Assembly (NCBI RefSeq): GCF_000613185.1
Contig: NZ_CCBB010000001.1
Location: forward strand, 2,852,001 to 2,916,000
Origin: Mycolicibacterium cosmeticum
GTDB taxonomy: Bacteria > Actinomycetota > Actinomycetes > Mycobacteriales > Mycobacteriaceae
Length of the DNA: 64,000 nucleotides
Direction of reading: 5' to 3'
Shown here: positions 1-64,000 of the stretch, one piece after another
Layout: each line of letters opens with the position of its first letter
Numbering within the stretch: the stretch's first letter is position 1
The notes under the pieces: generated by a model
Databases searched by the model: none
What the model saw: only the letters and a program-made list of their open reading frames with translations
What the model was told of the DNA's origin: nothing
Translations under genes and position numbers: made by a program

Positions 1-695
1 AGATCGCCCACGTTGCTGTTCAGCTTGCTCCACACGCCCATACCGCCGAGCACCAGGTAGAGGAACGCCACGGCGATCATCCAGACGAAGAACAGCGCGG
101 CCGAGAGCACCAGCGACACCTTCAGCGTGCTCCACGGATCGATGCGTCGGATCTGCATGCTGGCCCGCACCGGACCTTGCTTACGGTTGGCCACCTGCAC
201 CCGCCCGGGCGGGGGAGCGGGCCGGGATTCGGCCGCCGTGGCCCGGGCCGGCCGCGGCGGCGGTCCGGACAGGTCCGGCAGCTCGCTGGCGTAGTTCTCC
301 GGCCGTGCGGCCTCCGGCCGCTCGGTGCGGGTGGGCAACACCTCGGTTTCGCGCGGCGGGTTCTGCGGAGGACCGGCAGGCGTCTCCCGGGCCGGTGCGT
401 TACCCCCGGCGATGAACCGGTTGAGCCTGGCGTCCACCCCCTGGGGGTGCGCCGGCCGGGTCCCGCCGTCGGCGGGACGGGCGCCTTCCGCCGGCCGGCC
501 GGCAATCGACGCTTCCGCCGGCCTACCGGCATTCGACCCTTCCGCCGGCCTACCGGTGTTGGCCCGGGCCGCCGGTCCGCGCTGCCACGGGGGCACTTCA
601 CCCTCGGGTACGGCACCCGGCGTCCCGGCGGCGCCGTTTGCGCTGCCGGGGCCCTCGCTTGCCCGCGAGTGGCCGGGTTCCTTCGGTGACGTCAC
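1..695 (-). CDS. DUF3566 membrane protein, 3' end cut by window (Rv0007-like)
   Basis: The start is GTG at 695, with AAGGAG 8 nt upstream. The visible 231 codons give a long Pro/Ala/Arg-rich cytoplasmic region followed by a transmembrane helix ([20 protein letters not shown]) and the Leu/Gly-rich segment typical of DUF3566. The linker holds a 9-residue repeat (GRPAEG units) made by a 27-nt tandem DNA repeat near 485-565. In mycobacteria this gene follows gyrA; its function is unknown, and the family has a disordered N-terminus and a two-helix C-terminal domain. The C-terminus lies beyond base 1. The gene is 75 bp downstream of gyrA on the same strand, so it could be co-transcribed with the gyrase genes. 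The family call rests on the membrane segment and the position. Confidence 0.85.
485..565. repeat. 27-nt tandem repeat inside the DUF3566 gene, about 3 copies
   Basis: The 8-mer CTTCCGCC recurs at 485, 512 and 539, a 27-nt period. The units encode nine-residue repeats of the form xAGRPAExS in the disordered N-terminal region of the minus-strand protein. The period is a multiple of three, so copy changes would keep the frame. Confidence 0.8.
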
Positions 696-770
696 CTGAG
701 GTGCTCCTTAGCTCAGGCCCCGGAGGGCTCGGTGCTGGCGGTACTGCCGCAGTGGCATCCGGCAGTCACG

Positions 771-3335
771 CTACGCGTCGGTCGACTCGTCGCCTGCGGC
801 CTGATCGCCTTCCACGTCGACAACTTCGGCCTCACCGGCTTCCGCTTCGACAGCTTCGGCCTCGTCGGATTCCTCCGCGTTGTGTGCGATGGCAATCAGT
901 GTGTCGCCCTCACCGAGGTTCATCAAGCGCACGCCCTTGGTCTGCCTGCCGGCCTTGCGCACCTGACGCGCCGCCGTGCGGATCACCCCGCCGCCGGAGG
1001 TGATGGCGTACAACTCGGTGTCGTCGTCGACGATCAGCGCACCCACCAGGCTGCCGCGGCGCCGGTCGTACTGGATGGTCAAGATGCCCTTACCGCCGCG
1101 GCCCTGCACCGTGTACTCCTCGATATCGGTGCGCTTGGCGTATCCGCCGGCGGTGGCGACCAGCAGGTAGGTGCCCTCACGGACCACGTTGAGCGACAGC
1201 AGCCGGTCGTCCTCGTTGAACCGCATGCCCTGCACACCCGAGGTGGCGCGACCCATCGGCCGCAGCGCCTCGTCGGTGGCCGAGAACCGGATGGACTGCC
1301 CGTTGGCCGAGACCAGCAGCAGATCGTCCTCGGCCGAGCACAGCACGGCACCGACCAGTTCGTCGCCTTCGCGCAGGTTGATGGCGACGATGCCGCCGGA
1401 GCGGTTCGAGTCGAAGTCGATCAGCTTCGACTTCTTCACCAGACCGTTGCGGGTGGCCAGCACCAGGTAGGGCGCATCCTCGTAGCTCTTGATCTGGATG
1501 ACCTGGGCGATGCGTTCCTCGGGCTGGAAGGCCAGCAGGTTGGCCACGTGCTGGCCACGGGCCGTGCGCGACGCCTCCGGCAGGTCGTAGGCCTTGGCCC
1601 GGTACACCCGGCCCTGCGTGGTGAAGAACAGGATCCAGTCGTGCGTCGAGCACACGAAGAAGTGGTTGACGATGTCGTCCTGCTTGAGACCCGCGCCCTG
1701 CACACCCTTACCGCCGCGCTTCTGGCTGCGGTACAGGTCGGTCTTGGTGCGCTTGGCATAGCCCGTCTCGGTGATGGTGACGACGACGTCCTCGCGCTGG
1801 ATGAGGTCCTCGTCGGTGACGTCACCGTCCGCGGCGATGATCCGGGTGCGACGTTCGTCACCGTGCTTCTCGACGATCTCCTTGAGCTCGTCACGCACGA
1901 TGGCGCGCTGGCGCTCCGGCTTGGCCAGGATGTCCTCGAGGTCGGCGATCTCGGCCTCGATCTTGGCCAGGTCGTCGACGATGCGCTGCCGTTCCAGGGC
2001 GGCCAGCCGGCGCAGCTGCATGTCGAGGATGGCTTGGGCCTGGATCTCGTCGACGTCGAGCAGCTCCATCAAGCCGCTGCGGGCGACGTCGGCGTTGGCC
2101 GACGCCCGGATCAACGCGATCACCTCGTCGAGGGCATCCAGCGCCTTGACCAGACCGCGCAGGATGTGGGCGCGTTCGTTGGCCTTGCGCAGCCGGTACC
2201 GGGTGCGCCGGATGATCACATCGAGTTGGTGCGCAACGTAGTACCGGATCATCTGGTCTAGCCGCAGGGTGCGCGGCACGCCGTCGACGATGGACAGCAT
2301 GTTGGCACCGAAGCTGGTCTGCAGCTGGGTGTGCTTGTAGAGGTTGTTCAGCACGACCTTGGCCACGGCGTCGCGCTTGAGCTCCACCACGATGCGCAGA
2401 CCCACGCGGTCGCTGGACTGGTCCTCGATATTGGAGATGCCGGTCAGCTTGGCGTCGCGGACCTGCTCGGCGATCGAGGTGATGAAGTTGTCGTGGTTGA
2501 CCTGGTAGGGCAGCTCGGTGATGACGATCGAGGTGCGCCCGCGCGAGTCCTCCTCGATCTCGACCACACCGCGCATCCGGATCGATCCGCGTCCCGTGGT
2601 GTAGGTGTCGTTGATGCCCTGGGTGCCGACGATCAGGCCGCTGGTGGGGAAGTCGGGGCCCTTGACCCGCTCGCAGACCGCGGCCAGGGTGGCCTCTTCG
2701 TCGGCCTCGTGGTTCTCCAGGCACCAGTACACGGCCTCGGCGAGCTCGTTGAGGTTGTGCGGCGGGATGTTGGTGGCCATCCCGACGGCGATACCGCCGG
2801 ATCCGTTGGCCAGCAGGTTGGGGAACCGGCTGGGCAGAACCGTCGGCTCCTGCACGCGGCCGTCGTAGTTCGGGATGAAATCGACTGTCTCCTCGTCGAT
2901 CTCGCGCAGCATCTCCATGGCCAGCGGCGTCAGCCTGGCCTCGGTGTACCGCATGGCGGCGGCCGGGTCGTTGCCCGGTGAGCCGAAGTTGCCCTGACCG
3001 TCGACCAGCGGGTAGCGCAGCGACCACGGCTGGGCCATCCGGACCAGGGTGTCGTAGATCGACGCGTCGCCGTGCGGGTGGTAGTTACCCATCGTCTCGG
3101 CCACCGAGCGCGCCGATTTGGCGTGGCTGCGGTCCGGCCGGAACCCGGAGTCGTACATGGCGTACAGCACCCGCCGGTGCACCGGCTTGAGACCGTCGCG
3201 CACCTCGGGCAGCGCGCGGCCGACGATCACGCTCATCGCGTAATCGATGTAGCTGCGCTGCATCTCGTGCTGGATGTCGACCGGTTCGATGCGATCGGAC
3301 GTGCCGTCGCCGGGGGGCAACGTGGTGTCAGTCAT
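771..3335 (-). CDS. gyrA: DNA gyrase subunit A
   Basis: GyrA is the DNA-cleaving subunit of the A2B2 gyrase that adds negative supercoils; it is cytoplasmic and acts with GyrB. It is 854 aa, slightly longer than the usual ~840. The catalytic tyrosine is Y130 in [10 protein letters not shown]. The quinolone region reads HGDASIYD with A91, S92 and D95. Ala in place of the enterobacterial Ser83 is the normal mycobacterial state, linked to lower intrinsic quinolone susceptibility, and no classical resistance change is visible. Two GyrA-box-like motifs occur in the C-terminal beta-pinwheel: QKRGGKG (538-544) and QGRGGKG (744-750). The last ~35 residues are very acidic. There is no intein at the Y130 site used in some mycobacteria. 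The gene is 25 bp downstream of gyrB, so one operon is likely. Confidence 0.98.
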
Positions 3336-3360
3336 GAAGTTTCCTCAGTGGGTCAGACGA

Positions 3361-5433
<2,073 letters not shown>

Positions 5434-5592
5434 TCACAGTCTACCGGCACATTCGCACGGCACTGAATCTGTGGCGGCGTTTCCACGTACCTAAACGCGG
5501 CGTCTGTGGAATTTCTCGGTGCGGGGTGCGTCCTGACGCCTGAGAAAGTGCTTCGCGGGGTTCTGGCGGCTTTCAGCGACCCACGCCGGGAG

Positions 5593-6132
5593 CTATCCGT
5601 ACGTGTCTCGTGGACCCCGGCCGGCGATGTGATAGCGGCCCTTCTTCCAGGACGGGGCCTGCGGTCCGAGGATCTTCACCGAGGTCACCACGCCGTCCCC
5701 GACGGCGGCGGCGATCTTGGCCAGGATCTGCGCCTGCATCATCCGCAGCTGGGTGGCCCACGCGGTGGATTCGGCGGCGACGGTGAGCACGCCGTCGCGC
5801 AGCGCCGTCGGCACCGCGTGATCGGCGATATCGGCGCCGACCACCACCTTCCACTGACCCAGCACCGACCCCTCGGCCACCTGTTTGGACCAGCCGCGTG
5901 ATTGCGCCAGGTCCCGGGTGGCGGACCCGAACGGCTGTGGATCACGCACATCGGGTCCGGGTCCGGACCAGCTGCGTCGTTTCCCGGCCTGGCCGGTGCG
6001 CCGCGCCGGCGACGTCCGGCCACGTCCCACATCCTTGCCCTGGCTGCGCGCGGCACCGCGGGCCTCCTCGAGCACCCGGCGCACCATGTCGCGCGGATCT
6101 TCGGGTGACGAATCTTGCGCCGGGTCGCTCAT
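5593..6132 (-). CDS. dciA: DciA-type replicative helicase operator (DUF721, Rv0004-like)
   Basis: The protein is 179 aa. Its first ~75 residues are Arg/Pro/Gly-rich and probably disordered. A DUF721 domain follows (from about [20 protein letters not shown] to VKILGPQAP), with the family Trp residues and the [12 protein letters not shown] helix. DciA proteins act with DnaB in bacteria that lack DnaC or DnaI loaders, and the M. tuberculosis protein is reported to bind DnaB and to be essential. Its start codon overlaps the recF stop by 4 nt, indicating translational coupling. The dnaB gene it should serve is in this window at 60126-61505. Confidence 0.93.
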
Positions 6133-7289
6133 GCCAGCACCTCCGATATCCGTCCCGTGTCGTCGTCACGCATCCCGACCATTATCCGCCGCGCATCCCA
6201 ATTTCCTGGCAGGTCGTCGGGTACCGCCGCGGTCACCAACACCTGCTCGGCCGACGCCGCGACCTTGGCCAGCGCCTGCCGGCGCGCACTGTCCAGCTCG
6301 GCGAACACGTCGTCGAGCAACAACACCGGGTCCGTCCCGTCGGTCCGGAGCAATTCGTAGGACGCCAACCGCAGGCCCAACGCCATCGACCAGGATTCGC
6401 CGTGGCTGGCAAAGCCTTTGGCGGGTTGATCACCGAGGCGCAGTTCCAGGTCGTCGCGATGGGGCCCGACCAGGCACACACGGCGCTCCAGCTCGGCCGA
6501 GCGGCGCCGGGCCAGCTCCTCGAGCAGCGCAGTTTCGTACACCGCCGGGTCGACGGTGCCGGCGGCCGCCGCGGCCTCCACCGCCTCGGTGCCGCTGCGG
6601 TACCGAATGGAGGCCGGTCGCGACGCCGGCGCCAACAACTGGTAGGCCTTCTCCACTTCCGGTCCCAGCTCGTTGACCAGCTCGATACGAGCCGAAAGAA
6701 GTTGTGCCCCATGGGAGGCCAGATGCCCGTCCCAGACCTCGAGGGTGTCCAGCATGCCGGAGTCGCCACGGTGGCGGGCGGGTCCGGCCGTTTTCAGCAG
6801 GGCGGTTCGCTGCCGGACCACCTTGTCGTAGTCGGCGCGGACACCGGCGATCCGCGGTCGCCGCGTGGTGGCCACCTCGTCCAGATAGCGGCGGCGCTCG
6901 CCCGGGTCGCCGCGCACCAGCGCCAGATCCTCGGGGGCGAACAGCACCGCGCGCAGCACGCCGAGCACCTCACGCGGACTGCGCACCGGCGAGCGGTTCA
7001 GGCGGGCCTTGTTGGCCCGGCCGGTGGTGATCTCCAGATCGACCGCCATTTCCCGGCCGTCGTTGGCGACGATCGCCGAGAGCACCGCTCGCTCCGCGCC
7101 GGCCCGGATCAGCGGCGCATCGGTGGCCACCCGGTGTGATCCGAGGGTCGCGAGATACCACAGCGCCTCAACGAGATTCGTCTTACCGTAGCCATTCGGT
7201 GCGACGAACACCGTCTGGCCGGGACCCAGCTCGAGATCGGCCCGCGGCCACGAACGGAAATCCGTCAACACCACATGACGTACGTACAA
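6129..7289 (-). CDS. recF: DNA repair and recombination ATPase RecF
   Basis: RecF is an SMC-like ATPase that helps load RecA at gaps through the RecFOR pathway. The protein is 386 aa, near normal length. Walker A is APNGYGKTN (residues 30-38), and the ABC-type Walker B region is [16 protein letters not shown]. It sits in the dnaN-gnd-recF-dciA order typical of rapidly growing mycobacteria, 15 bp after gnd, and overlaps dciA by 4 nt. Confidence 0.97.
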
Positions 7290-7304
7290 ATCGTCTTCCC
7301 GGCG

Positions 7305-8198
7305 TCAGCCCGACTCGTGAACCCGTTGCACCGCATGCCCGCCGAATTGGTTGCGCAGCGCCGAAACGGCTTTCATGGTCGGTGAATCTTCTTGGCGGGA
7401 AAGGAATCTGGCGAACAACGAGGCAGCAATGCCCGGCACCGGTACGCGCAGCCGGATGGCTTCCTCGACGGTCCACCGACCTTCGCCCGAATCGTCGGTG
7501 TAGCCGGTGATATTGGCCAGGCCGGGATCTTCCTTGAGGGCCTTGGCCAGCAGTTCCTGCAGCCACGATCGCACCACGGTGCCGTTGGACCAGGCCTGGT
7601 ACACCGCGGCCGGGTCCTTGACCAACGGCTCGGCCGCCAGCAGTTCGTACCCTTCGGCGTATGCGGTCATCAGCGCGTATTCGACGCCGTTGTGCACCAT
7701 CTTGGTGAAGTGACCGGCACCGACCGGTCCGGCGTGCACGAATCCGTCCGCGACGTCGCCCGCCGGCCGCAGCGTGTCGAAGATCGGCATGGCCCGCGCG
7801 ACGTCCTCATCGCTGCCGCCGACCATCAGGCCGTACCCTTCGGTCAACCCCCAGATACCACCCGACACGCCGGCATCGATGAAGGAGATTCCCTTGTCGC
7901 CCAACAGTTTTGCGTGTGGAGCGTCCTCGGTGTAGCGCGAGTTGCCGCCATCGATGACCAGGTCTCCTGGCTCGAGGTGCTCGGCGAGTTCCACGATGGT
8001 CTGGTGGGTGATGTCACCGGAGGGCACCATCACCCAGACGATCCGGGGCGCGGTCAGTGCCTCGGCCAACCCGGTCAGGCTGGGCACGTCGGTGACCTCG
8101 GGGCGGGGGTCGTAACCGATCACCTCGTGGCCGCCGCTGCGCAGCCGCTCCCGCATGTTGAAACCCATTTTTCCCAGGCCGACCAACCCGAGCTGCAT
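7305..8198 (-). CDS. gnd: 6-phosphogluconate dehydrogenase, short form, between dnaN and recF
   Basis: The enzyme oxidatively decarboxylates 6-phosphogluconate to ribulose 5-phosphate, a pentose phosphate step. The protein is 297 aa, the short type lacking the long C-terminal domain of the ~470-aa enzymes. The Rossmann motif GLVGLGKMGFNM is at the N-terminus. The substrate loop DGGNSRYTED and the DAGVSGGIWG and KMVHNGVEYALM motifs, with the catalytic Lys-His-Asn, are present. A GGGGA-type ribosome binding site precedes the ATG. Insertion of gnd between dnaN and recF is seen in many mycobacteria. I did not decide between NAD and NADP use. Confidence 0.93.
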   Translation of the reverse strand: MQLGLVGLGKMGFNMRERLRSGGHEVIGYDPRPEVTDVPSLTGLAEALTAPRIVWVMVPSGDITHQTIVELAEHLEPGDLVIDGGNSRYTEDAPHAKLLGDKGISFIDAGVSGGIWGLTEGYGLMVGGSDEDVARAMPIFDTLRPAGDVADGFVHAGPVGAGHFTKMVHNGVEYALMTAYAEGYELLAAEPLVKDPAAVYQAWSNGTVVRSWLQELLAKALKEDPGLANITGYTDDSGEGRWTVEEAIRLRVPVPGIAASLFARFLSRQEDSPTMKAVSALRNQFGGHAVQRVHESG

Positions 8199-8228
8199 AT
8201 GCGTCCCCTTTACGCGAGGTAGGACCGG

Positions 8229-9428
8229 TCAGCCAGGAAGACGAACCGGCATCAACAAATAGACGTAGTCGGTATCGGCGGCCGGGAACGGTCCGGACGA
8301 TCCGACGGTCTCATCATTGTCGCCCGCCGGCCGCAACACCGCGGGACGGCTCGGTGTCGTGAAGCCGAACGTCACACGCTCGGAGTGCAACGAACTCAAC
8401 CCGTCGGTGAGATATCCGGGGTTGAAGGCGATGGTCAACGGCTCGCCGGCGAACTGCACCGGCAGGTCTTCCTCGGCGCGACCGACATCGTCGGCGCCGG
8501 CGGACAGCCGCACCACATCGGCGTCGAATTCCATCCGGACCTGGGCGCCGCGGTCGGCGACCAGCGCCACGCGCTTGATGGCCTCGGTCAGTTCGGCGAC
8601 CCCGACGGTGGCGATCGCGGTGTGCTCGGTCGGCAGCAACTGCCGGAACTTCGGGAATTCGGCGTCCAACAGGCGGGTGGTGGTGCGCTTGCCGTTGGAC
8701 CGAATCCCCAGCAGGCCCTCCTTGCCGACCGCCGCGCCGGCGCCGAGTGCCAGGTGCACCTCGGTGCCCGCGGTCCCGGCCTTCGCCGCGTCGGCCAGGG
8801 TCTTGGCCGGCACCAGCACCGCGGCCTCGACGCCGGCCACCGCCGTCGACCAGGTCAGTTCGCGGACCGCGAGCCGGAACCGGTCCGTCGCGGCCAAAAC
8901 CACCTTCTCGCCCGAAATCTCGACGCGGATACCGGTCAGCATGGGCAGCGTGTCGTCGCGCCCGGCGGCCACCGCGACCTGGCCGATGGCCTGACCGAAC
9001 AGATCGGCCGACACCACACCGGTTTCGTCCGGCAGCGCCGGCAAGGACGGGTAGTCCTCCACCGCCATGGTGGGCAGCGAGAAGCGGGCACTTCCGCAGC
9101 TCAGCGAAACCCGGGTGCCCTCGACGCTGACATCGACGGGCTTGGCCGGCAACGACCGCGTGATCTCCGAGAGCAGCCGCCCGGACACCAAAACGCTTCC
9201 GGGAGAGGCGATCTCAGCGGGAACGCGAATCTCGGCCGAGGTTTCGTAGTCGTATCCGGAAATCGTCAGCCCGTCATCGGAGCCGGTGAGCAGCACACCA
9301 GCCAGGACCGGAACGGTCGGGCGGCTCGGCAGGTTACGGGCGACCCAGGCAACGGCGTCGGCAAAGTCTTCGCGTACCAGGCGGAATTTCAAATCGGTGA
9401 GACCAACACTCGTCGTCACCACGTCCAT
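8229..9428 (-). CDS. dnaN: DNA polymerase III beta sliding clamp
   Basis: DnaN is the ring clamp that tethers the replicase to DNA. The protein is 399 aa, with three clamp domains and the C-terminal [15 protein letters not shown] motif that forms part of the partner-binding pocket. I chose the ATG at 9428 ([15 protein letters not shown]) because AGGGA lies 5 nt upstream; the longer reading to 9461 runs into oriC without a site. It is downstream of dnaA across the origin region. Confidence 0.97.
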
Positions 9429-9997
9429 AACGTCCCTTCGATCTACCGCATCAACAAGCACAAGAGCGCGCGGCTCAGTGTCGTTCCGAGCCTAGTCGCG
9501 AAGTGGTCGGCGACCGTGCCGGTTATCGAATCACCACCGTAGAGCGTTCGACGCGAAGTTGAAAGCCATCCACTCGCTAAGACGACAGGCCTCGAGCCGG
9601 GCGTGTGGTGCTGTGTCCCCAACAGCCTTCTTCTGAAGAAAGAACTAGGTAGAGATACAAGCAACAGTAATAGGGGCTGTGCAGGTTGGGGATAGCTGCC
9701 CGGTGCCGCTGGTCGGGACGGCTGCGGGGGTGTGAGCAGGCTGTGGAATCCCGGGGTGCTCGTTGGGTGCGAATGTGGATAACTTCGGCGGTGTGGAGTG
9801 AACGGCGGTTGTCCAGCCGGTTGCGCGCAGCTTTTCCACAGCATCATCCACACCGTTTCGGTGTGACAAACGATGCGGCAGTGGCCAAAGTTTTTCTGAG
9901 ATTTGTGGGCGCCGGCCCGAACCGGCGCTGATTTCGGGCGCACGCCGAAGCGCCGAGTTGCGCGTCGGTCGGCGCACTCGAGCGGGGAAAGAGGGTG
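9429..9997. other. oriC: Replication origin oriC (dnaN-dnaA intergenic region)
   Basis: In mycobacteria the minimal origin maps to the dnaA-dnaN gap, and this 569-bp gap fits. DnaA-box-like 9-mers are seen at 9774-9782 (TGTGGATAA, perfect to the classical box), 9832-9840 (TTTTCCACA), 9844-9852 (TCATCCACA), 9809-9817 (TTGTCCAGC) and weaker ones at 9742 and 9792. An AT-richer stretch at about 9628-9672, which includes the palindrome TTCTTC-T-GAAGAA, is the best candidate unwinding element. Gene direction flips across dnaA-rpmH, as expected at an origin. Confidence 0.9.
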
Positions 9998-11437
9998 TCA
10001 GCCCTTGGACCGCTGACGGATCCGGGTGGTGAGTTCCTTGACGTGATCGAAGATCTCGCGCCGCTCGGCCATCCCGTCGCGGATCTTGCGTTCGGCGTAC
10101 ATCACGGTGGTGTGGTCGCGGCCGAACGCCTCGCCGATCTTGGGCAGGGACAGGTCGGTGAGCTCGCGGCACAGATACATGGCGATCTGGCGGGCCTGGG
10201 CCAGTGCCCGGGTCTTACCGGGCCCGCGGAGCTCCTCGATGGAGGTTTCGAAGTACTCGGCGGTGACCGCCATGATGGTCGCGGTGCTGATCTGCACCGT
10301 GCTGGCGTCGGCGATCAGGTCGCGCAGCACGATCTCGGCCAGCGCCTTGTCGATGGCGGTGTTGCTCAACGAGGCGAATGCGGTGACCCGGATCAGTGCG
10401 CCCTCGAGCTCGCGGATGTTGCGCTCGATGCGGCTGGCGATCAGTTCCAGGACGTCATCGGGTACGTCGAGGCGATCCATCTGCGCCTTCTTACGCAGGA
10501 TCGCGATCCGGGTCTCCAGCTCGGGCGGCTGCACATCGGTGATCAGGCCCCACTCGAAGCGGGTACGCAGCCGGTCCTCGAGGGTGGCCAGCTTCTTCGG
10601 TGGCCGGTCCGAGGAGATGACGATCTGCTTGTTCGCGTTGTGCAGGGTGTTGAAGGTGTGGAAGAACTCTTCCTGGATACCTTCCTTGCCCTCGATGAAC
10701 TGGATGTCGTCGACGAGCAGCACGTCGATATCGCGATAGCTGCGCTTGAACGACGCCTTGCGGTCGTCCCGCAGCGAGTTGATGAAGTCGTTGGTGAATT
10801 CCTCGGTGGAGACGTATTTCACTCGCATCCCGGGGAACAGTTTCTGCGCGTAGTTGCCGGCCGCGTGCAGCAGATGCGTCTTGCCCAGACCGGACTCACC
10901 CCAGATGAACAACGGGTTGTAGGCCCGGGCCGGCGCCTCGGCGATGGCGAGGGTGGCGGCGTGCGCGAAGCGGTTGGAGGCGCCGATGACGAACGTCTCG
11001 AAGGTGTAGCGCCGGTTGAGGCTGACATCGTCGGGTTCCGGGCTGGCCGGCTGCTGCCGGTTGAAGAACGTCGGCCAACTCTGTTCGGCGCTGGTGCGTG
11101 CCTCGAGATCGTCGTCGACCTCCTCGACGTCGGCGACCGGAGACGGGTCGACGGGCGCAGACTCGGGCTCGGGTTCCGGGGTGGAGATCCGGACGGCCAG
11201 CTCGACGCGCTGTCCGAGCTGACGGCTCAGCGACGCGACGATCGGCTCACGCAGATGGCGCTCGATCTCGTTCTGGACGAACGGCGTGGGCACCGACAGC
11301 AGGGCGAAGCCCTCGGTGATGACGAGTGGCTGCACCATCCGCAGCCATGCGCGCTGCTGCGGCGTCAGGGCGGATGTGAGTTCGGCGACGACGTTGTTCC
11401 AAATCGTCCCGAACGAGGCATCGGGGTCGGCGGCCAA
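9998..11437 (-). CDS. dnaA: Chromosomal replication initiator DnaA
   Basis: DnaA is an AAA+ ATPase that binds DnaA boxes and opens oriC. The protein is 479 aa. Domain I is at 1-80, an acidic linker at ~85-120, Walker A GESGLGKT at 180-187 and Walker B VLLVDD at 239-244; the C-terminal helix-turn-helix has the signature [15 protein letters not shown]. The start is TTG at 11437, with AAGGGGG ~8 nt upstream, as in other mycobacteria. The linker is shorter than I recall for M. tuberculosis DnaA (507 aa). A short hairpin (CCTGGGC/GCCCAGG, 11462-11478) lies in the mRNA leader just before the start. Confidence 0.98.
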
Positions 11438-11674
11438 CGACGCTTACCCCCTTGTGGCTGGCCTGGGCATCGCCCAGGAGCGACGACGACAAACTGTCCA
11501 CATAGTTATCCACAGTCTGTGGAGAGTGGCCAGCCGTGGTTATCGCGTTGTGTGTTCGGCGTGGAAAACGTGTGTCGGAGCTCGTCACGTGCGCTGTGGC
11601 GTGTGGGCTCTCGGCCGGCGGTTGTCCTCGCTCTGGTGTCCGGCGCCGCCTCGGTGTCGAAACGGCATTGCCAG

Positions 11675-11703
11675 AAGCTAACAGTTTTCTCTCGCAGTGC
11701 CAA
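11675..11703 (-). promoter_or_regulatory. Candidate SigA promoter of dnaA
   Basis: On the minus strand, TTGGCA (11698-11703) and TAGCTT (11675-11680) are separated by 17 nt, about 240 nt upstream of the dnaA start. The match is seen by eye only. Confidence 0.5.
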
Positions 11704-11866
11704 CCGTTCTGCAACATTGCCGGGAGGTACCTGGCCGGCACCGTAATGTTGGTGACGCGTGTGACTTTTGTGATTGCACAGGCGATTCCGGAAGGGCAGT
11801 CGGACGGGGAGGAACCGGCGAGGAACATGGTCGTGCGAAGCCGGGGATGCGGCGCGGGGACGAGGT

Positions 11867-11895
11867 TTGACCCAGGGAAATCTCGTCAGTACCCT
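11867..11895 (+). promoter_or_regulatory. Candidate SigA promoter of rpmH-rnpA
   Basis: TTGACC (11867-11872) and TACCCT (11890-11895) have a 17-nt spacer and lie upstream of rpmH with no gene between. It would drive rpmH, rnpA, yidD and yidC. Confidence 0.6.
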
Positions 11896-12065
11896 CGAGC
11901 AGTCGCCCGCACGTGGTGATACGGCTGCGACCCGGGTAACCGGGGACCGCGCCGGTTAGTACATGAGATCGACGAGCTTACCCATGGTGGCCGTGGTCGC
12001 ATCGGCACGGGATTCTCGTGGCGGTGTGGTTGTGGTCACCCCATATGTAACAAGGAGAAACAGCC

Positions 12066-12209
12066 GTGGCCAAGGGCAAGCGGACTTTCCAGCCGAACAA
12101 CCGCCGCCGGGCCCGCGTGCACGGTTTCCGTCTGCGGATGCGTACCCGTGCCGGGCGCGCCATCGTGTCGGCTCGGCGCGGCAAGGGTCGCCGTTCTCTG
12201 ACTGCCTGA
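12066..12209 (+). CDS. rpmH: 50S ribosomal protein L34
   Basis: L34 is a small basic component of the large ribosomal subunit. The gene encodes 47 aa: GTG start at 12066, TGA at 12207-12209, with AAGGAG ~8 nt upstream. The sequence is the typical L34 pattern, [19 protein letters not shown] followed by [19 protein letters not shown]. It lies 20 bp ahead of rnpA, the conserved bacterial order at the origin. Confidence 0.97.
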
Positions 12210-12229
12210 TTCGATCAGGGCTCAGGGCG

Positions 12230-12592
12230 GTGCTTCCGGCCCGAAACCGGATGACCCGGTCGACTGATTTCGGTGTCACGGTTCGTCAAGGCGTGCGGGC
12301 AACTCAGCCCGACCTCGTCGTGCACGCATTGCGTGGCGACGCCGGTGACCTGACTGACGGCCCCAAGATCGGTTTCGTCGTGTCCAAGTCCGTCGGGAAC
12401 GCGGTGCAACGGCACCAGGTGTCCCGGCGGCTTCGTCATGTCGTGCGCACGATGCTCGACGACCTGGACACCTCGGACCGGGTGGTCATCCGTGCGCTGC
12501 CGGGCAGCCGCGATGCGCAGTCCGCGCGTCTGGAGTCGGAGTTGCGCGCGGCTCTCAAACGCACCCGGATCACGGCCGGAGCCGGATCGTGA
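12230..12592 (+). CDS. rnpA: Ribonuclease P protein component
   Basis: This is the protein subunit of RNase P, which trims the 5' ends of tRNA precursors. The protein is 120 aa. The central helix carries the conserved RNR-like basic motif, here [20 protein letters not shown], and ALPGSR is near the C-terminus. I chose the GTG at 12230 because the N-terminus then reads [13 protein letters not shown], as in relatives. The stop overlaps the yidD start (GTGA). Confidence 0.95.
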
Positions 12593-12873
12593 CGGGCCGC
12601 GCTGCCCGGAGCGTCATCTTCGTCATCCAGCTCTACCGCACGATGGTGTCGCCGTTGCGGCTACCCACGTGCCGTTTCACCCCGACTTGTAGTGCGTACG
12701 CCGTCGATGCCTTGACCGAATGGGGCCTGATCCGCGGCGGATGGTTGGCCGTGGTGCGGCTGGCCAAATGTGGGCCATGGCATCGCGGCGGATGGGATCC
12801 GATACCCGAGCGGTGCCAACACTGCGCCGGGGCAACCTCAGCGGAAGTCGTCAGGAGCGATTCTCTTGTTTAA
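12589..12873 (+). CDS. yidD: Membrane protein insertion efficiency factor YidD
   Basis: The protein is 94 aa with the family core [21 protein letters not shown] and the downstream Cys-rich [11 protein letters not shown]. YidD is a small membrane-peripheral protein that helps YidC-dependent insertion. The GTG start overlaps the rnpA stop by 4 nt, and its end overlaps the yidC start by 8 nt, so the three genes are translationally coupled. Confidence 0.94.
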
Positions 12874-13957
12874 CTGGTTCAGCCTGGACATCATCTATTA
12901 CCCGGTGTCGGGCATCATGTGGGTCTGGTACAAGCTGTTCGCGCTGGTGCTCGGCCCGTCGAACTTCTTCGCCTGGGCGTTGTCGGTGATGTTCCTGGTG
13001 TTCTCGCTGCGCGCGATCCTCTACAAGCCGTTCGTCCGCCAGATCCGCACCACGCGGCAGATGCAGGAGCTGCAGCCGCAGATCAAGGCGCTGCAGAAGA
13101 AGTACGGCAAGGACCGCCAGAAGATGGCGCTGGAGATGCAGAAGCTCCAGAAGGAACACGGGTTCAATCCGATTCTCGGCTGCCTGCCGATGTTGGCTCA
13201 GATCCCGGTGTTCCTCGGGCTGTTCCACGTGCTGCGGTCGTTCAACCGGACCCAGGGTGGCTTCGGCCAGATCCACCTGACCGTCGAGCAGAACCGGGCG
13301 ACAGGGAACTACGTCTTCAGCCCGGCCGACGTCGCGCACTTCCTGGACGCGAACCTGTTCGGTGCGCCGCTGGGCGCCACCATGATCCAGACCACCGGTC
13401 TGGACGCGTTCACCGAATTCAACCGTGCCGCGGTGATCGGGGTCGGCCTGCCGATCATGATCCTGGCCGGCATCGCGACCTACTTCAACAGCCGCGCCTC
13501 GGTGGCCCGGCAGAGCCCGGAAGCGGCCGCGAATCCGCAGACCGCGATGATGAACAAGCTGGCGCTGTACGTCTTTCCGCTGGGTGTCGTGGTGGGTGGT
13601 CCGTTCCTGCCGCTGGCCATCATCCTGTACTGGTTCGCCAACAACATCTGGACCTTCGGTCAGCAGCACTACGTGTTCGGCAGGATCGAGAAGGAAGAAG
13701 AGGCCAAGAAGCAGGAGGCCATCGCGCGGCGCGCGGCGAACGCCCCCGCGCCGGGCAAGAAGCCCAATCGGGCCAAGAAGGCGGCGCAGGAGATCACGAA
13801 GTCCGACGCCGTCGTGGACGGGGTGGACGCAGACGGTGCGGTGGACGATTCGGTCGAGGACTCACCGTCCAAGACAGACGGCGGCGGCGCAGGTGGCAGC
13901 GCGTCGAACAAGACGCCGCGACCGGGCGCACGGCCGAACCGAAAACCCAAGCGCTGA
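12866..13957 (+). CDS. yidC: Membrane protein insertase YidC
   Basis: YidC inserts and folds inner-membrane proteins, alone or with Sec. The protein is 363 aa from TTG at 12866, chosen because AGGAG lies 8 nt upstream and the protein then begins [19 protein letters not shown]. The YidC core follows, with hydrophobic helices, the positively charged loop [21 protein letters not shown] and the coiled-coil region. The tail after ~285 is charged and disordered. It lacks the large periplasmic domain of proteobacterial YidC. Confidence 0.95.
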
Positions 13958-14056
13958 CCCCGCTGCGCGGATCGACGCGAACAAGCCAAGTCGGACGGCC
14001 AGACGACGGAACGAATGGTTCCGGACGCCGGACCGGCAGAGTAAGGAGAAGACGAT

Positions 14057-14596
14057 ATGACTGATGCCGAAACCACCGAGCGCACCGAGGACACGGTCGC
14101 GGCGGATACCGACACCGTGGGCTCGGACGATCTCGAGGAGCGACTCGTCGCCGAGGGTGAGATCGCGGGTGACTATCTGGAGGAGCTGTTGGACCTCCTG
14201 GACTTCGACGGCGATATCGACCTCGACGTCGAGGGCGACCGTGCCGTGGTGAGCATCGACGGCGGCAGCGACCTGAACAAGTTGGTCGGCCGCAAGGGCG
14301 AGGTGCTCGACGCGCTGCAGGAGTTGACCCGGCTGGCGGTGCACCAGAAGACCGGCGAGCGCAGCAGGCTGATGCTGGACATCGCACGCTGGCGTCGTCG
14401 TCGTCGTGACGAGCTGGCGGCGCTGGGCGACAAGGTGGCGCGCCGGGTGGCCGCCTCGGGGGAGCGCGAGGAGCTGTCGCCCATGACGCCGTTCGAGCGC
14501 AAGATCGTGCACGACGCCGTGGCCGCCGTGGGCGGGGTGCGCAGCGAGAGCGAGGGCGCCGAGCCCTCCCGCCGCGTCGTCGTTCTGCCGGCCTGA
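14057..14596 (+). CDS. jag: KH-R3H RNA-binding protein Jag (KhpB, SpoIIIJ-associated)
   Basis: The protein is 179 aa. A short acidic N-terminus is followed by a KH domain with the GxxG loop GRKG (78-81) and an R3H domain with FERKIVHDAV (R148, H152). Members bind RNA and are linked to cell-wall growth and division in Gram-positive bacteria. It follows yidC by 99 bp, with AAGGAG upstream of the ATG. The unusually acidic first 60 residues include a DLLDFDGDIDLDVEGD segment. Confidence 0.93.
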   Translation: MTDAETTERTEDTVAADTDTVGSDDLEERLVAEGEIAGDYLEELLDLLDFDGDIDLDVEGDRAVVSIDGGSDLNKLVGRKGEVLDALQELTRLAVHQKTGERSRLMLDIARWRRRRRDELAALGDKVARRVAASGEREELSPMTPFERKIVHDAVAAVGGVRSESEGAEPSRRVVVLPA

Positions 14597-14611
14597 ATTA
14601 CAGGGATGTAG

Positions 14612-16316
<1,705 letters not shown>

Positions 16317-16320
<4 letters not shown>

Positions 16321-17315
16321 ACCAACCGGCCAAGAAACGCAGCGGACTGGGACGCGGTCTGGCGTCGCTGATCCCGACCGGTCCCGCCGACGCCGACCCG
16401 CTGGGCACCAAGATGGGCAGTGCGGCCGCCGATGTGCTGCTCGGTGGACCGAGCGCCGACACGGCGCCGAACACCCCGCCGGCCGCCGTCTCGGAATTCG
16501 GCGCGGTGTACCGGGAGATCGATCCGAAACTCATCGAGCCCAACCCGCGTCAGCCGCGCCAGGTGTTCGACGAAGAAGCACTCGCCGAGATGGTGCACTC
16601 CATCAAGGAGTTCGGCGTCATGCAGCCCATCGTGGTTCGCGAGCTGCCCGGCAACGGAGACGGCGCCCGGTACCAGTTGGTGATGGGGGAGCGGCGGTGG
16701 CGGGCCTCCCAGGAAGCCGGGTTGGCCGTCATCCCGGCCATCGTCCGGGAGACCGCCGACGGTGACATGCTGCGCGACGCCCTGCTGGAGAACATCCACC
16801 GGGCGCAGCTGAATCCACTGGAAGAGGCGGCGGCCTACCAGCAGCTGCTCGAGGAGTTCGGCGTGACGCACGACGAACTGGCGGTACGCATCGGGCGCTC
16901 CCGCCCGCTCATCTCCAACATGATCCGGCTGCTGCGTCTGCCGATCGCCGTGCAGCGCCGGGTGGCGGCCGGCGTGCTGTCGGCCGGTCACGCCCGCGCC
17001 TTGCTGGCGCTGGAAGGCGGACCGGAGCAGCAGGAGGAACTCGCGGCGCGCATCGTCGCCGAGGGACTATCGGTGCGCGCGACCGAGGAGGCCGTCACGC
17101 TGGCCAACCGGAACGGCCCCGCAGATCCGCCGGCTCCGCGCCGCAAGCCGATCCAGATGCCGGGACTGCAGGACGTCGCCGAACAGCTGTCGACGGCCTT
17201 CGACACCCGGGTGACGGTGAGCCTGGGTAAGCGCAAGGGCAAGATCGTCGTCGAGTTCGGGTCGGTGGACGATCTGCAGCGCATCGTCGACCTGATGAAC
17301 GCCAGCAAGCCGTGA
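16317..17315 (+). CDS. parB: Chromosome partitioning protein ParB (Spo0J), CTP-dependent clamp
   Basis: The protein is 332 aa. Its N-terminus [15 protein letters not shown] is the ParA-contacting motif. The CTP-binding box GERRWRAS is at 124-131, then the helix-turn-helix ([20 protein letters not shown]) and a C-terminal dimer domain ([19 protein letters not shown]). ParB loads at parS and slides as a CTP-gated clamp. Three parS or parS-like sites are in this window. Confidence 0.97.
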
Positions 17316-17576
17316 TGAGCCGAATTGGGCGCTGCAGTGCCTGACCCAGGGACAACGGCGAATTACGTCACTGTGACACTCGATCATCGGACGGTCGGGG
17401 CGAGCGCCTCGTTCGGCGGAGATGTGTTGTGCAGCAGCAGCTTTCGGAATCGGATCGATTTCGGACGGCAAACCGGCCGGATCTGGGCCGCGCGTGGCGC
17501 GCTCTCGTATTCTGGAAGGGCAGCCGAGCCGGTCATGCCATCATGTGCCGGGAGTTTGTGAGAGTCGGGGGTCGAA
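17316..17576. other. parB to Rv3916c-like intergenic gap
   Basis: A 261-bp gap between two plus-strand genes. I see no clear terminator hairpin and no credible small gene. It may hold the promoter of the downstream gene. Confidence 0.4.
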
Positions 17577-18320
17577 GTGTCATCGCGAATCACGCCGCTC
17601 CGGCTGGAGGCGTTCGATCAGCTGCCCAAGCATGCCCGGCGGTGCGTGTTCTGGGAGGTCGATCCGTCGACCGTGGGTGGTGACGACCACCTGGCCGACC
17701 CGGAATTCGAGAAAGAAGCCTGGCTGTCCATGGTCATGCTGGAGTGGGGGTCGTGCGGGCAGATCGCCGTCGAGTGCGCACCCGAGCCCGGCCGGCGCGA
17801 GATGGCGCCCGAGTTGCTGGGGGAGTCGGCCTGTCTGGGCTATGCCTTCTACGCCCCGCCGGGGGCGGTGCCGCGGGCGCGGCGCTTTCCCACCGGACCG
17901 GTCAGCGCCGACGCGGTCCTGCTGACCTCGTTGGGTGTCGATGCCTGCGATGAGGCCGGGGTACTGCCGCGCGGGTTGATCGCCGCGGTGGTCGCCGATC
18001 TGGTGCGCCGCGGTGTGCGCGCACTGGAGGCCTTCGGCCGGACACCGGCGGTGCTCACGGTCGATCCGGCGGCCGTACCCGCGGATCTGCAGCCGGTCAT
18101 CGAGGTACTCGGCGACTGCAGCCCCGAACAGTGCATCATCGACGTAGAGCTGTTGGCCGAGGCCGGATTCGAAGTGGTGGCGCCGCACCCGTACGTGCCG
18201 CGCCTGCGGCTCGAGCTGGAGCAGGGTCTCGGCTGGAAGGCCGATGTGGAGGCCGCACTGGAGCGCCTGCTGGAGTCGGCCCGCATCGAGGTACCGATCG
18301 GGGCGGTGCCGTGCGGGTGA
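17577..18320 (+). CDS. Conserved protein next to parB (Rv3916c-like, possible GNAT fold)
   Basis: The protein is 247 aa from GTG at 17577. It lacks a signal peptide or membrane segment. The middle (GQIAVECAPEP to LGYAFYAPPGAVPRARRF) and the segment AAVVADLVRRGVRALEAFG resemble acetyltransferase-like architecture, as this family is often annotated, but I see no unambiguous acetyl-CoA loop. Position between parB and cwlM is conserved in mycobacteria. It is convergent with cwlM with only 13 bp between the stops. Function is unknown. Confidence 0.8.
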   Translation: MSSRITPLRLEAFDQLPKHARRCVFWEVDPSTVGGDDHLADPEFEKEAWLSMVMLEWGSCGQIAVECAPEPGRREMAPELLGESACLGYAFYAPPGAVPRARRFPTGPVSADAVLLTSLGVDACDEAGVLPRGLIAAVVADLVRRGVRALEAFGRTPAVLTVDPAAVPADLQPVIEVLGDCSPEQCIIDVELLAEAGFEVVAPHPYVPRLRLELEQGLGWKADVEAALERLLESARIEVPIGAVPCG

Positions 18321-18333
18321 CGACGGGTCGCGA

Positions 18334-19530
18334 CTAGCTGGGGGAGACCCGGCCGGCCTGCTCGACCGAGAGTTCGTGGGCCAGCAGTTCGGCGAAGGTG
18401 AAGGTGCCGGTGGGGCGGTCGTTCTTGCCCAACAGGTAGAGGCGTTTGACCGCGGCCAGCATGCCTTCGGCGATGGCGTCACGAGTTGCGCTGGAAGCCA
18501 ACAACTGTCGGTCGTGCGCATTGGTGATGTAGCCCAAATCGACCTGCACAGTCGGCATTCTGGTCAAGCGCAGCAGATCCCAGGTCCGGCCGTGGGTACG
18601 GCAGTCACGTAAACCGGTGCGCGCCACCACTTCCCGCTGGATGAAGTCGGCGAGGTTGCGGCCGATGGTGGACACCGATCCATGCGAATTGCCGAAGTGG
18701 AACGAGGCCACCCCGCTGGCGGCCGGGCTCACATGACTGCTGCAGCGCAGGCTGATCATCAGGTCGGCACCGACGGTGTTGGCGGTGGCCGCCCGTTCGG
18801 CATCCGAGGGGCTGCGGCCGACCGGCCGGGACAGGAAGGTGTCCATCCCGATCGCCGTCATCCGGCCTTCGAGACGACTTGCCAAGTCCCACAGGATGTC
18901 CGCTTCGCTGATCGGACCGTCGGGGCCCTGCAGGATCAGCCCGTGGTCGCCGCCACCGCGCCCCGGATCGATGATGATGCGCTTGCCGGACAGCTGGGGG
19001 CCGGACCGGCGTACCAGCTCCTCCTCGCGGATCGCGTGGATCGAGCCGCCGGTGACCCGGGAGCCGAGAAAATACAAGGAGCGCAACGTTTCCGGGCCGC
19101 AGATGCCGTCCGGGAACAATCCGTACTCGCGCTGGTAGGACATCAGGGCGTTGTGCGTCTGCAGACCGAAATGGCCGTCCACCAAGCCGGTGTAGAACCC
19201 GAGGTCCTGGAGCCGGGCCTGCAGGGTCGCCACGTCGTCGCCGTACATCGGCGCACCGAACTGGTGGGCCAGGGTGCGGGCGCCCAGTTGGTAGGACGCC
19301 TCCTTCAGGGCGCGGAAGGTGGCCTCGCCGACCATGCCGTCGACCAGGAGACCGCGGTGCTGCTGGAAGGCCCGGACCGCGTGGTCCAGTTCGTCGTCGA
19401 ACACGTCCAGGGCGATGTGCTTGCCGGTGGACAGATCCGCGTCGGGATTGTCCAGCAGTCCCAGCGCAGCCAGCGCCGCCCTGATCTCGGTGACCGCTGC
19501 GCCCCGGTCACCTCGACGCAGTATCGACAT
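18334..19530 (-). CDS. cwlM: CwlM, pseudo-amidase regulator of peptidoglycan synthesis
   Basis: The protein is 398 aa: two peptidoglycan-binding repeats (~1-160), then an Amidase_3 domain (~175-365). The zinc site looks lost: the first motif reads IIIDPGRGGGDHG, with Arg where active amidases have His, and the later position reads ISLRCSSH where a His is normal. This matches mycobacterial CwlM, known as a PknB-phosphorylated cytoplasmic activator of MurA that also contacts MurJ. There is no signal peptide, consistent with a cytoplasmic role. I chose the ATG at 19530 (MSILRRGDRGAAV) because the upstream reading adds unconserved residues. Confidence 0.95.
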   Translation of the reverse strand: MSILRRGDRGAAVTEIRAALAALGLLDNPDADLSTGKHIALDVFDDELDHAVRAFQQHRGLLVDGMVGEATFRALKEASYQLGARTLAHQFGAPMYGDDVATLQARLQDLGFYTGLVDGHFGLQTHNALMSYQREYGLFPDGICGPETLRSLYFLGSRVTGGSIHAIREEELVRRSGPQLSGKRIIIDPGRGGGDHGLILQGPDGPISEADILWDLASRLEGRMTAIGMDTFLSRPVGRSPSDAERAATANTVGADLMISLRCSSHVSPAASGVASFHFGNSHGSVSTIGRNLADFIQREVVARTGLRDCRTHGRTWDLLRLTRMPTVQVDLGYITNAHDRQLLASSATRDAIAEGMLAAVKRLYLLGKNDRPTGTFTFAELLAHELSVEQAGRVSPS

Positions 19531-19657
19531 ACCTGGCCTTTCAGATGCGCTGCAGCCGGACACGTGCCGACGACTGCTGGACGGACTGACAGCATTGTCG
19601 CAGATACGCGCCAAAATCCGGAAAACCCCGGGGTGCAGAGTGACTGCGCGTTACCTG

Positions 19658-19990
19658 TTAGATGTGCTCGGCAATCTCCCGGAGCAGGGCGGCCTTGCCC
19701 TTCGCCCCGACGATACGCTTCACCGGCTCGCCGTCCTTGAACAAGATCATCGTGGGGATGGACACCACCTGGAAATCACGGGCGGTTTCCGGGTTCGCAT
19801 CCACGTCGAGCTTGGCCACCCGCAGATCGCCGGTCTTCTCCTTGGCGATCTCCTCGAGCACCGGGGCGACCATCTTGCACGGACCGCACCAGGTGGCCCA
19901 GAAGTCCACCAACACCGGGGTGGAGCTGGACAGCACATCCTGGCCGAACGAGGCGTCGGTGACGGTGCTGGTAGCGGAATCTTCGCTCAT
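19658..19990 (-). CDS. trxA: Thioredoxin
   Basis: The protein is 110 aa with the active site WCGPCK (C35, C38) and cis-proline loop SIPT. It reduces protein disulfides and is recycled by the adjacent TrxB. The ATG at 19990 has a strong AGGAGG site. It lies 28 bp after trxB, so the two are one transcription unit. In M. tuberculosis the equivalent gene is named trxC. Confidence 0.96.
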   Translation of the reverse strand: MSEDSATSTVTDASFGQDVLSSSTPVLVDFWATWCGPCKMVAPVLEEIAKEKTGDLRVAKLDVDANPETARDFQVVSIPTMILFKDGEPVKRIVGAKGKAALLREIAEHI

Positions 19991-20018
19991 GTGATCCTCC
20001 TGATCGAGTTGGGAATGC

Positions 20019-20969
20019 CTAAACCGTTGCGGCAGCGTAGTTTTCGGCCAGCCAACGCTCGGTGTCGATGGCGGCCGAACAGCCCGAACCGGCGGCGGTG
20101 ATGGCCTGCCGGTAGGTGTGGTCCACCAAATCGCCTGCGGCGAAGACACCTTCGACCGAGGTCGCGGTGCTGCGTCCGAGCACCTTGACATAGCCCTCGT
20201 CGTCCAGGTCGACCTGACCGCGCACCAGTTCCGAGCGCGGGTCGTGCCCGATCGCGACGAACACACCGGTCACCGGAAGCTTGGATTCCTCGCCGGTCAC
20301 CGTGTTCCGCAACCGGATTCCGGTGACCTTCGGGTCACCCTCGATCTCGGTGACCGCGGTGTTGGTGAGGAACGTGATCTTCTCGTTGGCCTGCGCGCGC
20401 TCCAGCATGATCTTGGACGCGCGGAACTCGTCGCGGCGGTGGATCAGGGTGACGCTGCGTGCGAACCTGGTCAGGAACGTGGCCTCCTCCATCGCCGAGT
20501 CACCGCCACCGATGACCGCGATGTCCTGGTCGCGGAAGAAGAACCCGTCACAGGTGGCGCAGGTGCTCACGCCGAGACCGATGCGCTCCTGCTCGCCGGG
20601 CACGCCGAGGTGACGGGCCGCGGCGCCCATGGCGAGGATCACCGCGCGGGCCTGGTGCGTCTCGTCACCGACGGTCACCTTCTTGATCGGGCCGGACAGG
20701 TCGACCGCGTCGACGTCCTCCATGCGCAGGTCGGCACCGAACCGCAGCGCCTGCTCGCGCATCTCGTCCATCAGGTTCGGGCCGGTGATGCCCTCCCGGA
20801 AACCGGGATAGTTCTCGACCTCGGTGGTGGTCATCAACGCCCCACCGAATTGGATGCCCTCGAACACCACTGGCTTCAGTTGTGCGCGGGCGGTGTACAC
20901 CGCGGCCGTGTAACCGGCCGGTCCCGAGCCGATGATGATCACGTCGTGGATCTCGGATGAGCTTGACAT
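20019..20969 (-). CDS. trxB: Thioredoxin reductase
   Basis: The protein is 316 aa, normal length. The FAD motif GSGPAG is at 14-19, the redox pair CATC at C137/C140 and the NADPH motif GGGDSA at 154-159; the C-terminal FAD motif is [10 protein letters not shown]. It passes electrons from NADPH to thioredoxin. The sigM-rsmA-trxB-trxA order matches the mycobacterial redox-stress cluster, in which SigM or oxidative regulators may act. Confidence 0.97.
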
Positions 20970-21065
20970 CGTGGGTGCGAGGCCTTTCTGCCGTGTGAAA
21001 CCGGCGTGAGTTCAAACATCAGGGTAGGCCCCACTGTTCCCGGGGGCGCGTTGCGGTGGTGGCAG

Positions 21066-21569
21066 TCAGGGCCGGGGCAGCGTGGTCTCGGCGAGGGTGG
21101 CGCCGTGTGCCGCGTCGCAACCGGTGTCCAACGTGACGGCCTGCACGTCGGTGGGGCGCGTCCCGGGGAACACCACCACCACCGCCGGCCGCCCGGCCAC
21201 CGTGACGGGAGTGGCCCCCAGGATCGGCTGCGCCGGATCCCGGCGCAGCCCGCGTAGGCAGGCTGCCCAGCGCTGCGGCTCGGCCAGTGCGCCCAGATCG
21301 GCGGGCCGGCCCAGCAGGGCCAGGATGTCTGCTCGGGACAGCGGCATCGGCGCTGGCCGGTGCGCGACGGTGATCTGCTGGGCCGTCGGCCCGGCGCTGC
21401 GTGGCGGTGCCGACGTATCGCTCAGCGCCACCGCGCCGAGCCCGAGACCGGCCAGCACGGCGGCCACGCCGCACACCAGCGCCGTGCGTCGCCAACGCAG
21501 CGGCCGCGCGGCATGGGCGGGTCCGGCCGGCTCGTCGCCGATCGCGTCCGCTGGTTGGGCACCGTGCAC
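21066..21569 (-). CDS. RsmA-like anti-sigma-M partner lacking the N-terminal anti-sigma domain
   Basis: The protein is 167 aa, starting GTG 7 bp after the sigM stop. It has ~28 cytoplasmic residues, one transmembrane helix (TALVCGVAAVLAGLGLGAVAL, 29-49) and an outside domain with conserved PLSRADILALLG, CLRGLRRDPAQPILGATPV and a C-terminal Cys. This matches the C-terminal two thirds of M. tuberculosis RsmA (Rv3912), which as I recall has ~254 aa with an N-terminal sigma-binding domain. That domain is absent, and there is no room for it in any frame, because sigM ends just upstream. Either binding is done by the short tail or SigM is controlled differently here. Confidence 0.8.
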   Translation of the reverse strand: MHGAQPADAIGDEPAGPAHAARPLRWRRTALVCGVAAVLAGLGLGAVALSDTSAPPRSAGPTAQQITVAHRPAPMPLSRADILALLGRPADLGALAEPQRWAACLRGLRRDPAQPILGATPVTVAGRPAVVVVFPGTRPTDVQAVTLDTGCDAAHGATLAETTLPRP

Positions 21570-21576
21570 CCGTCCA

Positions 21577-22143
21577 TCATGGCGCGGCCGGCACGGTGCG
21601 CTCGGCCAGCACGTGCGCCAGTGTCGCGCGCGCCCTGGCCCGTCGGCTCTTGACGGTGCCCTCGGCGACGCCCAGCATGCTGGCCGTCTCGGCGACCGAA
21701 AAGCCCTGCATGTCCACCGCGACGACGGCGGCCCGCTGCTCGACGGGCAGCCGCATCAGCGCCCGCTCCACCACGATCGCGGTGTCCACCTGCGCCGTCT
21801 CGTCGTCCACCGGCCAGACGTCATCCTCCAGCGGTGACGTGGGGCGAGCCTTGCGTCGCCGCAACCGGTCCAGGCAGGCGTTGAGCACGATGCGGTGCAG
21901 CCAGCTGCTGACCGACGACCCGTGCCGGAACGTCGCGGCGGCACAATGCGCCGACAGCATCGCCTCCTGCAGCGCGTCCCCGGCATCCTCCGGACTGCGG
22001 GTGGTGAAGCGCGCCAGCCGGTACAACGGCCGCCGGTAGCGGAGGAACAGCTCCTCGAACGCGAAACGGTCACCGGCGACGTGCGCGGCGAGCAGCTGTG
22101 CGTCGGTGCGCTGCCGGCCGGAATTCCCCCCGAAATTCTCCAC
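21577..22143 (-). CDS. sigM: ECF RNA polymerase sigma factor SigM
   Basis: The protein is 188 aa with region 2 (FAFEELFLRYRRPLYRLARF, DALQEAMLSAH, SVSSWLHRIVLNACLDRLRR) and region 4 (LMRLPVEQRAAVVAVDMQGFSVAETASMLGVAEGTVKSRRARAR). It directs transcription of a small extracytoplasmic-stress and lipid/Esx regulon in M. tuberculosis. The start is GTG at 22143. It is the first gene of the sigM-rsmA pair. Confidence 0.94.
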   Translation of the reverse strand: MENFGGNSGRQRTDAQLLAAHVAGDRFAFEELFLRYRRPLYRLARFTTRSPEDAGDALQEAMLSAHCAAATFRHGSSVSSWLHRIVLNACLDRLRRRKARPTSPLEDDVWPVDDETAQVDTAIVVERALMRLPVEQRAAVVAVDMQGFSVAETASMLGVAEGTVKSRRARARATLAHVLAERTVPAAP

Positions 22144-22175
22144 AGCCGAACCCTATGGAGGCGGCGGAACCCCTC

Positions 22176-22203
22176 ATTACAGTTCTTCTGGCACCTGTGT
22201 CAA
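22176..22203 (-). promoter_or_regulatory. Candidate SigA promoter upstream of sigM
   Basis: On the minus strand TTGACA (22198-22203, perfect) and TGTAAT (22176-22181) have a 16-nt spacer, 32 nt before the sigM start. No clear ECF-type GGAAC/CGT pair was seen, so housekeeping transcription of sigM is suggested. Confidence 0.6.
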
Positions 22204-22250
22204 AAAGGCGCTGACCAGCGCATTGAATATGCACAGGTTGGGGATAACCG

Positions 22251-25200
22251 TCAGGACTTGGCCTTGAGGGTGATCTCGGAGATGTCGCTGCGGTTCTTAC
22301 CGTCCACCGTGCCCAGCGTCGAGATCCACACCAATACATACGACGTCGGGGACGCGTTCGGGATGGTGATGGTGTTGGACCCCTTCTTCAGCGGGGTGGC
22401 CGGGGCCAGAACGGTGGTGTCCTCCAGCTTGGCCGGATTCGCCGACTGTGCCGACCGGATCTGCACGGCGGTGCCGGTGCTGGTGACGTCGACGGTCACC
22501 GATGCCAGCGTGGTGGGCTGGGACAGCTGCAGCATCAGGCCGACCCCGTTCTTGAAGTTCGGGAACGGGTTCGGATCGGAATAGGTATCGGTGGGCCACA
22601 CCGTCGCCGGGTTGCCGTCGATGGCAAGCCCGGCCAGGGTCGGTTCATCGGCCTCGCCCTCGGGCGAATAGACCGTGGCCCGCACGGGCTTGACCACGTC
22701 GCCGTCGGCCGAACTCGACGAACTGGTGGGGGCGTTGAGTCCCAGCTCCTGCTTGTCCAGGGAGCCACCGACGTCACCGAAGATCCGATTGAGCACCGAG
22801 GCCAGCACGACCAGGGCGATCACCACGATCACCCCGGCCGCGGACAGGCCGATGATCAGACCCTTCCGGCGGCGGGCCACGGTGTCCGGGTCGCCGGCGG
22901 CCACGGCGCTGAACGGCCGTGCCGGTGCGGCCGCGCCGGCACCGTCGACGGGCGCGATGTAGTCGGTGCGGTCGGCGACGGCGGTGGCCTGCTGCAGCAG
23001 GTTCAGCAGGGTGGGGGCGCTGCGGATGCCGCCGCCTTCCTGCACGGCTCGCGCCGCGGCGGCCGAGATCTGGAACGGGATGTCGCGGTCCACCGAGCGC
23101 GGTTCGACGGGCTGGCCGGCGCCGTCCACGTCGGCCGGGGCCAGGCCGCTGTGCACCCCGGCTTCCGGCAGCGGCCAGCGGTTGACCAACAGCGCGTACA
23201 GGGCGGCGCCGATCCCGCGGATGTCGTCCTCGGGGGTGCCCGACGGCAGCGTGGCGGGAAACGCCAGCGCCACATCGCCCTCGATGCTGACCCGGACCCG
23301 GCTGGGATCGTCGATCGACAGCGCCACCCCGGACCGGTGCGCCGCCTCGGCCGCGGCCGCCAGCGACTGGATGGCCCGGGCCCCGCCGATCGGCGACGGT
23401 GCGGTCTCGGCCACCTCGGCCAGCGAGCCGCCGCGGATCCATTCCGCGACCACCAGCCCGCCCGTCGCGGTGCGCGCGACGTCGAGGATCTGGGCGATGC
23501 CGGGCGAGTTGATCTTGCTGAGCTTCGACGTGCGGGCGAGGATGTCCTGCACTTCGCTGTCGGGCAGTTGGCCGTCCGGGTCGATGAAGGTCAGCGCCAC
23601 CTGCCGGTCCAGCGCGGTGTCCAGGGCGTGCCAGAACTGCAGGTGCGGCGGCCCGCCGTGGAAGACCAGCAGCCGGTACCGGCCGCCGGCGATGATCGCG
23701 CCGGGGATCAGGTGGACATCTTCCTCACCCGGCAGGCGGGACCCGGGTGTGGCGGTCTCGATCGCGGGCTCGCGGGGCGGATCGAACGGCAACTGCTCGC
23801 GGGTGGGGTCGCCGCCGTAGTCGGCGGCCGGCCGCGCGGGGATGTCCGGCTGGAACTCACCGGCATCGGCCCGAGGAATCCGCGTGGTGGGACCGGCGCC
23901 GGTACCCGCCTCGGCAGGTCCGTCAGCGCCTGGCGGGAACCCGCTTCCGGGTTGGTCGGCCACCATGTGTCCTTTCCGTGTGCCCGCCCCGGCGGGACGC
24001 TGCGATGTGTACGAATTCCTCTGGTCAGGGTAATTGACCCGCGGGACCGGCCGCTGGGAGATAACGCGCGGAGGCGGCACGACGGGTGCGGCCGGCGCGC
24101 GTCCCAGCCGGCGCCGCACCGCACGCAGCGCGGCCTGGGCGTCGGGTACCCGGGCGGCCAGCAGTACACCGGCGATGATCGGCAGCATGATGATGCCGAG
24201 GATGAGCAGCCGCAGCAGCGAGCCGGCCGCACCACCGTGCTCGGTGAGCTTCTCGACGCCGAGCAGTTGGTCCACCACGTGCGCCACCAGCCCCGCGACC
24301 ATCGACCCGGCGATCGTCACCAGGATGGTGCGCACCACGTCGACGCTGATCAGCCCGCCGGCCCTGGGCGGCAGCAGCGGTGCGAGGTTGGCCCGCAGCA
24401 CCACGTGGCCGATGGTGGCCCCGGCCAGGAAACCCAGCCCGTTGGCCAGTCCGAGGTACCCGGCGACCAGTTCGGGGTCGGTCACCAGGTGTCCGACCAG
24501 CACCGAGGCCACGATCTTGACGGCGGTGATCACCAGGATCAGCACGATCGGGATCCACGGCTGCTCTCTGGCGTAGAACACCCGCAGCTGCAGTAGCACC
24601 AGCGCGTAGGGGATGAGGGTGAACGCGGACAGGGTGATCGCCATACCGAGGTACCCGGCGTCGGTCGCGCCGAAATTGCCGTACGCGAACAGCGCCGAGC
24701 CGATCGCGGGTCCGGCGACGGTCATGAACGCCACGATCGGGATCAGGGTGATCATGGTCAGCCGGGTGGCCAGCGACAGATCGGCCAGGATCGCCGGGCC
24801 GTTCTCGGCGGCGGCGTTGCGGGACAGCCGGGGCATCACCACGGTCAGCACGGTGACGCCGATCATCCCGAACGGCAGTTGCAGCACCAGCCAGGTGTAG
24901 TTGTAGATCGCCGGGCCGGAGGCGGCGGCCGCGCTGGCGATCTGGTTGCCGACGATCAAACCGATCTGGCTGATCAGCACGTACAGCACCATCGCGGCGG
25001 CCATCGTGCCGAACTTCTTGAGCCGGTCGTCCACACCCCACAACGGCCGCAGGCTGATCCGCTCCCGCCGGATGGCGACGAGCAACACCGCCGCCTGCGC
25101 GACGACGCCCAGCGTGGTGCCGATGCCGAGGACCAGTAGCTTGGCGTTGCCCATCTCGACGGGGTCCAGCGACAGTTCGCCGGGCACCAGCAGATACAGC

Positions 25201-25778
25201 CCGAGGGTGGCGATGGCGACGACGTTGTTGACCACCGGCGCCCAGGCCGGTGGTCCGAACACGTTGCGGGTGTTCAGGATTGCCATGTACACCGACGTCA
25301 GGCCGTAGAAGATGACCTGCGGCAGCAGCAGATACGCGAACGCGGTGGTGAGCGGCCGGTTCACCTGCGGATCGCCGCCCAGCATCAGATCGACGAGCAG
25401 CGGCGCGGCGGCTACCGAGACGATCGTGGCGATCAGCAGCAGGGTGGTGGCCAGGGTGACCAGTCTGCGCACGAAAGCCGTTCCGCCATCGGCGTCGTCG
25501 CGTTCGGCACGGGCCAGCACCGGCACGAAGATGGCGGTGAACGTGGCCTCCAGCACCAGGGCGGCCACCAGATTGGGCAGTTGGTTGGCCACGGTGAAGG
25601 AGCTCGACAGCGCCGCGCCGAGGATGGCGGCCAGCAGCACGATGCGGAAGAAGCCGGTGATCCGGCTGACCAGGGTGGCGAACGCCATGCCCCAGGACCG
25701 GGACACCACGGCCGAATCCGACAGTTCCTTGCGCGGGACTGCAGCGGACCCGCGGGAGGCGCGTTGCGGTGCGTTCAT
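22251..25778 (-). CDS. murJ: MurJ lipid II flippase fused to a pseudokinase and extracellular CBM-like domain (MviN, Rv3910-like)
   Basis: The protein is 1175 aa. Residues ~25-560 form the multi-helix MurJ/MviN flippase that exports lipid II. A disordered linker follows, then a pseudokinase domain (~690-930). The usual VAIK lysine is replaced (RQVALTFID) and the HRD loop reads HRSGVALSIDD, so catalysis is unlikely. A single helix (~985-1010) leads to an outer discoidin/CBM-like beta domain. In M. tuberculosis PknB phosphorylates the pseudokinase and FhaA then binds it. Adjacent cwlM encodes another MurJ/MurA regulator. It overlaps the downstream Rv3909-like frame by 4 nt (ATGA). Confidence 0.95.
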   Translation of the reverse strand: MNAPQRASRGSAAVPRKELSDSAVVSRSWGMAFATLVSRITGFFRIVLLAAILGAALSSSFTVANQLPNLVAALVLEATFTAIFVPVLARAERDDADGGTAFVRRLVTLATTLLLIATIVSVAAAPLLVDLMLGGDPQVNRPLTTAFAYLLLPQVIFYGLTSVYMAILNTRNVFGPPAWAPVVNNVVAIATLGLYLLVPGELSLDPVEMGNAKLLVLGIGTTLGVVAQAAVLLVAIRRERISLRPLWGVDDRLKKFGTMAAAMVLYVLISQIGLIVGNQIASAAAASGPAIYNYTWLVLQLPFGMIGVTVLTVVMPRLSRNAAAENGPAILADLSLATRLTMITLIPIVAFMTVAGPAIGSALFAYGNFGATDAGYLGMAITLSAFTLIPYALVLLQLRVFYAREQPWIPIVLILVITAVKIVASVLVGHLVTDPELVAGYLGLANGLGFLAGATIGHVVLRANLAPLLPPRAGGLISVDVVRTILVTIAGSMVAGLVAHVVDQLLGVEKLTEHGGAAGSLLRLLILGIIMLPIIAGVLLAARVPDAQAALRAVRRRLGRAPAAPVVPPPRVISQRPVPRVNYPDQRNSYTSQRPAGAGTRKGHMVADQPGSGFPPGADGPAEAGTGAGPTTRIPRADAGEFQPDIPARPAADYGGDPTREQLPFDPPREPAIETATPGSRLPGEEDVHLIPGAIIAGGRYRLLVFHGGPPHLQFWHALDTALDRQVALTFIDPDGQLPDSEVQDILARTSKLSKINSPGIAQILDVARTATGGLVVAEWIRGGSLAEVAETAPSPIGGARAIQSLAAAAEAAHRSGVALSIDDPSRVRVSIEGDVALAFPATLPSGTPEDDIRGIGAALYALLVNRWPLPEAGVHSGLAPADVDGAGQPVEPRSVDRDIPFQISAAAARAVQEGGGIRSAPTLLNLLQQATAVADRTDYIAPVDGAGAAAPARPFSAVAAGDPDTVARRRKGLIIGLSAAGVIVVIALVVLASVLNRIFGDVGGSLDKQELGLNAPTSSSSSADGDVVKPVRATVYSPEGEADEPTLAGLAIDGNPATVWPTDTYSDPNPFPNFKNGVGLMLQLSQPTTLASVTVDVTSTGTAVQIRSAQSANPAKLEDTTVLAPATPLKKGSNTITIPNASPTSYVLVWISTLGTVDGKNRSDISEITLKAKS

Positions 25779-28201
25779 CGGTCGTCGTCAGGGGCGTGGG
25801 CCAGCGCGGTGTCGAGCGGATCGGGCCGGTGGACCCGGGTCGGCGGCACCAGATCGGCGCGGTCGGGCTGGCCGCGGAACCGGTGCCAGAGGCGCCGGCC
25901 GACCAGCAGCGCAAGGATCACCCCTCCGGTCAGGGTGATGAAGAACAGCACCTTGCCGTAGGCGTTGGAGTGCACCGACAGCCGGACCTGCTCACCCAGT
26001 GGCATCCCGTCGACGGTGCTCAACCCGACGTCCACGGCGACGCGCTGGGTGAAGTGCACCTCGATCGGGACGCGCAGCGGCAGATAGCCGGGCGGCAGTT
26101 CGATCTCACCCGGGTCGGTCACCGTCATCCCGGGCGGGGCGTCGATGTGCAGCCGCACCCGGATGGGCACCGGCAGGTCGTTGCGCAGGGCCAGCGGCAG
26201 CGGGCTGCGTTCGGTCGCCAGGGTGTAGGAGCCGCCGGGGTTGACGATGGTCACCGCATGCACGATGTCGGACACCGTCCGGGTGACCGTCGAAAGCCGT
26301 TGCTGCGCAAGCCCGTTACGCGCGTCGGGCGGTACCGTCTGGCTCAGCGCGCGCAGCATGTCCTCACGCAGCGGCGCGGTGTAGGCCGCGCCGGTCAGTC
26401 CGGTCTGCTGGTCGGTGGTCAGCGCCGAGGTGAGCTGCCACAACCGCGCGGTGGTCAGGCCGATGCCGGCGATGACGTCGTCGTCGAACCGGGCGCGCGG
26501 GTTGGCGTCGATGGCCGGTGGGGGGCTGTCCACCGGCGGCGCTGCGGCCGTGGTCTCGGCGATCAGGGCGGGCAGCGGTCGCGGCACCGCCAGCCCGGCG
26601 CGGATGGCGCTGGAGATCGCGCTGAACACCGCCTGGGCTTCGTCCGGCCGCAGATTCCAGCCCAGCGGCGGCATGACGATCTGGGTGCGCGGCTCACTGT
26701 CCGGGCGCAGGCCGCGCCAGAGCAGCGCGCCCAGCGCATCCTGCAGGCGGGCCACCGCGGAGTCGTGTTTGAGCGGGATCGTCAGCGACGAATCGACGTA
26801 GGTCGGGGTCTGCGGATCGGTACCGGCGCCGGCCAGCGCGGCGCCCACCATGGGATCGAACGGGGCGGTGACCACCTGCGGCGCGTCGCGGCGCGGTTGC
26901 AACGCCACCGGGTCGGAGCCGGCACCGGTCAGCGGGGCGGCGGCGATCGCGACGGTCGGGCCCTGGGTGCCGAGGAGCTGGACCGCCCGCTGGGTCAACG
27001 GGCCGTCCCCGAGCAGGGTCGCGCCGCGTACCGACTTCACCCCGAGAATCTGGTCGACGATATCGGCCGCCGAGGCGACGGCGGCGCCGTTCAACGCGGC
27101 GTCCCCCACCCGGTCCAGGGCGTCCAGATCGGCCTGGGCGTACACCGTCGAGGTCACACACGTCCGCTGCGCCAGCACCTTGAGCCGATTGAGCCAATCC
27201 ACCGCCGCGTCCTTGCCGGTGCCGGGCCGGGTGAGCGCGCCCATGCCGCCGTCGGGCTCGGTGCTGACCACATAGCCCGCGGTCATCGCGTTCACGGTGA
27301 CCAGCAGGTCCGGGTCCACCGCCAGGCACAGCGCGGTGCGCACCGTGCCGTCCGGATCGACCTCGGGGCTGGTCGCGAAGTCGGCCGCCGACAGCAGGGT
27401 GTCCAGGCGGCCGCCGGAGGCCAGCGAGGTGGCCAGGTCGTCGTCGATCAGTCGCACCGGTGTGGTGCCGCCGGGGATGCCGGCGGCCAGCCGGGGCCGG
27501 TCGGCCAGCGGCCACAGCACCGTGGTGGCCACCGGCTTGGTGGTGTCGGGTGCGACGACGGCGCCGAGCGCGGCGGCCCCGTCCGCCGGGCCTGCGCTGT
27601 CCGTCGGGTCGGCCGGCACGCCGAGCACCGGGAGCAGGAAGCGGGCGTCGTCGAGGCGGGCCGGCTCGCCGTAGTCGGGGGTGCCGTTGACGTTCACCAA
27701 CACCGGGTAGACGCCCGGTTTGTCGATGCGCAGCGACGGCAGCCGGTCGGCCCGCACGGGATAGCTCAGGGTGAACGGGACCTGCTGCCCGCGCTCCAAT
27801 TCCGGTGCCACCGTGATGAAGTCGGCCACCGGTTCGTACTGGTCCAGGTTCCCGGAGAGATTGGTGCGCAGCCCGGGTGCGGCCGTCACGGCAGCGGCGT
27901 GCTCCAGCCGTACGACGACATCGCGCACCGGCCGGTCGCCGATGTTGCTCACGGTGCCGGTGACGGTGACCACCGCGTCGCTGGTGGTGGTGACGATGTC
28001 GGGGGTGACGCGGTCGATCTGCAACTGCAGGAACTGCGCCGAACCGGGTTCCCCCGCGGCCGCGCGCGGCGATATCGCGGGGCCGGCGAACAGCATGAGC
28101 ATCGCGACGGCGGCGAGGAAGCGGAGGATCGGCGGGCAGGAGCGAAGCGACAGGGGAATGTGGGCCGCCACCGCCGGTGGGGTCACGGGCCGTTTCCGCA
28201 T
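25775..28201 (-). CDS. Secreted/membrane-anchored protein upstream of murJ (Rv3909-like, DUF6049)
   Basis: The protein is 808 aa from ATG at 28201; a GTG at 28186 that overlaps the mutT4 stop is an equally possible start. It has a signal peptide ([25 protein letters not shown]), a large extracellular part with beta-sandwich-like segments ([23 protein letters not shown]), and a C-terminal helix ([26 protein letters not shown]) with a short cytoplasmic tail. It is coupled to murJ by a 4-nt overlap, so a role in cell-wall export is plausible. The biochemical function is unknown. Confidence 0.88.
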
Positions 28202-28956
28202 CCGTTCGCCCGCCGCCTCGGCGAGTCCTCCTGGCGCCGGTTCCTGGTGTGCGAATGGGTCTGTGGTCGTCGCCGCGGCGAGCTGTGCGGCAGCGGGGGC
28301 AGCGCCGCGGGGCCGTCGGTCTGCAGCTTGTCGATGAGTTCGCCGGCGACCTCGGCGAGTCGGCGTTCGTCCGCGTAGGCCAGCCGGGCCGGCAGATCCT
28401 CCAGCGGCACCCACGCGACCTCGGTGACCTCCACGTCGTCGTCGGAGAGTTCGCCGCCCAGGAAACGCATCAGGTAATGGTGCACCGTCTTGTGTACGCG
28501 GCGCCCCTCGGTGACGAACCAGTAGTCGATGCTGCCGAGGGCGGCCAGCACGCTGCCCTGGATGCCGGTTTCCTCGGCGACCTCGCGGATGGCGGTCTGT
28601 TCGGCGGTCTCACCCATCTCGATATGACCCTTGGGCAGCGACCAGAGCATCCGCCCGCGCCGGTCGATCCGCCCGATCAGCGCGGCGACCTGGCCTTCCT
28701 TCGGGCCGTCGATACCGTCGATCACGAGTCCGCCCGCCGAGGTCTCGTGCACGGTGCGCAGCCGTTCCTGGGCGCGCCGCGGCGGACGTTGCTGGCGGTT
28801 CTGGCCGGGTTTGGCCGGACTGGGCGTCTTCTCGGCGGCCGGTTCGTCGGCGTTGGAGGCGGACTGCTCGGATGCGGGTGTCGGCGGACCGGCAGCGCGG
28901 CGGCCGCGGCGACGCCCTCGGCGCCGTCGCGGTTTGGCTTGTTCGCCGTCCGACAC
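28183..28956 (-). CDS. mutT4: Nudix hydrolase MutT4 (Rv3908-like)
   Basis: The protein is 257 aa. An Arg-rich N-terminus ([12 protein letters not shown]) precedes a Nudix domain with a perfect box at 110-132 (G110, E116, R124, E125, E128, E129, G131). The substrate is not shown by sequence; family members clean damaged nucleotides or hydrolyse dinucleotides. I chose GTG at 28956 ([13 protein letters not shown]), which matches relatives. A TACTAT -10 element lies 7 nt upstream and no ribosome binding site is seen, so the mRNA may be leaderless. Confidence 0.93.
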
Positions 28957-28963
28957 CCAAGCG

Positions 28964-28969
28964 ATAGTA
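28964..28969 (-). promoter_or_regulatory. Candidate -10 element of leaderless mutT4
   Basis: TACTAT on the minus strand, 7 nt before the GTG. The -35 is weak. Confidence 0.45.
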
Positions 28970-29053
28970 GCTGCCGCGGCATGCCGTCCTCGCCACACTG
29001 GCCCGGTCGTGGCCGGGCTGTCGCCGGGTCGTTATCGCCGGGATGGTCGTCAC

Positions 29054-29059
29054 TAGACT
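29054..29059 (+). promoter_or_regulatory. Candidate -10 element of leaderless pcnA
   Basis: TAGACT, 8 nt before the GTG of pcnA. No Shine-Dalgarno sequence lies between. It faces the mutT4 promoter across ~85 bp. Confidence 0.5.
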
Positions 29060-29067
29060 CACCGAAC

Positions 29068-30543
29068 GTGCCGAACCACCCGACCCCGGAAGCCGCCGAC
29101 GCCGAACTGCTGGCCGGCGCCTGGGTGGCGCTGAGCGGGTACCGGCCGCTGCTCGCCGACCTTGGCGCGGTGTTCGCCGCCGCCGGGCACGAGCTGTACC
29201 TGGTGGGCGGCAGCGTCCGCGACGCGCTGCTCGGCCGGGTGTACACCGACCTGGACTTCACCACCGACGCCCGGCCGGAGCAGATGCAGAAGCTGCTGCG
29301 CGGCTGGGGCGACGCGCTGTGGGACACCGGGATCGAGTTCGGCACGATCGGCGTCGGCAAGGGTGAACACCGGCTGGAGATCACCACCTTCCGCTCCGAC
29401 AGTTATGACCAGGTGACGCGCAATCCGCAGGTCCGCTTCGGCGACAGCCTCGAAGAGGATCTGGTGCGCCGCGATTTCACCGTCAACGCGTTGGCCGTGC
29501 GGATCACCGCGGACGGTCCGACCGAGTTCTGCGACCCGCTGGGCGGCCTGGCGGCGCTGCGCGCCAAGGTGCTCGACACCCCGTCGGCGCCGCAGGTGTC
29601 GTTCGGCGACGACCCGTTGCGGATGCTGCGGGCGGCCCGGTTCGTGTCCCAGCTGGGATTCACCGTGGCACCGCGGGTGCTGGAGGCGCTGCTGGACATG
29701 GCGCCGCAGCTGGAGCGGATCACGGCCGAGCGGGTGGCCGCCGAACTGGACAAGCTGCTGCTGGGCGTCGACCCGGTCGCCGGGGTGGACCTGATGGTGC
29801 AGACCGGTCTCGGTGATGTGGTGTTGCCCGAGGTCGGGGACATGCGGATGGCCATCGACGAACACCATCAACACAAGGATGTGTACTGGCATTCGTTGAC
29901 GGTGCTGCGCCAGGCAGTTGACCTGGAGGACCCCTTGCCCGAGGGAGGCCCCGATCTGGTGCTGCGCTGGGCGGCGCTGTTGCACGACATCGGCAAGCCC
30001 GCCACCCGCAGGCACGAACCCGACGGCGGGGTGAGCTTCCATCATCACGAGGTGGTCGGCGCCAAGATGGCGCGCAAGCGGCTGCGCGCGCTGAAGTACT
30101 CCAAGCAGATGGTCGACGACGTGTCCCAGCTGGTGTACCTGCACCTGCGCTTCCACGGGTATGCGGATGCGGCGGGGACCGGTCGGTGGACCGATTCGGC
30201 GGTGCGCCGGTACGTCACCGACGCCGGGCCGTTGCTGAGCCGGCTGCACAAACTGGTGCGCGCCGACTGCACGACCCGCAACAAACGCCGGGCGGCGCGG
30301 CTGCAGGCCAATTACGACGACCTGGAGGCGCGGATCGCCGAACTGGCCGAGAAAGAGGATCTGCAGCGGGTGCGCCCCGATCTGGACGGCAACGAGATCA
30401 TGGAGATTCTCGGCATCCCGGCGGGGCCGCAGGTGGGCCAGGCGTGGAAGTACCTCAAGGAACTCCGGCTGGACCGTGGACCGCTCGAGCACGACGAGGC
30501 CGTCGCCGAACTCAAGAAATGGTGGAACGCGCAGCACGGCTGA
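29068..30543 (+). CDS. pcnA: CCA tRNA nucleotidyltransferase / poly(A) polymerase family (Rv3907-like)
   Basis: The protein is 491 aa. The polymerase head shows GGSVRD (47-52) and the catalytic DLD (61-63), with RRDFTVNALA downstream. A C-terminal HD domain is present (LLHDIGKPATRRHEPDGGVSFHHHE, with further His). Family members add CCA to tRNA 3' ends; the HD domain may have phosphatase or 2',3'-cyclic activity. The start is GTG at 29068. It is divergent from mutT4, and the next gene follows after 15 bp. Confidence 0.93.
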   Translation: MPNHPTPEAADAELLAGAWVALSGYRPLLADLGAVFAAAGHELYLVGGSVRDALLGRVYTDLDFTTDARPEQMQKLLRGWGDALWDTGIEFGTIGVGKGEHRLEITTFRSDSYDQVTRNPQVRFGDSLEEDLVRRDFTVNALAVRITADGPTEFCDPLGGLAALRAKVLDTPSAPQVSFGDDPLRMLRAARFVSQLGFTVAPRVLEALLDMAPQLERITAERVAAELDKLLLGVDPVAGVDLMVQTGLGDVVLPEVGDMRMAIDEHHQHKDVYWHSLTVLRQAVDLEDPLPEGGPDLVLRWAALLHDIGKPATRRHEPDGGVSFHHHEVVGAKMARKRLRALKYSKQMVDDVSQLVYLHLRFHGYADAAGTGRWTDSAVRRYVTDAGPLLSRLHKLVRADCTTRNKRRAARLQANYDDLEARIAELAEKEDLQRVRPDLDGNEIMEILGIPAGPQVGQAWKYLKELRLDRGPLEHDEAVAELKKWWNAQHG

Positions 30544-30558
30544 TGCGTCTTCAAAGGC

Positions 30559-31059
30559 ATGGACTACTGCCTGGCCGACGGTGACGGCGGCGCCTCCATG
30601 TTCTCCGCGGAGCCGGTGGTCGACGTCGACGGGGACGGGTTGCTCGACGGTGTCGGACTCGATCTCGACGGGGACGGTGTCGTCGACGACGCGCTGGCCG
30701 ATCTGGACCGCGACGGGCTGGCCGATCACGGGGTGCACGACGTGGGGGCCGCCGGCGCCGCGTACTTCACCGACGACGGTTCTGGCACATGGGCTTTGGC
30801 GGCCGATGCCGGAGCCCGGGGTGGACAGCTGCGCTGGTTCGGGCTGGACGGGGCCGAGCAGAGCGGCGGTCCGGTCGTGGATTTCGATGCCGACGGGCAG
30901 GTGGACGACCGGCTGCTGGACACCGATGGCGACGGGCTGGCCGACCGGGCGTTGGCGGGACAGGCCGCCTACGCCGACCGTGACGGCGACGGACAGTGGG
31001 ACGTCAAGCTCACCGATGCCGACGGGGACGGGGCCGCGGATTCGGCGAGCGAGGTCTAG
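30559..31059 (+). CDS. Asp-rich calcium-binding-repeat protein (Rv3906c-like)
   Basis: The protein is 166 aa and very acidic. At least seven DxDxDGxxD loops (VDVDGDGLLD, LDLDGDGVVD, LDRDGLADH, FDADGQVDD, DTDGDGLAD, DRDGDGQWD, DADGDGAAD) run through it, like dockerin or thrombospondin type 3 repeats. There is no signal peptide, so an intracellular or leaderless-exported role is open. Relatives are sometimes labelled pullulanase, which the sequence does not support. The gene is 15 bp after pcnA on the same strand. Function is unknown; calcium binding is inferred from the loops. Confidence 0.8.
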   Translation: MDYCLADGDGGASMFSAEPVVDVDGDGLLDGVGLDLDGDGVVDDALADLDRDGLADHGVHDVGAAGAAYFTDDGSGTWALAADAGARGGQLRWFGLDGAEQSGGPVVDFDADGQVDDRLLDTDGDGLADRALAGQAAYADRDGDGQWDVKLTDADGDGAADSASEV

Positions 31060-31082
31060 GGCGGCGGGCCCACGAGGAAGGC

Positions 31083-31859
31083 TCAGCCCCGGCCGGCGCC
31101 GGGCGGCCCCGCGAACGCCTGCGCGATGGTCAGCCAGGTCGCGGCGTCCTCGCCGACGGCCGTCACGTCCAGTTCGGCCCGGGCGCGGCGCTGGGTGACC
31201 AGCATGCAGAAATCCTCGGCCGACCCGGTCACCGACTGGTCCGCATCCTCGGGCCCCCAGGTCCACGAATCCCCGTCTGGCGCTTGCAGTTTCACGTGAA
31301 ACGGTGCGGCGGGCGGAGTCCGGCCGTGCACGGTGAAGGCGAAGTCACGGGTCCGCACGCCGATATGGGCGATCGACCGCAGCCGCGCCGTGGGCTCGCG
31401 CCGCACCCCGAGTGCGTCGGCCACGTCGAGGCCGTGCGCCCATGTTTCCATCAGCCGGGCGGTCGCCATCGACGCGGCGCTCATCGGCGGTCCGAACCAC
31501 GGCAACTTGCGGCCGTTCTCGACGTTGCGCAACGCATCGTGCAGCCGGGCGCGGTCGGACCGCCAGCCGGCGAGCAGCTCGGCCGGGGGCGTGGAAGCCA
31601 GGCGCTCGGCGGCCGCGTCGACGAAACCCAACGGGTCCTTGGCCGCCTCGGCCAGCACCGACCCGAACGCGGCTTCGTCGGTCACCGCCTGCAGGGAGGT
31701 CTGGTCCGTCCACCACAGGTGGGCGATCTGATGCGCGATGCTCCAGCCGGGGGAGGGGGTTTCGGTTCGCCAGGCCTGCTCGGGCAGGTCGGCGACCAAC
31801 GCGTCGAGCACGTCGCTCTCGGCCTGCAGGTCGGCGACGATCGGTCCGGCTCCAGCCAT
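31083..31859 (-). CDS. DinB-fold / mycothiol-dependent maleylpyruvate isomerase family protein (TIGR03084, Rv0036c-like)
   Basis: The protein is 258 aa. The N-terminal metal-site region has [15 protein letters not shown] (H43, H47), and [15 protein letters not shown] carries a third His. These fit the DinB-like four-helix fold of the mycothiol-dependent maleylpyruvate isomerase N-terminal domain. The C-terminal half resembles an SCP-like domain ([22 protein letters not shown]). The substrate is unknown. The gene contains a 14-bp parS core at 31289-31302, encoding FHVK. Confidence 0.85.
31289..31302. other. parS: parS-like site 3 (14-bp palindromic core)
   Basis: GTTTCACGTGAAAC is the complete inner palindrome of parS; the outer bases differ (A and G). 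It lies ~16.6 kb from site 1 and ~21.5 kb from oriC, inside a coding region. Confidence 0.75.
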
Positions 31860-31868
31860 GGGTGAACC

Positions 31869-33167
31869 CTAACCCCGGTCCTGTACCGGGTTGGCGCGCC
31901 TGCCCAGCCAGGCGTGCAGCGCCAGCCCGACCAGGTAGAGGACCGCACCGGCACAGACCAGCGCGGCCGACCGGCCGTCGGCCGGGATCACCGCGGCCGC
32001 CACCGTGACGGCCAGCACGAACGACATCCAGAACAGCGCGTCCTGGACGGTGAACACGTGCCCGCGCAGGGCGTCGTCGACGTCGATCTGCATGGCGCTG
32101 TCCGCGCACAACTTCACCACCTGTCCGGCCGCGCCCAGGATGAAGCCGCAGACGATCATCACCGGTACGGCGAGCACGACCGCGCACAGCTGCACGACGG
32201 CCGCCAGCGCGAGCGCCCCGTTGGCCGCGCGGTACCGGCCCCAGCGCCCGACCAGGGCGGGCGTCAGCACCGTGGCCAGCAGCGCCCCGGCACCGGCGGC
32301 GCCGACGAACAGCACGGTGGTGCCCAGCCCGACACCCGCGACCTCCTGATCACCGATGTGCCGGACGATCACCAGCACCAGCAGCGTGTTGATGCCGAAG
32401 GCCATCCGATGCGCGGCCAGCCCGCTCAGCGTCGCGGCGACGGTCGGTACCGCCAGCACCGTGCGCGCCCCGTGCGCCCAGCCGGTGAACACGGCGTAGG
32501 CCACCGACCCGTGCACGGCACGGGCGCTGTCGTCGGGACCGAGCACGTGGGGGGAGAACCGCACCGATAGCCACAGTGCGCCCGCGATGGGCACCGCGGC
32601 CAGGAAGATCACCACGGAGGCCCCGGCGTCATTCGCGCCGAGCAGCCAGCGCGGCAGCAGCATGAAATTCGCGCCGAGGAAGGTCGCCACCGAGGCGGTC
32701 GCGGTGGCCACCGAGTTCATCGCGACCACCTTGTCGCGCGGCACCACATGCGGCAGCGCGGCCGACAGCCCCGACGAGACGAACCGGGTGAACCCGTTGA
32801 CGATCAGCGCTCCGAGCAGCAGCACCAGATTCGGTGAGTCGACGGCCAGCGCGGTTGCCACGGTCAGCACCAGCATCAGCCGGCCGGCGTTGGCGCCCAC
32901 CAGCACCCAGCGGCGGTCCCAGCGGTCCAGCAACGGGCCGGCGAACGGGCCGAGGACCGAATACGGCAGGAACAGCACGGCGAACGACAGCGCGATCTCC
33001 CACGGCCGCGCGGCGCGCTCGGGATTGAACAGGATGGCGCCGGCCAGCCCGGCCTGGAACAGCCCGTCGCCGAACTGGCTGACCGCCCGCAGCTCCAGCA
33101 GCCGCCGGAATTCGGGCATGCCGCGGACCGCCTGCCAGCCAGTGTCAGGTGGGCGGGTGTCGGTCAT
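31869..33167 (-). CDS. MFS transporter (Rv0037c-like)
   Basis: The protein is 432 aa with about 12 hydrophobic helices and the MFS loop pattern [18 protein letters not shown] between helices 2 and 3. It is in the DHA3-like multidrug efflux group by length and pattern, but the substrate is not known. It lies 9 bp upstream of the DinB-fold gene on the same strand, suggesting co-transcription. Confidence 0.88.
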
Positions 33168-33296
33168 GTGGTTTCAGATCCTGTCCGGGCCGGGCGGTGC
33201 CAAGTCGCCGTCCGCACCCGGAATCCACCCTACAAATATCCCGGCGGGCCGTGCCTGTTCGTCCCGGCGCGCGGCCGCTGGTGCCATGATGGACAG

Positions 33297-33902
33297 GTGG
33301 CGCACCCAGAGGATCCGGAGGACTACACGACTCCGACGGCACCTCGCGTGCGGGCCGGAACCCTGCTGCTGGCCGAGACGGATCTGCTCGAGCCGACGTT
33401 CCGGCGCAGCGTCATCTACGTCGTCGAGCACAACGAGGGCGGCACGCTCGGGGTGGTGCTGAACCGCCCCAGCGAAACGGCGGTCTACAACGTGTTGCCG
33501 CAGTGGGCCAAGCTCGCGGTGAAACCCAAGACGATGTTCATCGGCGGACCGGTGAAGCGGGATTCCGCGCTGTGCTTGGCGACGCTGCGGGCCGGGATGA
33601 GCGCGACCGACGTGCCCGGGCTGCGCCACGTGCAGGGCCGGGTGGCGATGGTCGACCTGGACGCCGATCCGGAGGCGATCGCTCCTGTGGTGGAAGGCGT
33701 GCGGATCTTCGCCGGTTACTCCGGCTGGACCATCGGTCAGCTCGAGGGCGAGATCGAGCGCGACGACTGGATCGTGCTGTCGGCACTGCCGTCGGACATC
33801 CTGGTCGAACCGCGGGTCGACCTGTGGGCCCGGGTGCTGCGGCGTCAGCCGCTACCGCTGTCGATGTTGGCGACGCACCCGATCGATCTCAGCAGGAACT
33901 GA
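33297..33902 (+). CDS. YqgE/AlgH family protein (Rv0038-like)
   Basis: The protein is 201 aa from GTG at 33297. The family motifs are LLLAETDLLEPTFRRSVIYVVEHNEGGTLGVVLNRP, FIGGPVKRD, and FAGYSGWTIGQLEGEIERDDWIVL. The fold is known, but the function is not (AlgH was first linked to alginate control in Pseudomonas). It is divergent from the MFS gene, with 129 bp between. Confidence 0.93.
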   Translation: MAHPEDPEDYTTPTAPRVRAGTLLLAETDLLEPTFRRSVIYVVEHNEGGTLGVVLNRPSETAVYNVLPQWAKLAVKPKTMFIGGPVKRDSALCLATLRAGMSATDVPGLRHVQGRVAMVDLDADPEAIAPVVEGVRIFAGYSGWTIGQLEGEIERDDWIVLSALPSDILVEPRVDLWARVLRRQPLPLSMLATHPIDLSRN

Positions 33903-33910
33903 CCCGAGCG

Positions 33911-33940
33911 GTCAGCTGCAGGACAGTCAGCTGCAGGACA
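33911..33940. repeat. Perfect 15-nt tandem duplication across a stop codon
   Basis: GTCAGCTGCAGGACA occurs twice head to tail (33911-33925, 33926-33940). On the minus strand it encodes the C-terminal SCS-stop of the next gene, so the first stop and its copy both come from the duplication. Confidence 0.9.
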
Positions 33941-34292
33941 AGGTGCAGGACGCACACGATCCGGCGCACCCGCCACCGGCTTGCGTCTTGGCGAGTTCCT
34001 CGGCGGCCTCGGCCCTGGCGACCAGCTTGGCGTTCTGCCAGCAGCCGGCGGCGACGGTGCCGATCGCACCGAGCACGCACACCACGAGCACCAGCAGCGC
34101 CATCGAGCCGGGCTTGGCCAGGACCACCACACCGCCGGCGGCAAGCATCGCTGCCGCCGCGAACTGAGTGGGCGCCACGGCGCGCAGCACCTGGCGGACG
34201 GGGTCGGCGGAGTGCGGGCGGGTCAGCGTCCAGCCGGCAACACCGGCCGTGGCGGCCGCGGCGCACAGACACAACACGGCGGCGACGAGCAT
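33927..34292 (-). CDS. Small membrane protein with a Cys-rich tail (Rv0039c-like)
   Basis: The protein is 121 aa from ATG at 34292. Three hydrophobic stretches are visible (LVAAVLCLCAAAATAGVAG, QFAAAAMLAAGGVVVL, MALLVLVVCVLGAIGTVAAGCW), followed by a short charged region and GGCAGSCASCTLSCS. Four close Cys in the tail suggest a metal site or disulfides. Function is unknown. It is minus-strand, 31 bp downstream of the proline-rich antigen gene. Confidence 0.75.
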   Translation of the reverse strand: MLVAAVLCLCAAAATAGVAGWTLTRPHSADPVRQVLRAVAPTQFAAAAMLAAGGVVVLAKPGSMALLVLVVCVLGAIGTVAAGCWQNAKLVARAEAAEELAKTQAGGGCAGSCASCTLSCS

Positions 34293-34323
34293 GCGCCCCA
34301 GGATACGAGGCGCCCGGAAACCG

Positions 34324-35391
34324 TCAGCGGGGGAGGCCCAACGCCACCGGTGCCACCGTGCCGGCACCCGGACCCACCGGCCCGGTGGCCAGCGGCGCTG
34401 CCGATGCCGCGGGAGCCGCCGGAACGACCGGTACCGCGGGTGCGGCCGGAGCCGGGCCGGCCCCCGGAGCGGCGGGTGTGGCCGGAGCCGCGGCGGGTAC
34501 GGCGCCGGGTGGCAGCACCTTGAACCCGTTGATGATCGCGTCGGTGGCCTCCCCGGAGGCGACCGACACGCTCGCTCCGGTGGTCACCGCGAGCGACACC
34601 AGGTAGCGGTCCGGCCCGGCGGTGGCGATCAGGTTGTGCCGCGACGTGTTGAGCGTCATGTTGTTCTCGCGGTACGTGCCCTCGATCCACGAGGTGGGCA
34701 CGTCGTTGATGACGGAGATCCGGCCGTCGGTGGGACGCCAGGCGGTGAGCTGCTGGCTGTCCACGAAACCGTGCCGGATGGCCTCGCGCGGATCGAAGTC
34801 GCCGACCAGCTTGTAGACCACCACCTGGGCGTTCGACGTGTACAGACCGTCCCCACCGACCCGGTCGGCGATCACCGCGAACGCGTCCGGCACGTTCGGG
34901 TCGGGCACCTGCGACCAGCCGGGCGGCATCGGCAGCACGATGTGCAGCGCCTTGAAATCGCGGGCCGACTGCGGCTCCAGGGTCACGCCCTTGGACGTGA
35001 GGTAGTCCTTGATGGTGCCCGAGTTGTCCGGGTTGAGCGGGATGGCGACCGGCTGGGTGACCGCCTGGGTCACCGGGGCCGTGCCGGCCGGGGCCATCAT
35101 GGCGCCCGCCGCAGCAGGCGCGGGGACCGCGGCTGGGGCGATCGGTGTGCCGGCCAGCCCGGCGGCGGGGACGCTCGCCGCCTGCGCGGGCGCCAGCGGG
35201 CCGGCGTTCGGGACGACGGTGACCGTCTGCGTGACGGTGGCCGGCGCGGGCAGCACGGGCTGCGGCGCCAGCGGCTCGGCACCGGCGGTGTTGCCTGCCA
35301 GGCCCACCACTCCGGCAAGCCCCGCCGCGGTGCCGGCGATCACAATCCGCCAACGGTGCCGCGCGGTCGGATTGTCGGCCATCTCCCTCAT
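34324..35391 (-). CDS. Proline-rich secreted antigen, LpqN family (Mtc28, Rv0040c-like)
   Basis: The protein is 355 aa. A signal sequence (WRIVIAGTAAGLAGVVGLAGNTAGA) leads to a Pro/Ala/Val/Thr-rich segment (~40-115), then the folded LpqN-type domain (KGVTLEPQSARDFKALHIVLPMPPGWSQVPDPNVPDAFAV to ATDAIINGFKVL), and a second Pro/Ala-rich tail. Mtc28 of M. tuberculosis is a secreted T-cell antigen; LpqN-like proteins bind MmpL3-linked partners. There is no lipobox, so it is secreted, not a lipoprotein. It is divergent from leuS. Confidence 0.88.
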   Translation of the reverse strand: MREMADNPTARHRWRIVIAGTAAGLAGVVGLAGNTAGAEPLAPQPVLPAPATVTQTVTVVPNAGPLAPAQAASVPAAGLAGTPIAPAAVPAPAAAGAMMAPAGTAPVTQAVTQPVAIPLNPDNSGTIKDYLTSKGVTLEPQSARDFKALHIVLPMPPGWSQVPDPNVPDAFAVIADRVGGDGLYTSNAQVVVYKLVGDFDPREAIRHGFVDSQQLTAWRPTDGRISVINDVPTSWIEGTYRENNMTLNTSRHNLIATAGPDRYLVSLAVTTGASVSVASGEATDAIINGFKVLPPGAVPAAAPATPAAPGAGPAPAAPAVPVVPAAPAASAAPLATGPVGPGAGTVAPVALGLPR

Positions 35392-35553
35392 CTGACGTCG
35401 GTCCTTCCCCTGCTCGTTCCCAAGTCAGGGGCCGACTGTATCCACGCCCGCGGGGTGGTCACCAGGGCCGGAATCGAGCTGCAACCGTGTGCTGACCGCT
35501 CTGCAACGCAACCTTTATCAACCCGTGGCCGAAGGCTCCCGCGGCGGCGCTTA

Positions 35554-35559
35554 TACCCT
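35554..35559 (+). promoter_or_regulatory. Candidate -10 element of leaderless leuS
   Basis: TACCCT (overlapping TATACC at 35552), 7 nt before the GTG of leuS with no ribosome binding site between. Confidence 0.45.
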
Positions 35560-35566
35560 GTTTGGC

Positions 35567-38419
35567 GTGACAGACGCCCCGGCCGGCCCCCAGACCGCCT
35601 CCGATGTTGACGCCCCGATCCACCGCTACAACGCGGAACTGGCCGGTGCGATAGAGGCCGACTGGCAACAGCGGTGGCACGCCCTGGGCACCTTCAACGT
35701 GCCGAATCCCGTCGGGTCGCTGGCGCCCGCCGACGGCGGCTCGGTGCCGGCGGACAAGATGTTCGTCCAGGACATGTTCCCGTACCCGTCCGGTGACGGC
35801 CTGCACGTCGGGCATCCGCTCGGCTACATCGCCACCGACGTCTACGCCCGGTACTTCCGGATGACCGGTCGCAATGTGCTGCACGCGCTGGGCTTCGACG
35901 CCTTCGGCCTGCCCGCCGAGCAGTACGCGGTGCAGACCGGGACCCACCCGCGCACCCGCACCGAGGCCAATATCGTCAACTTCCGGCGCCAGCTGGGGCG
36001 CCTGGGCCTGGGCCACGACACCCGGCGCAGCTTCGCCACCACCGATGTGGACTTCTACAAGTGGACCCAGTGGATCTTCCTGCAGATCTACAACGCGTGG
36101 TTCGACCAGGACCTCAAGCGGGCCCGGCCCATCGCCGAACTGGTCGACGAGTTCGCCTCGGGCACCCGGACGCTGCCCGACGGCCGGGACTGGGCGAGCC
36201 TGACGGATGCCGAGCGGGCCGACGTGGTGGACGGGTACCGGCTGGTCTACCGCGCCGACTCGATGGTCAACTGGTGCCCCGGGCTGGGCACCGTGCTGGC
36301 CAACGAGGAGGTCACCGCCGACGGCCGCAGTGACCGCGGCAACTTCCCGGTGTTCCGGAAACGCTTGCGGCAGTGGATGATGCGCATCACCGCCTACTCC
36401 GACCGGCTGCTCGACGACCTGGACGTGCTGGACTGGCCGGACAAGGTCAAGACCATGCAGCGCAACTGGATCGGCCGGTCCACCGGTGCGTCGGTCCAAT
36501 TCGGTACCGCGGCAGGCGATGTCGAGGTGTTCACCACCCGGCCGGACACCCTGTTCGGCGCCACCTACCTGGTGCTGGCCCCCGAGCACGACCTGGTGGA
36601 CGCGCTGGTTGTGCCCGATTGGCCGGACGGCGTGGACGACCGCTGGACCTACGGCGCGGCCACCCCGGCCGCGGCGGTGGCGGCCTACCGCGCGGCGATC
36701 GCGGCCAAGTCGGATCTGGAACGCCAGGAGAACAAGACCAAGACCGGGGTGTTCCTGGGCACCTATGCGACCAATCCGGTGAATGGGACCGGTGTGCCCG
36801 TCTTCATTGCCGACTACGTGCTGGCCGGTTACGGTACCGGCGCCATCATGGCGGTGCCCGGTCACGACCAGCGGGACTGGGAGTTCGCCACCGCATTCGG
36901 CTTGCCGATCGTGGAAGTCATTGCCGGCGGGGATGTTTCGGAGCAGGCGTATTCCGGCGACGGTCAGCTGGTCAACTCCGACTACCTGAACGGGCTGAGC
37001 GTGCCGGCGGCCAAGGAGGCGGTGGTGGCCCGGCTGGAGGCCGACGGCCGCGGCCGGTCCCGGGTGGAATACAAGCTGCGCGACTGGCTGTTCGCCCGGC
37101 AGCGCTACTGGGGCGAACCGTTCCCCATCGTCTACGACGCCGACGGCCGCGCCCACGCGCTGCCGGAATCGGCCCTGCCGGTGGAGCTCCCGGACATCCC
37201 GGACTATGCGCCGGTGTCCTTCGACCCGGACGACGCCGACAGTGAACCGTCGCCGCCGCTGGGCAAGGCCACCGAGTGGGTGCACGTCGAACTCGACCTC
37301 GGCGATGGGCTGCGGACCTACACCCGCGACACCAACGTGATGCCGCAGTGGGCCGGCAGCTCCTGGTACGAGCTGCGCTACACCGACCCCCAGAACCCGG
37401 ACGAGCTGTGCGCCAAGGAGAACGAGGCGTACTGGATGGGTCCGCGGCCGGAGATCCACGGGCCCGACGACCCGGGCGGCGTCGACCTGTACGTCGGCGG
37501 TGTCGAGCACGCGGTGCTGCACCTGCTGTATTCGCGGTTCTGGCACAAGGTGCTCTACGACTTGGGCTTCGTCAGTTCGGCGGAACCCTACCGGCGGTTG
37601 GTCAACCAGGGTTACATCCAGGCCTTTGCCTACACCGACGCGCGCGGCAGCTATGTGCCCGCCGCCGAAGTGGTCGAGCGCGACGGCAAGTTCTTCTATC
37701 ACGACCAAGAGGTCAACCAGGAATTCGGCAAGATCGGCAAGAGCCTGAAGAACTCGGTGTCGCCGGACGAGATCTGCGACGCCTACGGGGCGGACACCCT
37801 GCGGGTCTACGAGATGTCGATGGGCCCGCTGGAGGCGTCGCGGCCGTGGGCCACCAAGGACGTGGTCGGTGCGCACCGATTCCTGCAGCGGGTGTGGCGC
37901 ACCGTCGTCGACGAGACCACCGGCGCGCAGCGGGTGGTCGAGCACGAGGCGCTGTCGGAGGAGACGCTGCGCGCCCTGCACAAGACCATCGCCGGGGTCG
38001 CGGAAGATTATGCGGCACTGCGCAACAACACCGCCGCGGCCAAGCTCATCGAGTACACCAACCATCTGACCAAGGAGGGGGTGGCCGCTCGCGCGGCCAT
38101 CGAACCGCTGGTGCTGATGGTCGCCCCGCTGGCGCCGCACCTGGCCGAGGAACTGTGGCGCCGGCTGGGCCACGACACCTCGCTGGCGCACGGGCCGTTC
38201 CCGGTCGCCGACGAGCGCTATCTGGTCGACGACACCGTCGAATTGCCGGTCCAGGTGAACGGGAAGGTGCGGGGCAAGATCACCGTCGCCGCCGACGCCG
38301 ACAAGGCGGCGCTGGAGGCGGCGGCGCTGGCCGACGAGAAGGTGCTGGCGTTCCTGGACGGCGCCACCCCCAAGAAGGTCATCGTGGTGCCGGGCCGGCT
38401 GGTCAACCTCGTCGTCTGA
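35567..38419 (+). CDS. leuS: Leucyl-tRNA synthetase
   Basis: LeuS charges tRNA-Leu. The protein is 950 aa from GTG at 35567. It is a class I synthetase with the HIGH-type motif HVGH (80-83) in [18 protein letters not shown]. An editing domain follows ([33 protein letters not shown]), with the KMSKS-type motif [12 protein letters not shown] and a C-terminal tRNA-binding domain ([11 protein letters not shown]). The start matches relatives (VTDAPAG); a longer open frame upstream is unconserved. Confidence 0.96.
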
Positions 38420-38425
38420 GATCGA

Positions 38426-38452
38426 CCGCCGCAGCGGCGGGGAGCAATCCCC
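38426..38452 (+). terminator. Candidate terminator after leuS
   Basis: CCGCCGC-A-GCGGCGG (38426-38440) overlaps GGGGA-GCAA-TCCCC (38439-38452), 7 bp after the stop. The two hairpins are mutually exclusive at their edge. No T-run follows, as is usual in mycobacteria. Confidence 0.45.
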
Positions 38453-38476
38453 ACCGTTCGGTTAGTTTCCGGCGCG

Positions 38477-38506
38477 GATATGCACACATTCGCCCGTGCG
38501 CATATC
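38477..38506. promoter_or_regulatory. Inverted repeat upstream of formaldehyde dehydrogenase gene
   Basis: GATATGC (38477-38483) and GCATATC (38500-38506) are separated by 16 bp and flanked by GC-rich partly symmetric arms (GGCGCG / CGGCGCGC). It lies ~100 bp before the gene and could be an operator. Confidence 0.4.
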
Positions 38507-38604
38507 GGCGCGCGGATACTGGACCGCAGGGCCACCCTGTTGCGGGCGGAAATCCCGTCTGAGAGAACGACTTACGGTATTCGGGGCCCAGTCTGGAGTG
38601 CGCC

Positions 38605-39819
38605 GTGTCTGACAATCGGATCGTCGTCTACAAGGGTCCCGGCAAGGTGGCCGTCGAGACATTGCCCTATCCCAAACTCGAAGTTCCCGCCGAGGTCGCC
38701 GATGCGATGGGAATGAGTCGCAAGGCCGACCACGGCGTCATCCTCAAGTGTGTCTCGACCAACATCTGCGGGTCGGACCAGCACATGGTTCGCGGGCGCA
38801 CCACCGCGCCGGTCGGTCAGACCCTCGGCCATGAGATCACCGGTGAGATCGTCGAAAAAGGTTCCGACGTCCAATTTCTCGAAGTCGGAGACATCTGCTC
38901 GGTACCGTTCAACATTGCCTGCGGGCGGTGCCGCAACTGCCGCGAGGGCCAGACCGGTATCTGCCTGAACGTCAATCCGGCCCGGGCCGGATCGGCGTAC
39001 GGGTACGTCGACATGGGTGGCTGGCTCGGTGGGCAGGCCGACTACGTCATGGTGCCGTTCGCCGACTTCAACCTGCTCAAGTTCCCCGATCGGGATGCCG
39101 CCCTTGCCAAGATCCGCGATCTCACCATGCTGTCGGACATCTTCCCCACCGGCTACCACGGCGCCAAGACGGCGGGCGTCACCACCGGATCGACGGTGTA
39201 TGTCGCCGGTGCGGGGCCGGTCGGTCTGGCCGCGGCGTACTCGGCGCACCTGCTCGGCGCCGCCGTGGTGATCGTCGGCGACCTCAACGCCGACCGGCTC
39301 AAGCAGGCCGAATCCTTCGGCTGCGAGACCATCGACATCAGCGCCGACGCCACGCTGGAAGAACAGATCGCCGACATCCTGAACACCGATGAGGTGGACT
39401 GCGCCGTGGACGCGGTGGGATTCGAGGCCAGCGGTCACGGCCACGGCGCGGGGGAGCAGCCCGCCGCGGTGCTGAACTCGATCATGAACGTGACCCGCGC
39501 CGGCGGATCGCTGGGCATCCCGGGCCTGTACGTGACCGGGGATCCGGGCGGCACCGACGACGACGCCAAGCACGGCACGCTCAAGGTGCGGCTGGGCCTG
39601 GGTTGGGCGAAGAGCCACAGCTTCTACACCGGTCAGTGCCCGGTACTGAAGTACAACCGCGGGCTGATGATGAGCATCCTGCATGACAAGGCCCACATCG
39701 CGGACGCGGTGAACGCGACCGTCATCGGGCTGGACAAGGCGCCGGAGGGCTACGCCGCATTCGACTCCGGGGTGGCCCAGAAGTTCGTGCTCGACCCGCA
39801 CGGGATGGTGCCGGCCTGA
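38605..39819 (+). CDS. fdhA: Zinc-dependent formaldehyde dehydrogenase, thiol-independent type (FdhA-like)
   Basis: The protein is 404 aa from GTG. It belongs to the medium-chain zinc alcohol dehydrogenase family: catalytic-site motifs NICGSDQHM and GHEITGEIVEKG, a structural-zinc loop CGRCRNCREGQTGIC, and the NAD motif GAGPVGLAA. Length and the HGHGAGEQPAAVLNSIMNVTRAGG segment match Pseudomonas FdhA, which oxidises formaldehyde without added glutathione. Substrate assignment is by family resemblance. Confidence 0.88.
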   Translation: MSDNRIVVYKGPGKVAVETLPYPKLEVPAEVADAMGMSRKADHGVILKCVSTNICGSDQHMVRGRTTAPVGQTLGHEITGEIVEKGSDVQFLEVGDICSVPFNIACGRCRNCREGQTGICLNVNPARAGSAYGYVDMGGWLGGQADYVMVPFADFNLLKFPDRDAALAKIRDLTMLSDIFPTGYHGAKTAGVTTGSTVYVAGAGPVGLAAAYSAHLLGAAVVIVGDLNADRLKQAESFGCETIDISADATLEEQIADILNTDEVDCAVDAVGFEASGHGHGAGEQPAAVLNSIMNVTRAGGSLGIPGLYVTGDPGGTDDDAKHGTLKVRLGLGWAKSHSFYTGQCPVLKYNRGLMMSILHDKAHIADAVNATVIGLDKAPEGYAAFDSGVAQKFVLDPHGMVPA

Positions 39820-39822
39820 CCT

Positions 39823-40488
39823 TCACCGGGGCCGGACCACGATCTCGTGCACATGGCCGTCCGGCGGGGTGGCCACCGCGTGCGCGACGAGTTCGGCGAC
39901 GGTCTCCGGCCGCAGGAACCGGTCCGGCTGGTAGTCCTTCTCCTCGTAGGCAATCAGGTCGCGCTGCATCTCGGAGTCGGTGCGGCCCGGGAACACCGAC
40001 GTCACCCGCAGCGACGGTTCGTCCGCGCGCAGCGAATCGGCGAACGCCCGCAACGCGAACTTGCTCGCCGAGTAGGCCGCCATCCCGGCCGACACGGTGC
40101 GGCCGGCGCCGGAGTTGATGAACACGACGTGCCCGCGGGCGGCCCGCAGCGCCGGCAACAGCGCCAGGGTCAGGGCCACCGCGCCGGTGACGTTCACCTC
40201 GAAGGTGGCCCGCCACTGTTCGGCGGTGGACTCGGCCACCCGCCCCGGGTAGAGCACACCGGCGTTGTGCACCAGCACATCGAGCTCGGCCAATACCTCG
40301 GTGGCGGATTCGATCGATTCCGGGTCGGTGAGCTCCAGCGGCCAGGTGGGCGCGCCGAGGCGGTCGGCGAGCGCGTCCAGGCGGGCCGACGGCCGGCCGG
40401 CCAGCAGCAGGGTGTGGGTGGGGGCGAGCGCGGCGGCGATGGCGGAACCGATCCCGCCGGCCGCGCCGGTGATCAATGCGGTCGGCAC
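39823..40488 (-). CDS. Short-chain dehydrogenase/reductase (SDR)
   Basis: The protein is 221 aa from GTG. The NAD(P) motif TGAAGGIG, the NAG motif (VHNAGVLYPG) and the active-site YSASK are present. The substrate is unknown. Its stop is 3 bp from the fdhA stop (convergent), and its start is divergent from the glucosylglycerate hydrolase gene. Confidence 0.9.
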   Translation of the reverse strand: MPTALITGAAGGIGSAIAAALAPTHTLLLAGRPSARLDALADRLGAPTWPLELTDPESIESATEVLAELDVLVHNAGVLYPGRVAESTAEQWRATFEVNVTGAVALTLALLPALRAARGHVVFINSGAGRTVSAGMAAYSASKFALRAFADSLRADEPSLRVTSVFPGRTDSEMQRDLIAYEEKDYQPDRFLRPETVAELVAHAVATPPDGHVHEIVVRPR

Positions 40489-40556
40489 AGCGTCGAGGGT
40501 AGCGATCTGCCCGGTCCAATCTGCACGATGCCGCCCGGCGTCGCATTATGGATGCG

Positions 40557-41897
40557 ATGCCACCCGATCCGAGCTTTGCGCCCACGCAGCTGGCCGCCCG
40601 CGCCGCCTATCTGCTGCGCGGCAACGACCTGGGCGTGATGACCACCGCGGCCCCGTTGCTGTACCCGCACATGTGGAGCTGGGACGCCGCGTTCGTCGCG
40701 ATCGGCCTGGCGCCGCTGAGTGTGGAGCGGGCCGTCGTCGAACTGGACACGCTGCTCTCGGCGCAGTGGCGCAACGGCATGATCCCGCACATCGTCTTCG
40801 CCAACGGGGTCGACGGATACTTCCCCGGCCCCGCCCGCTGGGCCACCTCGGCCCTGGCCGCCAACGCCTCGCGGGTGCGGCACACCTCGGGTATCACCCA
40901 GCCCCCGGTGCACGCCATCGCCGTGCAGCGCATCCTGGACCACGCCAAGACCAGGGGCCGCAGCACCCGGGCGGTCGCCGAGGCGTTCCTGGACCGGCGC
41001 TGGGCCGACCTGGTGCGCTGGCATCGCTGGCTGGCCGAGTGCCGTGACCAGCAGAGCCGCGGCCGCGTCACGCTGTACCACGGCTGGGAATCCGGGATGG
41101 ACAACTCGCCGCGCTGGGACAGCGCCTACGCCAACGTGATTCCGGGCAACGTGCCCGAATACCAGCGCGAGGACAACAAGATCAACACCGATGCCACCCA
41201 GCGCCCGTCGGACCTGGAGTACGACCGCTATCTGTGGCTGGTGGAGGAGATGAAGTCGGTCCGCTACGACGACGAGTTGCTGCCCAAGGTGATGAGCTTC
41301 GCCGTGGAGGACGTGTTCGTCTCGGCGGTGTTCTCGGTGGCCTGCACCGTGCTTGCCGAGATCGGCGAGGACTACAAGCGCCCACTGGCCGACGTCCGCG
41401 AGCTGTACTCGTGGGCCGACCGGTTCCGCGCCGGCGTGGTGGAAACCGCCGACGAGCGAACCGGTGCGGCAAGGGATTTCGATGTCCGGGCGGAGAAGTG
41501 GGTGGCCACCGAGACCGTCGCGCAGTTCGCCCCGCTGCTGTGCGGCGGGCTGCCGCACGACAAGGAACGTGCCCTGCTGAAACTGCTTGAGGGGCCCCGC
41601 TTCTGCGGTCACCCGGACCTGAAGTACGCGCTGATCCCGTCCACCTCACCGGTGTCACGGGACTTCCGGCCGCGGGAATACTGGCGGGGTCCGGTCTGGC
41701 CGGTGATGACGTGGCTGTTCTCGTGGTGTTTCGCCCGCCGCGGCTGGGCCGAGCGGGCCTCGGTGCTGCGCCGGGAAGGGCTGCGCCAGGCCAGCGACGG
41801 CACGTTTGCCGAGTACTACGAGCCTTTCACCGGCGAGCCGCTGGGCAGCATGCAGCAGTCCTGGACGGCGGCCGCCGTGCTGGACTGGCTGGGTTAG
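40557..41897 (+). CDS. ggh: Glucosylglycerate hydrolase (GH63 family, GgH)
   Basis: The enzyme hydrolyses glucosylglycerate, a compatible solute that accumulates in mycobacteria under nitrogen limitation. The protein is 446 aa if it starts at the ATG at 40557; an in-frame ATG at 40548 adds three residues. With the 40557 start, D182 in HGWESGMDNSPRWD and E419 in GTFAEYYEPF coincide with the catalytic Asp182 and Glu419 I recall for the M. hassiacum enzyme, which decided the start. (alpha/alpha)6-barrel features such as PHMWSWDAAF and EYWRGPVWPVMTW are present. The gene is convergent with marR, the stops overlapping by 4 nt. Confidence 0.9.
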   Translation: MPPDPSFAPTQLAARAAYLLRGNDLGVMTTAAPLLYPHMWSWDAAFVAIGLAPLSVERAVVELDTLLSAQWRNGMIPHIVFANGVDGYFPGPARWATSALAANASRVRHTSGITQPPVHAIAVQRILDHAKTRGRSTRAVAEAFLDRRWADLVRWHRWLAECRDQQSRGRVTLYHGWESGMDNSPRWDSAYANVIPGNVPEYQREDNKINTDATQRPSDLEYDRYLWLVEEMKSVRYDDELLPKVMSFAVEDVFVSAVFSVACTVLAEIGEDYKRPLADVRELYSWADRFRAGVVETADERTGAARDFDVRAEKWVATETVAQFAPLLCGGLPHDKERALLKLLEGPRFCGHPDLKYALIPSTSPVSRDFRPREYWRGPVWPVMTWLFSWCFARRGWAERASVLRREGLRQASDGTFAEYYEPFTGEPLGSMQQSWTAAAVLDWLG

Positions 41898-42361
41898 TTG
41901 GGCTTCTCGGCCGGGGCCTGGTCGCCGAGCCGGTCCAGCGAGCCCAGGGCCGCGGCCAGGGTGCGCTGATCGTCCTCGCTGAGCTTGCCCACCAGCTCGG
42001 CCAGGAACGACCGCCGGGCCTCCAGCGCCTCGCGGTGCTGAACCAGCCCGCGCGGGGTCACCTCGACCAGCACGGCACGCAGGTCCGAGGGGTCGCGCGA
42101 CCGCTTGACCAGCCCCAGCTTCTCGAGGCGGCGGATCGCGACGGTGGTGGTCGGGGTGCGGACCCGCTCGTGCGCGGCCAGCTCGGTCATCCGGATGGGG
42201 CCGCAGTCGAGCAGAGTCAGCAGGATCGACAACTGAGCCAGCGTGAGGTCACCGGCCTGGCCCTTGTTGGTGTCGCCGCGACGCAGCACGGAGAACAGCT
42301 TGGAGAGCACCCGCTGGAGCTCTCCGGCCAGCTCAGCGACCTGCGGTTCGGTCTCGACCAT
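41894..42361 (-). CDS. MarR family transcriptional regulator (Rv0042c-like)
   Basis: The protein is 155 aa. The winged helix reads MTELAAHERVRTPTTTVAIRRLEKLGLVKRSRDPSDLRAVLVEVTPRG, flanked by dimer helices. The ligand and targets are unknown; the neighbouring ggh and transporter genes are candidates. A TAGACT -10 lies 8 nt upstream of the ATG with no ribosome binding site, so the transcript looks leaderless. Confidence 0.92.
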   Translation of the reverse strand: MVETEPQVAELAGELQRVLSKLFSVLRRGDTNKGQAGDLTLAQLSILLTLLDCGPIRMTELAAHERVRTPTTTVAIRRLEKLGLVKRSRDPSDLRAVLVEVTPRGLVQHREALEARRSFLAELVGKLSEDDQRTLAAALGSLDRLGDQAPAEKPN

Positions 42362-42369
42362 AATTCGCT

Positions 42370-42375
42370 AGTCTA
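42370..42375 (-). promoter_or_regulatory. Candidate -10 element of leaderless marR
   Basis: TAGACT on the minus strand, 8 nt before the ATG. Confidence 0.5.
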
Positions 42376-42430
42376 ACCTGTCGGGGCCTGCCAGGTCGGT
42401 TCCGCGCCAATTTTGCTCACCGCGATGCCC

Positions 42431-43222
42431 TCACAGCACCTGCGACAGGAAGCGGCGCAACCGGTCCGTTTCCGCGGCCTCGAAAATCTGCTCCGGCGGG
42501 CCGGATTCGACCACCTTGCCGTGGTCCATGAACACCACCGCATCGGCGGTGGACCGGGCGAACCCCATCTCATGGGTGACCACCACCATGGTCATCCCGC
42601 CGGAGCCCAGTTCGGCGATGAGTTCCAGGATGCCCTTGACCAATTCGGGGTCCAAGGCCGAGGTGGCCTCGTCGAAGAACATCACCTGCGGTGACATCGC
42701 CAGCGCCCGGGCGATCGCCACGCGCTGCTGCTGACCGCCGGACAACGTCGCCGGCCGCACATCGGCCTTGTGCCGCAACCCAACCCGATCCAGCTGGGCC
42801 AGGCCCAGCTCACGGGCGGCGTCGTCGGACATGCCCTTGAGTTTCCGCGGCGCCAGCGTGACGTTGTCCAGCACCGTGCGGTGCGGGAACAGGTTGAACT
42901 GCTGGAACACCATGCCGATCCGCTGCCGCAGCGCATCCGGATTGTCGGCCAGCACCGAGCGGCCGTCGAGCAGGATGTCACCCCGGTCCGGTTCGTAGAG
43001 CCGGTTCAGGGTGCGCAGCAGCGTCGACTTCCCCGATCCGGACGGCCCGATCACCACGGCGGTGCTGCCGGCCGGTACCTGCAGGTCCACCCCGCGCAGT
43101 ACCGCATTGGGCCCGAACGACAGGTGGATGTCCTTGGCGCCCAGGGAAACCGCGATTTTCCCCGTCGCTTCGCTCGCCCCGGAACCTTCCCCCGTCGCTT
43201 CGCTCGCCCCTGGACCTGCCAT
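42431..43222 (-). CDS. Polar amino-acid ABC transporter ATP-binding protein (GlnQ-like)
   Basis: The protein is 263 aa. Walker A is GPSGSGKST (59-67), with the Q-loop FQQFNLFPH, signature LSGGQQQRVAIARAL and Walker B VMFFDEATSALD. It powers uptake through the fused permease encoded immediately upstream. The ATG overlaps the upstream TGA (TGATG), which fixes the start. The first 22 residues (MAGPGASEATGEGSGASEAT) are a low-complexity extension made by two copies of a short DNA repeat and are absent from typical GlnQ. Confidence 0.93.
   Translation of the reverse strand: MAGPGASEATGEGSGASEATGKIAVSLGAKDIHLSFGPNAVLRGVDLQVPAGSTAVVIGPSGSGKSTLLRTLNRLYEPDRGDILLDGRSVLADNPDALRQRIGMVFQQFNLFPHRTVLDNVTLAPRKLKGMSDDAARELGLAQLDRVGLRHKADVRPATLSGGQQQRVAIARALAMSPQVMFFDEATSALDPELVKGILELIAELGSGGMTMVVVTHEMGFARSTADAVVFMDHGKVVESGPPEQIFEAAETDRLRRFLSQVL
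43161..43211. repeat. Two direct copies of a 21-bp repeat at the 5' end of the glnQ-like gene
   Basis: CCCCGTCGCTTCGCTCGCCC(C) occurs at 43161-43181 and 43191-43211, with a 30-nt period, in frame. A related copy (AGCGAAGCGACAGGGG) is at 28141-28156 within the signal-peptide region of the Rv3909-like gene. Confidence 0.85.
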
Positions 43223-44982
43223 CAGATCATCTCCTCTTGCACCGGGGCCGGCTGGCGTCCGGTGCGCAGCCGCTCGTCGATGAGGTTCACCACATGGGTC
43301 AGTGGGATGGTGAGCATCAGATAGAACAATCCGGCCGCCACCAACGGGGACAGGTTGCCGGTCTGGGCGTTGAGGTCACGTCCCACCTGGAACAGCTCCC
43401 GCTGGTTGGCCACCAGCCCCAGGAAGTACACCAGCGAGGACGCCTTGAGCAGCGAGATGAACTGGTTCACCAGCGCCGGCAGCACCCGGCGCACGCCCTG
43501 GGGCACCACCACCAGCCGCATCGACGAGCGGTAGCTGAAACCCAGGGCGCGCGAGGCCTCCAGCTGACCTGCCTCCACACTCTGGATACCGGACCGGAAG
43601 ATCTCGCCCACGTAGGCCGCCGACATCAATCCCAGCGCGGCAATCCCCAACGGGTACGGGTTGTTTCCGGTCAGCCCGCCGACGACCGGTCCGATGCCCA
43701 GCCCGATCACCAAGATGATCACCACCTCGGGCAGACCGCGGAAGATGTCGGTGTAGACCCGCGCCGGCCAGCGCAGCCACCGGGAGCGCGAGATGCCCGC
43801 AATGGCGAGCACCAATCCGAGCAGGACGCCGATGACGGCGGCGCAGACGGTGAGGATCAGCGTGTTGGGCAGGCCGGTCTTGAACAGGTCCGGGATGGCC
43901 TGCCGGTACAGATCCCAGTCCAGGAAGGCCGCACCCAGTTGCGCCAGAGTCGATTTGGGTGCCGCGGCGCCGGCGGCGGGTGCACCGGCATGCTGGGCGG
44001 CGATCGCCGCGAAGTCCGGAAGCTGCGGGACGGGAGCGGCTTTGGAGCCCGGCTTCCAGCCCGGCGGCAGTGCCCGCGGCACCCAGTCGGAGTACAACCT
44101 GGCCCAGGTGCCGTCGGCGATCACCGCGTCCAGGCCGGCGTTGAGCGCATCGATCAGCGGCTTGTTCTCCTTGGCGACGGCCCACGCCACGAAGTTGTCC
44201 AGACTGAAGGTGTTCTCGACGATGACCGTCGGGTCCCCGGCCTGCACCGTGCCGACGGCCTGCTGTGACGGCGCCACCCACGCGTCGATCTGGCGGGTCT
44301 TCAGGCTGGCGTAGACGGTGTTGTAGTCCGGGAACTTCACCGGATCCAGGTGCAGGGTGTCGACGACATACGCCTCCTGCACGGTGCCCTGCACGACGCC
44401 GATGCGCTGCCCCTTCGCCAGCTGGGAGAAGCCGGTGATCGGTGAGCCGGTCGGCACGACCAGCGAGAAGTAGCCGAAGTCATAGCCATTGGTGAAGCCG
44501 ACCGTCTTGCGCCGGGCGTCGGTGGTGGTGATCGACGAGGAGCCGACGTCGAAGCGCCGGGAGGCCACCTGGGCCAGCAGCCCGGAGAAATCGGTGCCGA
44601 CGAAGTTGATCTTCAGCCCGATCCGGTCGGCGACGGCGCGCAGCAGCTCGTTGTCGAAACCGGTGAACTGACCTTTGGAGTCGATGCAGATGCTGGGCGG
44701 TGCGTCGGACAGGGTGCCGACGGTGAGCACGCCGGGAACGCCGAGCCCGAGCGCCTTGACATCGATGTCCTGCAGCGGCTCCACCGACGCCGTGGTGTAC
44801 TTGTCCGCGCCGGGGCCCTTCGCGGCCGCGGCCAGGTTGGTCGGCAGCGCGCTGGCACTGTCGACGCCGGGTGGGGCGCACTGGTCGGCGTTCGCCGGGG
44901 CAGCCAGGGCCAGCCCACCGGCCATCAACGCGACCAGCACGCAGACCACCGCCCGGAGAATGCGGTTCGGTACAGACGTCAT
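43222..44982 (-). CDS. Amino-acid ABC transporter, substrate-binding protein fused to permease
   Basis: The protein is 586 aa. It has a signal peptide (1-32, ending APANAD) and a type II substrate-binding domain (~75-315: GVLTVGTLSDAPPSICIDSKGQFTGFDNELLRAVADRIG). A linker leads to a HisM/GlnP-type permease (~365-575) with the EAA loop EASRALGFSYRSSMRLVVVPQGVRRVLP. The fusion tethers the binding protein to its own channel. The substrate is a polar amino acid by family; which one is not clear. The gene is coupled to the ATPase gene. Confidence 0.92.
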   Translation of the reverse strand: MTSVPNRILRAVVCVLVALMAGGLALAAPANADQCAPPGVDSASALPTNLAAAAKGPGADKYTTASVEPLQDIDVKALGLGVPGVLTVGTLSDAPPSICIDSKGQFTGFDNELLRAVADRIGLKINFVGTDFSGLLAQVASRRFDVGSSSITTTDARRKTVGFTNGYDFGYFSLVVPTGSPITGFSQLAKGQRIGVVQGTVQEAYVVDTLHLDPVKFPDYNTVYASLKTRQIDAWVAPSQQAVGTVQAGDPTVIVENTFSLDNFVAWAVAKENKPLIDALNAGLDAVIADGTWARLYSDWVPRALPPGWKPGSKAAPVPQLPDFAAIAAQHAGAPAAGAAAPKSTLAQLGAAFLDWDLYRQAIPDLFKTGLPNTLILTVCAAVIGVLLGLVLAIAGISRSRWLRWPARVYTDIFRGLPEVVIILVIGLGIGPVVGGLTGNNPYPLGIAALGLMSAAYVGEIFRSGIQSVEAGQLEASRALGFSYRSSMRLVVVPQGVRRVLPALVNQFISLLKASSLVYFLGLVANQRELFQVGRDLNAQTGNLSPLVAAGLFYLMLTIPLTHVVNLIDERLRTGRQPAPVQEEMI

Positions 44983-45063
44983 CGTGGAAACCTAACCGGT
45001 CGGTGGCCGACGGCAAACGCTTCGGCTCATGCTCGGTCCATTTGGCCGCAAACCGATCGCGAG

Positions 45064-45726
45064 TCAGTCCGGGCCGGACGGGATCAGCGGGGCCAGCACC
45101 CCGCGACGCACCAGCTCGGCCAACATCACCCGGCCCATCAGGGCCGCACCCGTCTGGCACGCGGCGCGGGCGGCGTCGGGGTCACCGTCGGCGATGGCGT
45201 TGGTCTCGTTCTCGTAATGCTGTAACAGTGCGGGCCCGGCGAGCAGGTGGTCGGCCCAGAATGCGCGCGGGATGAAGGTCTGCGAGGCGTCGATCGCGGC
45301 CTGCAGCCGTGGCCCGGCGTGCTGCTCGGTCAGCAGCCGCCGATACTCCCACGCGATGTCGTGGAAGTTTTCCGGCCGCAGCTGCGCGGTGAGGTCCTTG
45401 AGCCGTGCGATGGTCTCACCGGTGGCCTCGGCGGCCGCCCCCGCCGACACCAGGCCGTTGAGTACCCCGAACAGGTGGTAGTGCTCCAGCAGCACCCGGG
45501 CGTCGAACCGGGCGATGAACGCGCCGCGGTGGTAGCGGGTGGTCACGATGCCGTCGTGCTCGAGTTGGGCCACCGCCTCTTGGACGGGTACCCGGCTGAC
45601 CCCGAGGGAGGCGGCTAGGTCGTTGCGGTCCAGGCGATCTCCGGACCGGAGCTTTCCGGTCAGGATCAGCTGCGCGACGTGCCCGACGACCTGCTCGCGC
45701 TCGTTGACGCCGTACCGCTTGGGCAA
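45064..45726 (-). CDS. GntR family regulator, FCD/FadR type (Rv0043c-like)
   Basis: The protein is 220 aa. The N-terminal winged helix is LRSGDRLDRNDLAASLGVSRVPVQEAVAQLEHDGIV, followed by an all-helical FCD ligand domain. The effector is unknown. It starts 1 bp after the F420-enzyme gene ends, so the two form an operon and it may control that gene. Confidence 0.92.
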   Translation of the reverse strand: MPKRYGVNEREQVVGHVAQLILTGKLRSGDRLDRNDLAASLGVSRVPVQEAVAQLEHDGIVTTRYHRGAFIARFDARVLLEHYHLFGVLNGLVSAGAAAEATGETIARLKDLTAQLRPENFHDIAWEYRRLLTEQHAGPRLQAAIDASQTFIPRAFWADHLLAGPALLQHYENETNAIADGDPDAARAACQTGAALMGRVMLAELVRRGVLAPLIPSGPD

Positions 45727-45727
45727 G

Positions 45728-46504
45728 TCAGCTCCGGCTGTCGCGCCACCGGACCAGCTCTTCGGCCTCCGACAGGTCGTAGTCCGGGCCGTTGACGCCG
45801 ACGGTCAGCAGCGAAACCCCCAGCGCGGTAAGCGCTTCGGCGTTGGCGATCAACCCGTCACCGCTGCGGTCCACGCCGGCGGAGCGTTCGATGGCGCCCG
45901 GGTCGCGGCCGGCGTCGGCGCAGTGCCGGTCCAGCACCGCGGCCTTGTCCGGGTAGCTTTCCGCGGTGGTGAAACCGTGCCAGATGTGCGCGTACTGCGC
46001 GACGAGCTTGAGCGTCTTGCGTTCGCCTTGGCCGCCGATCAGGATCGGGATCTCGCGCACCGGCTGGGGGTTGAGCTTGCTCAGCCGCGAGGTGATGCGC
46101 GGCATGGCGGCGGCCAGGTCGTCGAGTCTGCTTCCCGCCGTGCCGAATTCGTAGCCGTACTCGTCGTAGTCCTTCTCCTTCCAGCCGGACCCGATGCCCA
46201 GGATCAGCCGGCCGTCGGAGATGTTGTCGACGGTGCGGGCCATATCGGCCAGCAGCTCGGGATTGCGGTAGGAGTTGCAGGTGACCAACGCGCCGATCTC
46301 GATACGCGAGGTCTGCTCGGCCCAGGCGGCCAGCATGGTCCAGCATTCGTAGTGCGGTCCGTCCGGGTCACCGTACAACGGGAAGAAGTGATCCCAGTTG
46401 AAGGCGATGTCCACACCGAGGTCCTCACAACGGCGCACCGCGTCGCGGATGTGACCGTAGTCGGGGGAGTGCTGGGGCTGCAGCTGAACGCCGATCCGAG
46501 TCAT
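45728..46504 (-). CDS. LLM-class F420-dependent oxidoreductase (Rv0044c-like)
   Basis: The protein is 258 aa, with the luciferase-like TIM-barrel motifs FNWDHFFPL, IGALVTCNSYRNPELLADMARTVDNISDGRLILGIGSGW and PILIGGQGERKTLKLVAQYAH, typical of F420 enzymes in mycobacteria. The substrate is unknown. It precedes the GntR gene. Confidence 0.9.
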   Translation of the reverse strand: MTRIGVQLQPQHSPDYGHIRDAVRRCEDLGVDIAFNWDHFFPLYGDPDGPHYECWTMLAAWAEQTSRIEIGALVTCNSYRNPELLADMARTVDNISDGRLILGIGSGWKEKDYDEYGYEFGTAGSRLDDLAAAMPRITSRLSKLNPQPVREIPILIGGQGERKTLKLVAQYAHIWHGFTTAESYPDKAAVLDRHCADAGRDPGAIERSAGVDRSGDGLIANAEALTALGVSLLTVGVNGPDYDLSEAEELVRWRDSRS

Positions 46505-46549
46505 GACCTCAACCGTAGCCCTCCACGGCGTTTTCCAAACGCGTCGGAC

Positions 46550-48604
46550 TTACACGCCTATGGCGCCGCCGTCCCGCCATACCGCCACCACGGCGGGCCG
46601 GGCCGGGGCGTTGCCGCCGTCGGGCCAGTGCGACAGCGGGTTGTCCAGGCTGTGGTCGTCGCCCTCGCCGGGGTGCTGCACGCTGACGGTGATCAGGTCG
46701 TCGGTGACCACCGGTCCGCACGTCTCCGCACCGACCGGCACGGTGAGGAACTGTTTGGTCTCCCCGCGCCGGTCGCCGTCCAGTGCCACCGCGAACAGTC
46801 CGTCGTTGGAGTCCAGCGCGTTGCCGTCGGTGGAGATCCACAGGTTGCCGTGCCCGTCGAAGGCGACGTTGTCCGGGCAGGAGATCGGGCTGACCTTCGT
46901 CTTGTCGAAGCCGCCGTAGTAGGTGTCGGCCGCGGCCGGGTCACCGCAGACCAGCAGCAGATCCCAGGTGAAGGTGGTGCCACCGTGGTCATCGGTGATC
47001 TCCAGGACCTGGCCGTTCTTGTTCTCGTTACGGGGGTTGGCCGCATCCGGCTTGGCCTTGCCCTCGGTGCCGCGCTTGTCGTTGTTGGTCAGCGCGACGT
47101 ACAGCTTGCCGGTCTTCGGGTTGGCCTCGAAATCCTCGGGGCGGTCCATCTTGGTGGCGCCGGCCTTGTCGGCGGCCAGCCGGGTGAACACGGCGACGTC
47201 CTGCGCCGAGAAACCCTCGACCAGGGACTCGGACTCACCGTCGGGCCCGGAGTGCAGCAGCGGGAGCCAGGTGCCGGAGCCGGCGAAGCTGCCCTTGGCG
47301 GGCAGCTTGCCGCTGCCGTCGATCTGGTCGGCCGGGATGTCGCTGGACAGCTTGGCGACGTACAGCGTGCCCTCGTCCAGCAGCGTCATATTGTGCGCCA
47401 TGTTGCCGGGTTCGATCTTCTTGTCCGACACGAACTTGTACATGTAGTCGAAGCGTTCGTCGTCGCCGGTGTACACCACCACGGTGCCGTCACCGGTGAC
47501 ATACACGTTGGCGGCCTCGTGCTTGAACCGGCCCAGCGCGGAGTGCTTCACCGGTGTGGAGGCGGGATCCCACGGGTTGATCTCGATGACGTAGCCGAAC
47601 CGGTTCACCTCGGTCGGCGTCTTGGCCAGGTCGAAGCGCGGATCGAAGTTCTCCCACCGCAGTTCCGACGGTTCGGTGAGCACGCCGTAACGCTTGAATC
47701 GGTCCGGCTCCGCGGCGGGTGTGCCCTCGGCGGCACCGAAATAGGTGTGGAAATTCTCCTCGCCGGAAAGAATTGTGCCCCAAGGTGTTACGCCACCCGA
47801 GCAGTTGGCGAAGGTGCCGATCACGGTGCGTCCGGCGGGGTCGGCGGCGGTCCGCACGGCCGGTGAGCCGGCGGCCGGTCCGGTCAGGGTGAACGGAGTG
47901 TCGGCGGTGATGCGGCGGTTGAGACGGCCCAACACCGGCCGCAAACCGCCCTGCGGGCCGCGTTCCACCTCGACCACCGAGAGGCCGACCGCGCCGGTCT
48001 CGACGTCGAACTGCTCGCGGGTGGGGGCATCGGCGTCGTACCCGTGAAACATGAACTGCGGGCTGACGTATTCGTGGTTGGACACCAGCAGGTAGCGCCC
48101 GGGCCGGTCCTTGATGGGCAGCAGTGCCGCGAAGTCGTTGTTGAAGCCGAACTGCTGGCGTTGCGCGGCGCCGGTCTGCCGGTTGATGTCGAACACCGGG
48201 GCGCCGGGCAGCACCGGGTCGCCCCAGGCGATTACGACGCGCTGCTGGTAGCCCGCGGGCACGACGACGGCGTCTTCGGTGTTGGGGGCCACGCTGTCGA
48301 ACCGCATGCCGGCCGGCGGCTGCCCCTGCGGCGCGGGCGTGGTCGACCCGGTGCCCGCCGCGGGTGTGTCGTCGGCACAGGCGGCCAGGGCCGAACCCGC
48401 TCCCACGGCCAGCACGGCGATACCGGTGGCGCGCAGCACCGAGCGGCGCGACATCTCGGCGACGATATCGCCGAAGTACTCGTTGGCACTGGTGTTGGGG
48501 ACCGGCTTGGAGCATGCGTCGCCGCAGCGGTTGCGGCAGGTCACATGCTGGCGGGCGGAGCGACCGTGATGGGAGACAAGCAGATTCAGCGGAACGAGGG
48601 CCAT
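46550..48604 (-). CDS. phoX: PhoX-family alkaline phosphatase, Tat lipoprotein
   Basis: The protein is 684 aa from ATG at 48604. A Tat motif SRRSVLRATG (RR at 53-54) leads to a hydrophobic stretch and a lipobox LAAC (C76), so the mature protein should be a lipoprotein exported folded. About 50 residues precede the twin arginines and contain TCRNRCGDACSKPVPNTSANEYF, a conserved N-terminal feature of actinobacterial PhoX. The beta-propeller body carries metal-site patterns (SNHEYVSP, GEENFHTYFG, KHEAANVYV, DNVAFDGHGNLWISTDG). PhoX enzymes use calcium and iron and scavenge phosphate. Confidence 0.92.
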   Translation of the reverse strand: MALVPLNLLVSHHGRSARQHVTCRNRCGDACSKPVPNTSANEYFGDIVAEMSRRSVLRATGIAVLAVGAGSALAACADDTPAAGTGSTTPAPQGQPPAGMRFDSVAPNTEDAVVVPAGYQQRVVIAWGDPVLPGAPVFDINRQTGAAQRQQFGFNNDFAALLPIKDRPGRYLLVSNHEYVSPQFMFHGYDADAPTREQFDVETGAVGLSVVEVERGPQGGLRPVLGRLNRRITADTPFTLTGPAAGSPAVRTAADPAGRTVIGTFANCSGGVTPWGTILSGEENFHTYFGAAEGTPAAEPDRFKRYGVLTEPSELRWENFDPRFDLAKTPTEVNRFGYVIEINPWDPASTPVKHSALGRFKHEAANVYVTGDGTVVVYTGDDERFDYMYKFVSDKKIEPGNMAHNMTLLDEGTLYVAKLSSDIPADQIDGSGKLPAKGSFAGSGTWLPLLHSGPDGESESLVEGFSAQDVAVFTRLAADKAGATKMDRPEDFEANPKTGKLYVALTNNDKRGTEGKAKPDAANPRNENKNGQVLEITDDHGGTTFTWDLLLVCGDPAAADTYYGGFDKTKVSPISCPDNVAFDGHGNLWISTDGNALDSNDGLFAVALDGDRRGETKQFLTVPVGAETCGPVVTDDLITVSVQHPGEGDDHSLDNPLSHWPDGGNAPARPAVVAVWRDGGAIGV

Positions 48605-48662
48605 GGCCGGCGAACCTACGGCAGCCTGGCAATCAACTGGTGAACGGCTGGGAAAGTCCCGG

Positions 48663-49559
48663 TTATCCGAGGATCTCGCGGAGCAACTCCACCAGTTTCG
48701 CCGGCTGGTCACCCTGGACGGAATGCCCGGCGCCCTCGACCACATGGGTCTGCCGGAATCCCGGCGCGGTGCGGGCGAACGTCGCGGCGTCCTCGTCGTT
48801 GACGAAGAACGAGTTGGCGCCGCGGATCAGGGTGGTGGGCATGGTGATCGCCGGGACGTCGTCCCACAGGCCTTCGAACCCGTCGCCCTTGCGGAACGAG
48901 TCGTAGCGCCAGGTCCAGGTGCCGTCGTCGAGTTGCTTGGAATTGTGGAACACGCCGCGCCGCAACGAATTCCGGTCTCGGTGCGGTGCTGCGGCAACCG
49001 TGACCTCGAGCATGTCGGCGAACGTCGGGAAGGTCCGGTTCTCCCGCACCAGCGCGACGGTGCCCATCTGCGCCTTGGTCATCTCGGTGTGCCGTTCGGG
49101 CGCGGACGGCGTGACGTCGACCAGCACCAGTTCGCGCACCAGCTCCGGTGCGGTGGCCGCGATCCGCAGCGCGGTCAGCCCGCCCAGCGACATGCCGACC
49201 AGCAGCCGCGCGTCGGGGGCGTGTTCGCGCAGGAGCGGGGCGATCAGGCCGGCCGCCAGCTTGGGGCCGTAGTCGCCGTCGGCGCGCCAACCGGAGCGGC
49301 CATGGCCGGGCAGGTCGATCGCCAGTGCCGGCACACCCAAGCCGAGGATGACGGTGTCCCAGGTGTGCGCGTTCTGCCCGCCACCGTGCAGGAACACCAC
49401 TTCGGGCGCCTCGGTGCCCCACTTGAGGAAGCTGACCTCGCCGGAGTCCGCACGCGTCACCGGCGGGATCCGGGTGGTCCCGATCTGCGCGGCGTTCTCG
49501 TGCAGCAGCCCGAACTCGTCCAGGCCGGCCAGCTCGTCATCCGGGATTTGTGGAGTCAT
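48663..49559 (-). CDS. Alpha/beta hydrolase esterase (Rv0045c-like)
   Basis: The protein is 298 aa from ATG at 49559. The oxyanion region is HGGGQNAHTW, the nucleophile elbow GMSLGG (S124), and the catalytic His is H279 in EGAGHSVQ. M. tuberculosis Rv0045c has esterase activity on short esters. It lies 39 bp after ino1 on the same strand. Confidence 0.93.
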   Translation of the reverse strand: MTPQIPDDELAGLDEFGLLHENAAQIGTTRIPPVTRADSGEVSFLKWGTEAPEVVFLHGGGQNAHTWDTVILGLGVPALAIDLPGHGRSGWRADGDYGPKLAAGLIAPLLREHAPDARLLVGMSLGGLTALRIAATAPELVRELVLVDVTPSAPERHTEMTKAQMGTVALVRENRTFPTFADMLEVTVAAAPHRDRNSLRRGVFHNSKQLDDGTWTWRYDSFRKGDGFEGLWDDVPAITMPTTLIRGANSFFVNDEDAATFARTAPGFRQTHVVEGAGHSVQGDQPAKLVELLREILG

Positions 49560-49598
49560 ACCCGCAATCATTACGGGTAGGACTCCACAAATCACTGA

Positions 49599-50687
49599 CT
49601 AACCCTGGATGAAGGTTTCCAGCTCGGCGCGGGCGATATCGTCGGCCAGCTGCTTGGGCGGGCTCTTCATCAGGTAGGCCGAGGCCGGGATGATCGGTCC
49701 GCCGATGCCGCGGTCCTTGGCGATCTTCGCCGCACGCACGGCGTCGATGATGATGCCGGCCGAGTTCGGCGAGTCCCACACCTCGAGCTTGTACTCCAGG
49801 TTCAGCGGCACGTCACCGAAGGCGCGGCCCTCCAGGCGCACGTAGGCCCACTTGCGGTCGTCGAGCCAGGCGACGTGATCCGACGGGCCGATGTGCACGT
49901 TCTTGTCCTCGATCTTGCCGGCCAGCGAGCCGGTCAGATTCGACGTCACCGCCTGGGTCTTGGAGACCTTCTTGGATTCCAGCCGCTCGCGCTCGAGCAT
50001 GTTCTTGAAGTCCATGTTGCCGCCGACGTTGAGCTGGTAGGTGCGGTCCAGCGTGACGCCGCGGTCCTCGAACAGCTTGGCCATCACGCGGTGGGTGATG
50101 GTCGCGCCGACCTGGCTCTTGATGTCGTCGCCGACGATCGGCACGCCGGCGTCTTCGAACTTCTTGGCCCACACCGGGTCCGAGGCGATGAACACGGGCA
50201 GGGCGTTGACGAACGCAACGCCGGCGTCGATCGCGCACTGCGCGTAGAACTTGTCGGCCTCTTCGGACCCGACGGGCAGGTAGGACACCAGCACGTCGAC
50301 CTTGGCGTCCTTGAGCGCCTTCACCACGTCGACGGGATCGGAGTCGGAGATCTCGATGGTCTCGGCGTAGTACTTGCCGATACCGTCCAGCGTCGGCCCA
50401 CGCTGCACGACGATGTCCAGCGGCGGCACATCGGCGATCTTGATGGTGTTGTTCTCGGAGGCGAAGATCGCCTCGGACAGGTCGAAGCCGACCTTCTTGG
50501 CGTCCACGTCGAATGCGGCGACGAACTTCACGTCGCGCACGTGGTACGGCCCGAACTTGACGTGCATCAGGCCAGGGACGGTGCCGTTCTCGTCGGCGTC
50601 CCGGTAGTAGTGCACGCCCTGCACGAGCGAGGACGCGCAGTTGCCCACGCCGACGATCGCGACCCGAACCTCGTTCGACTCAGACAT
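49599..50687 (-). CDS. ino1: Inositol-1-phosphate (inositol-3-phosphate) synthase
   Basis: Ino1 converts glucose 6-phosphate to inositol phosphate, the first step to phosphatidylinositol, PIMs, LAM and mycothiol. The protein is 362 aa, the short actinobacterial type. The NAD motif is [13 protein letters not shown]; conserved motifs include [52 protein letters not shown] and [22 protein letters not shown] is ~8 nt upstream. It follows padR by 60 bp. Confidence 0.96.
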
Positions 50688-50747
50688 GTGACGCTCTCCT
50701 TTTCCTACTTCGGTGCTTGTGCCGGATGCGGGCTGATCAGGATTGAT

Positions 50748-51308
50748 TCAGGGCTGATTGTCGGGGCGGCTCTGCCCCACCCGTTCGGCTGCGATCAATT
50801 CGTTGAGCCACTTCACTTCACGCTCACTGGACTCCAGACCGAGCTGGTGCAGTTGCTTGGTGTAGCGGTCCAATGAACTGCTCGCCCGGGCCACCGCCTC
50901 GCGCAGACCTTCCCGGCGCTCCTCGACCTGACGCCGCCGGCCTTCCAGGATGCGCATCCTGGCTTCGGCGGGGGTGCGGTTGAAGAACGCCAGATGCACA
51001 CCGAAACCGTCGTCGGTGTAGTTCTGCGGACCGGTGTCGGCGACCAGTTCGGTGAAGCGCTGGGTACCGGCCTCGGTGAGCTGGTACACCCGCCGCGCCC
51101 GCCGCACTTTCGTGGCACCGAGGACGGTGCCGCTGGGCGCGGCGTCCTCGACGATCAGGCCGTCGGCCTGCATGCGCCGCAGAGCGGGGTAGAGGGACCC
51201 GTACGAAAAAGCCCGGAACGCACCCAGCAGACCGGTCAGCCGCTTGCGGAGCTCGTAGCCGTGCATCGGCGACTCGAGCAGCAACCCCAGGATGGCGAGC
51301 TCCAGCAT
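50748..51308 (-). CDS. PadR family transcriptional regulator (Rv0047c-like)
   Basis: The protein is 186 aa from ATG at 51308, which has a near-perfect GGAGGTGATTCG site. The winged helix is ELAILGLLLESPMHGYELRKRLTGLLGAFRAFSYGSLYPALRRMQADGLI, and a C-terminal helical dimer domain follows. It is upstream of ino1 and probably co-transcribed. A promoter with an overlapping palindrome lies ~75 bp upstream. Confidence 0.93.
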   Translation of the reverse strand: MLELAILGLLLESPMHGYELRKRLTGLLGAFRAFSYGSLYPALRRMQADGLIVEDAAPSGTVLGATKVRRARRVYQLTEAGTQRFTELVADTGPQNYTDDGFGVHLAFFNRTPAEARMRILEGRRRQVEERREGLREAVARASSSLDRYTKQLHQLGLESSEREVKWLNELIAAERVGQSRPDNQP

Positions 51309-51381
51309 CGAATCACCTCCCCCTCGGTTGGGAACCCAGTCAAAGCCGAACAAATGTCACGTCGGCTCGACACCTCGCGCA

Positions 51382-51411
51382 ATTGTATCGCGCCGATATA
51401 TTGAGTGCCAG
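51382..51411 (-). promoter_or_regulatory. Candidate padR promoter with overlapping palindromic operator
   Basis: On the minus strand CTGGCA (51406-51411) and TACAAT (51382-51387) have an 18-nt spacer. The palindrome TATCG-CGC-CGATA (51386-51398) sits between them, the right place for PadR autorepression. Confidence 0.5.
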
Positions 51412-51463
51412 CGGAGGTTGCCAAAGGTGTCGATTTGTCAGGTCGCTCGGCCCGTCGGGCCCG

Positions 51464-52327
51464 TCAGCTGGCGTAGCTGACGCGCTTGATGGTGCCGTCG
51501 CCGTTGAGCTCGAGATAGCCGCCGTTGCCGAACTTCGGGCTGACGTAGATGCTGATTTCGATGCTGCCCGGCGGCTGGGTGATATCGCTGTTGGGCTCGA
51601 TGCTGACGTGGGTGCTCTTCACCTCGGTCGGGTTGATGCCGACGCTCTCGGCGGCCCCGCGGATCAACCCGACCATCTTCGGGATGTCGAACGCGCCCAG
51701 GTCGACCACCTTGTCATCGCTGCTGACGCTGGTCTCCGACGGGTCGTCCCAGCCGCCGCGGTAGTAGTAGTTCAGCGCACGCCGCGGCTCCTTCGGATCG
51801 GGCCGGGTCAGTGAGGCGTAGTCCTCGAAGATGGTGATGCTGTAGCCCTTGGTGTCCCCGAACTTCTGCCGCATCTGCTCGAAAAGGCCGGTCAGCCCGC
51901 CGAGCGACTGCAACTGCCGCGGCGGGGTGAGCACCGTGCCGGGGATACCGTCGGCCTTGGCGCCCGGGTCGGTGGTGAAGCTCAGCGGCGACGAGGTGTT
52001 GCCGTACAGGCCCCACCCGATGGCGATGCCGAGCAGCACCAGCACGGCGGCCGTCGCCAGGCGCAGCCCCCAGCCCGCGCCGGCCCCGGTGGCCAGGCTG
52101 CGCTCGGGCTTGAGGTTGGGCAGCTTGACCGACGCGTTGGCCACCTGCAGGTCGCTGACCAGGCCTTGCAGCTCGCCCAGGGTGGCCGCGTTGGTGGCGG
52201 CGCTGACCCGCTGCCGATGCTCTTCCATGGACAGCTGGCCCTCGGACAAGGCGGTGTCGAGCACCTTGCAGGTGTCGTTACGGTCGCTGTCCCTGGCCCG
52301 CGTTGCTGCTGTCTGCCGTGTCGCCAC
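51464..52327 (-). CDS. DUF1707 membrane protein, copy A (Rv0048c-like)
   Basis: The protein is 287 aa from GTG. A DUF1707 domain (~12-65: DSDRNDTCKVLDTALSEGQLSMEEHRQRVSAATNAATLGEL) leads to one transmembrane helix (LATAAVLVLLGIAIGWGLYG) and an outside domain. It shares FDxPK/FDIPA-type motifs, the RGGWDDPS segment and a YLELNGDGTIKRV end with the adjacent copy B. The function is unknown. A TACGAT -10 is 6 nt before the GTG. Confidence 0.85.
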   Translation of the reverse strand: MATRQTAATRARDSDRNDTCKVLDTALSEGQLSMEEHRQRVSAATNAATLGELQGLVSDLQVANASVKLPNLKPERSLATGAGAGWGLRLATAAVLVLLGIAIGWGLYGNTSSPLSFTTDPGAKADGIPGTVLTPPRQLQSLGGLTGLFEQMRQKFGDTKGYSITIFEDYASLTRPDPKEPRRALNYYYRGGWDDPSETSVSSDDKVVDLGAFDIPKMVGLIRGAAESVGINPTEVKSTHVSIEPNSDITQPPGSIEISIYVSPKFGNGGYLELNGDGTIKRVSYAS

Positions 52328-52333
52328 GCGATG

Positions 52334-52339
52334 ATCGTA
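52334..52339 (-). promoter_or_regulatory. Candidate -10 element of DUF1707 copy A
   Basis: TACGAT on the minus strand, 6 nt before the GTG; possibly a leaderless gene. Confidence 0.35.
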
Positions 52340-52364
52340 GAAGTTCCTATGTCCCCGCTGCTGG

Positions 52365-53243
52365 TCAGCTGGGATTCTCGACGCGCTTCACGGTGGCGGC
52401 CGGATCCAGGTACAGGTAGCCGGTGGAGCCGGATGTGGTGGTGATCTTCACCAGCAGCTCCAGCCCACCCTGTTCGGCGATGTAGTCGACGTCCAGGTAG
52501 GTGCTCGCGACATCGGCGGGGGCGATGTTCAGCGTCGCGGGTGCGGCCGCCACCGCGGCGGCGGTGGCGGGGATGTCGAAGGCGGCCACATCGGTGAGGT
52601 CGTCGGTGTCCGACCGGTCGCGCCGGGACGGGTCGTCCCAGCCGCCGCGGTACGGGTACACCATCTTCTGCTGATCGTCGGCGGGATCCGGCCGGGCCAG
52701 GAACGCCTGGTCGGTGGTGATGGCGAGTTCGTAGCCCATGGTGTCGCCGAACCGGCCGCGGATCGAGTCGACGACGGCGGTCAACCCGTCGACGGTGAGC
52801 AGGTCCCGCGCCGGCTTCACGACGGCGGGCGGCACGGTGTCCGGCGCGCTCTCCGGGGCGGCCACGGTGCTCAGCACCACATGCGATTCCGGGACCGGCG
52901 TTTCGGGACTGGGCTGCTGCGGGCTCGGGCTGCTCGACGGTGCGGGGTCCTCGGACCCGCCGCCGAACGCGACGGCGACGATGACGACGGCCGCCGCCAC
53001 CCCGGCCCCGACCAGGATCAGATCGCGGCGTCGCCGCCGGCGCACCGGTGCCGGGCGCACGTCGTCGGGCACCTGCAGATCGGCGAGCAGCGGCTCCAGC
53101 TCGCCGAGCGTGGTGGCCGTCACGGCGGCGCTCACCCGGCGCCGGTGCTCGTCCCCGGACAGCTGGCCGTCGGCCAGTGCGTTGTCCAGGATTCGGCAGG
53201 TCGCGTCGCGGTCGCTGTCCTTTGCCCGAGTCCATGCGGCCAT
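52365..53243 (-). CDS. DUF1707 membrane protein, copy B
   Basis: The protein is 292 aa from ATG at 53243 (MAAWTRAKDSDRDATC). Its layout is that of copy A: DUF1707 domain, a basic stretch and helix (RRRRRDLILVGAGVAAAVVIVAVAF), a Ser/Pro linker and an outer domain with YRGGWDDPSRRD and YLYLDPAATVKRVENPS. The two are tandem paralogs 37 bp apart. The longer reading to 53321 overlaps the divergent DUF5318 promoter and was rejected. The -10 TACGAT is 7 nt before the ATG. Confidence 0.85.
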   Translation of the reverse strand: MAAWTRAKDSDRDATCRILDNALADGQLSGDEHRRRVSAAVTATTLGELEPLLADLQVPDDVRPAPVRRRRRRDLILVGAGVAAAVVIVAVAFGGGSEDPAPSSSPSPQQPSPETPVPESHVVLSTVAAPESAPDTVPPAVVKPARDLLTVDGLTAVVDSIRGRFGDTMGYELAITTDQAFLARPDPADDQQKMVYPYRGGWDDPSRRDRSDTDDLTDVAAFDIPATAAAVAAAPATLNIAPADVASTYLDVDYIAEQGGLELLVKITTTSGSTGYLYLDPAATVKRVENPS

Positions 53244-53250
53244 GGCGAAG

Positions 53251-53256
53251 ATCGTA
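53251..53256 (-). promoter_or_regulatory. Candidate -10 element of DUF1707 copy B
   Basis: TACGAT on the minus strand, 7 nt before the ATG, the same hexamer and nearly the same spacing as copy A. Confidence 0.4.
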
Positions 53257-53309
53257 TTGCGGGGGCACTCGTGGCGCTGGTCCGCACTCGACTGCCCAGC
53301 CGGCCGACG

Positions 53310-53315
53310 TACTCT
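53310..53315 (+). promoter_or_regulatory. Candidate -10 element of leaderless DUF5318 gene and ponA1
   Basis: TACTCT, 7 nt before the GTG, with TCGACT 16 nt upstream as a -35. No ribosome binding site lies between. Confidence 0.5.
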
Positions 53316-53322
53316 GGTCAAC

Positions 53323-53754
53323 GTGCGATTGCAGCGACAGGTGGTGGATTACGCGCTCCGGCGCCGATCCCTGCTGGCCGAGGTGTACTCCGGGCGGACC
53401 GGTGTCACCGAGGTGTGCGACGCCAATCCCTACTTATTGCGCGCCGCCAAGTACCACGGGAAGCCCAGTTCGGTGATGTGCCCGATCTGCCGCAAGGAAC
53501 AGCTCACCCTGGTGTCGTGGGTCTTCGGTGACCACCTCGGTCCGGTGTCGGGTTCGGCCCGCACCGCCGAAGAGTTGGTCCTGCTGGCGACGCGCTACGA
53601 CGAGTTCGCGGTACATGTGGTGGAGGTATGCCGGACCTGCAGTTGGAATCACCTGGTCAAGTCCTACGTGTTGGGAACGCCGAGGCCGCCCAAGGCCCCC
53701 AAGGCGCCCCGCACTCGAACGGCGCGTTCCGGCGCGCGTACGGCCAGTGAATAG
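53323..53754 (+). CDS. DUF5318 zinc-ribbon-like protein (Rv0049-like)
   Basis: The protein is 143 aa from GTG at 53323. Paired cysteines CPIC (53-56) and CRTC (103-106) suggest a zinc ribbon. The tail is basic (PRPPKAPKAPRTRTARSGAR). Its position directly before ponA1, with an 8-nt overlap, is conserved in mycobacteria. Function is unknown. Confidence 0.88.
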   Translation: MRLQRQVVDYALRRRSLLAEVYSGRTGVTEVCDANPYLLRAAKYHGKPSSVMCPICRKEQLTLVSWVFGDHLGPVSGSARTAEELVLLATRYDEFAVHVVEVCRTCSWNHLVKSYVLGTPRPPKAPKAPRTRTARSGARTASE

Positions 53755-56161
53755 CGAAGGGCGCCATACGAGGTCAGCGGGGGATGCCGAACGGGAGCAG
53801 GCCGCTGCCCCGGGCGCACACCGCCGGGCCAACGTCGCGCCCGATGACCGGCAGACCACCCTGCTGCCGCCGGTGCGCAACCCCACCGAGCCGCACCTGC
53901 GCGACCCCATCGACGTCGTCAAGGCTGCACTCGACGGTGCGCCCCCGCGTAAACCGCCGTCACCACCGCCGGTGCCGCCGCGCCCGCCCGTCGGCGGGCC
54001 GCCGCCCGGCCCCACCGGGCCGCCCAAGCCGCCGCGCGCCGGCTTCCAGTGGAAGTGGGTGCGCCGGGCGGTCTACCTCGGGCTGGTGCTGTTCCTGGTG
54101 CTGCCGTTCGTCACGTTCGCGATGGCCTACCTCATCGTCGACGTGCCCAAGCCCGGGGACATCCGCACCGCGCAGGTGTCGACGATCCTGGCCAGCGACG
54201 GCAGCGAGCTGGCGAGAATCGTTCCGCCGGAAGGCAACCGCGTCGACGTCAGCATCAACCAGATCCCGGTGCACGTCCGTGACGCCGTGATGGCCGCCGA
54301 AGACCGGGACTTCTACAGCAATCCGGGCTTCTCGCTGTCCGGGTTCGCCCGCGCCTTCAAGAACAACATCTTCGGCGGTGACCTGCAGGGCGGATCGACC
54401 ATCACCCAGCAGTACGTGAAGAACGCCTTGGTGGGCGACGCCCGCTCCGGGGTGGGCGGCCTGGTGCGAAAAGCGAAAGAACTCGTCATCTCGACGAAGA
54501 TGTCGCGTGAGTGGAGCAAGGACCAGGTCCTGGAGTCCTACCTCAACATCATCTACTTCGGCCGCGGCGCCTACGGCATCTCGGCCGCCGCCAAGGCCTA
54601 TTTCGACAAGCCCGTCGAACAGCTCAACGTCGCCGAGGGCGCGCTGCTGGCCGCGCTGATCCAGCGCCCGTCCACCCTGGACCCCGCCGTCGACCCGGAG
54701 GGCGCGGCCGACCGGTGGAACTGGGTGCTCGACGGCATGGTCGACATCGGCGCGCTGTCCAAGACCGACCGGGCCGCGCAGGTGTTCCCGCCGACGGTGC
54801 CACCCGAGCAGGCCAGCCAGCAGAACCAGACCACCGGGCCCAACGGCCTGATCGAACGGCAGGTCACCAAGGAGCTGCTGGACCTGTTCAACATCAACGA
54901 GCAGACGCTGAACACCGAGGGCCTGCAGGTCACCACCACCATCGACCCGACCGCGCAGAAGGCGGCCGAGGACGCGGTCACCAAGACGCTGGACGGGCAG
55001 ATGCCCGATATGCGCGCGGCGGCGGTGTCCATCGACCCGAAGACCGGCGGCATCAAGGCCTACTACGGCGGATCGGATGCGCAGGGCTTCGATTTCGCGC
55101 AGGCCGGATTGCCGACGGGCTCGTCGTTCAAGGTGTTCGCGTTGGTGGCGGCGCTGCAGCAGGGCATCGGGCTGGGCTACCAGATCGACAGTTCACCCGT
55201 GACCGTCAACGGCATCAAGATCACCAACGTGGAGGGTGAGGGCTGCGGCGTCTGCAATATCGCCGAGGCGCTCAAGCGCTCGCTCAACACCAGCTACTAC
55301 CGGCTGATGCTCAAACTCAAGAACGGGCCGCAGGACGTCGCCGACGCCGCGCACCAGGCCGGCGTCGCCGAGAGTTTCCCCGGTGTCGACCACACGCTGA
55401 GCGAGGACGGCAAGGGCGGGCCGCCGAACAACGGCATCGTGCTGGGCCAGTATCAGAGCCGGGTGCTCGACATGGCCTCGGCATATGCCACGCTGGCGAA
55501 CTCCGGCGTCTATCACAAGCCGCACTTCGTGCAGAAGGTCGTCGACTCCGACGGCAAGGTGCTCTTCGACGCCTCGCAGCAGAGCGACCAGGGCGAGCAG
55601 CGCATCGACAAGGCGGTCGCCGACAACGTCACCGCGGCGATGCAGCCGATCGCCGGCTGGTCCAACGGCCACAACCTGGCGGGCGGGCGGCCCTCGGCGG
55701 CCAAGACCGGCACCAACCAGCTCGGTGACACCGGCGCCAACCGGGACGCGTGGATGGTCGGCTACACCCCGTCGCTGTCGACGGCGGTGTGGGTGGGCAC
55801 CACCTCGGGCACCAAGCCGCTGGTGAACCAGTGGGGTGGCCCGGTGTACGGCTCCGGGCTGCCTTCGGACATCTGGAAGGCGACCATGGACGGTGCGCTC
55901 AAGGGCACCGACAACGAGTCGTTCCCCAAGCCCACCGAGATCGGTGGCTATGCCGGGGTGCCGCAGGCGCCGCCGCCACCGCCGCCGGCACCTACCCCGC
56001 CCCCGGGCATGCCGTCGGAAACGGTGATCCAGCCGACGCTGGAGATCGCGCCGGGGGTGACCATCCCGTGGGGTCCGCCGACCACGGTGCCGATCGGGCC
56101 GCCCCCGCCCGGTGATCCCAACGCGCCGCCCCCGCCACCCGGAGCGCCGCCGCCACCGTGA
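53747..56161 (+). CDS. ponA1: Bifunctional penicillin-binding protein PonA1
   Basis: PonA1 polymerises and crosslinks peptidoglycan, mainly at the growing poles. The protein is 804 aa from GTG at 53747. A Pro-rich cytoplasmic tail (~1-100) is followed by a transmembrane helix (~107-131). The GT51 glycosyltransferase has catalytic E185 in AAEDRDFYSNPGF and GGSTITQQYVKN. The transpeptidase has S459xxK462 (TGSSFK), S512xN514 and KTG at 653-655. A long Pro-rich tail ends the protein. The next gene overlaps by 4 nt. Confidence 0.96.
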   Translation: MNSEGRHTRSAGDAEREQAAAPGAHRRANVAPDDRQTTLLPPVRNPTEPHLRDPIDVVKAALDGAPPRKPPSPPPVPPRPPVGGPPPGPTGPPKPPRAGFQWKWVRRAVYLGLVLFLVLPFVTFAMAYLIVDVPKPGDIRTAQVSTILASDGSELARIVPPEGNRVDVSINQIPVHVRDAVMAAEDRDFYSNPGFSLSGFARAFKNNIFGGDLQGGSTITQQYVKNALVGDARSGVGGLVRKAKELVISTKMSREWSKDQVLESYLNIIYFGRGAYGISAAAKAYFDKPVEQLNVAEGALLAALIQRPSTLDPAVDPEGAADRWNWVLDGMVDIGALSKTDRAAQVFPPTVPPEQASQQNQTTGPNGLIERQVTKELLDLFNINEQTLNTEGLQVTTTIDPTAQKAAEDAVTKTLDGQMPDMRAAAVSIDPKTGGIKAYYGGSDAQGFDFAQAGLPTGSSFKVFALVAALQQGIGLGYQIDSSPVTVNGIKITNVEGEGCGVCNIAEALKRSLNTSYYRLMLKLKNGPQDVADAAHQAGVAESFPGVDHTLSEDGKGGPPNNGIVLGQYQSRVLDMASAYATLANSGVYHKPHFVQKVVDSDGKVLFDASQQSDQGEQRIDKAVADNVTAAMQPIAGWSNGHNLAGGRPSAAKTGTNQLGDTGANRDAWMVGYTPSLSTAVWVGTTSGTKPLVNQWGGPVYGSGLPSDIWKATMDGALKGTDNESFPKPTEIGGYAGVPQAPPPPPPAPTPPPGMPSETVIQPTLEIAPGVTIPWGPPTTVPIGPPPPGDPNAPPPPPGAPPPP

Positions 56162-57870
56162 CAGAACCCGAAGAGCCGCAGACGGTTTCGCCTGCGCCGC
56201 TGGCTTCTCCTGAATCGCCAGCACCGCTGGCCCAAGCTGAATCGCCAGCACCGCTGGCCCAAGATCTACGCAGCGCCGACGATCGAGACCTGCCCAGCCG
56301 CACCGACGTGCTCGGCTCCGCGCTGTCGCAGACCATCGGTGGCCCCGTGGGGCGGCACGCGCTGATCGGGCGGGCGCGGTTCTTCACCCCGTTGCGGGCG
56401 ATGCTGGTGATCGGCGTGATCTTCCTGGCGCTGGGCTATTCGACGAAGGCGGCGTGCCTGCAGTCGACCAGCACCGGCACCGCGGCCCAACGCGTCGCCA
56501 ACTGGGAGAACCAGCGGGCCTATTACGAGCTGTGCTATTCGGACACGGTGCCGCTGTACACCGCGGAACTGTTGAACCAGGGCAAGTTTCCGTACAAGTC
56601 CAGCTGGGTCGACGTGGACAGCACCGGCAAACCGAACGTCCAATACGACGGCAGCCCCGCCATCCGCTACATGGAATATCCGGTGCTCACCGGGATCTAC
56701 CAGTACCTGTCCATGACGCTGGCCAAGACCTACTCGGCGCTCACCACGCTGGTGTCGGTGCCGAAGGTGGCCGAGGTGGTGATGTTCTTCAACATCTCGG
56801 CGTTCGGACTGGCGCTGGCCTGGCTGGCGACGGTGTGGGCGACGGCGCTGCTGGCCGGACGCCGCATCTGGGACGCCGCCCTGGTCGCGGGGTCTCCGCT
56901 GCTGATCTTCCAGATCTTCACCAACTTCGATGCGCTCGCGGTGGCCTGCGCCACCGGTGCCCTGCTGGCCTGGGCACGGCGAAAACCCGTCCTGGCCGGC
57001 CTTCTCATCGGTGTCGGGGTGGCGCTCAAGCTGTACCCGCTGCTGCTGTTGGTGCCGCTGGTGCTGTTGGCACTGCGCACCGGCCGCTGGCGTGCGGTCG
57101 GAACCACCGCGCTGACCGCGGTGGTCACCTGGATCGTCGTGAACCTGCCTGTGCTGGTGCTCTTTCCGCGCGGTTGGTCGGAGTTCTTCCGGCTCAACGC
57201 CCGCCGCGGGGACGATATGGATTCGCTGTACAACGTGGTGAAGTCGTTCACCGGCTGGAAGGGCTTCGACCCGCATCTCGGGTTCTGGGAGCCGCCGTCG
57301 GTGACCAATGCGGTGACGGCGGTGCTGTTCGCGCTGTGCTGCGTGGGCATCGGCTACGTGGCGCTGACCGCGCGGCAGCGGCCACGGGTGGCGCAGCTGG
57401 CCTTCCTGGTGGTGGCGGCGTTCCTGATGACCAACAAGGTGTGGAGCCCGCAGTACTCGCTGTGGCTGGTGCCGCTGGCTGTACTGGCGCTGCCGCATCG
57501 GCGAATCCTGTTGGCGTGGATGACCATCGACGCGCTGGTGTGGATCCCGCGGATGCTGTTCCTGTACGGCGAGCAGAATCGCGGCCTGCCCGAGCAGTGG
57601 TTCACCGCGACGGTGCTGCTGCGCGATATCGCGGTGCTGGCGCTCATCGTACTGGTGATCCGCCAGATCTATGCGCCCGAGCTGGATCTGGTGCGCCGGC
57701 ACGGCACCATCGACGACCCGTCCGGCGGGGTGTTCGCCGACGCGCCCGATGCGTTCCCGACCTGGGTGCCGGCCTGGCTGCGGCCGCGCCCCGTCTCGAT
57801 CGGGCCGGAGCCGGCGCCCGAATCCGCCCCCGACGTTGAAAGTGCCGTTTCATCCGCGACGCGCGGCTGA
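56158..57870 (+). CDS. GT-C / DUF2029-type membrane glycosyltransferase-like protein (Rv0051-like)
   Basis: The protein is 570 aa from GTG overlapping the ponA1 stop. After a disordered N-terminus (~1-70) there are about ten hydrophobic helices. An extracytoplasmic loop carries many conserved aromatic and charged residues ([47 protein letters not shown]), like polyprenyl-phosphate-sugar-dependent GT87 enzymes. The substrate is unknown; coupling to ponA1 suggests cell-wall glycosylation. The N-terminus has a perfect 27-nt tandem repeat. Confidence 0.87.
56210..56263. repeat. Perfect 27-nt tandem duplication in the Rv0051-like gene
   Basis: Two identical 27-nt units (56210-56236 and 56237-56263) encode [18 protein letters not shown]; a degenerate third unit precedes them. 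The repeat is in frame and lies in the disordered cytoplasmic N-terminus. Confidence 0.92.
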
Positions 57871-57971
57871 GGTCGGATGGATCCGCACAAAAGCGGGTCG
57901 ACCGGCGCGATTTCGCAGATCAGCGGGCAGACCTGTAACCTGGGCAGGTTGCCGACGCAGGCGACCCTCCT

Positions 57972-57990
57972 GCCACGGAACGACCGTGGC
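57972..57990 (+). promoter_or_regulatory. Hairpin in the rpsF leader, possible S6-S18 autoregulatory site
   Basis: GCCACGG-AACGA-CCGTGGC forms a 7-bp stem 31 nt before the rpsF start and ~10 nt before the AGGAGG. In many bacteria the S6-S18 complex binds a hairpin with a CCG element in the rpsF leader; similarity here is only in position and the presence of CCG. Confidence 0.4.
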
Positions 57991-58021
57991 CGCAACGACC
58001 ATAGGAGGTGATGGGTTTCTC

Positions 58022-58312
58022 ATGCGTCCATACGAAATCATGGTCATTCTCGACCCCACTCTCGACGAGCGCACCGTAGCTCCCTCGCTGGAGACGTTCC
58101 TCAACGTCATCCGCAAGGACGGCGGTTCCGTCGACAAGGTCGACATCTGGGGCCGTCGCCGGCTGGCGTACGAGATCGCCAAGCACGCCGAGGGCATCTA
58201 CGCCGTCGTCGACGTGAAGGCCGAGCCCGCCACGGTGTCCGAGCTCGACCGTCAGCTCAACCTGAACGAGTCCGTGCTGCGGACCAAGGTGATGCGGACC
58301 GACAAGCACTAG
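58022..58312 (+). CDS. rpsF: 30S ribosomal protein S6
   Basis: The protein is 96 aa, the typical S6 fold: [17 protein letters not shown] and [22 protein letters not shown]6 pairs with S18 on the 30S platform; rpsR is two genes downstream. AGGAGG lies 13 nt before the ATG, a rather long spacing; the start is supported by conservation. Confidence 0.97.
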
Positions 58313-58341
58313 GCCGATACTCGCCGCCGATGTCGGGTGAC

Positions 58342-58369
58342 TTGCGTAGGCTCGCGCCCAACATAGGCT
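58342..58369 (+). promoter_or_regulatory. Possible internal promoter before ssb
   Basis: TTGCGT (58342-58347) and TAGGCT (58364-58369) with a 16-nt spacer lie in the 79-bp rpsF-ssb gap, which could give ssb its own transcript. Confidence 0.4.
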
Positions 58370-58391
58370 GCCCACTGCCCAGGAGGATCTT

Positions 58392-58886
58392 GTGGCTGGT
58401 GATACCACCATCACTGTTGTCGGAAATCTGACCGCCGACCCGGAACTGCGGTTCACGCCGTCCGGTGCGGCTGTCGCGAACTTCACGGTGGCGTCCACGC
58501 CCCGGACGTTCGACCGCCAGACCAATGAGTGGAAGGACGGCGAAGCGCTGTTCCTCCGCTGCAACATCTGGCGGGAGGCGGCCGAGAACGTGGCCGAGAG
58601 CCTCACCCGGGGTTCCCGCGTGATCGTCACCGGCCGGCTCAAGCAGCGGTCCTTCGAAACCCGCGAGGGTGAGAAGCGCACCGTCGTCGAGGTCGAGGTC
58701 GACGAGATCGGTCCGTCCCTGCGGTATGCGACGGCCAAGGTGAACAAGGCCAGCCGCGGTGGCGGCGGCGGTGGATTCGGCGGCGGATCGAGTCAGCCGC
58801 GCAGTGCGGAGCCGAAAGACGATCCGTGGGGCAGCGCCCCCGCGGCCGGCTCCTACAGCGGCGCTGACGAAGAACCGCCCTTCTGA
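58392..58886 (+). CDS. ssb: Single-stranded DNA-binding protein
   Basis: The protein is 164 aa from GTG with AGGAGG just upstream. An OB-fold ([47 protein letters not shown]) leads to a Gly-rich linker and the acidic tip DEEPPF that recruits repair and replication partners. Confidence 0.97.
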
Positions 58887-58922
58887 AACAAGCACTTACA
58901 CATTTGAGAAAGAGATAGACCC

Positions 58923-59186
58923 ATGGCCAAATCCAGCAACAAGCGGCGGCCGGCGCCCGAGAAGCCGGTCAAGACCCGCAAGTGCGTGTTCTGCTCCAAG
59001 AAGGGCAAGAACCAGGACATCGACTACAAGGACACCGCGCTGCTGCGCACCTACATCAGCGAGCGCGGCAAGATCCGTGCCCGTCGGGTGACCGGCAACT
59101 GCGTCCAGCACCAGCGCGACGTCGCCGTCGCCGTGAAGAACGCCCGTGAGGTGGCTCTGCTGCCGTTCGGTTCGTCGACGCGGTAA
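58923..59186 (+). CDS. rpsR: 30S ribosomal protein S18, zinc-motif type
   Basis: The protein is 87 aa. CVFC (C21, C24), C60 and H63 fit the zinc-containing C+ form of S18; mycobacteria also keep a zinc-free paralog elsewhere, induced by Zur. The C-terminal [24 protein letters not shown] is typical. Confidence 0.95.
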
Positions 59187-59201
59187 GGGAGGAACCACAT
59201 C

Positions 59202-59654
59202 ATGAAGCTGATTCTCACCGCTGAGGTCGACCACCTGGGTGTCGCCGGCGACGCCGTCGAGGTCAAGGACGGCTACGGCCGTAACTACCTGCTCCCGCGT
59301 GGGCTGGCCATCGTCGCCACCCGTGGCGCCGAGCGTCAGGCCGACGAGATCCGTCGGGCCCGCGAGACCAAGGAGATCCGCGGCGTCGAGCACGCCAACG
59401 AGGTCAAGCAGGCCATCGAGGCGCTCGGCCCGGTCGCGCTGCCCGTGCGGGCCGGCGAGGGCGGCAAGCTCTTCGGTTCGGTCACCCAGGCCTCCGTGGT
59501 CGCCGCCATCAAGAAGGCCGGCGGCCCGAACCTGGACAAGCGCACCGTCGAGTTGCCCAAGGCGCACATCAAGACCGTCGGGACGCACCCGGTCGGGGTG
59601 CGGCTGCATGCGGGCGTCACCGTGTCGGTGCCGCTCAACGTCGTCGCCGAGTAG
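59202..59654 (+). CDS. rplI: 50S ribosomal protein L9
   Basis: The protein is 150 aa. The N-terminal domain ([34 protein letters not shown]) is joined by a long charged helix (~45-75) to the C-terminal domain ([14 protein letters not shown]). It is the last gene of the rpsF operon; a strong hairpin follows 15 bp after the stop. Confidence 0.97.
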
Positions 59655-59669
59655 TCAAGCGATTCCGGT

Positions 59670-59699
59670 AACGCCCGGGTGGGTCACCACCCGGGCGTT
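59670..59699 (+). terminator. Rho-independent-like terminator after rplI
   Basis: A perfect 13-bp stem AACGCCCGGGTGG / CCACCCGGGCGTT with loop GTCA, followed by GTCGTGTC. The U-tract is poor, as usual in mycobacteria. Confidence 0.8.
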
Positions 59700-59829
59700 G
59701 TCGTGTCTCCAGCGAACGCATCCCGAAATTTGCTCCCAGCAACTGCAACCGACTGTTAACCTTGTCGGCCCTCGGCGGCAACACAACACGCCCGAGACGG
59801 CAACCCTGAACGACACGCCGGAGAAGTTT

Positions 59830-59958
59830 GCATCCACAACTTTGGACAGCGGGACGATAGCCTTGACCTGCACGTTGTTTGACTACCGGTGAGTTGATCC
59901 ACAAGTTCTCCCCACCCGCTCAACACGGTTGTCCACGGCTGTCCACACGCCATCCACA
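59830..59958. promoter_or_regulatory. Cluster of DnaA-box-like sites upstream of dnaB
   Basis: In the 471-bp rplI-dnaB gap, near matches to TTGTCCACA/TTATCCACA lie at 59830 (GCATCCACA), 59841 (TTTGGACAG, reverse), 59895 (TGATCCACA), 59929 (TTGTCCACG), 59939 (CTGTCCACA) and 59950 (CCATCCACA). The last four are within 64 bp on the same strand. Apart from these and the terminator, the gap holds no supported gene; the dnaB promoter must lie between 59960 and 60125. Confidence 0.6.
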
Positions 59959-60125
59959 TCTTCATCAACAGGGCCGGTTGCACCCGGCTCAGCTACCACT
60001 AGTGTTGGCCGTCGCGACGCAATGGAGCTGACTCCGATCGGACTTGTCGGTGGGGTCTCTTACTGTCACGGCAGCTGTTCTCGAACACGCGTTCGGTGCT
60101 TGAAACGAAGGGGGAGGGACGCTTA

Positions 60126-61505
60126 GTGGCTGTCGTGGACGACCTCGGTCATCACGGTGTGGACGAGCCGCCCAGTGAGGATTTCGGGCGCCAGCCACCC
60201 CAGGACATGGCGGCCGAGCAGGCGGTGCTGGGCGGCATGATGCTCAGCAAGGACGCCATCGCGGACGTCCTGGAGCGCATGCAGCCCGGCGACTTCTACC
60301 GGCCCGCCCACCAAGACGTCGCGATGGTCATCCTGGATCTCTACGACCGCGGGGAGCCCGCCGACGCGGTGACCGTGGCGGCCGAGCTGGACCGGCGCGG
60401 CCAGCTGCGCCGGGTCGGTGGTGCGCCATATCTGCACACCCTGATCTCCACCGTGCCCACCGCGGCCAACGCCGGGTTCTACGCCGGGATCGTGGCCGAG
60501 AAGGCACTGCTGCGTCGGCTGGTCGAGGCCGGCACCCGGGTGGTGCAGTACGGGTACGCGGGAGCCGACGGCGCCGATGTGCACGACATCGTGGACCGGG
60601 CCCAGGCCGAGATCTACGACGTCACCGACAAGCGGCGCCAGTCCGAGGATTTCGTCCCGCTCGAGGATCTGCTGCAGCCCACCATGGACGAGATCGACGC
60701 GATCGCCTCGCAGGGCGGCATCTCCCGTGGCGTGCCGACCGGGTTCATCGACCTCGACGAGGTGACCAATGGGCTGCATGCCGGGCAGATGATCATCGTC
60801 GCGGCGAGGCCTGGTGTTGGGAAATCGACTCTGGGACTAGATTTTATGCGGTCCTGCTCCATCAAGCACCGGATGGCCAGCGTCATCTTCTCGCTGGAAA
60901 TGAGCAAGTCCGAGATCGTGATGCGGCTGCTGTCGGCCGAGGCCAACATCAAGCTCGGAGACATGCGCTCCGGCCGGATGAACGATGACGACTGGACCCG
61001 GCTCGCCCGCCGTATGAGCGAGATCAGCGAGGCGCCGCTGTACATCGACGACTCGCCCAACCTGACCATGATGGAAATCCGGGCCAAGGCCCGGCGGCTG
61101 AAGAAGAAGGCAGACCTGCAGCTCATCGTCGTGGACTACATGCAGCTGATGACCTCGGGCAAGAAGTACGAGTCGCGTCAGCAGGAGGTGTCGGACTTTT
61201 CCCGAAGCCTCAAGCTGATGGCCAAGGAACTCGATGTCCCCGTGGTGGCGATCAGTCAGCTCAACCGTGGTCCCGAACAGCGCACCGACAAGCGGCCCCA
61301 GGTGTCGGATCTTCGCGAGTCGGGTTCACTCGAGCAGGACGCCGACATGGTCATCCTGTTGCACCGCCCCGACGCGATCGACCGTGACGATCCGCGCGGC
61401 GGTGAGGCCGACCTGATCCTGGGCAAGCACCGTAACGGGCCCACCGCGAATATCACTGTGGCGCACCAGCTGCACCTGTCGCGGTTCACGAATATGGCGC
61501 GGTAG
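60126..61505 (+). CDS. dnaB: Replicative DNA helicase DnaB, intein-free
   Basis: DnaB is the hexameric 5'-3' helicase of the replication fork. The protein is 459 aa from GTG at 60126 (VAVVDDLGHHGVDEPPSEDFGRQPPQDMAAEQ), matching relatives. It has the N-terminal primase-contact domain, the RecA-like domain with Walker A RPGVGKST (Lys at residue 233), the DYMQLM Walker B region, SQLNRGPEQRTDKRPQVSDLRESGSLEQDAD (motif H4) and the C-terminal arginine finger area. No intein interrupts either known mycobacterial insertion point. The P-loop codons (60807-60845) are strikingly unlike the rest of the gene. Its partner DciA is at 5593-6132. Confidence 0.97.
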   Translation: MAVVDDLGHHGVDEPPSEDFGRQPPQDMAAEQAVLGGMMLSKDAIADVLERMQPGDFYRPAHQDVAMVILDLYDRGEPADAVTVAAELDRRGQLRRVGGAPYLHTLISTVPTAANAGFYAGIVAEKALLRRLVEAGTRVVQYGYAGADGADVHDIVDRAQAEIYDVTDKRRQSEDFVPLEDLLQPTMDEIDAIASQGGISRGVPTGFIDLDEVTNGLHAGQMIIVAARPGVGKSTLGLDFMRSCSIKHRMASVIFSLEMSKSEIVMRLLSAEANIKLGDMRSGRMNDDDWTRLARRMSEISEAPLYIDDSPNLTMMEIRAKARRLKKKADLQLIVVDYMQLMTSGKKYESRQQEVSDFSRSLKLMAKELDVPVVAISQLNRGPEQRTDKRPQVSDLRESGSLEQDADMVILLHRPDAIDRDDPRGGEADLILGKHRNGPTANITVAHQLHLSRFTNMAR

Positions 61506-61534
61506 TTCCGCGGCGGTGTGGCTTCTCAAGGTTT

Positions 61535-61594
61535 ATGTCCAATTCTCAAGTGAAATGTCCACCTGATGTCCAATTGGACATTTAAGTGAGAATG
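61535..61594. repeat. Palindrome-rich junction after dnaB, possible IS end or att remnant
   Basis: A perfect 16-bp palindrome ATGTCCAATTGGACAT (61566-61581) lies inside a larger imperfect inverted repeat: ATTCTCA..AAATGTCC (61542-61560) against GGACATTT..TGAGAAT (61577-61594). ATGTCCAATT also repeats directly at 61535 and 61566. The DNA is AT-rich relative to the core. Multiple short repeats like this occur at some insertion-sequence ends (for example the IS21 family), but no transposase is here. Confidence 0.65.
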
Positions 61595-61638
61595 CCGCCA
61601 GGCAGCACTTGCGGTGAGAGTAGGAAGTGCAAATCAAT

Positions 61639-62454
61639 ATGAGCCGTCCTCCTGTAAGCGCAGATATCGCTGCACGGTTTGGGCAGCTGTATAAGGGAGG
61701 CATCGACAGGCCCACACACCCGCAACTTTCAGCAGTGTTTAGGAGGTACGGCTTTGAAGACGTTGCGCCGTACGACCATTCGCAAGCAGGCCCGAACAAG
61801 GAGTTACGGGTGCGTAAGGTGCTCGAAGCGGTCGTTAGGAGGCCCCGGCACGCGCGCCCGATCATCGATGCCTTGCTGGTCGACCTCCGAGCACTTGGGT
61901 GCTTTACAAACGGAATCATTGAGCAAGATGTGATTTCAAGAGTTGCCGCGGCGTTCGCGACTCAAGGGTATGAGCTGACCGCCGAGGGTGAGCTCCGTCG
62001 ACTGGGCGCAGTGGACCTATCGACCGGCGGCAGGCTGGCGCTCGATGAACAACTGGAGAGGTTGCTACGTGCAGAGGACGACCCCGCCCTTGCTATTGGC
62101 TCCGCCAAAGATCTTCTGGAGGCGATAGCGAAGTTCGTCCTCGACGAGCTGGATTGGCCGCACAGCGAAAAGGATGACTTCAGCAAGCTTTGGTACTTCG
62201 CGCGTGAGCGTCTGGGTCTTTTACCCCAGAACGTGGCGGCGGGGCCTGCGCAAGCTGAAATACGTGCAGTTCTCCAATCATCGTGGACTATCGCTTCGAA
62301 GGTAAACGAACTGCGCAACGACCATGGGACTGGCCATGGGCGGACGCTCCCGACCGGCATCACGCCGGAGATTGCTCAAATGGTCGTCCGTGAGGCCTGC
62401 AGCGTAGGCGAGCTGGCGCTCACCACACTCGATCGCCAGGTCGGTCGCCGGTAG
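61639..62454 (+). CDS. Abortive infection protein with HEPN-type Abi_C domain
   Basis: The protein is 271 aa from ATG at 61639; a GTG at 61627 is an alternative. The C-terminal ~115 residues fit Abi_C: LLEAIAKFVLDEL, KLWYFARERLGL, AEIRAVLQSSWTIASKVNELRNDHGTGHGR, then a helix at the end. RNDHGTGH (226-233) fits the HEPN R-x(4-6)-H ribonuclease signature, so a growth-arresting RNase is likely (inference). The N-terminal ~130 residues are not recognised. Base composition is lower in G+C than the core (34 of 60 in one sampled line, 61681-61740), a sign of transfer. Confidence 0.8.
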   Translation: MSRPPVSADIAARFGQLYKGGIDRPTHPQLSAVFRRYGFEDVAPYDHSQAGPNKELRVRKVLEAVVRRPRHARPIIDALLVDLRALGCFTNGIIEQDVISRVAAAFATQGYELTAEGELRRLGAVDLSTGGRLALDEQLERLLRAEDDPALAIGSAKDLLEAIAKFVLDELDWPHSEKDDFSKLWYFARERLGLLPQNVAAGPAQAEIRAVLQSSWTIASKVNELRNDHGTGHGRTLPTGITPEIAQMVVREACSVGELALTTLDRQVGRR

Positions 62455-62872
62455 TGGCGCCGGGTTTCGACTCGGTCAGGTCCAGTCACGTGGTGAACGA
62501 CATCGCTATGGGAACTTCGAGAGCGATGCTATTGGTTGCCAGGCGAGATGACGGCTCGATCGTGTTCTGGACGTTCCCAAGGCTGCATGCCCTACACGCC
62601 AGCTTCGGCATTTCGGCGTAACTTCTCTGCACCGAGCCGGGCTGCTCGGTCTCCAAATAACCGGCACATTGCGAGCGTGACTCACCAGCCAGGTGAGCCG
62701 ACCAGCCGTAGTGCTCCTAGCTCCGTCTTCGGTGGCGCACAACGCTTGGTCGGAACAAGCAGCACCGACGCAAAACCGAGGTGCGTGCTGGCCCGCCACT
62801 CATTCATTGTCGGCTGCCGGGGCTAATCTAATCGATCACGGGTCGTGGGGTCGGTTGCGGGAGGTTGGGCGG
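62455..62872. other. 418-bp gap with no supported gene
   Basis: Short open frames exist on both strands but their translations are rich in Arg, Ser, Cys and Trp with no domain pattern and no ribosome binding sites. The stretch may be decayed accessory DNA or carry the promoter of the next gene. I saw no tRNA, clear hairpin or repeat. Confidence 0.5.
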
Positions 62873-64000
62873 GTGCTGGGTTACCGTACGTTCTTCAACG
62901 TCGAGCGTCAGAGCCAACTGATCGGTCTTGTCGAGGGTCAGCTCCACTCCTGGATGAAGACCAAGGGTTGGAGCTACGACAATCTGGTCGAGGGCACCGT
63001 CGTCGACGTTGCCCGCGATACGCGTTGCGCGATACTCGGCGAGCAACTCCAAGACGGCTCCCGTACGCGACGTTTCCGGTTTCTACAGGACGGCCAGGGC
63101 GGTAAGTGGATCACCGAGCTGACCTATTACCAGAGCCGCAACGACGACGGCTGGGTATGGCTTGAGATCGAGCAGCCGGAAGGAACTCGCCGGGCCGGCA
63201 CGCCGCGGCTAGCCAAGATGCTCGTTGAGGTGCTGGCGGTGCGGGACGGTGACAATACGCTGACTCCCCAACCGATGCCGACGGGTGCCTCGGAGGTCGA
63301 CGACGTCATCGCCGCCGTGACCGATCCCAACCGCCGCGGGCTGCTGTTTGTTTCTGGGTCGAGCGACTCTGATATCCCGCTAGTGCAGTGGAACGGGTTC
63401 GTTTCCGGGATCCTGCGGGAGACCGTGGGTCTGAGTTCGGCATATCTGCTCGACCCCGAAGCGACCGAAGCGTTCAACAGCCGAATTTCCGAATCGCACA
63501 GGGTGAGCCCTTACACGGTCCGTACGTACCGTCCTCAAGTTCAACTCGATGAGCAGCTGGACTCTGAGCGGCACCGGATCCTGACGACCAACGCGATCAT
63601 CAAGGATGATCCGCGGTGGCTGCAGCGTCTGCTGGGAAACCGAGCACGTGAGACTGCGATCAGCACCTCGCTGCCCTCGCCGGCGCACCGGGTGGACCGC
63701 CGCCTGCGCGACGCATTAGATATCCTGCTACTCGACCGCACCAGCTCGGCTACCGCTGAGAAGCTGGTGGACTTGCCGGAGGCAGCACAGCAGCCCGCGG
63801 TCACAGCCAGCCCGGACCATGTCACCAGCGTTCTGCAGTTGATGCTGCGGCAGCTGCTCGGCAATGACGCAGTGACGGACGATTCGTTGCGCCGCCTCGG
63901 CCAGCTGGCTTTGGACGGAAAGGTGGCACGGCAGGCAAGTGACGACGCCCGCCAGCGACTTGCCACTCTGGAGAACCAGGTCGACTCGGGCGCGGCTGCG
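62873..64000 (+). CDS. Large unknown protein, 3' end beyond window; possible defense component
   Basis: The frame is open from GTG at 62873 (GGGAGG 8 nt upstream) to the window end, 376 codons with no stop. Nothing was recognised with confidence. Residues ~1-125 read as a compact alpha/beta region (LGYRTFFNVERQSQLIGLV, GGKWITELTYYQS, GWVWLEIEQPEG, TPRLAKMLVEVLAVRDGD). About 140-235 look like an alternating strand-helix fold (LLFVSGSSDSDIPLVQWNGFVSGIL, SSAYLLDPEATEAFNSRI, VRTYRPQVQLDEQLDSERHRIL). Predicted helices follow, with a probable coiled-coil or linker near the end. Position after an Abi_C gene suggests a phage-defense locus. That is context, not sequence proof. Confidence 0.75.
   Translation, partial: MLGYRTFFNVERQSQLIGLVEGQLHSWMKTKGWSYDNLVEGTVVDVARDTRCAILGEQLQDGSRTRRFRFLQDGQGGKWITELTYYQSRNDDGWVWLEIEQPEGTRRAGTPRLAKMLVEVLAVRDGDNTLTPQPMPTGASEVDDVIAAVTDPNRRGLLFVSGSSDSDIPLVQWNGFVSGILRETVGLSSAYLLDPEATEAFNSRISESHRVSPYTVRTYRPQVQLDEQLDSERHRILTTNAIIKDDPRWLQRLLGNRARETAISTSLPSPAHRVDRRLRDALDILLLDRTSSATAEKLVDLPEAAQQPAVTASPDHVTSVLQLMLRQLLGNDAVTDDSLRRLGQLALDGKVARQASDDARQRLATLENQVDSGAAA

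Follow-up and report, generated by a model that had tools for sequence, protein, structure and literature searches.

The question raised by this locus is why a replicative DNA helicase gene without an intein carries, over its ATPase P-loop, a short run of codons that are rare in its genome. In the stretch of 64,000 nucleotides analysed here (referred to as the window), dnaB was located at 60096..61505 on the + strand from the ORF list, a genome search and Pfam, which placed the DnaB domain at residues 33-135 and the DnaB_C domain at residues 212-466 of the product; the GTG at 60126 is perhaps the true start. A single full-length dnaB match was found in the 6.46 Mb genome, and the nearest dnaB among named records is that of Mycobacterium aurum (91%). 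ORF reading and the genome search showed that the gene is intact and that both of its intein sites are empty. The P-loop junction, positioned from the inserts of 58 relatives, lies at 60824..60825 (+ strand), between K243 (AAA, 60822-60824) and S244 (TCG, 60825-60827), while the H4 site region covers codons 403-415 (61302..61340, + strand), with its junction, G410|S411, at 61325/61326. A search of the genome with one long P-loop intein as query, run without a positive control, returned no relative of that intein. Two ORFs lie just 3' of dnaB (61627-62454 and 62693-64000).

Codon scoring and the ORF coordinates placed the recoded tract, RPGVGKSTLGLDF, at 60807..60845 on the + strand, corresponding to dnaB codons 238-250 and exactly where the sequence-only reading had located it. 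Codon frequencies were calculated within synonymous families from 294 ORFs (~317 kb) called in the window and in 20 further 20-kb stretches. Ten of the 13 tract codons are minority synonyms that leave the amino acids unchanged, namely, in order, AGG (0.032), CCT (0.020), GGT (0.177), GTT (0.032), AAA (0.154), ACT (0.016), GGA (0.075), CTA (0.008), GAT (0.202) and TTT (0.030), with GGG, TCG and CTG in the fifth, seventh and ninth positions. All ten had been named as rare from the sequence alone, and GGT, AAA and GAT proved to be just moderately so. Sliding-window scoring ranked the tract as the lowest of the 457 13-codon windows of dnaB (score -22.4, z -8.7), and the codons immediately flanking it were ordinary, as had been claimed.

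Nine of 89,385 sampled genome windows score as low, i.e. the tract itself and eight overlapping windows in one ORF (locus L140), a rank that rules out ordinary codon noise as the origin of the tract. The ORF in L140 was rejected as a rival coding dip, since its eight windows sit in a false extension, upstream of the apparent start of a gene that, from a reading of its sequence, appears to be aldehyde-dehydrogenase-like. A general Walker A effect in the source genome was also ruled out, as the motif G.{4}GK[ST], matched 18 times in coding-like frames, gave ordinary scores (lowest -5.6, median +1.7). The H4 site region of the source genome deviates only mildly.

The sequence-only reading had named the P-loop and H4 as the intein sites of mycobacterial DnaB, and they are those of M. 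smegmatis DnaBi1 and DnaBi2; in the passages of PMC6195587 at hand, DnaBi1 and the M. leprae intein are inserted in the P-loop (site b) with Ser as +1 residue, H4 being the other site. To place the source allele among its relatives, dnaB matches were obtained in at least 195 of the 198 genus genomes searched, and 59 loci with a match broken at the P-loop were fetched among the matches listed. In all 58 loci that could be parsed, flanking motifs placed an in-frame insert at the K243|S244 junction. By length alone, 28 of these inserts were classed as long (879-1251 nt) and 30 as short (414-435 nt). The seven P-loop inserts that were read all begin with AL.LDTPLPTP and end with THN; Pfam reported a LAGLIDADG domain in the one long P-loop intein scanned and no match in the one short P-loop intein scanned. 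The P-loop is empty in 71 parsed alleles, including the source allele, and nine of the 71 have an H4 insert. The allele set compared below comprises 129 alleles, with L335-L341, fetched later, outside it and seven loci without a parsable motif omitted. Among the latter is L045 (the dnaB of genome G045), of which the C-terminal part lies in an open frame of just 237 codons and the P-loop insert could not be parsed; this dnaB may be frameshifted. In one genus with large genomes (g72, possibly Streptomyces), a P-loop break was observed in one of ten genomes.

The dnaB tract is an empty homing site of the P-loop DnaB intein family, in the same gene and at the same junction as in the relatives. It shares this junction and the Ser at +1 with the mycobacterial P-loop inteins described in parts of PMC6195587, and differs in being empty and synonymously anomalous; those passages do not treat the codons of empty sites. 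In the open-licence PMC literature, covered mostly through titles and the openings of abstracts, no report of altered codons at empty intein sites was noticed.

Two origins had been suggested from the sequence alone, the first being that the tract is co-converted extein sequence left after precise intein loss. In a dnaB tree built without both intein sites and rooted at the midpoint, the source allele is the earliest branch of a seven-member clade (support 99/99), with M. aurum inside; five of these alleles carry an intein, and the source allele and M. aurum are empty. A tree without M. aurum gave the same placement. The existence of intein-bearing clade mates, and the AGG CCT often present on the left in long-intein alleles, would suit a scar of their own intein with its co-converted flank. 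However, the tract flanks of the five mates are mostly GC-ending, with AAG|TC at the junction, and the source differs from all five in 10-11 of the 13 tract codons (other comparable codons, 0.305-0.330; p 1.2e-4 to 1.4e-3, in pairwise tests with overlapping taxa and an assumption of codon independence), so that the tract is not the flank left by a precise loss of their intein. Likewise, K243 is AAA in the source and in 42/71 intein-free alleles, compared with 4/28 long-intein and 3/30 short-intein alleles, AAG being found in 24/28 and 27/30 of the latter two groups, respectively. The scar is thus largely refuted, and we regard it as highly improbable.

Alignment of the tract, as had been proposed, showed its nearest relatives to be intein-free alleles: the distant L109 (3 nt; one of 12 tract codons), the distant L120 and L336 (4 nt each) and, within the clade, M. 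aurum (4/13 codons); the plasmid copy L271 is 6 nt away, and the tract of the long-intein allele L043 is just 5 nt away. The proximity to distant empty alleles and to a plasmid copy is consistent with a replacement, whereby an ancestral intein would have been lost when an intein-free dnaB from a plasmid or a distant species converted a short stretch and so introduced ~39 bp of foreign sequence. The distribution of inteins in the clade is compatible with such an event, as is the linkage of tract codons in intein-free alleles, where the upstream and downstream halves of the tract correlate (rho 0.48, p 2e-5, no tree correction) in a manner not due to gene-wide AT3 (rho -0.08). On the other hand, the edges of the patch would have to fall at near-identical positions in many lineages, and the outer flanks follow the intein-bearing mates, with which the source codons match just outside the tract. 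Moreover, none of the alleles examined, second dnaB copies included, had the identical tract, and the unusual codons of the donor tracts would be left unexplained. Replacement is therefore considered unlikely. A viral source of the tract was rejected, as a degenerate form of the 39-mer had no exact match in viral contigs; one phage record matched at 68.6%.

Comparison across alleles tied the recoding to intein sites. In 61 intein-free mycobacterial dnaB genes (source excluded), the windows with the most AT-ending codons were 238-250 (0.366), at the P-loop intein site, and 403-415 (0.344), at the H4 intein site, against a mean of 0.154. The deviant span extends from R238 to F250 around 243|244, and from about 403 to 421 around 410|411; the P-loop recoding spans ~39 bp, with the insertion point at its centre. 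With the baseline taken from the codon usage of the group itself, intein-free alleles had a P-loop deviation (z) of -4.5, long-intein alleles -3.8, short-intein alleles -0.8 and a Streptomyces-dominated group -1.1 (z 1.6 by AT-ending codons). Long-intein alleles retain the dip except at K243, and short-intein alleles are without it at the P-loop. The sequence-only reading had held that the same odd codons in all intein-free relatives would speak against its proposals; similar codons were observed in many of them, but not in all.

The suggested link to an intein site stands in that the recoding is centred on the junction and recurs at H4, and is weakened by a further run of rare codons, the third in dnaB and seen across the genus, at codons 369-381 (61200-61238 in the window; SRSLKLMAKELDV). 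By a codon-frequency score, this region dips whatever the intein state (free -0.44, long -0.44, short -0.31), the same score in free alleles being -0.49 for the tract and -0.34 for H4. To our knowledge, no intein occurs at 369-381, and hence not every dnaB dip is an intein site. The dip shows that dnaB can carry such features for other reasons, which makes escape from homing less likely and a functional nucleotide element more likely; dependence on intein state is what singles out the P-loop from it.

Such an element would belong to the uninterrupted P-loop and could be a run of slow codons that aids folding, a signal in the mRNA or DNA, or an internal start codon (M251) preceded by GGA. Intein insertion would disrupt it, after which the flanks would relax to preferred codons, to a greater extent behind old short inteins. 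The graded dip from free through long-intein to short-intein alleles is in line with this, as are the 369-381 dip and the recurrence of particular codons in unrelated lineages, even at L302, where the P-loop codons are odd despite a flank with 2% AT-ending codons. Yet synonymous turnover in the tract is high: its synonymous divergence is 1.6-1.9x the gene average in intein-free and 1.5-1.8x in long-intein alleles (1.3-1.4x in short-intein alleles, 1.3-1.5x in the Streptomyces group). In 36 close intein-free pairs it reaches 0.39, versus 0.20 in the rest of the gene, and in intein-free alleles it tracks the divergence of the whole gene only weakly (0.07, compared with 0.24 for the median window). 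Furthermore, other Walker A motifs in the source genome are normal, and chance would have to account for H4, where a further dip has an intein junction at its centre.

The taxonomic distribution also argues against a functional element. In a survey of Actinomycetes, from which ten loci without a parsable motif were omitted, a tract-minus-flank AT3 above 0.2 was observed in 7/8 Nocardia/Rhodococcus-type, 5/19 Pseudonocardiales-type and 2/31 Streptomyces alleles, and in 5/20 order-level and 6/21 class-level alleles. The dip was shown to be sporadic within genera (L168/L172 in Saccharothrix, L171/L174 in Saccharopolyspora). Overall, a functional element is judged rather unlikely. Three class-level Actinomycetes (L302, L316 and L325) have codons such as AGA, AAA, ACT, GGA and CTA at the P-loop within flanking dnaB sequence of 2-15% AT-ending codons.

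The second suggestion made from the sequence alone, synonymous recoding that would resist a homing endonuclease, is partly supported and appears to fit most of the evidence. We give somewhat less than an even chance to synonymous recoding of the empty homing site, with escape from homing as its most likely cause. Inteins with a LAGLIDADG endonuclease would spread among these bacteria by cutting and converting empty dnaB alleles, and many synonymous changes over the recognition footprint would create a poor target, allowing empty alleles to persist. Since the P-loop amino acids are nearly fixed, such persistence would come about mainly through synonymous changes in the footprint, either because the drive itself selects for them or because the alleles that have them are the ones to survive. 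Transfer of short segments between empty alleles, carrying a site that is already recoded, may add to the spread. Short inteins probably lack an endonuclease; behind them the pressure would be absent and the flank codons ordinary. A deviation that is centred on both junctions, strongest in the empty P-loop and absent behind short inteins points to a product of homing. Over the likely footprint, the source tract differs from the joined flanks of its intein-bearing clade mates, and escape from cutting, together with short conversion, is best read as the most economical of the homing explanations.

Parts of the literature on homing provide a frame for this proposal. In the portions of PMC3229294 available, the homing model includes empty (X') alleles with lower susceptibility to homing, an altered target to which the tract may be likened. 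Inteins are argued there to be hard to escape, sitting in motifs with unchangeable amino acids, and X' escape is argued to be costly to the host, as the motif is conserved; synonymous recoding would, in contrast, keep the protein unchanged. Homing enzymes are reported to tolerate single synonymous changes (PMC3024317, in part), and one cleaved a natural target despite several differences, most of them synonymous (PMC10643990, in part), so that escape would require numerous simultaneous changes, as present in the tract. Target-site resistance alleles of engineered gene drives, as far as the sources at hand describe them, are likewise function-preserving target variants, whereas the dnaB tract is natural and bacterial, involves many codons at once and is only putatively resistant.

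Several observations weigh against escape. Long-intein alleles share much of the recoding and the raised tract divergence: mean 39-nt distances are similar for free-long (9.08), free-free (8.92) and long-long (8.53) comparisons, and AGG and CCT are commoner in long-intein than in free alleles. The same codons also seem to recur too specifically for random escape, and the Streptomyces group and short-intein alleles, which serve as controls, are lower yet not flat. Tree-corrected tests were mixed. For AAA at K243, independent tree pairs gave 0 versus 7.2 for long-intein against free alleles (median p 0.016, range 0.002-0.125), with a median p of 0.38 for short against free and 0.070 for any P-loop intein; GGA at 247 gave a median p of 0.0215 against P-loop intein state. 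Neither AGG/AGA nor CCT was associated with intein state after tree correction (median p 0.69 and 1, respectively), and the corresponding p values for an AT-rich tract were 0.22 (short versus free), 1 (long versus free) and 0.0625 (short versus long). H4 occupancy was not associated with an AT-rich H4 region (tree-corrected p 0.69).

Other intein sites served as controls. In the source genome, gyrA (774..3335, - strand) is empty at its intein site, which we take to be Y130|T131, as fits the break at residues 128-130 seen in at least 39 of 96 genus genomes with a match; codon scoring showed that it is not recoded. The empty gyrA sites of 29 relatives were not recoded as a window either (window 0.132, mean 0.109, rank 227/785), which weighs against escape, as does the 369-381 dip, which appears regardless of intein state. 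Among these relatives, R129 is AGG/AGA in 8/29 and T136 is ACT/ACA in 13/29, and window 140-152, ten codons downstream of the site, ranks second in the gene. Recoding at other intein sites is present at dnaB H4 and absent at gyrA in 29 relatives. In the source genome, recA was not recoded over 963 matched bases; in sufB, the lowest window scored -4.3 in 1344 matched bases, and as its insertion point was not located, sufB was left out as a parallel case.

Homing could also have shaped the site without any resistance, if the recoded form is old and shared and an arriving intein overwrites ~20 bp on each side with donor flank, making occupied alleles look ordinary. The two empty clade alleles do share most of the recoded form (4/13 codons differ), and the five occupied alleles are without it, their outer flanks agreeing. 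Nevertheless, intein distance was hardly a better predictor of flank distance than of other windows (0.17 for long inteins; other windows mean 0.10, maximum 0.28), i.e. there was no clear signal of flanks following the intein's own phylogeny, and the odd codons of the empty state would be left unexplained. This explanation is held to be quite improbable.

Returning to escape from homing, it is possible, if somewhat doubtful, that genomes and plasmids carry a natural homing-immune dnaB, with the whole footprint recoded synonymously and evolved or swapped under long endonuclease attack. If true, synonymous immunity at no protein cost would change models of homing cycles and natural gene drives, and the codon-usage footprint would represent a sequence-only signature of gene-drive pressure.

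Mycobacterial plasmids carry their own dnaB, in some cases with a P-loop insert (L267-L269, L349 and L350). Of 109 plasmid records with a match, 13 were sampled (L334 and L337 being omitted as misparsed). Twelve distinct empty second copies, 76-81% identical to the chromosomal protein, were compared (L270, L271, L328, L329, L331-L333, L343, L344 and L346-L348), eight from plasmid records and four from genome contigs taken as plasmids. Their top AT3 windows, 239-251 and 399-411, fall at the same two sites. Changes of plasmid-type DnaB at chromosomally invariant residues showed no excess at the two sites (0.053 versus 0.078 elsewhere), which weighs against escape. V241 is replaced (by Q, H, L, S or A) in 11/12 empty and 0/5 occupied second copies (p 0.001, no tree correction), a contrast that speaks for escape, as do the H4 residues described next.

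Intein splicing requires Ser, Thr or Cys as the +1 residue. At H4, the +1 Ser is replaced by Gln, Ala or Asn in 9/12 empty second copies, and given this chemistry such sites would not support an intein; among chromosomal alleles, 14 of the 102 with an empty H4 have Ala at +1, and all 26 with an occupied H4 have Ser. A comparable dichotomy between invaded and uninvaded alleles is reported in part of PMC10643990 for the haloarchaeal MCM-d intein site, where the residue just after the junction is Ser in invaded and mainly Pro in uninvaded alleles. The MCM-d difference concerns an amino acid, whereas that at the P-loop is synonymous, and the closer parallel to MCM-d is the H4 +1 position, with Ala in chromosomes and Gln, Ala or Asn in second dnaB copies.
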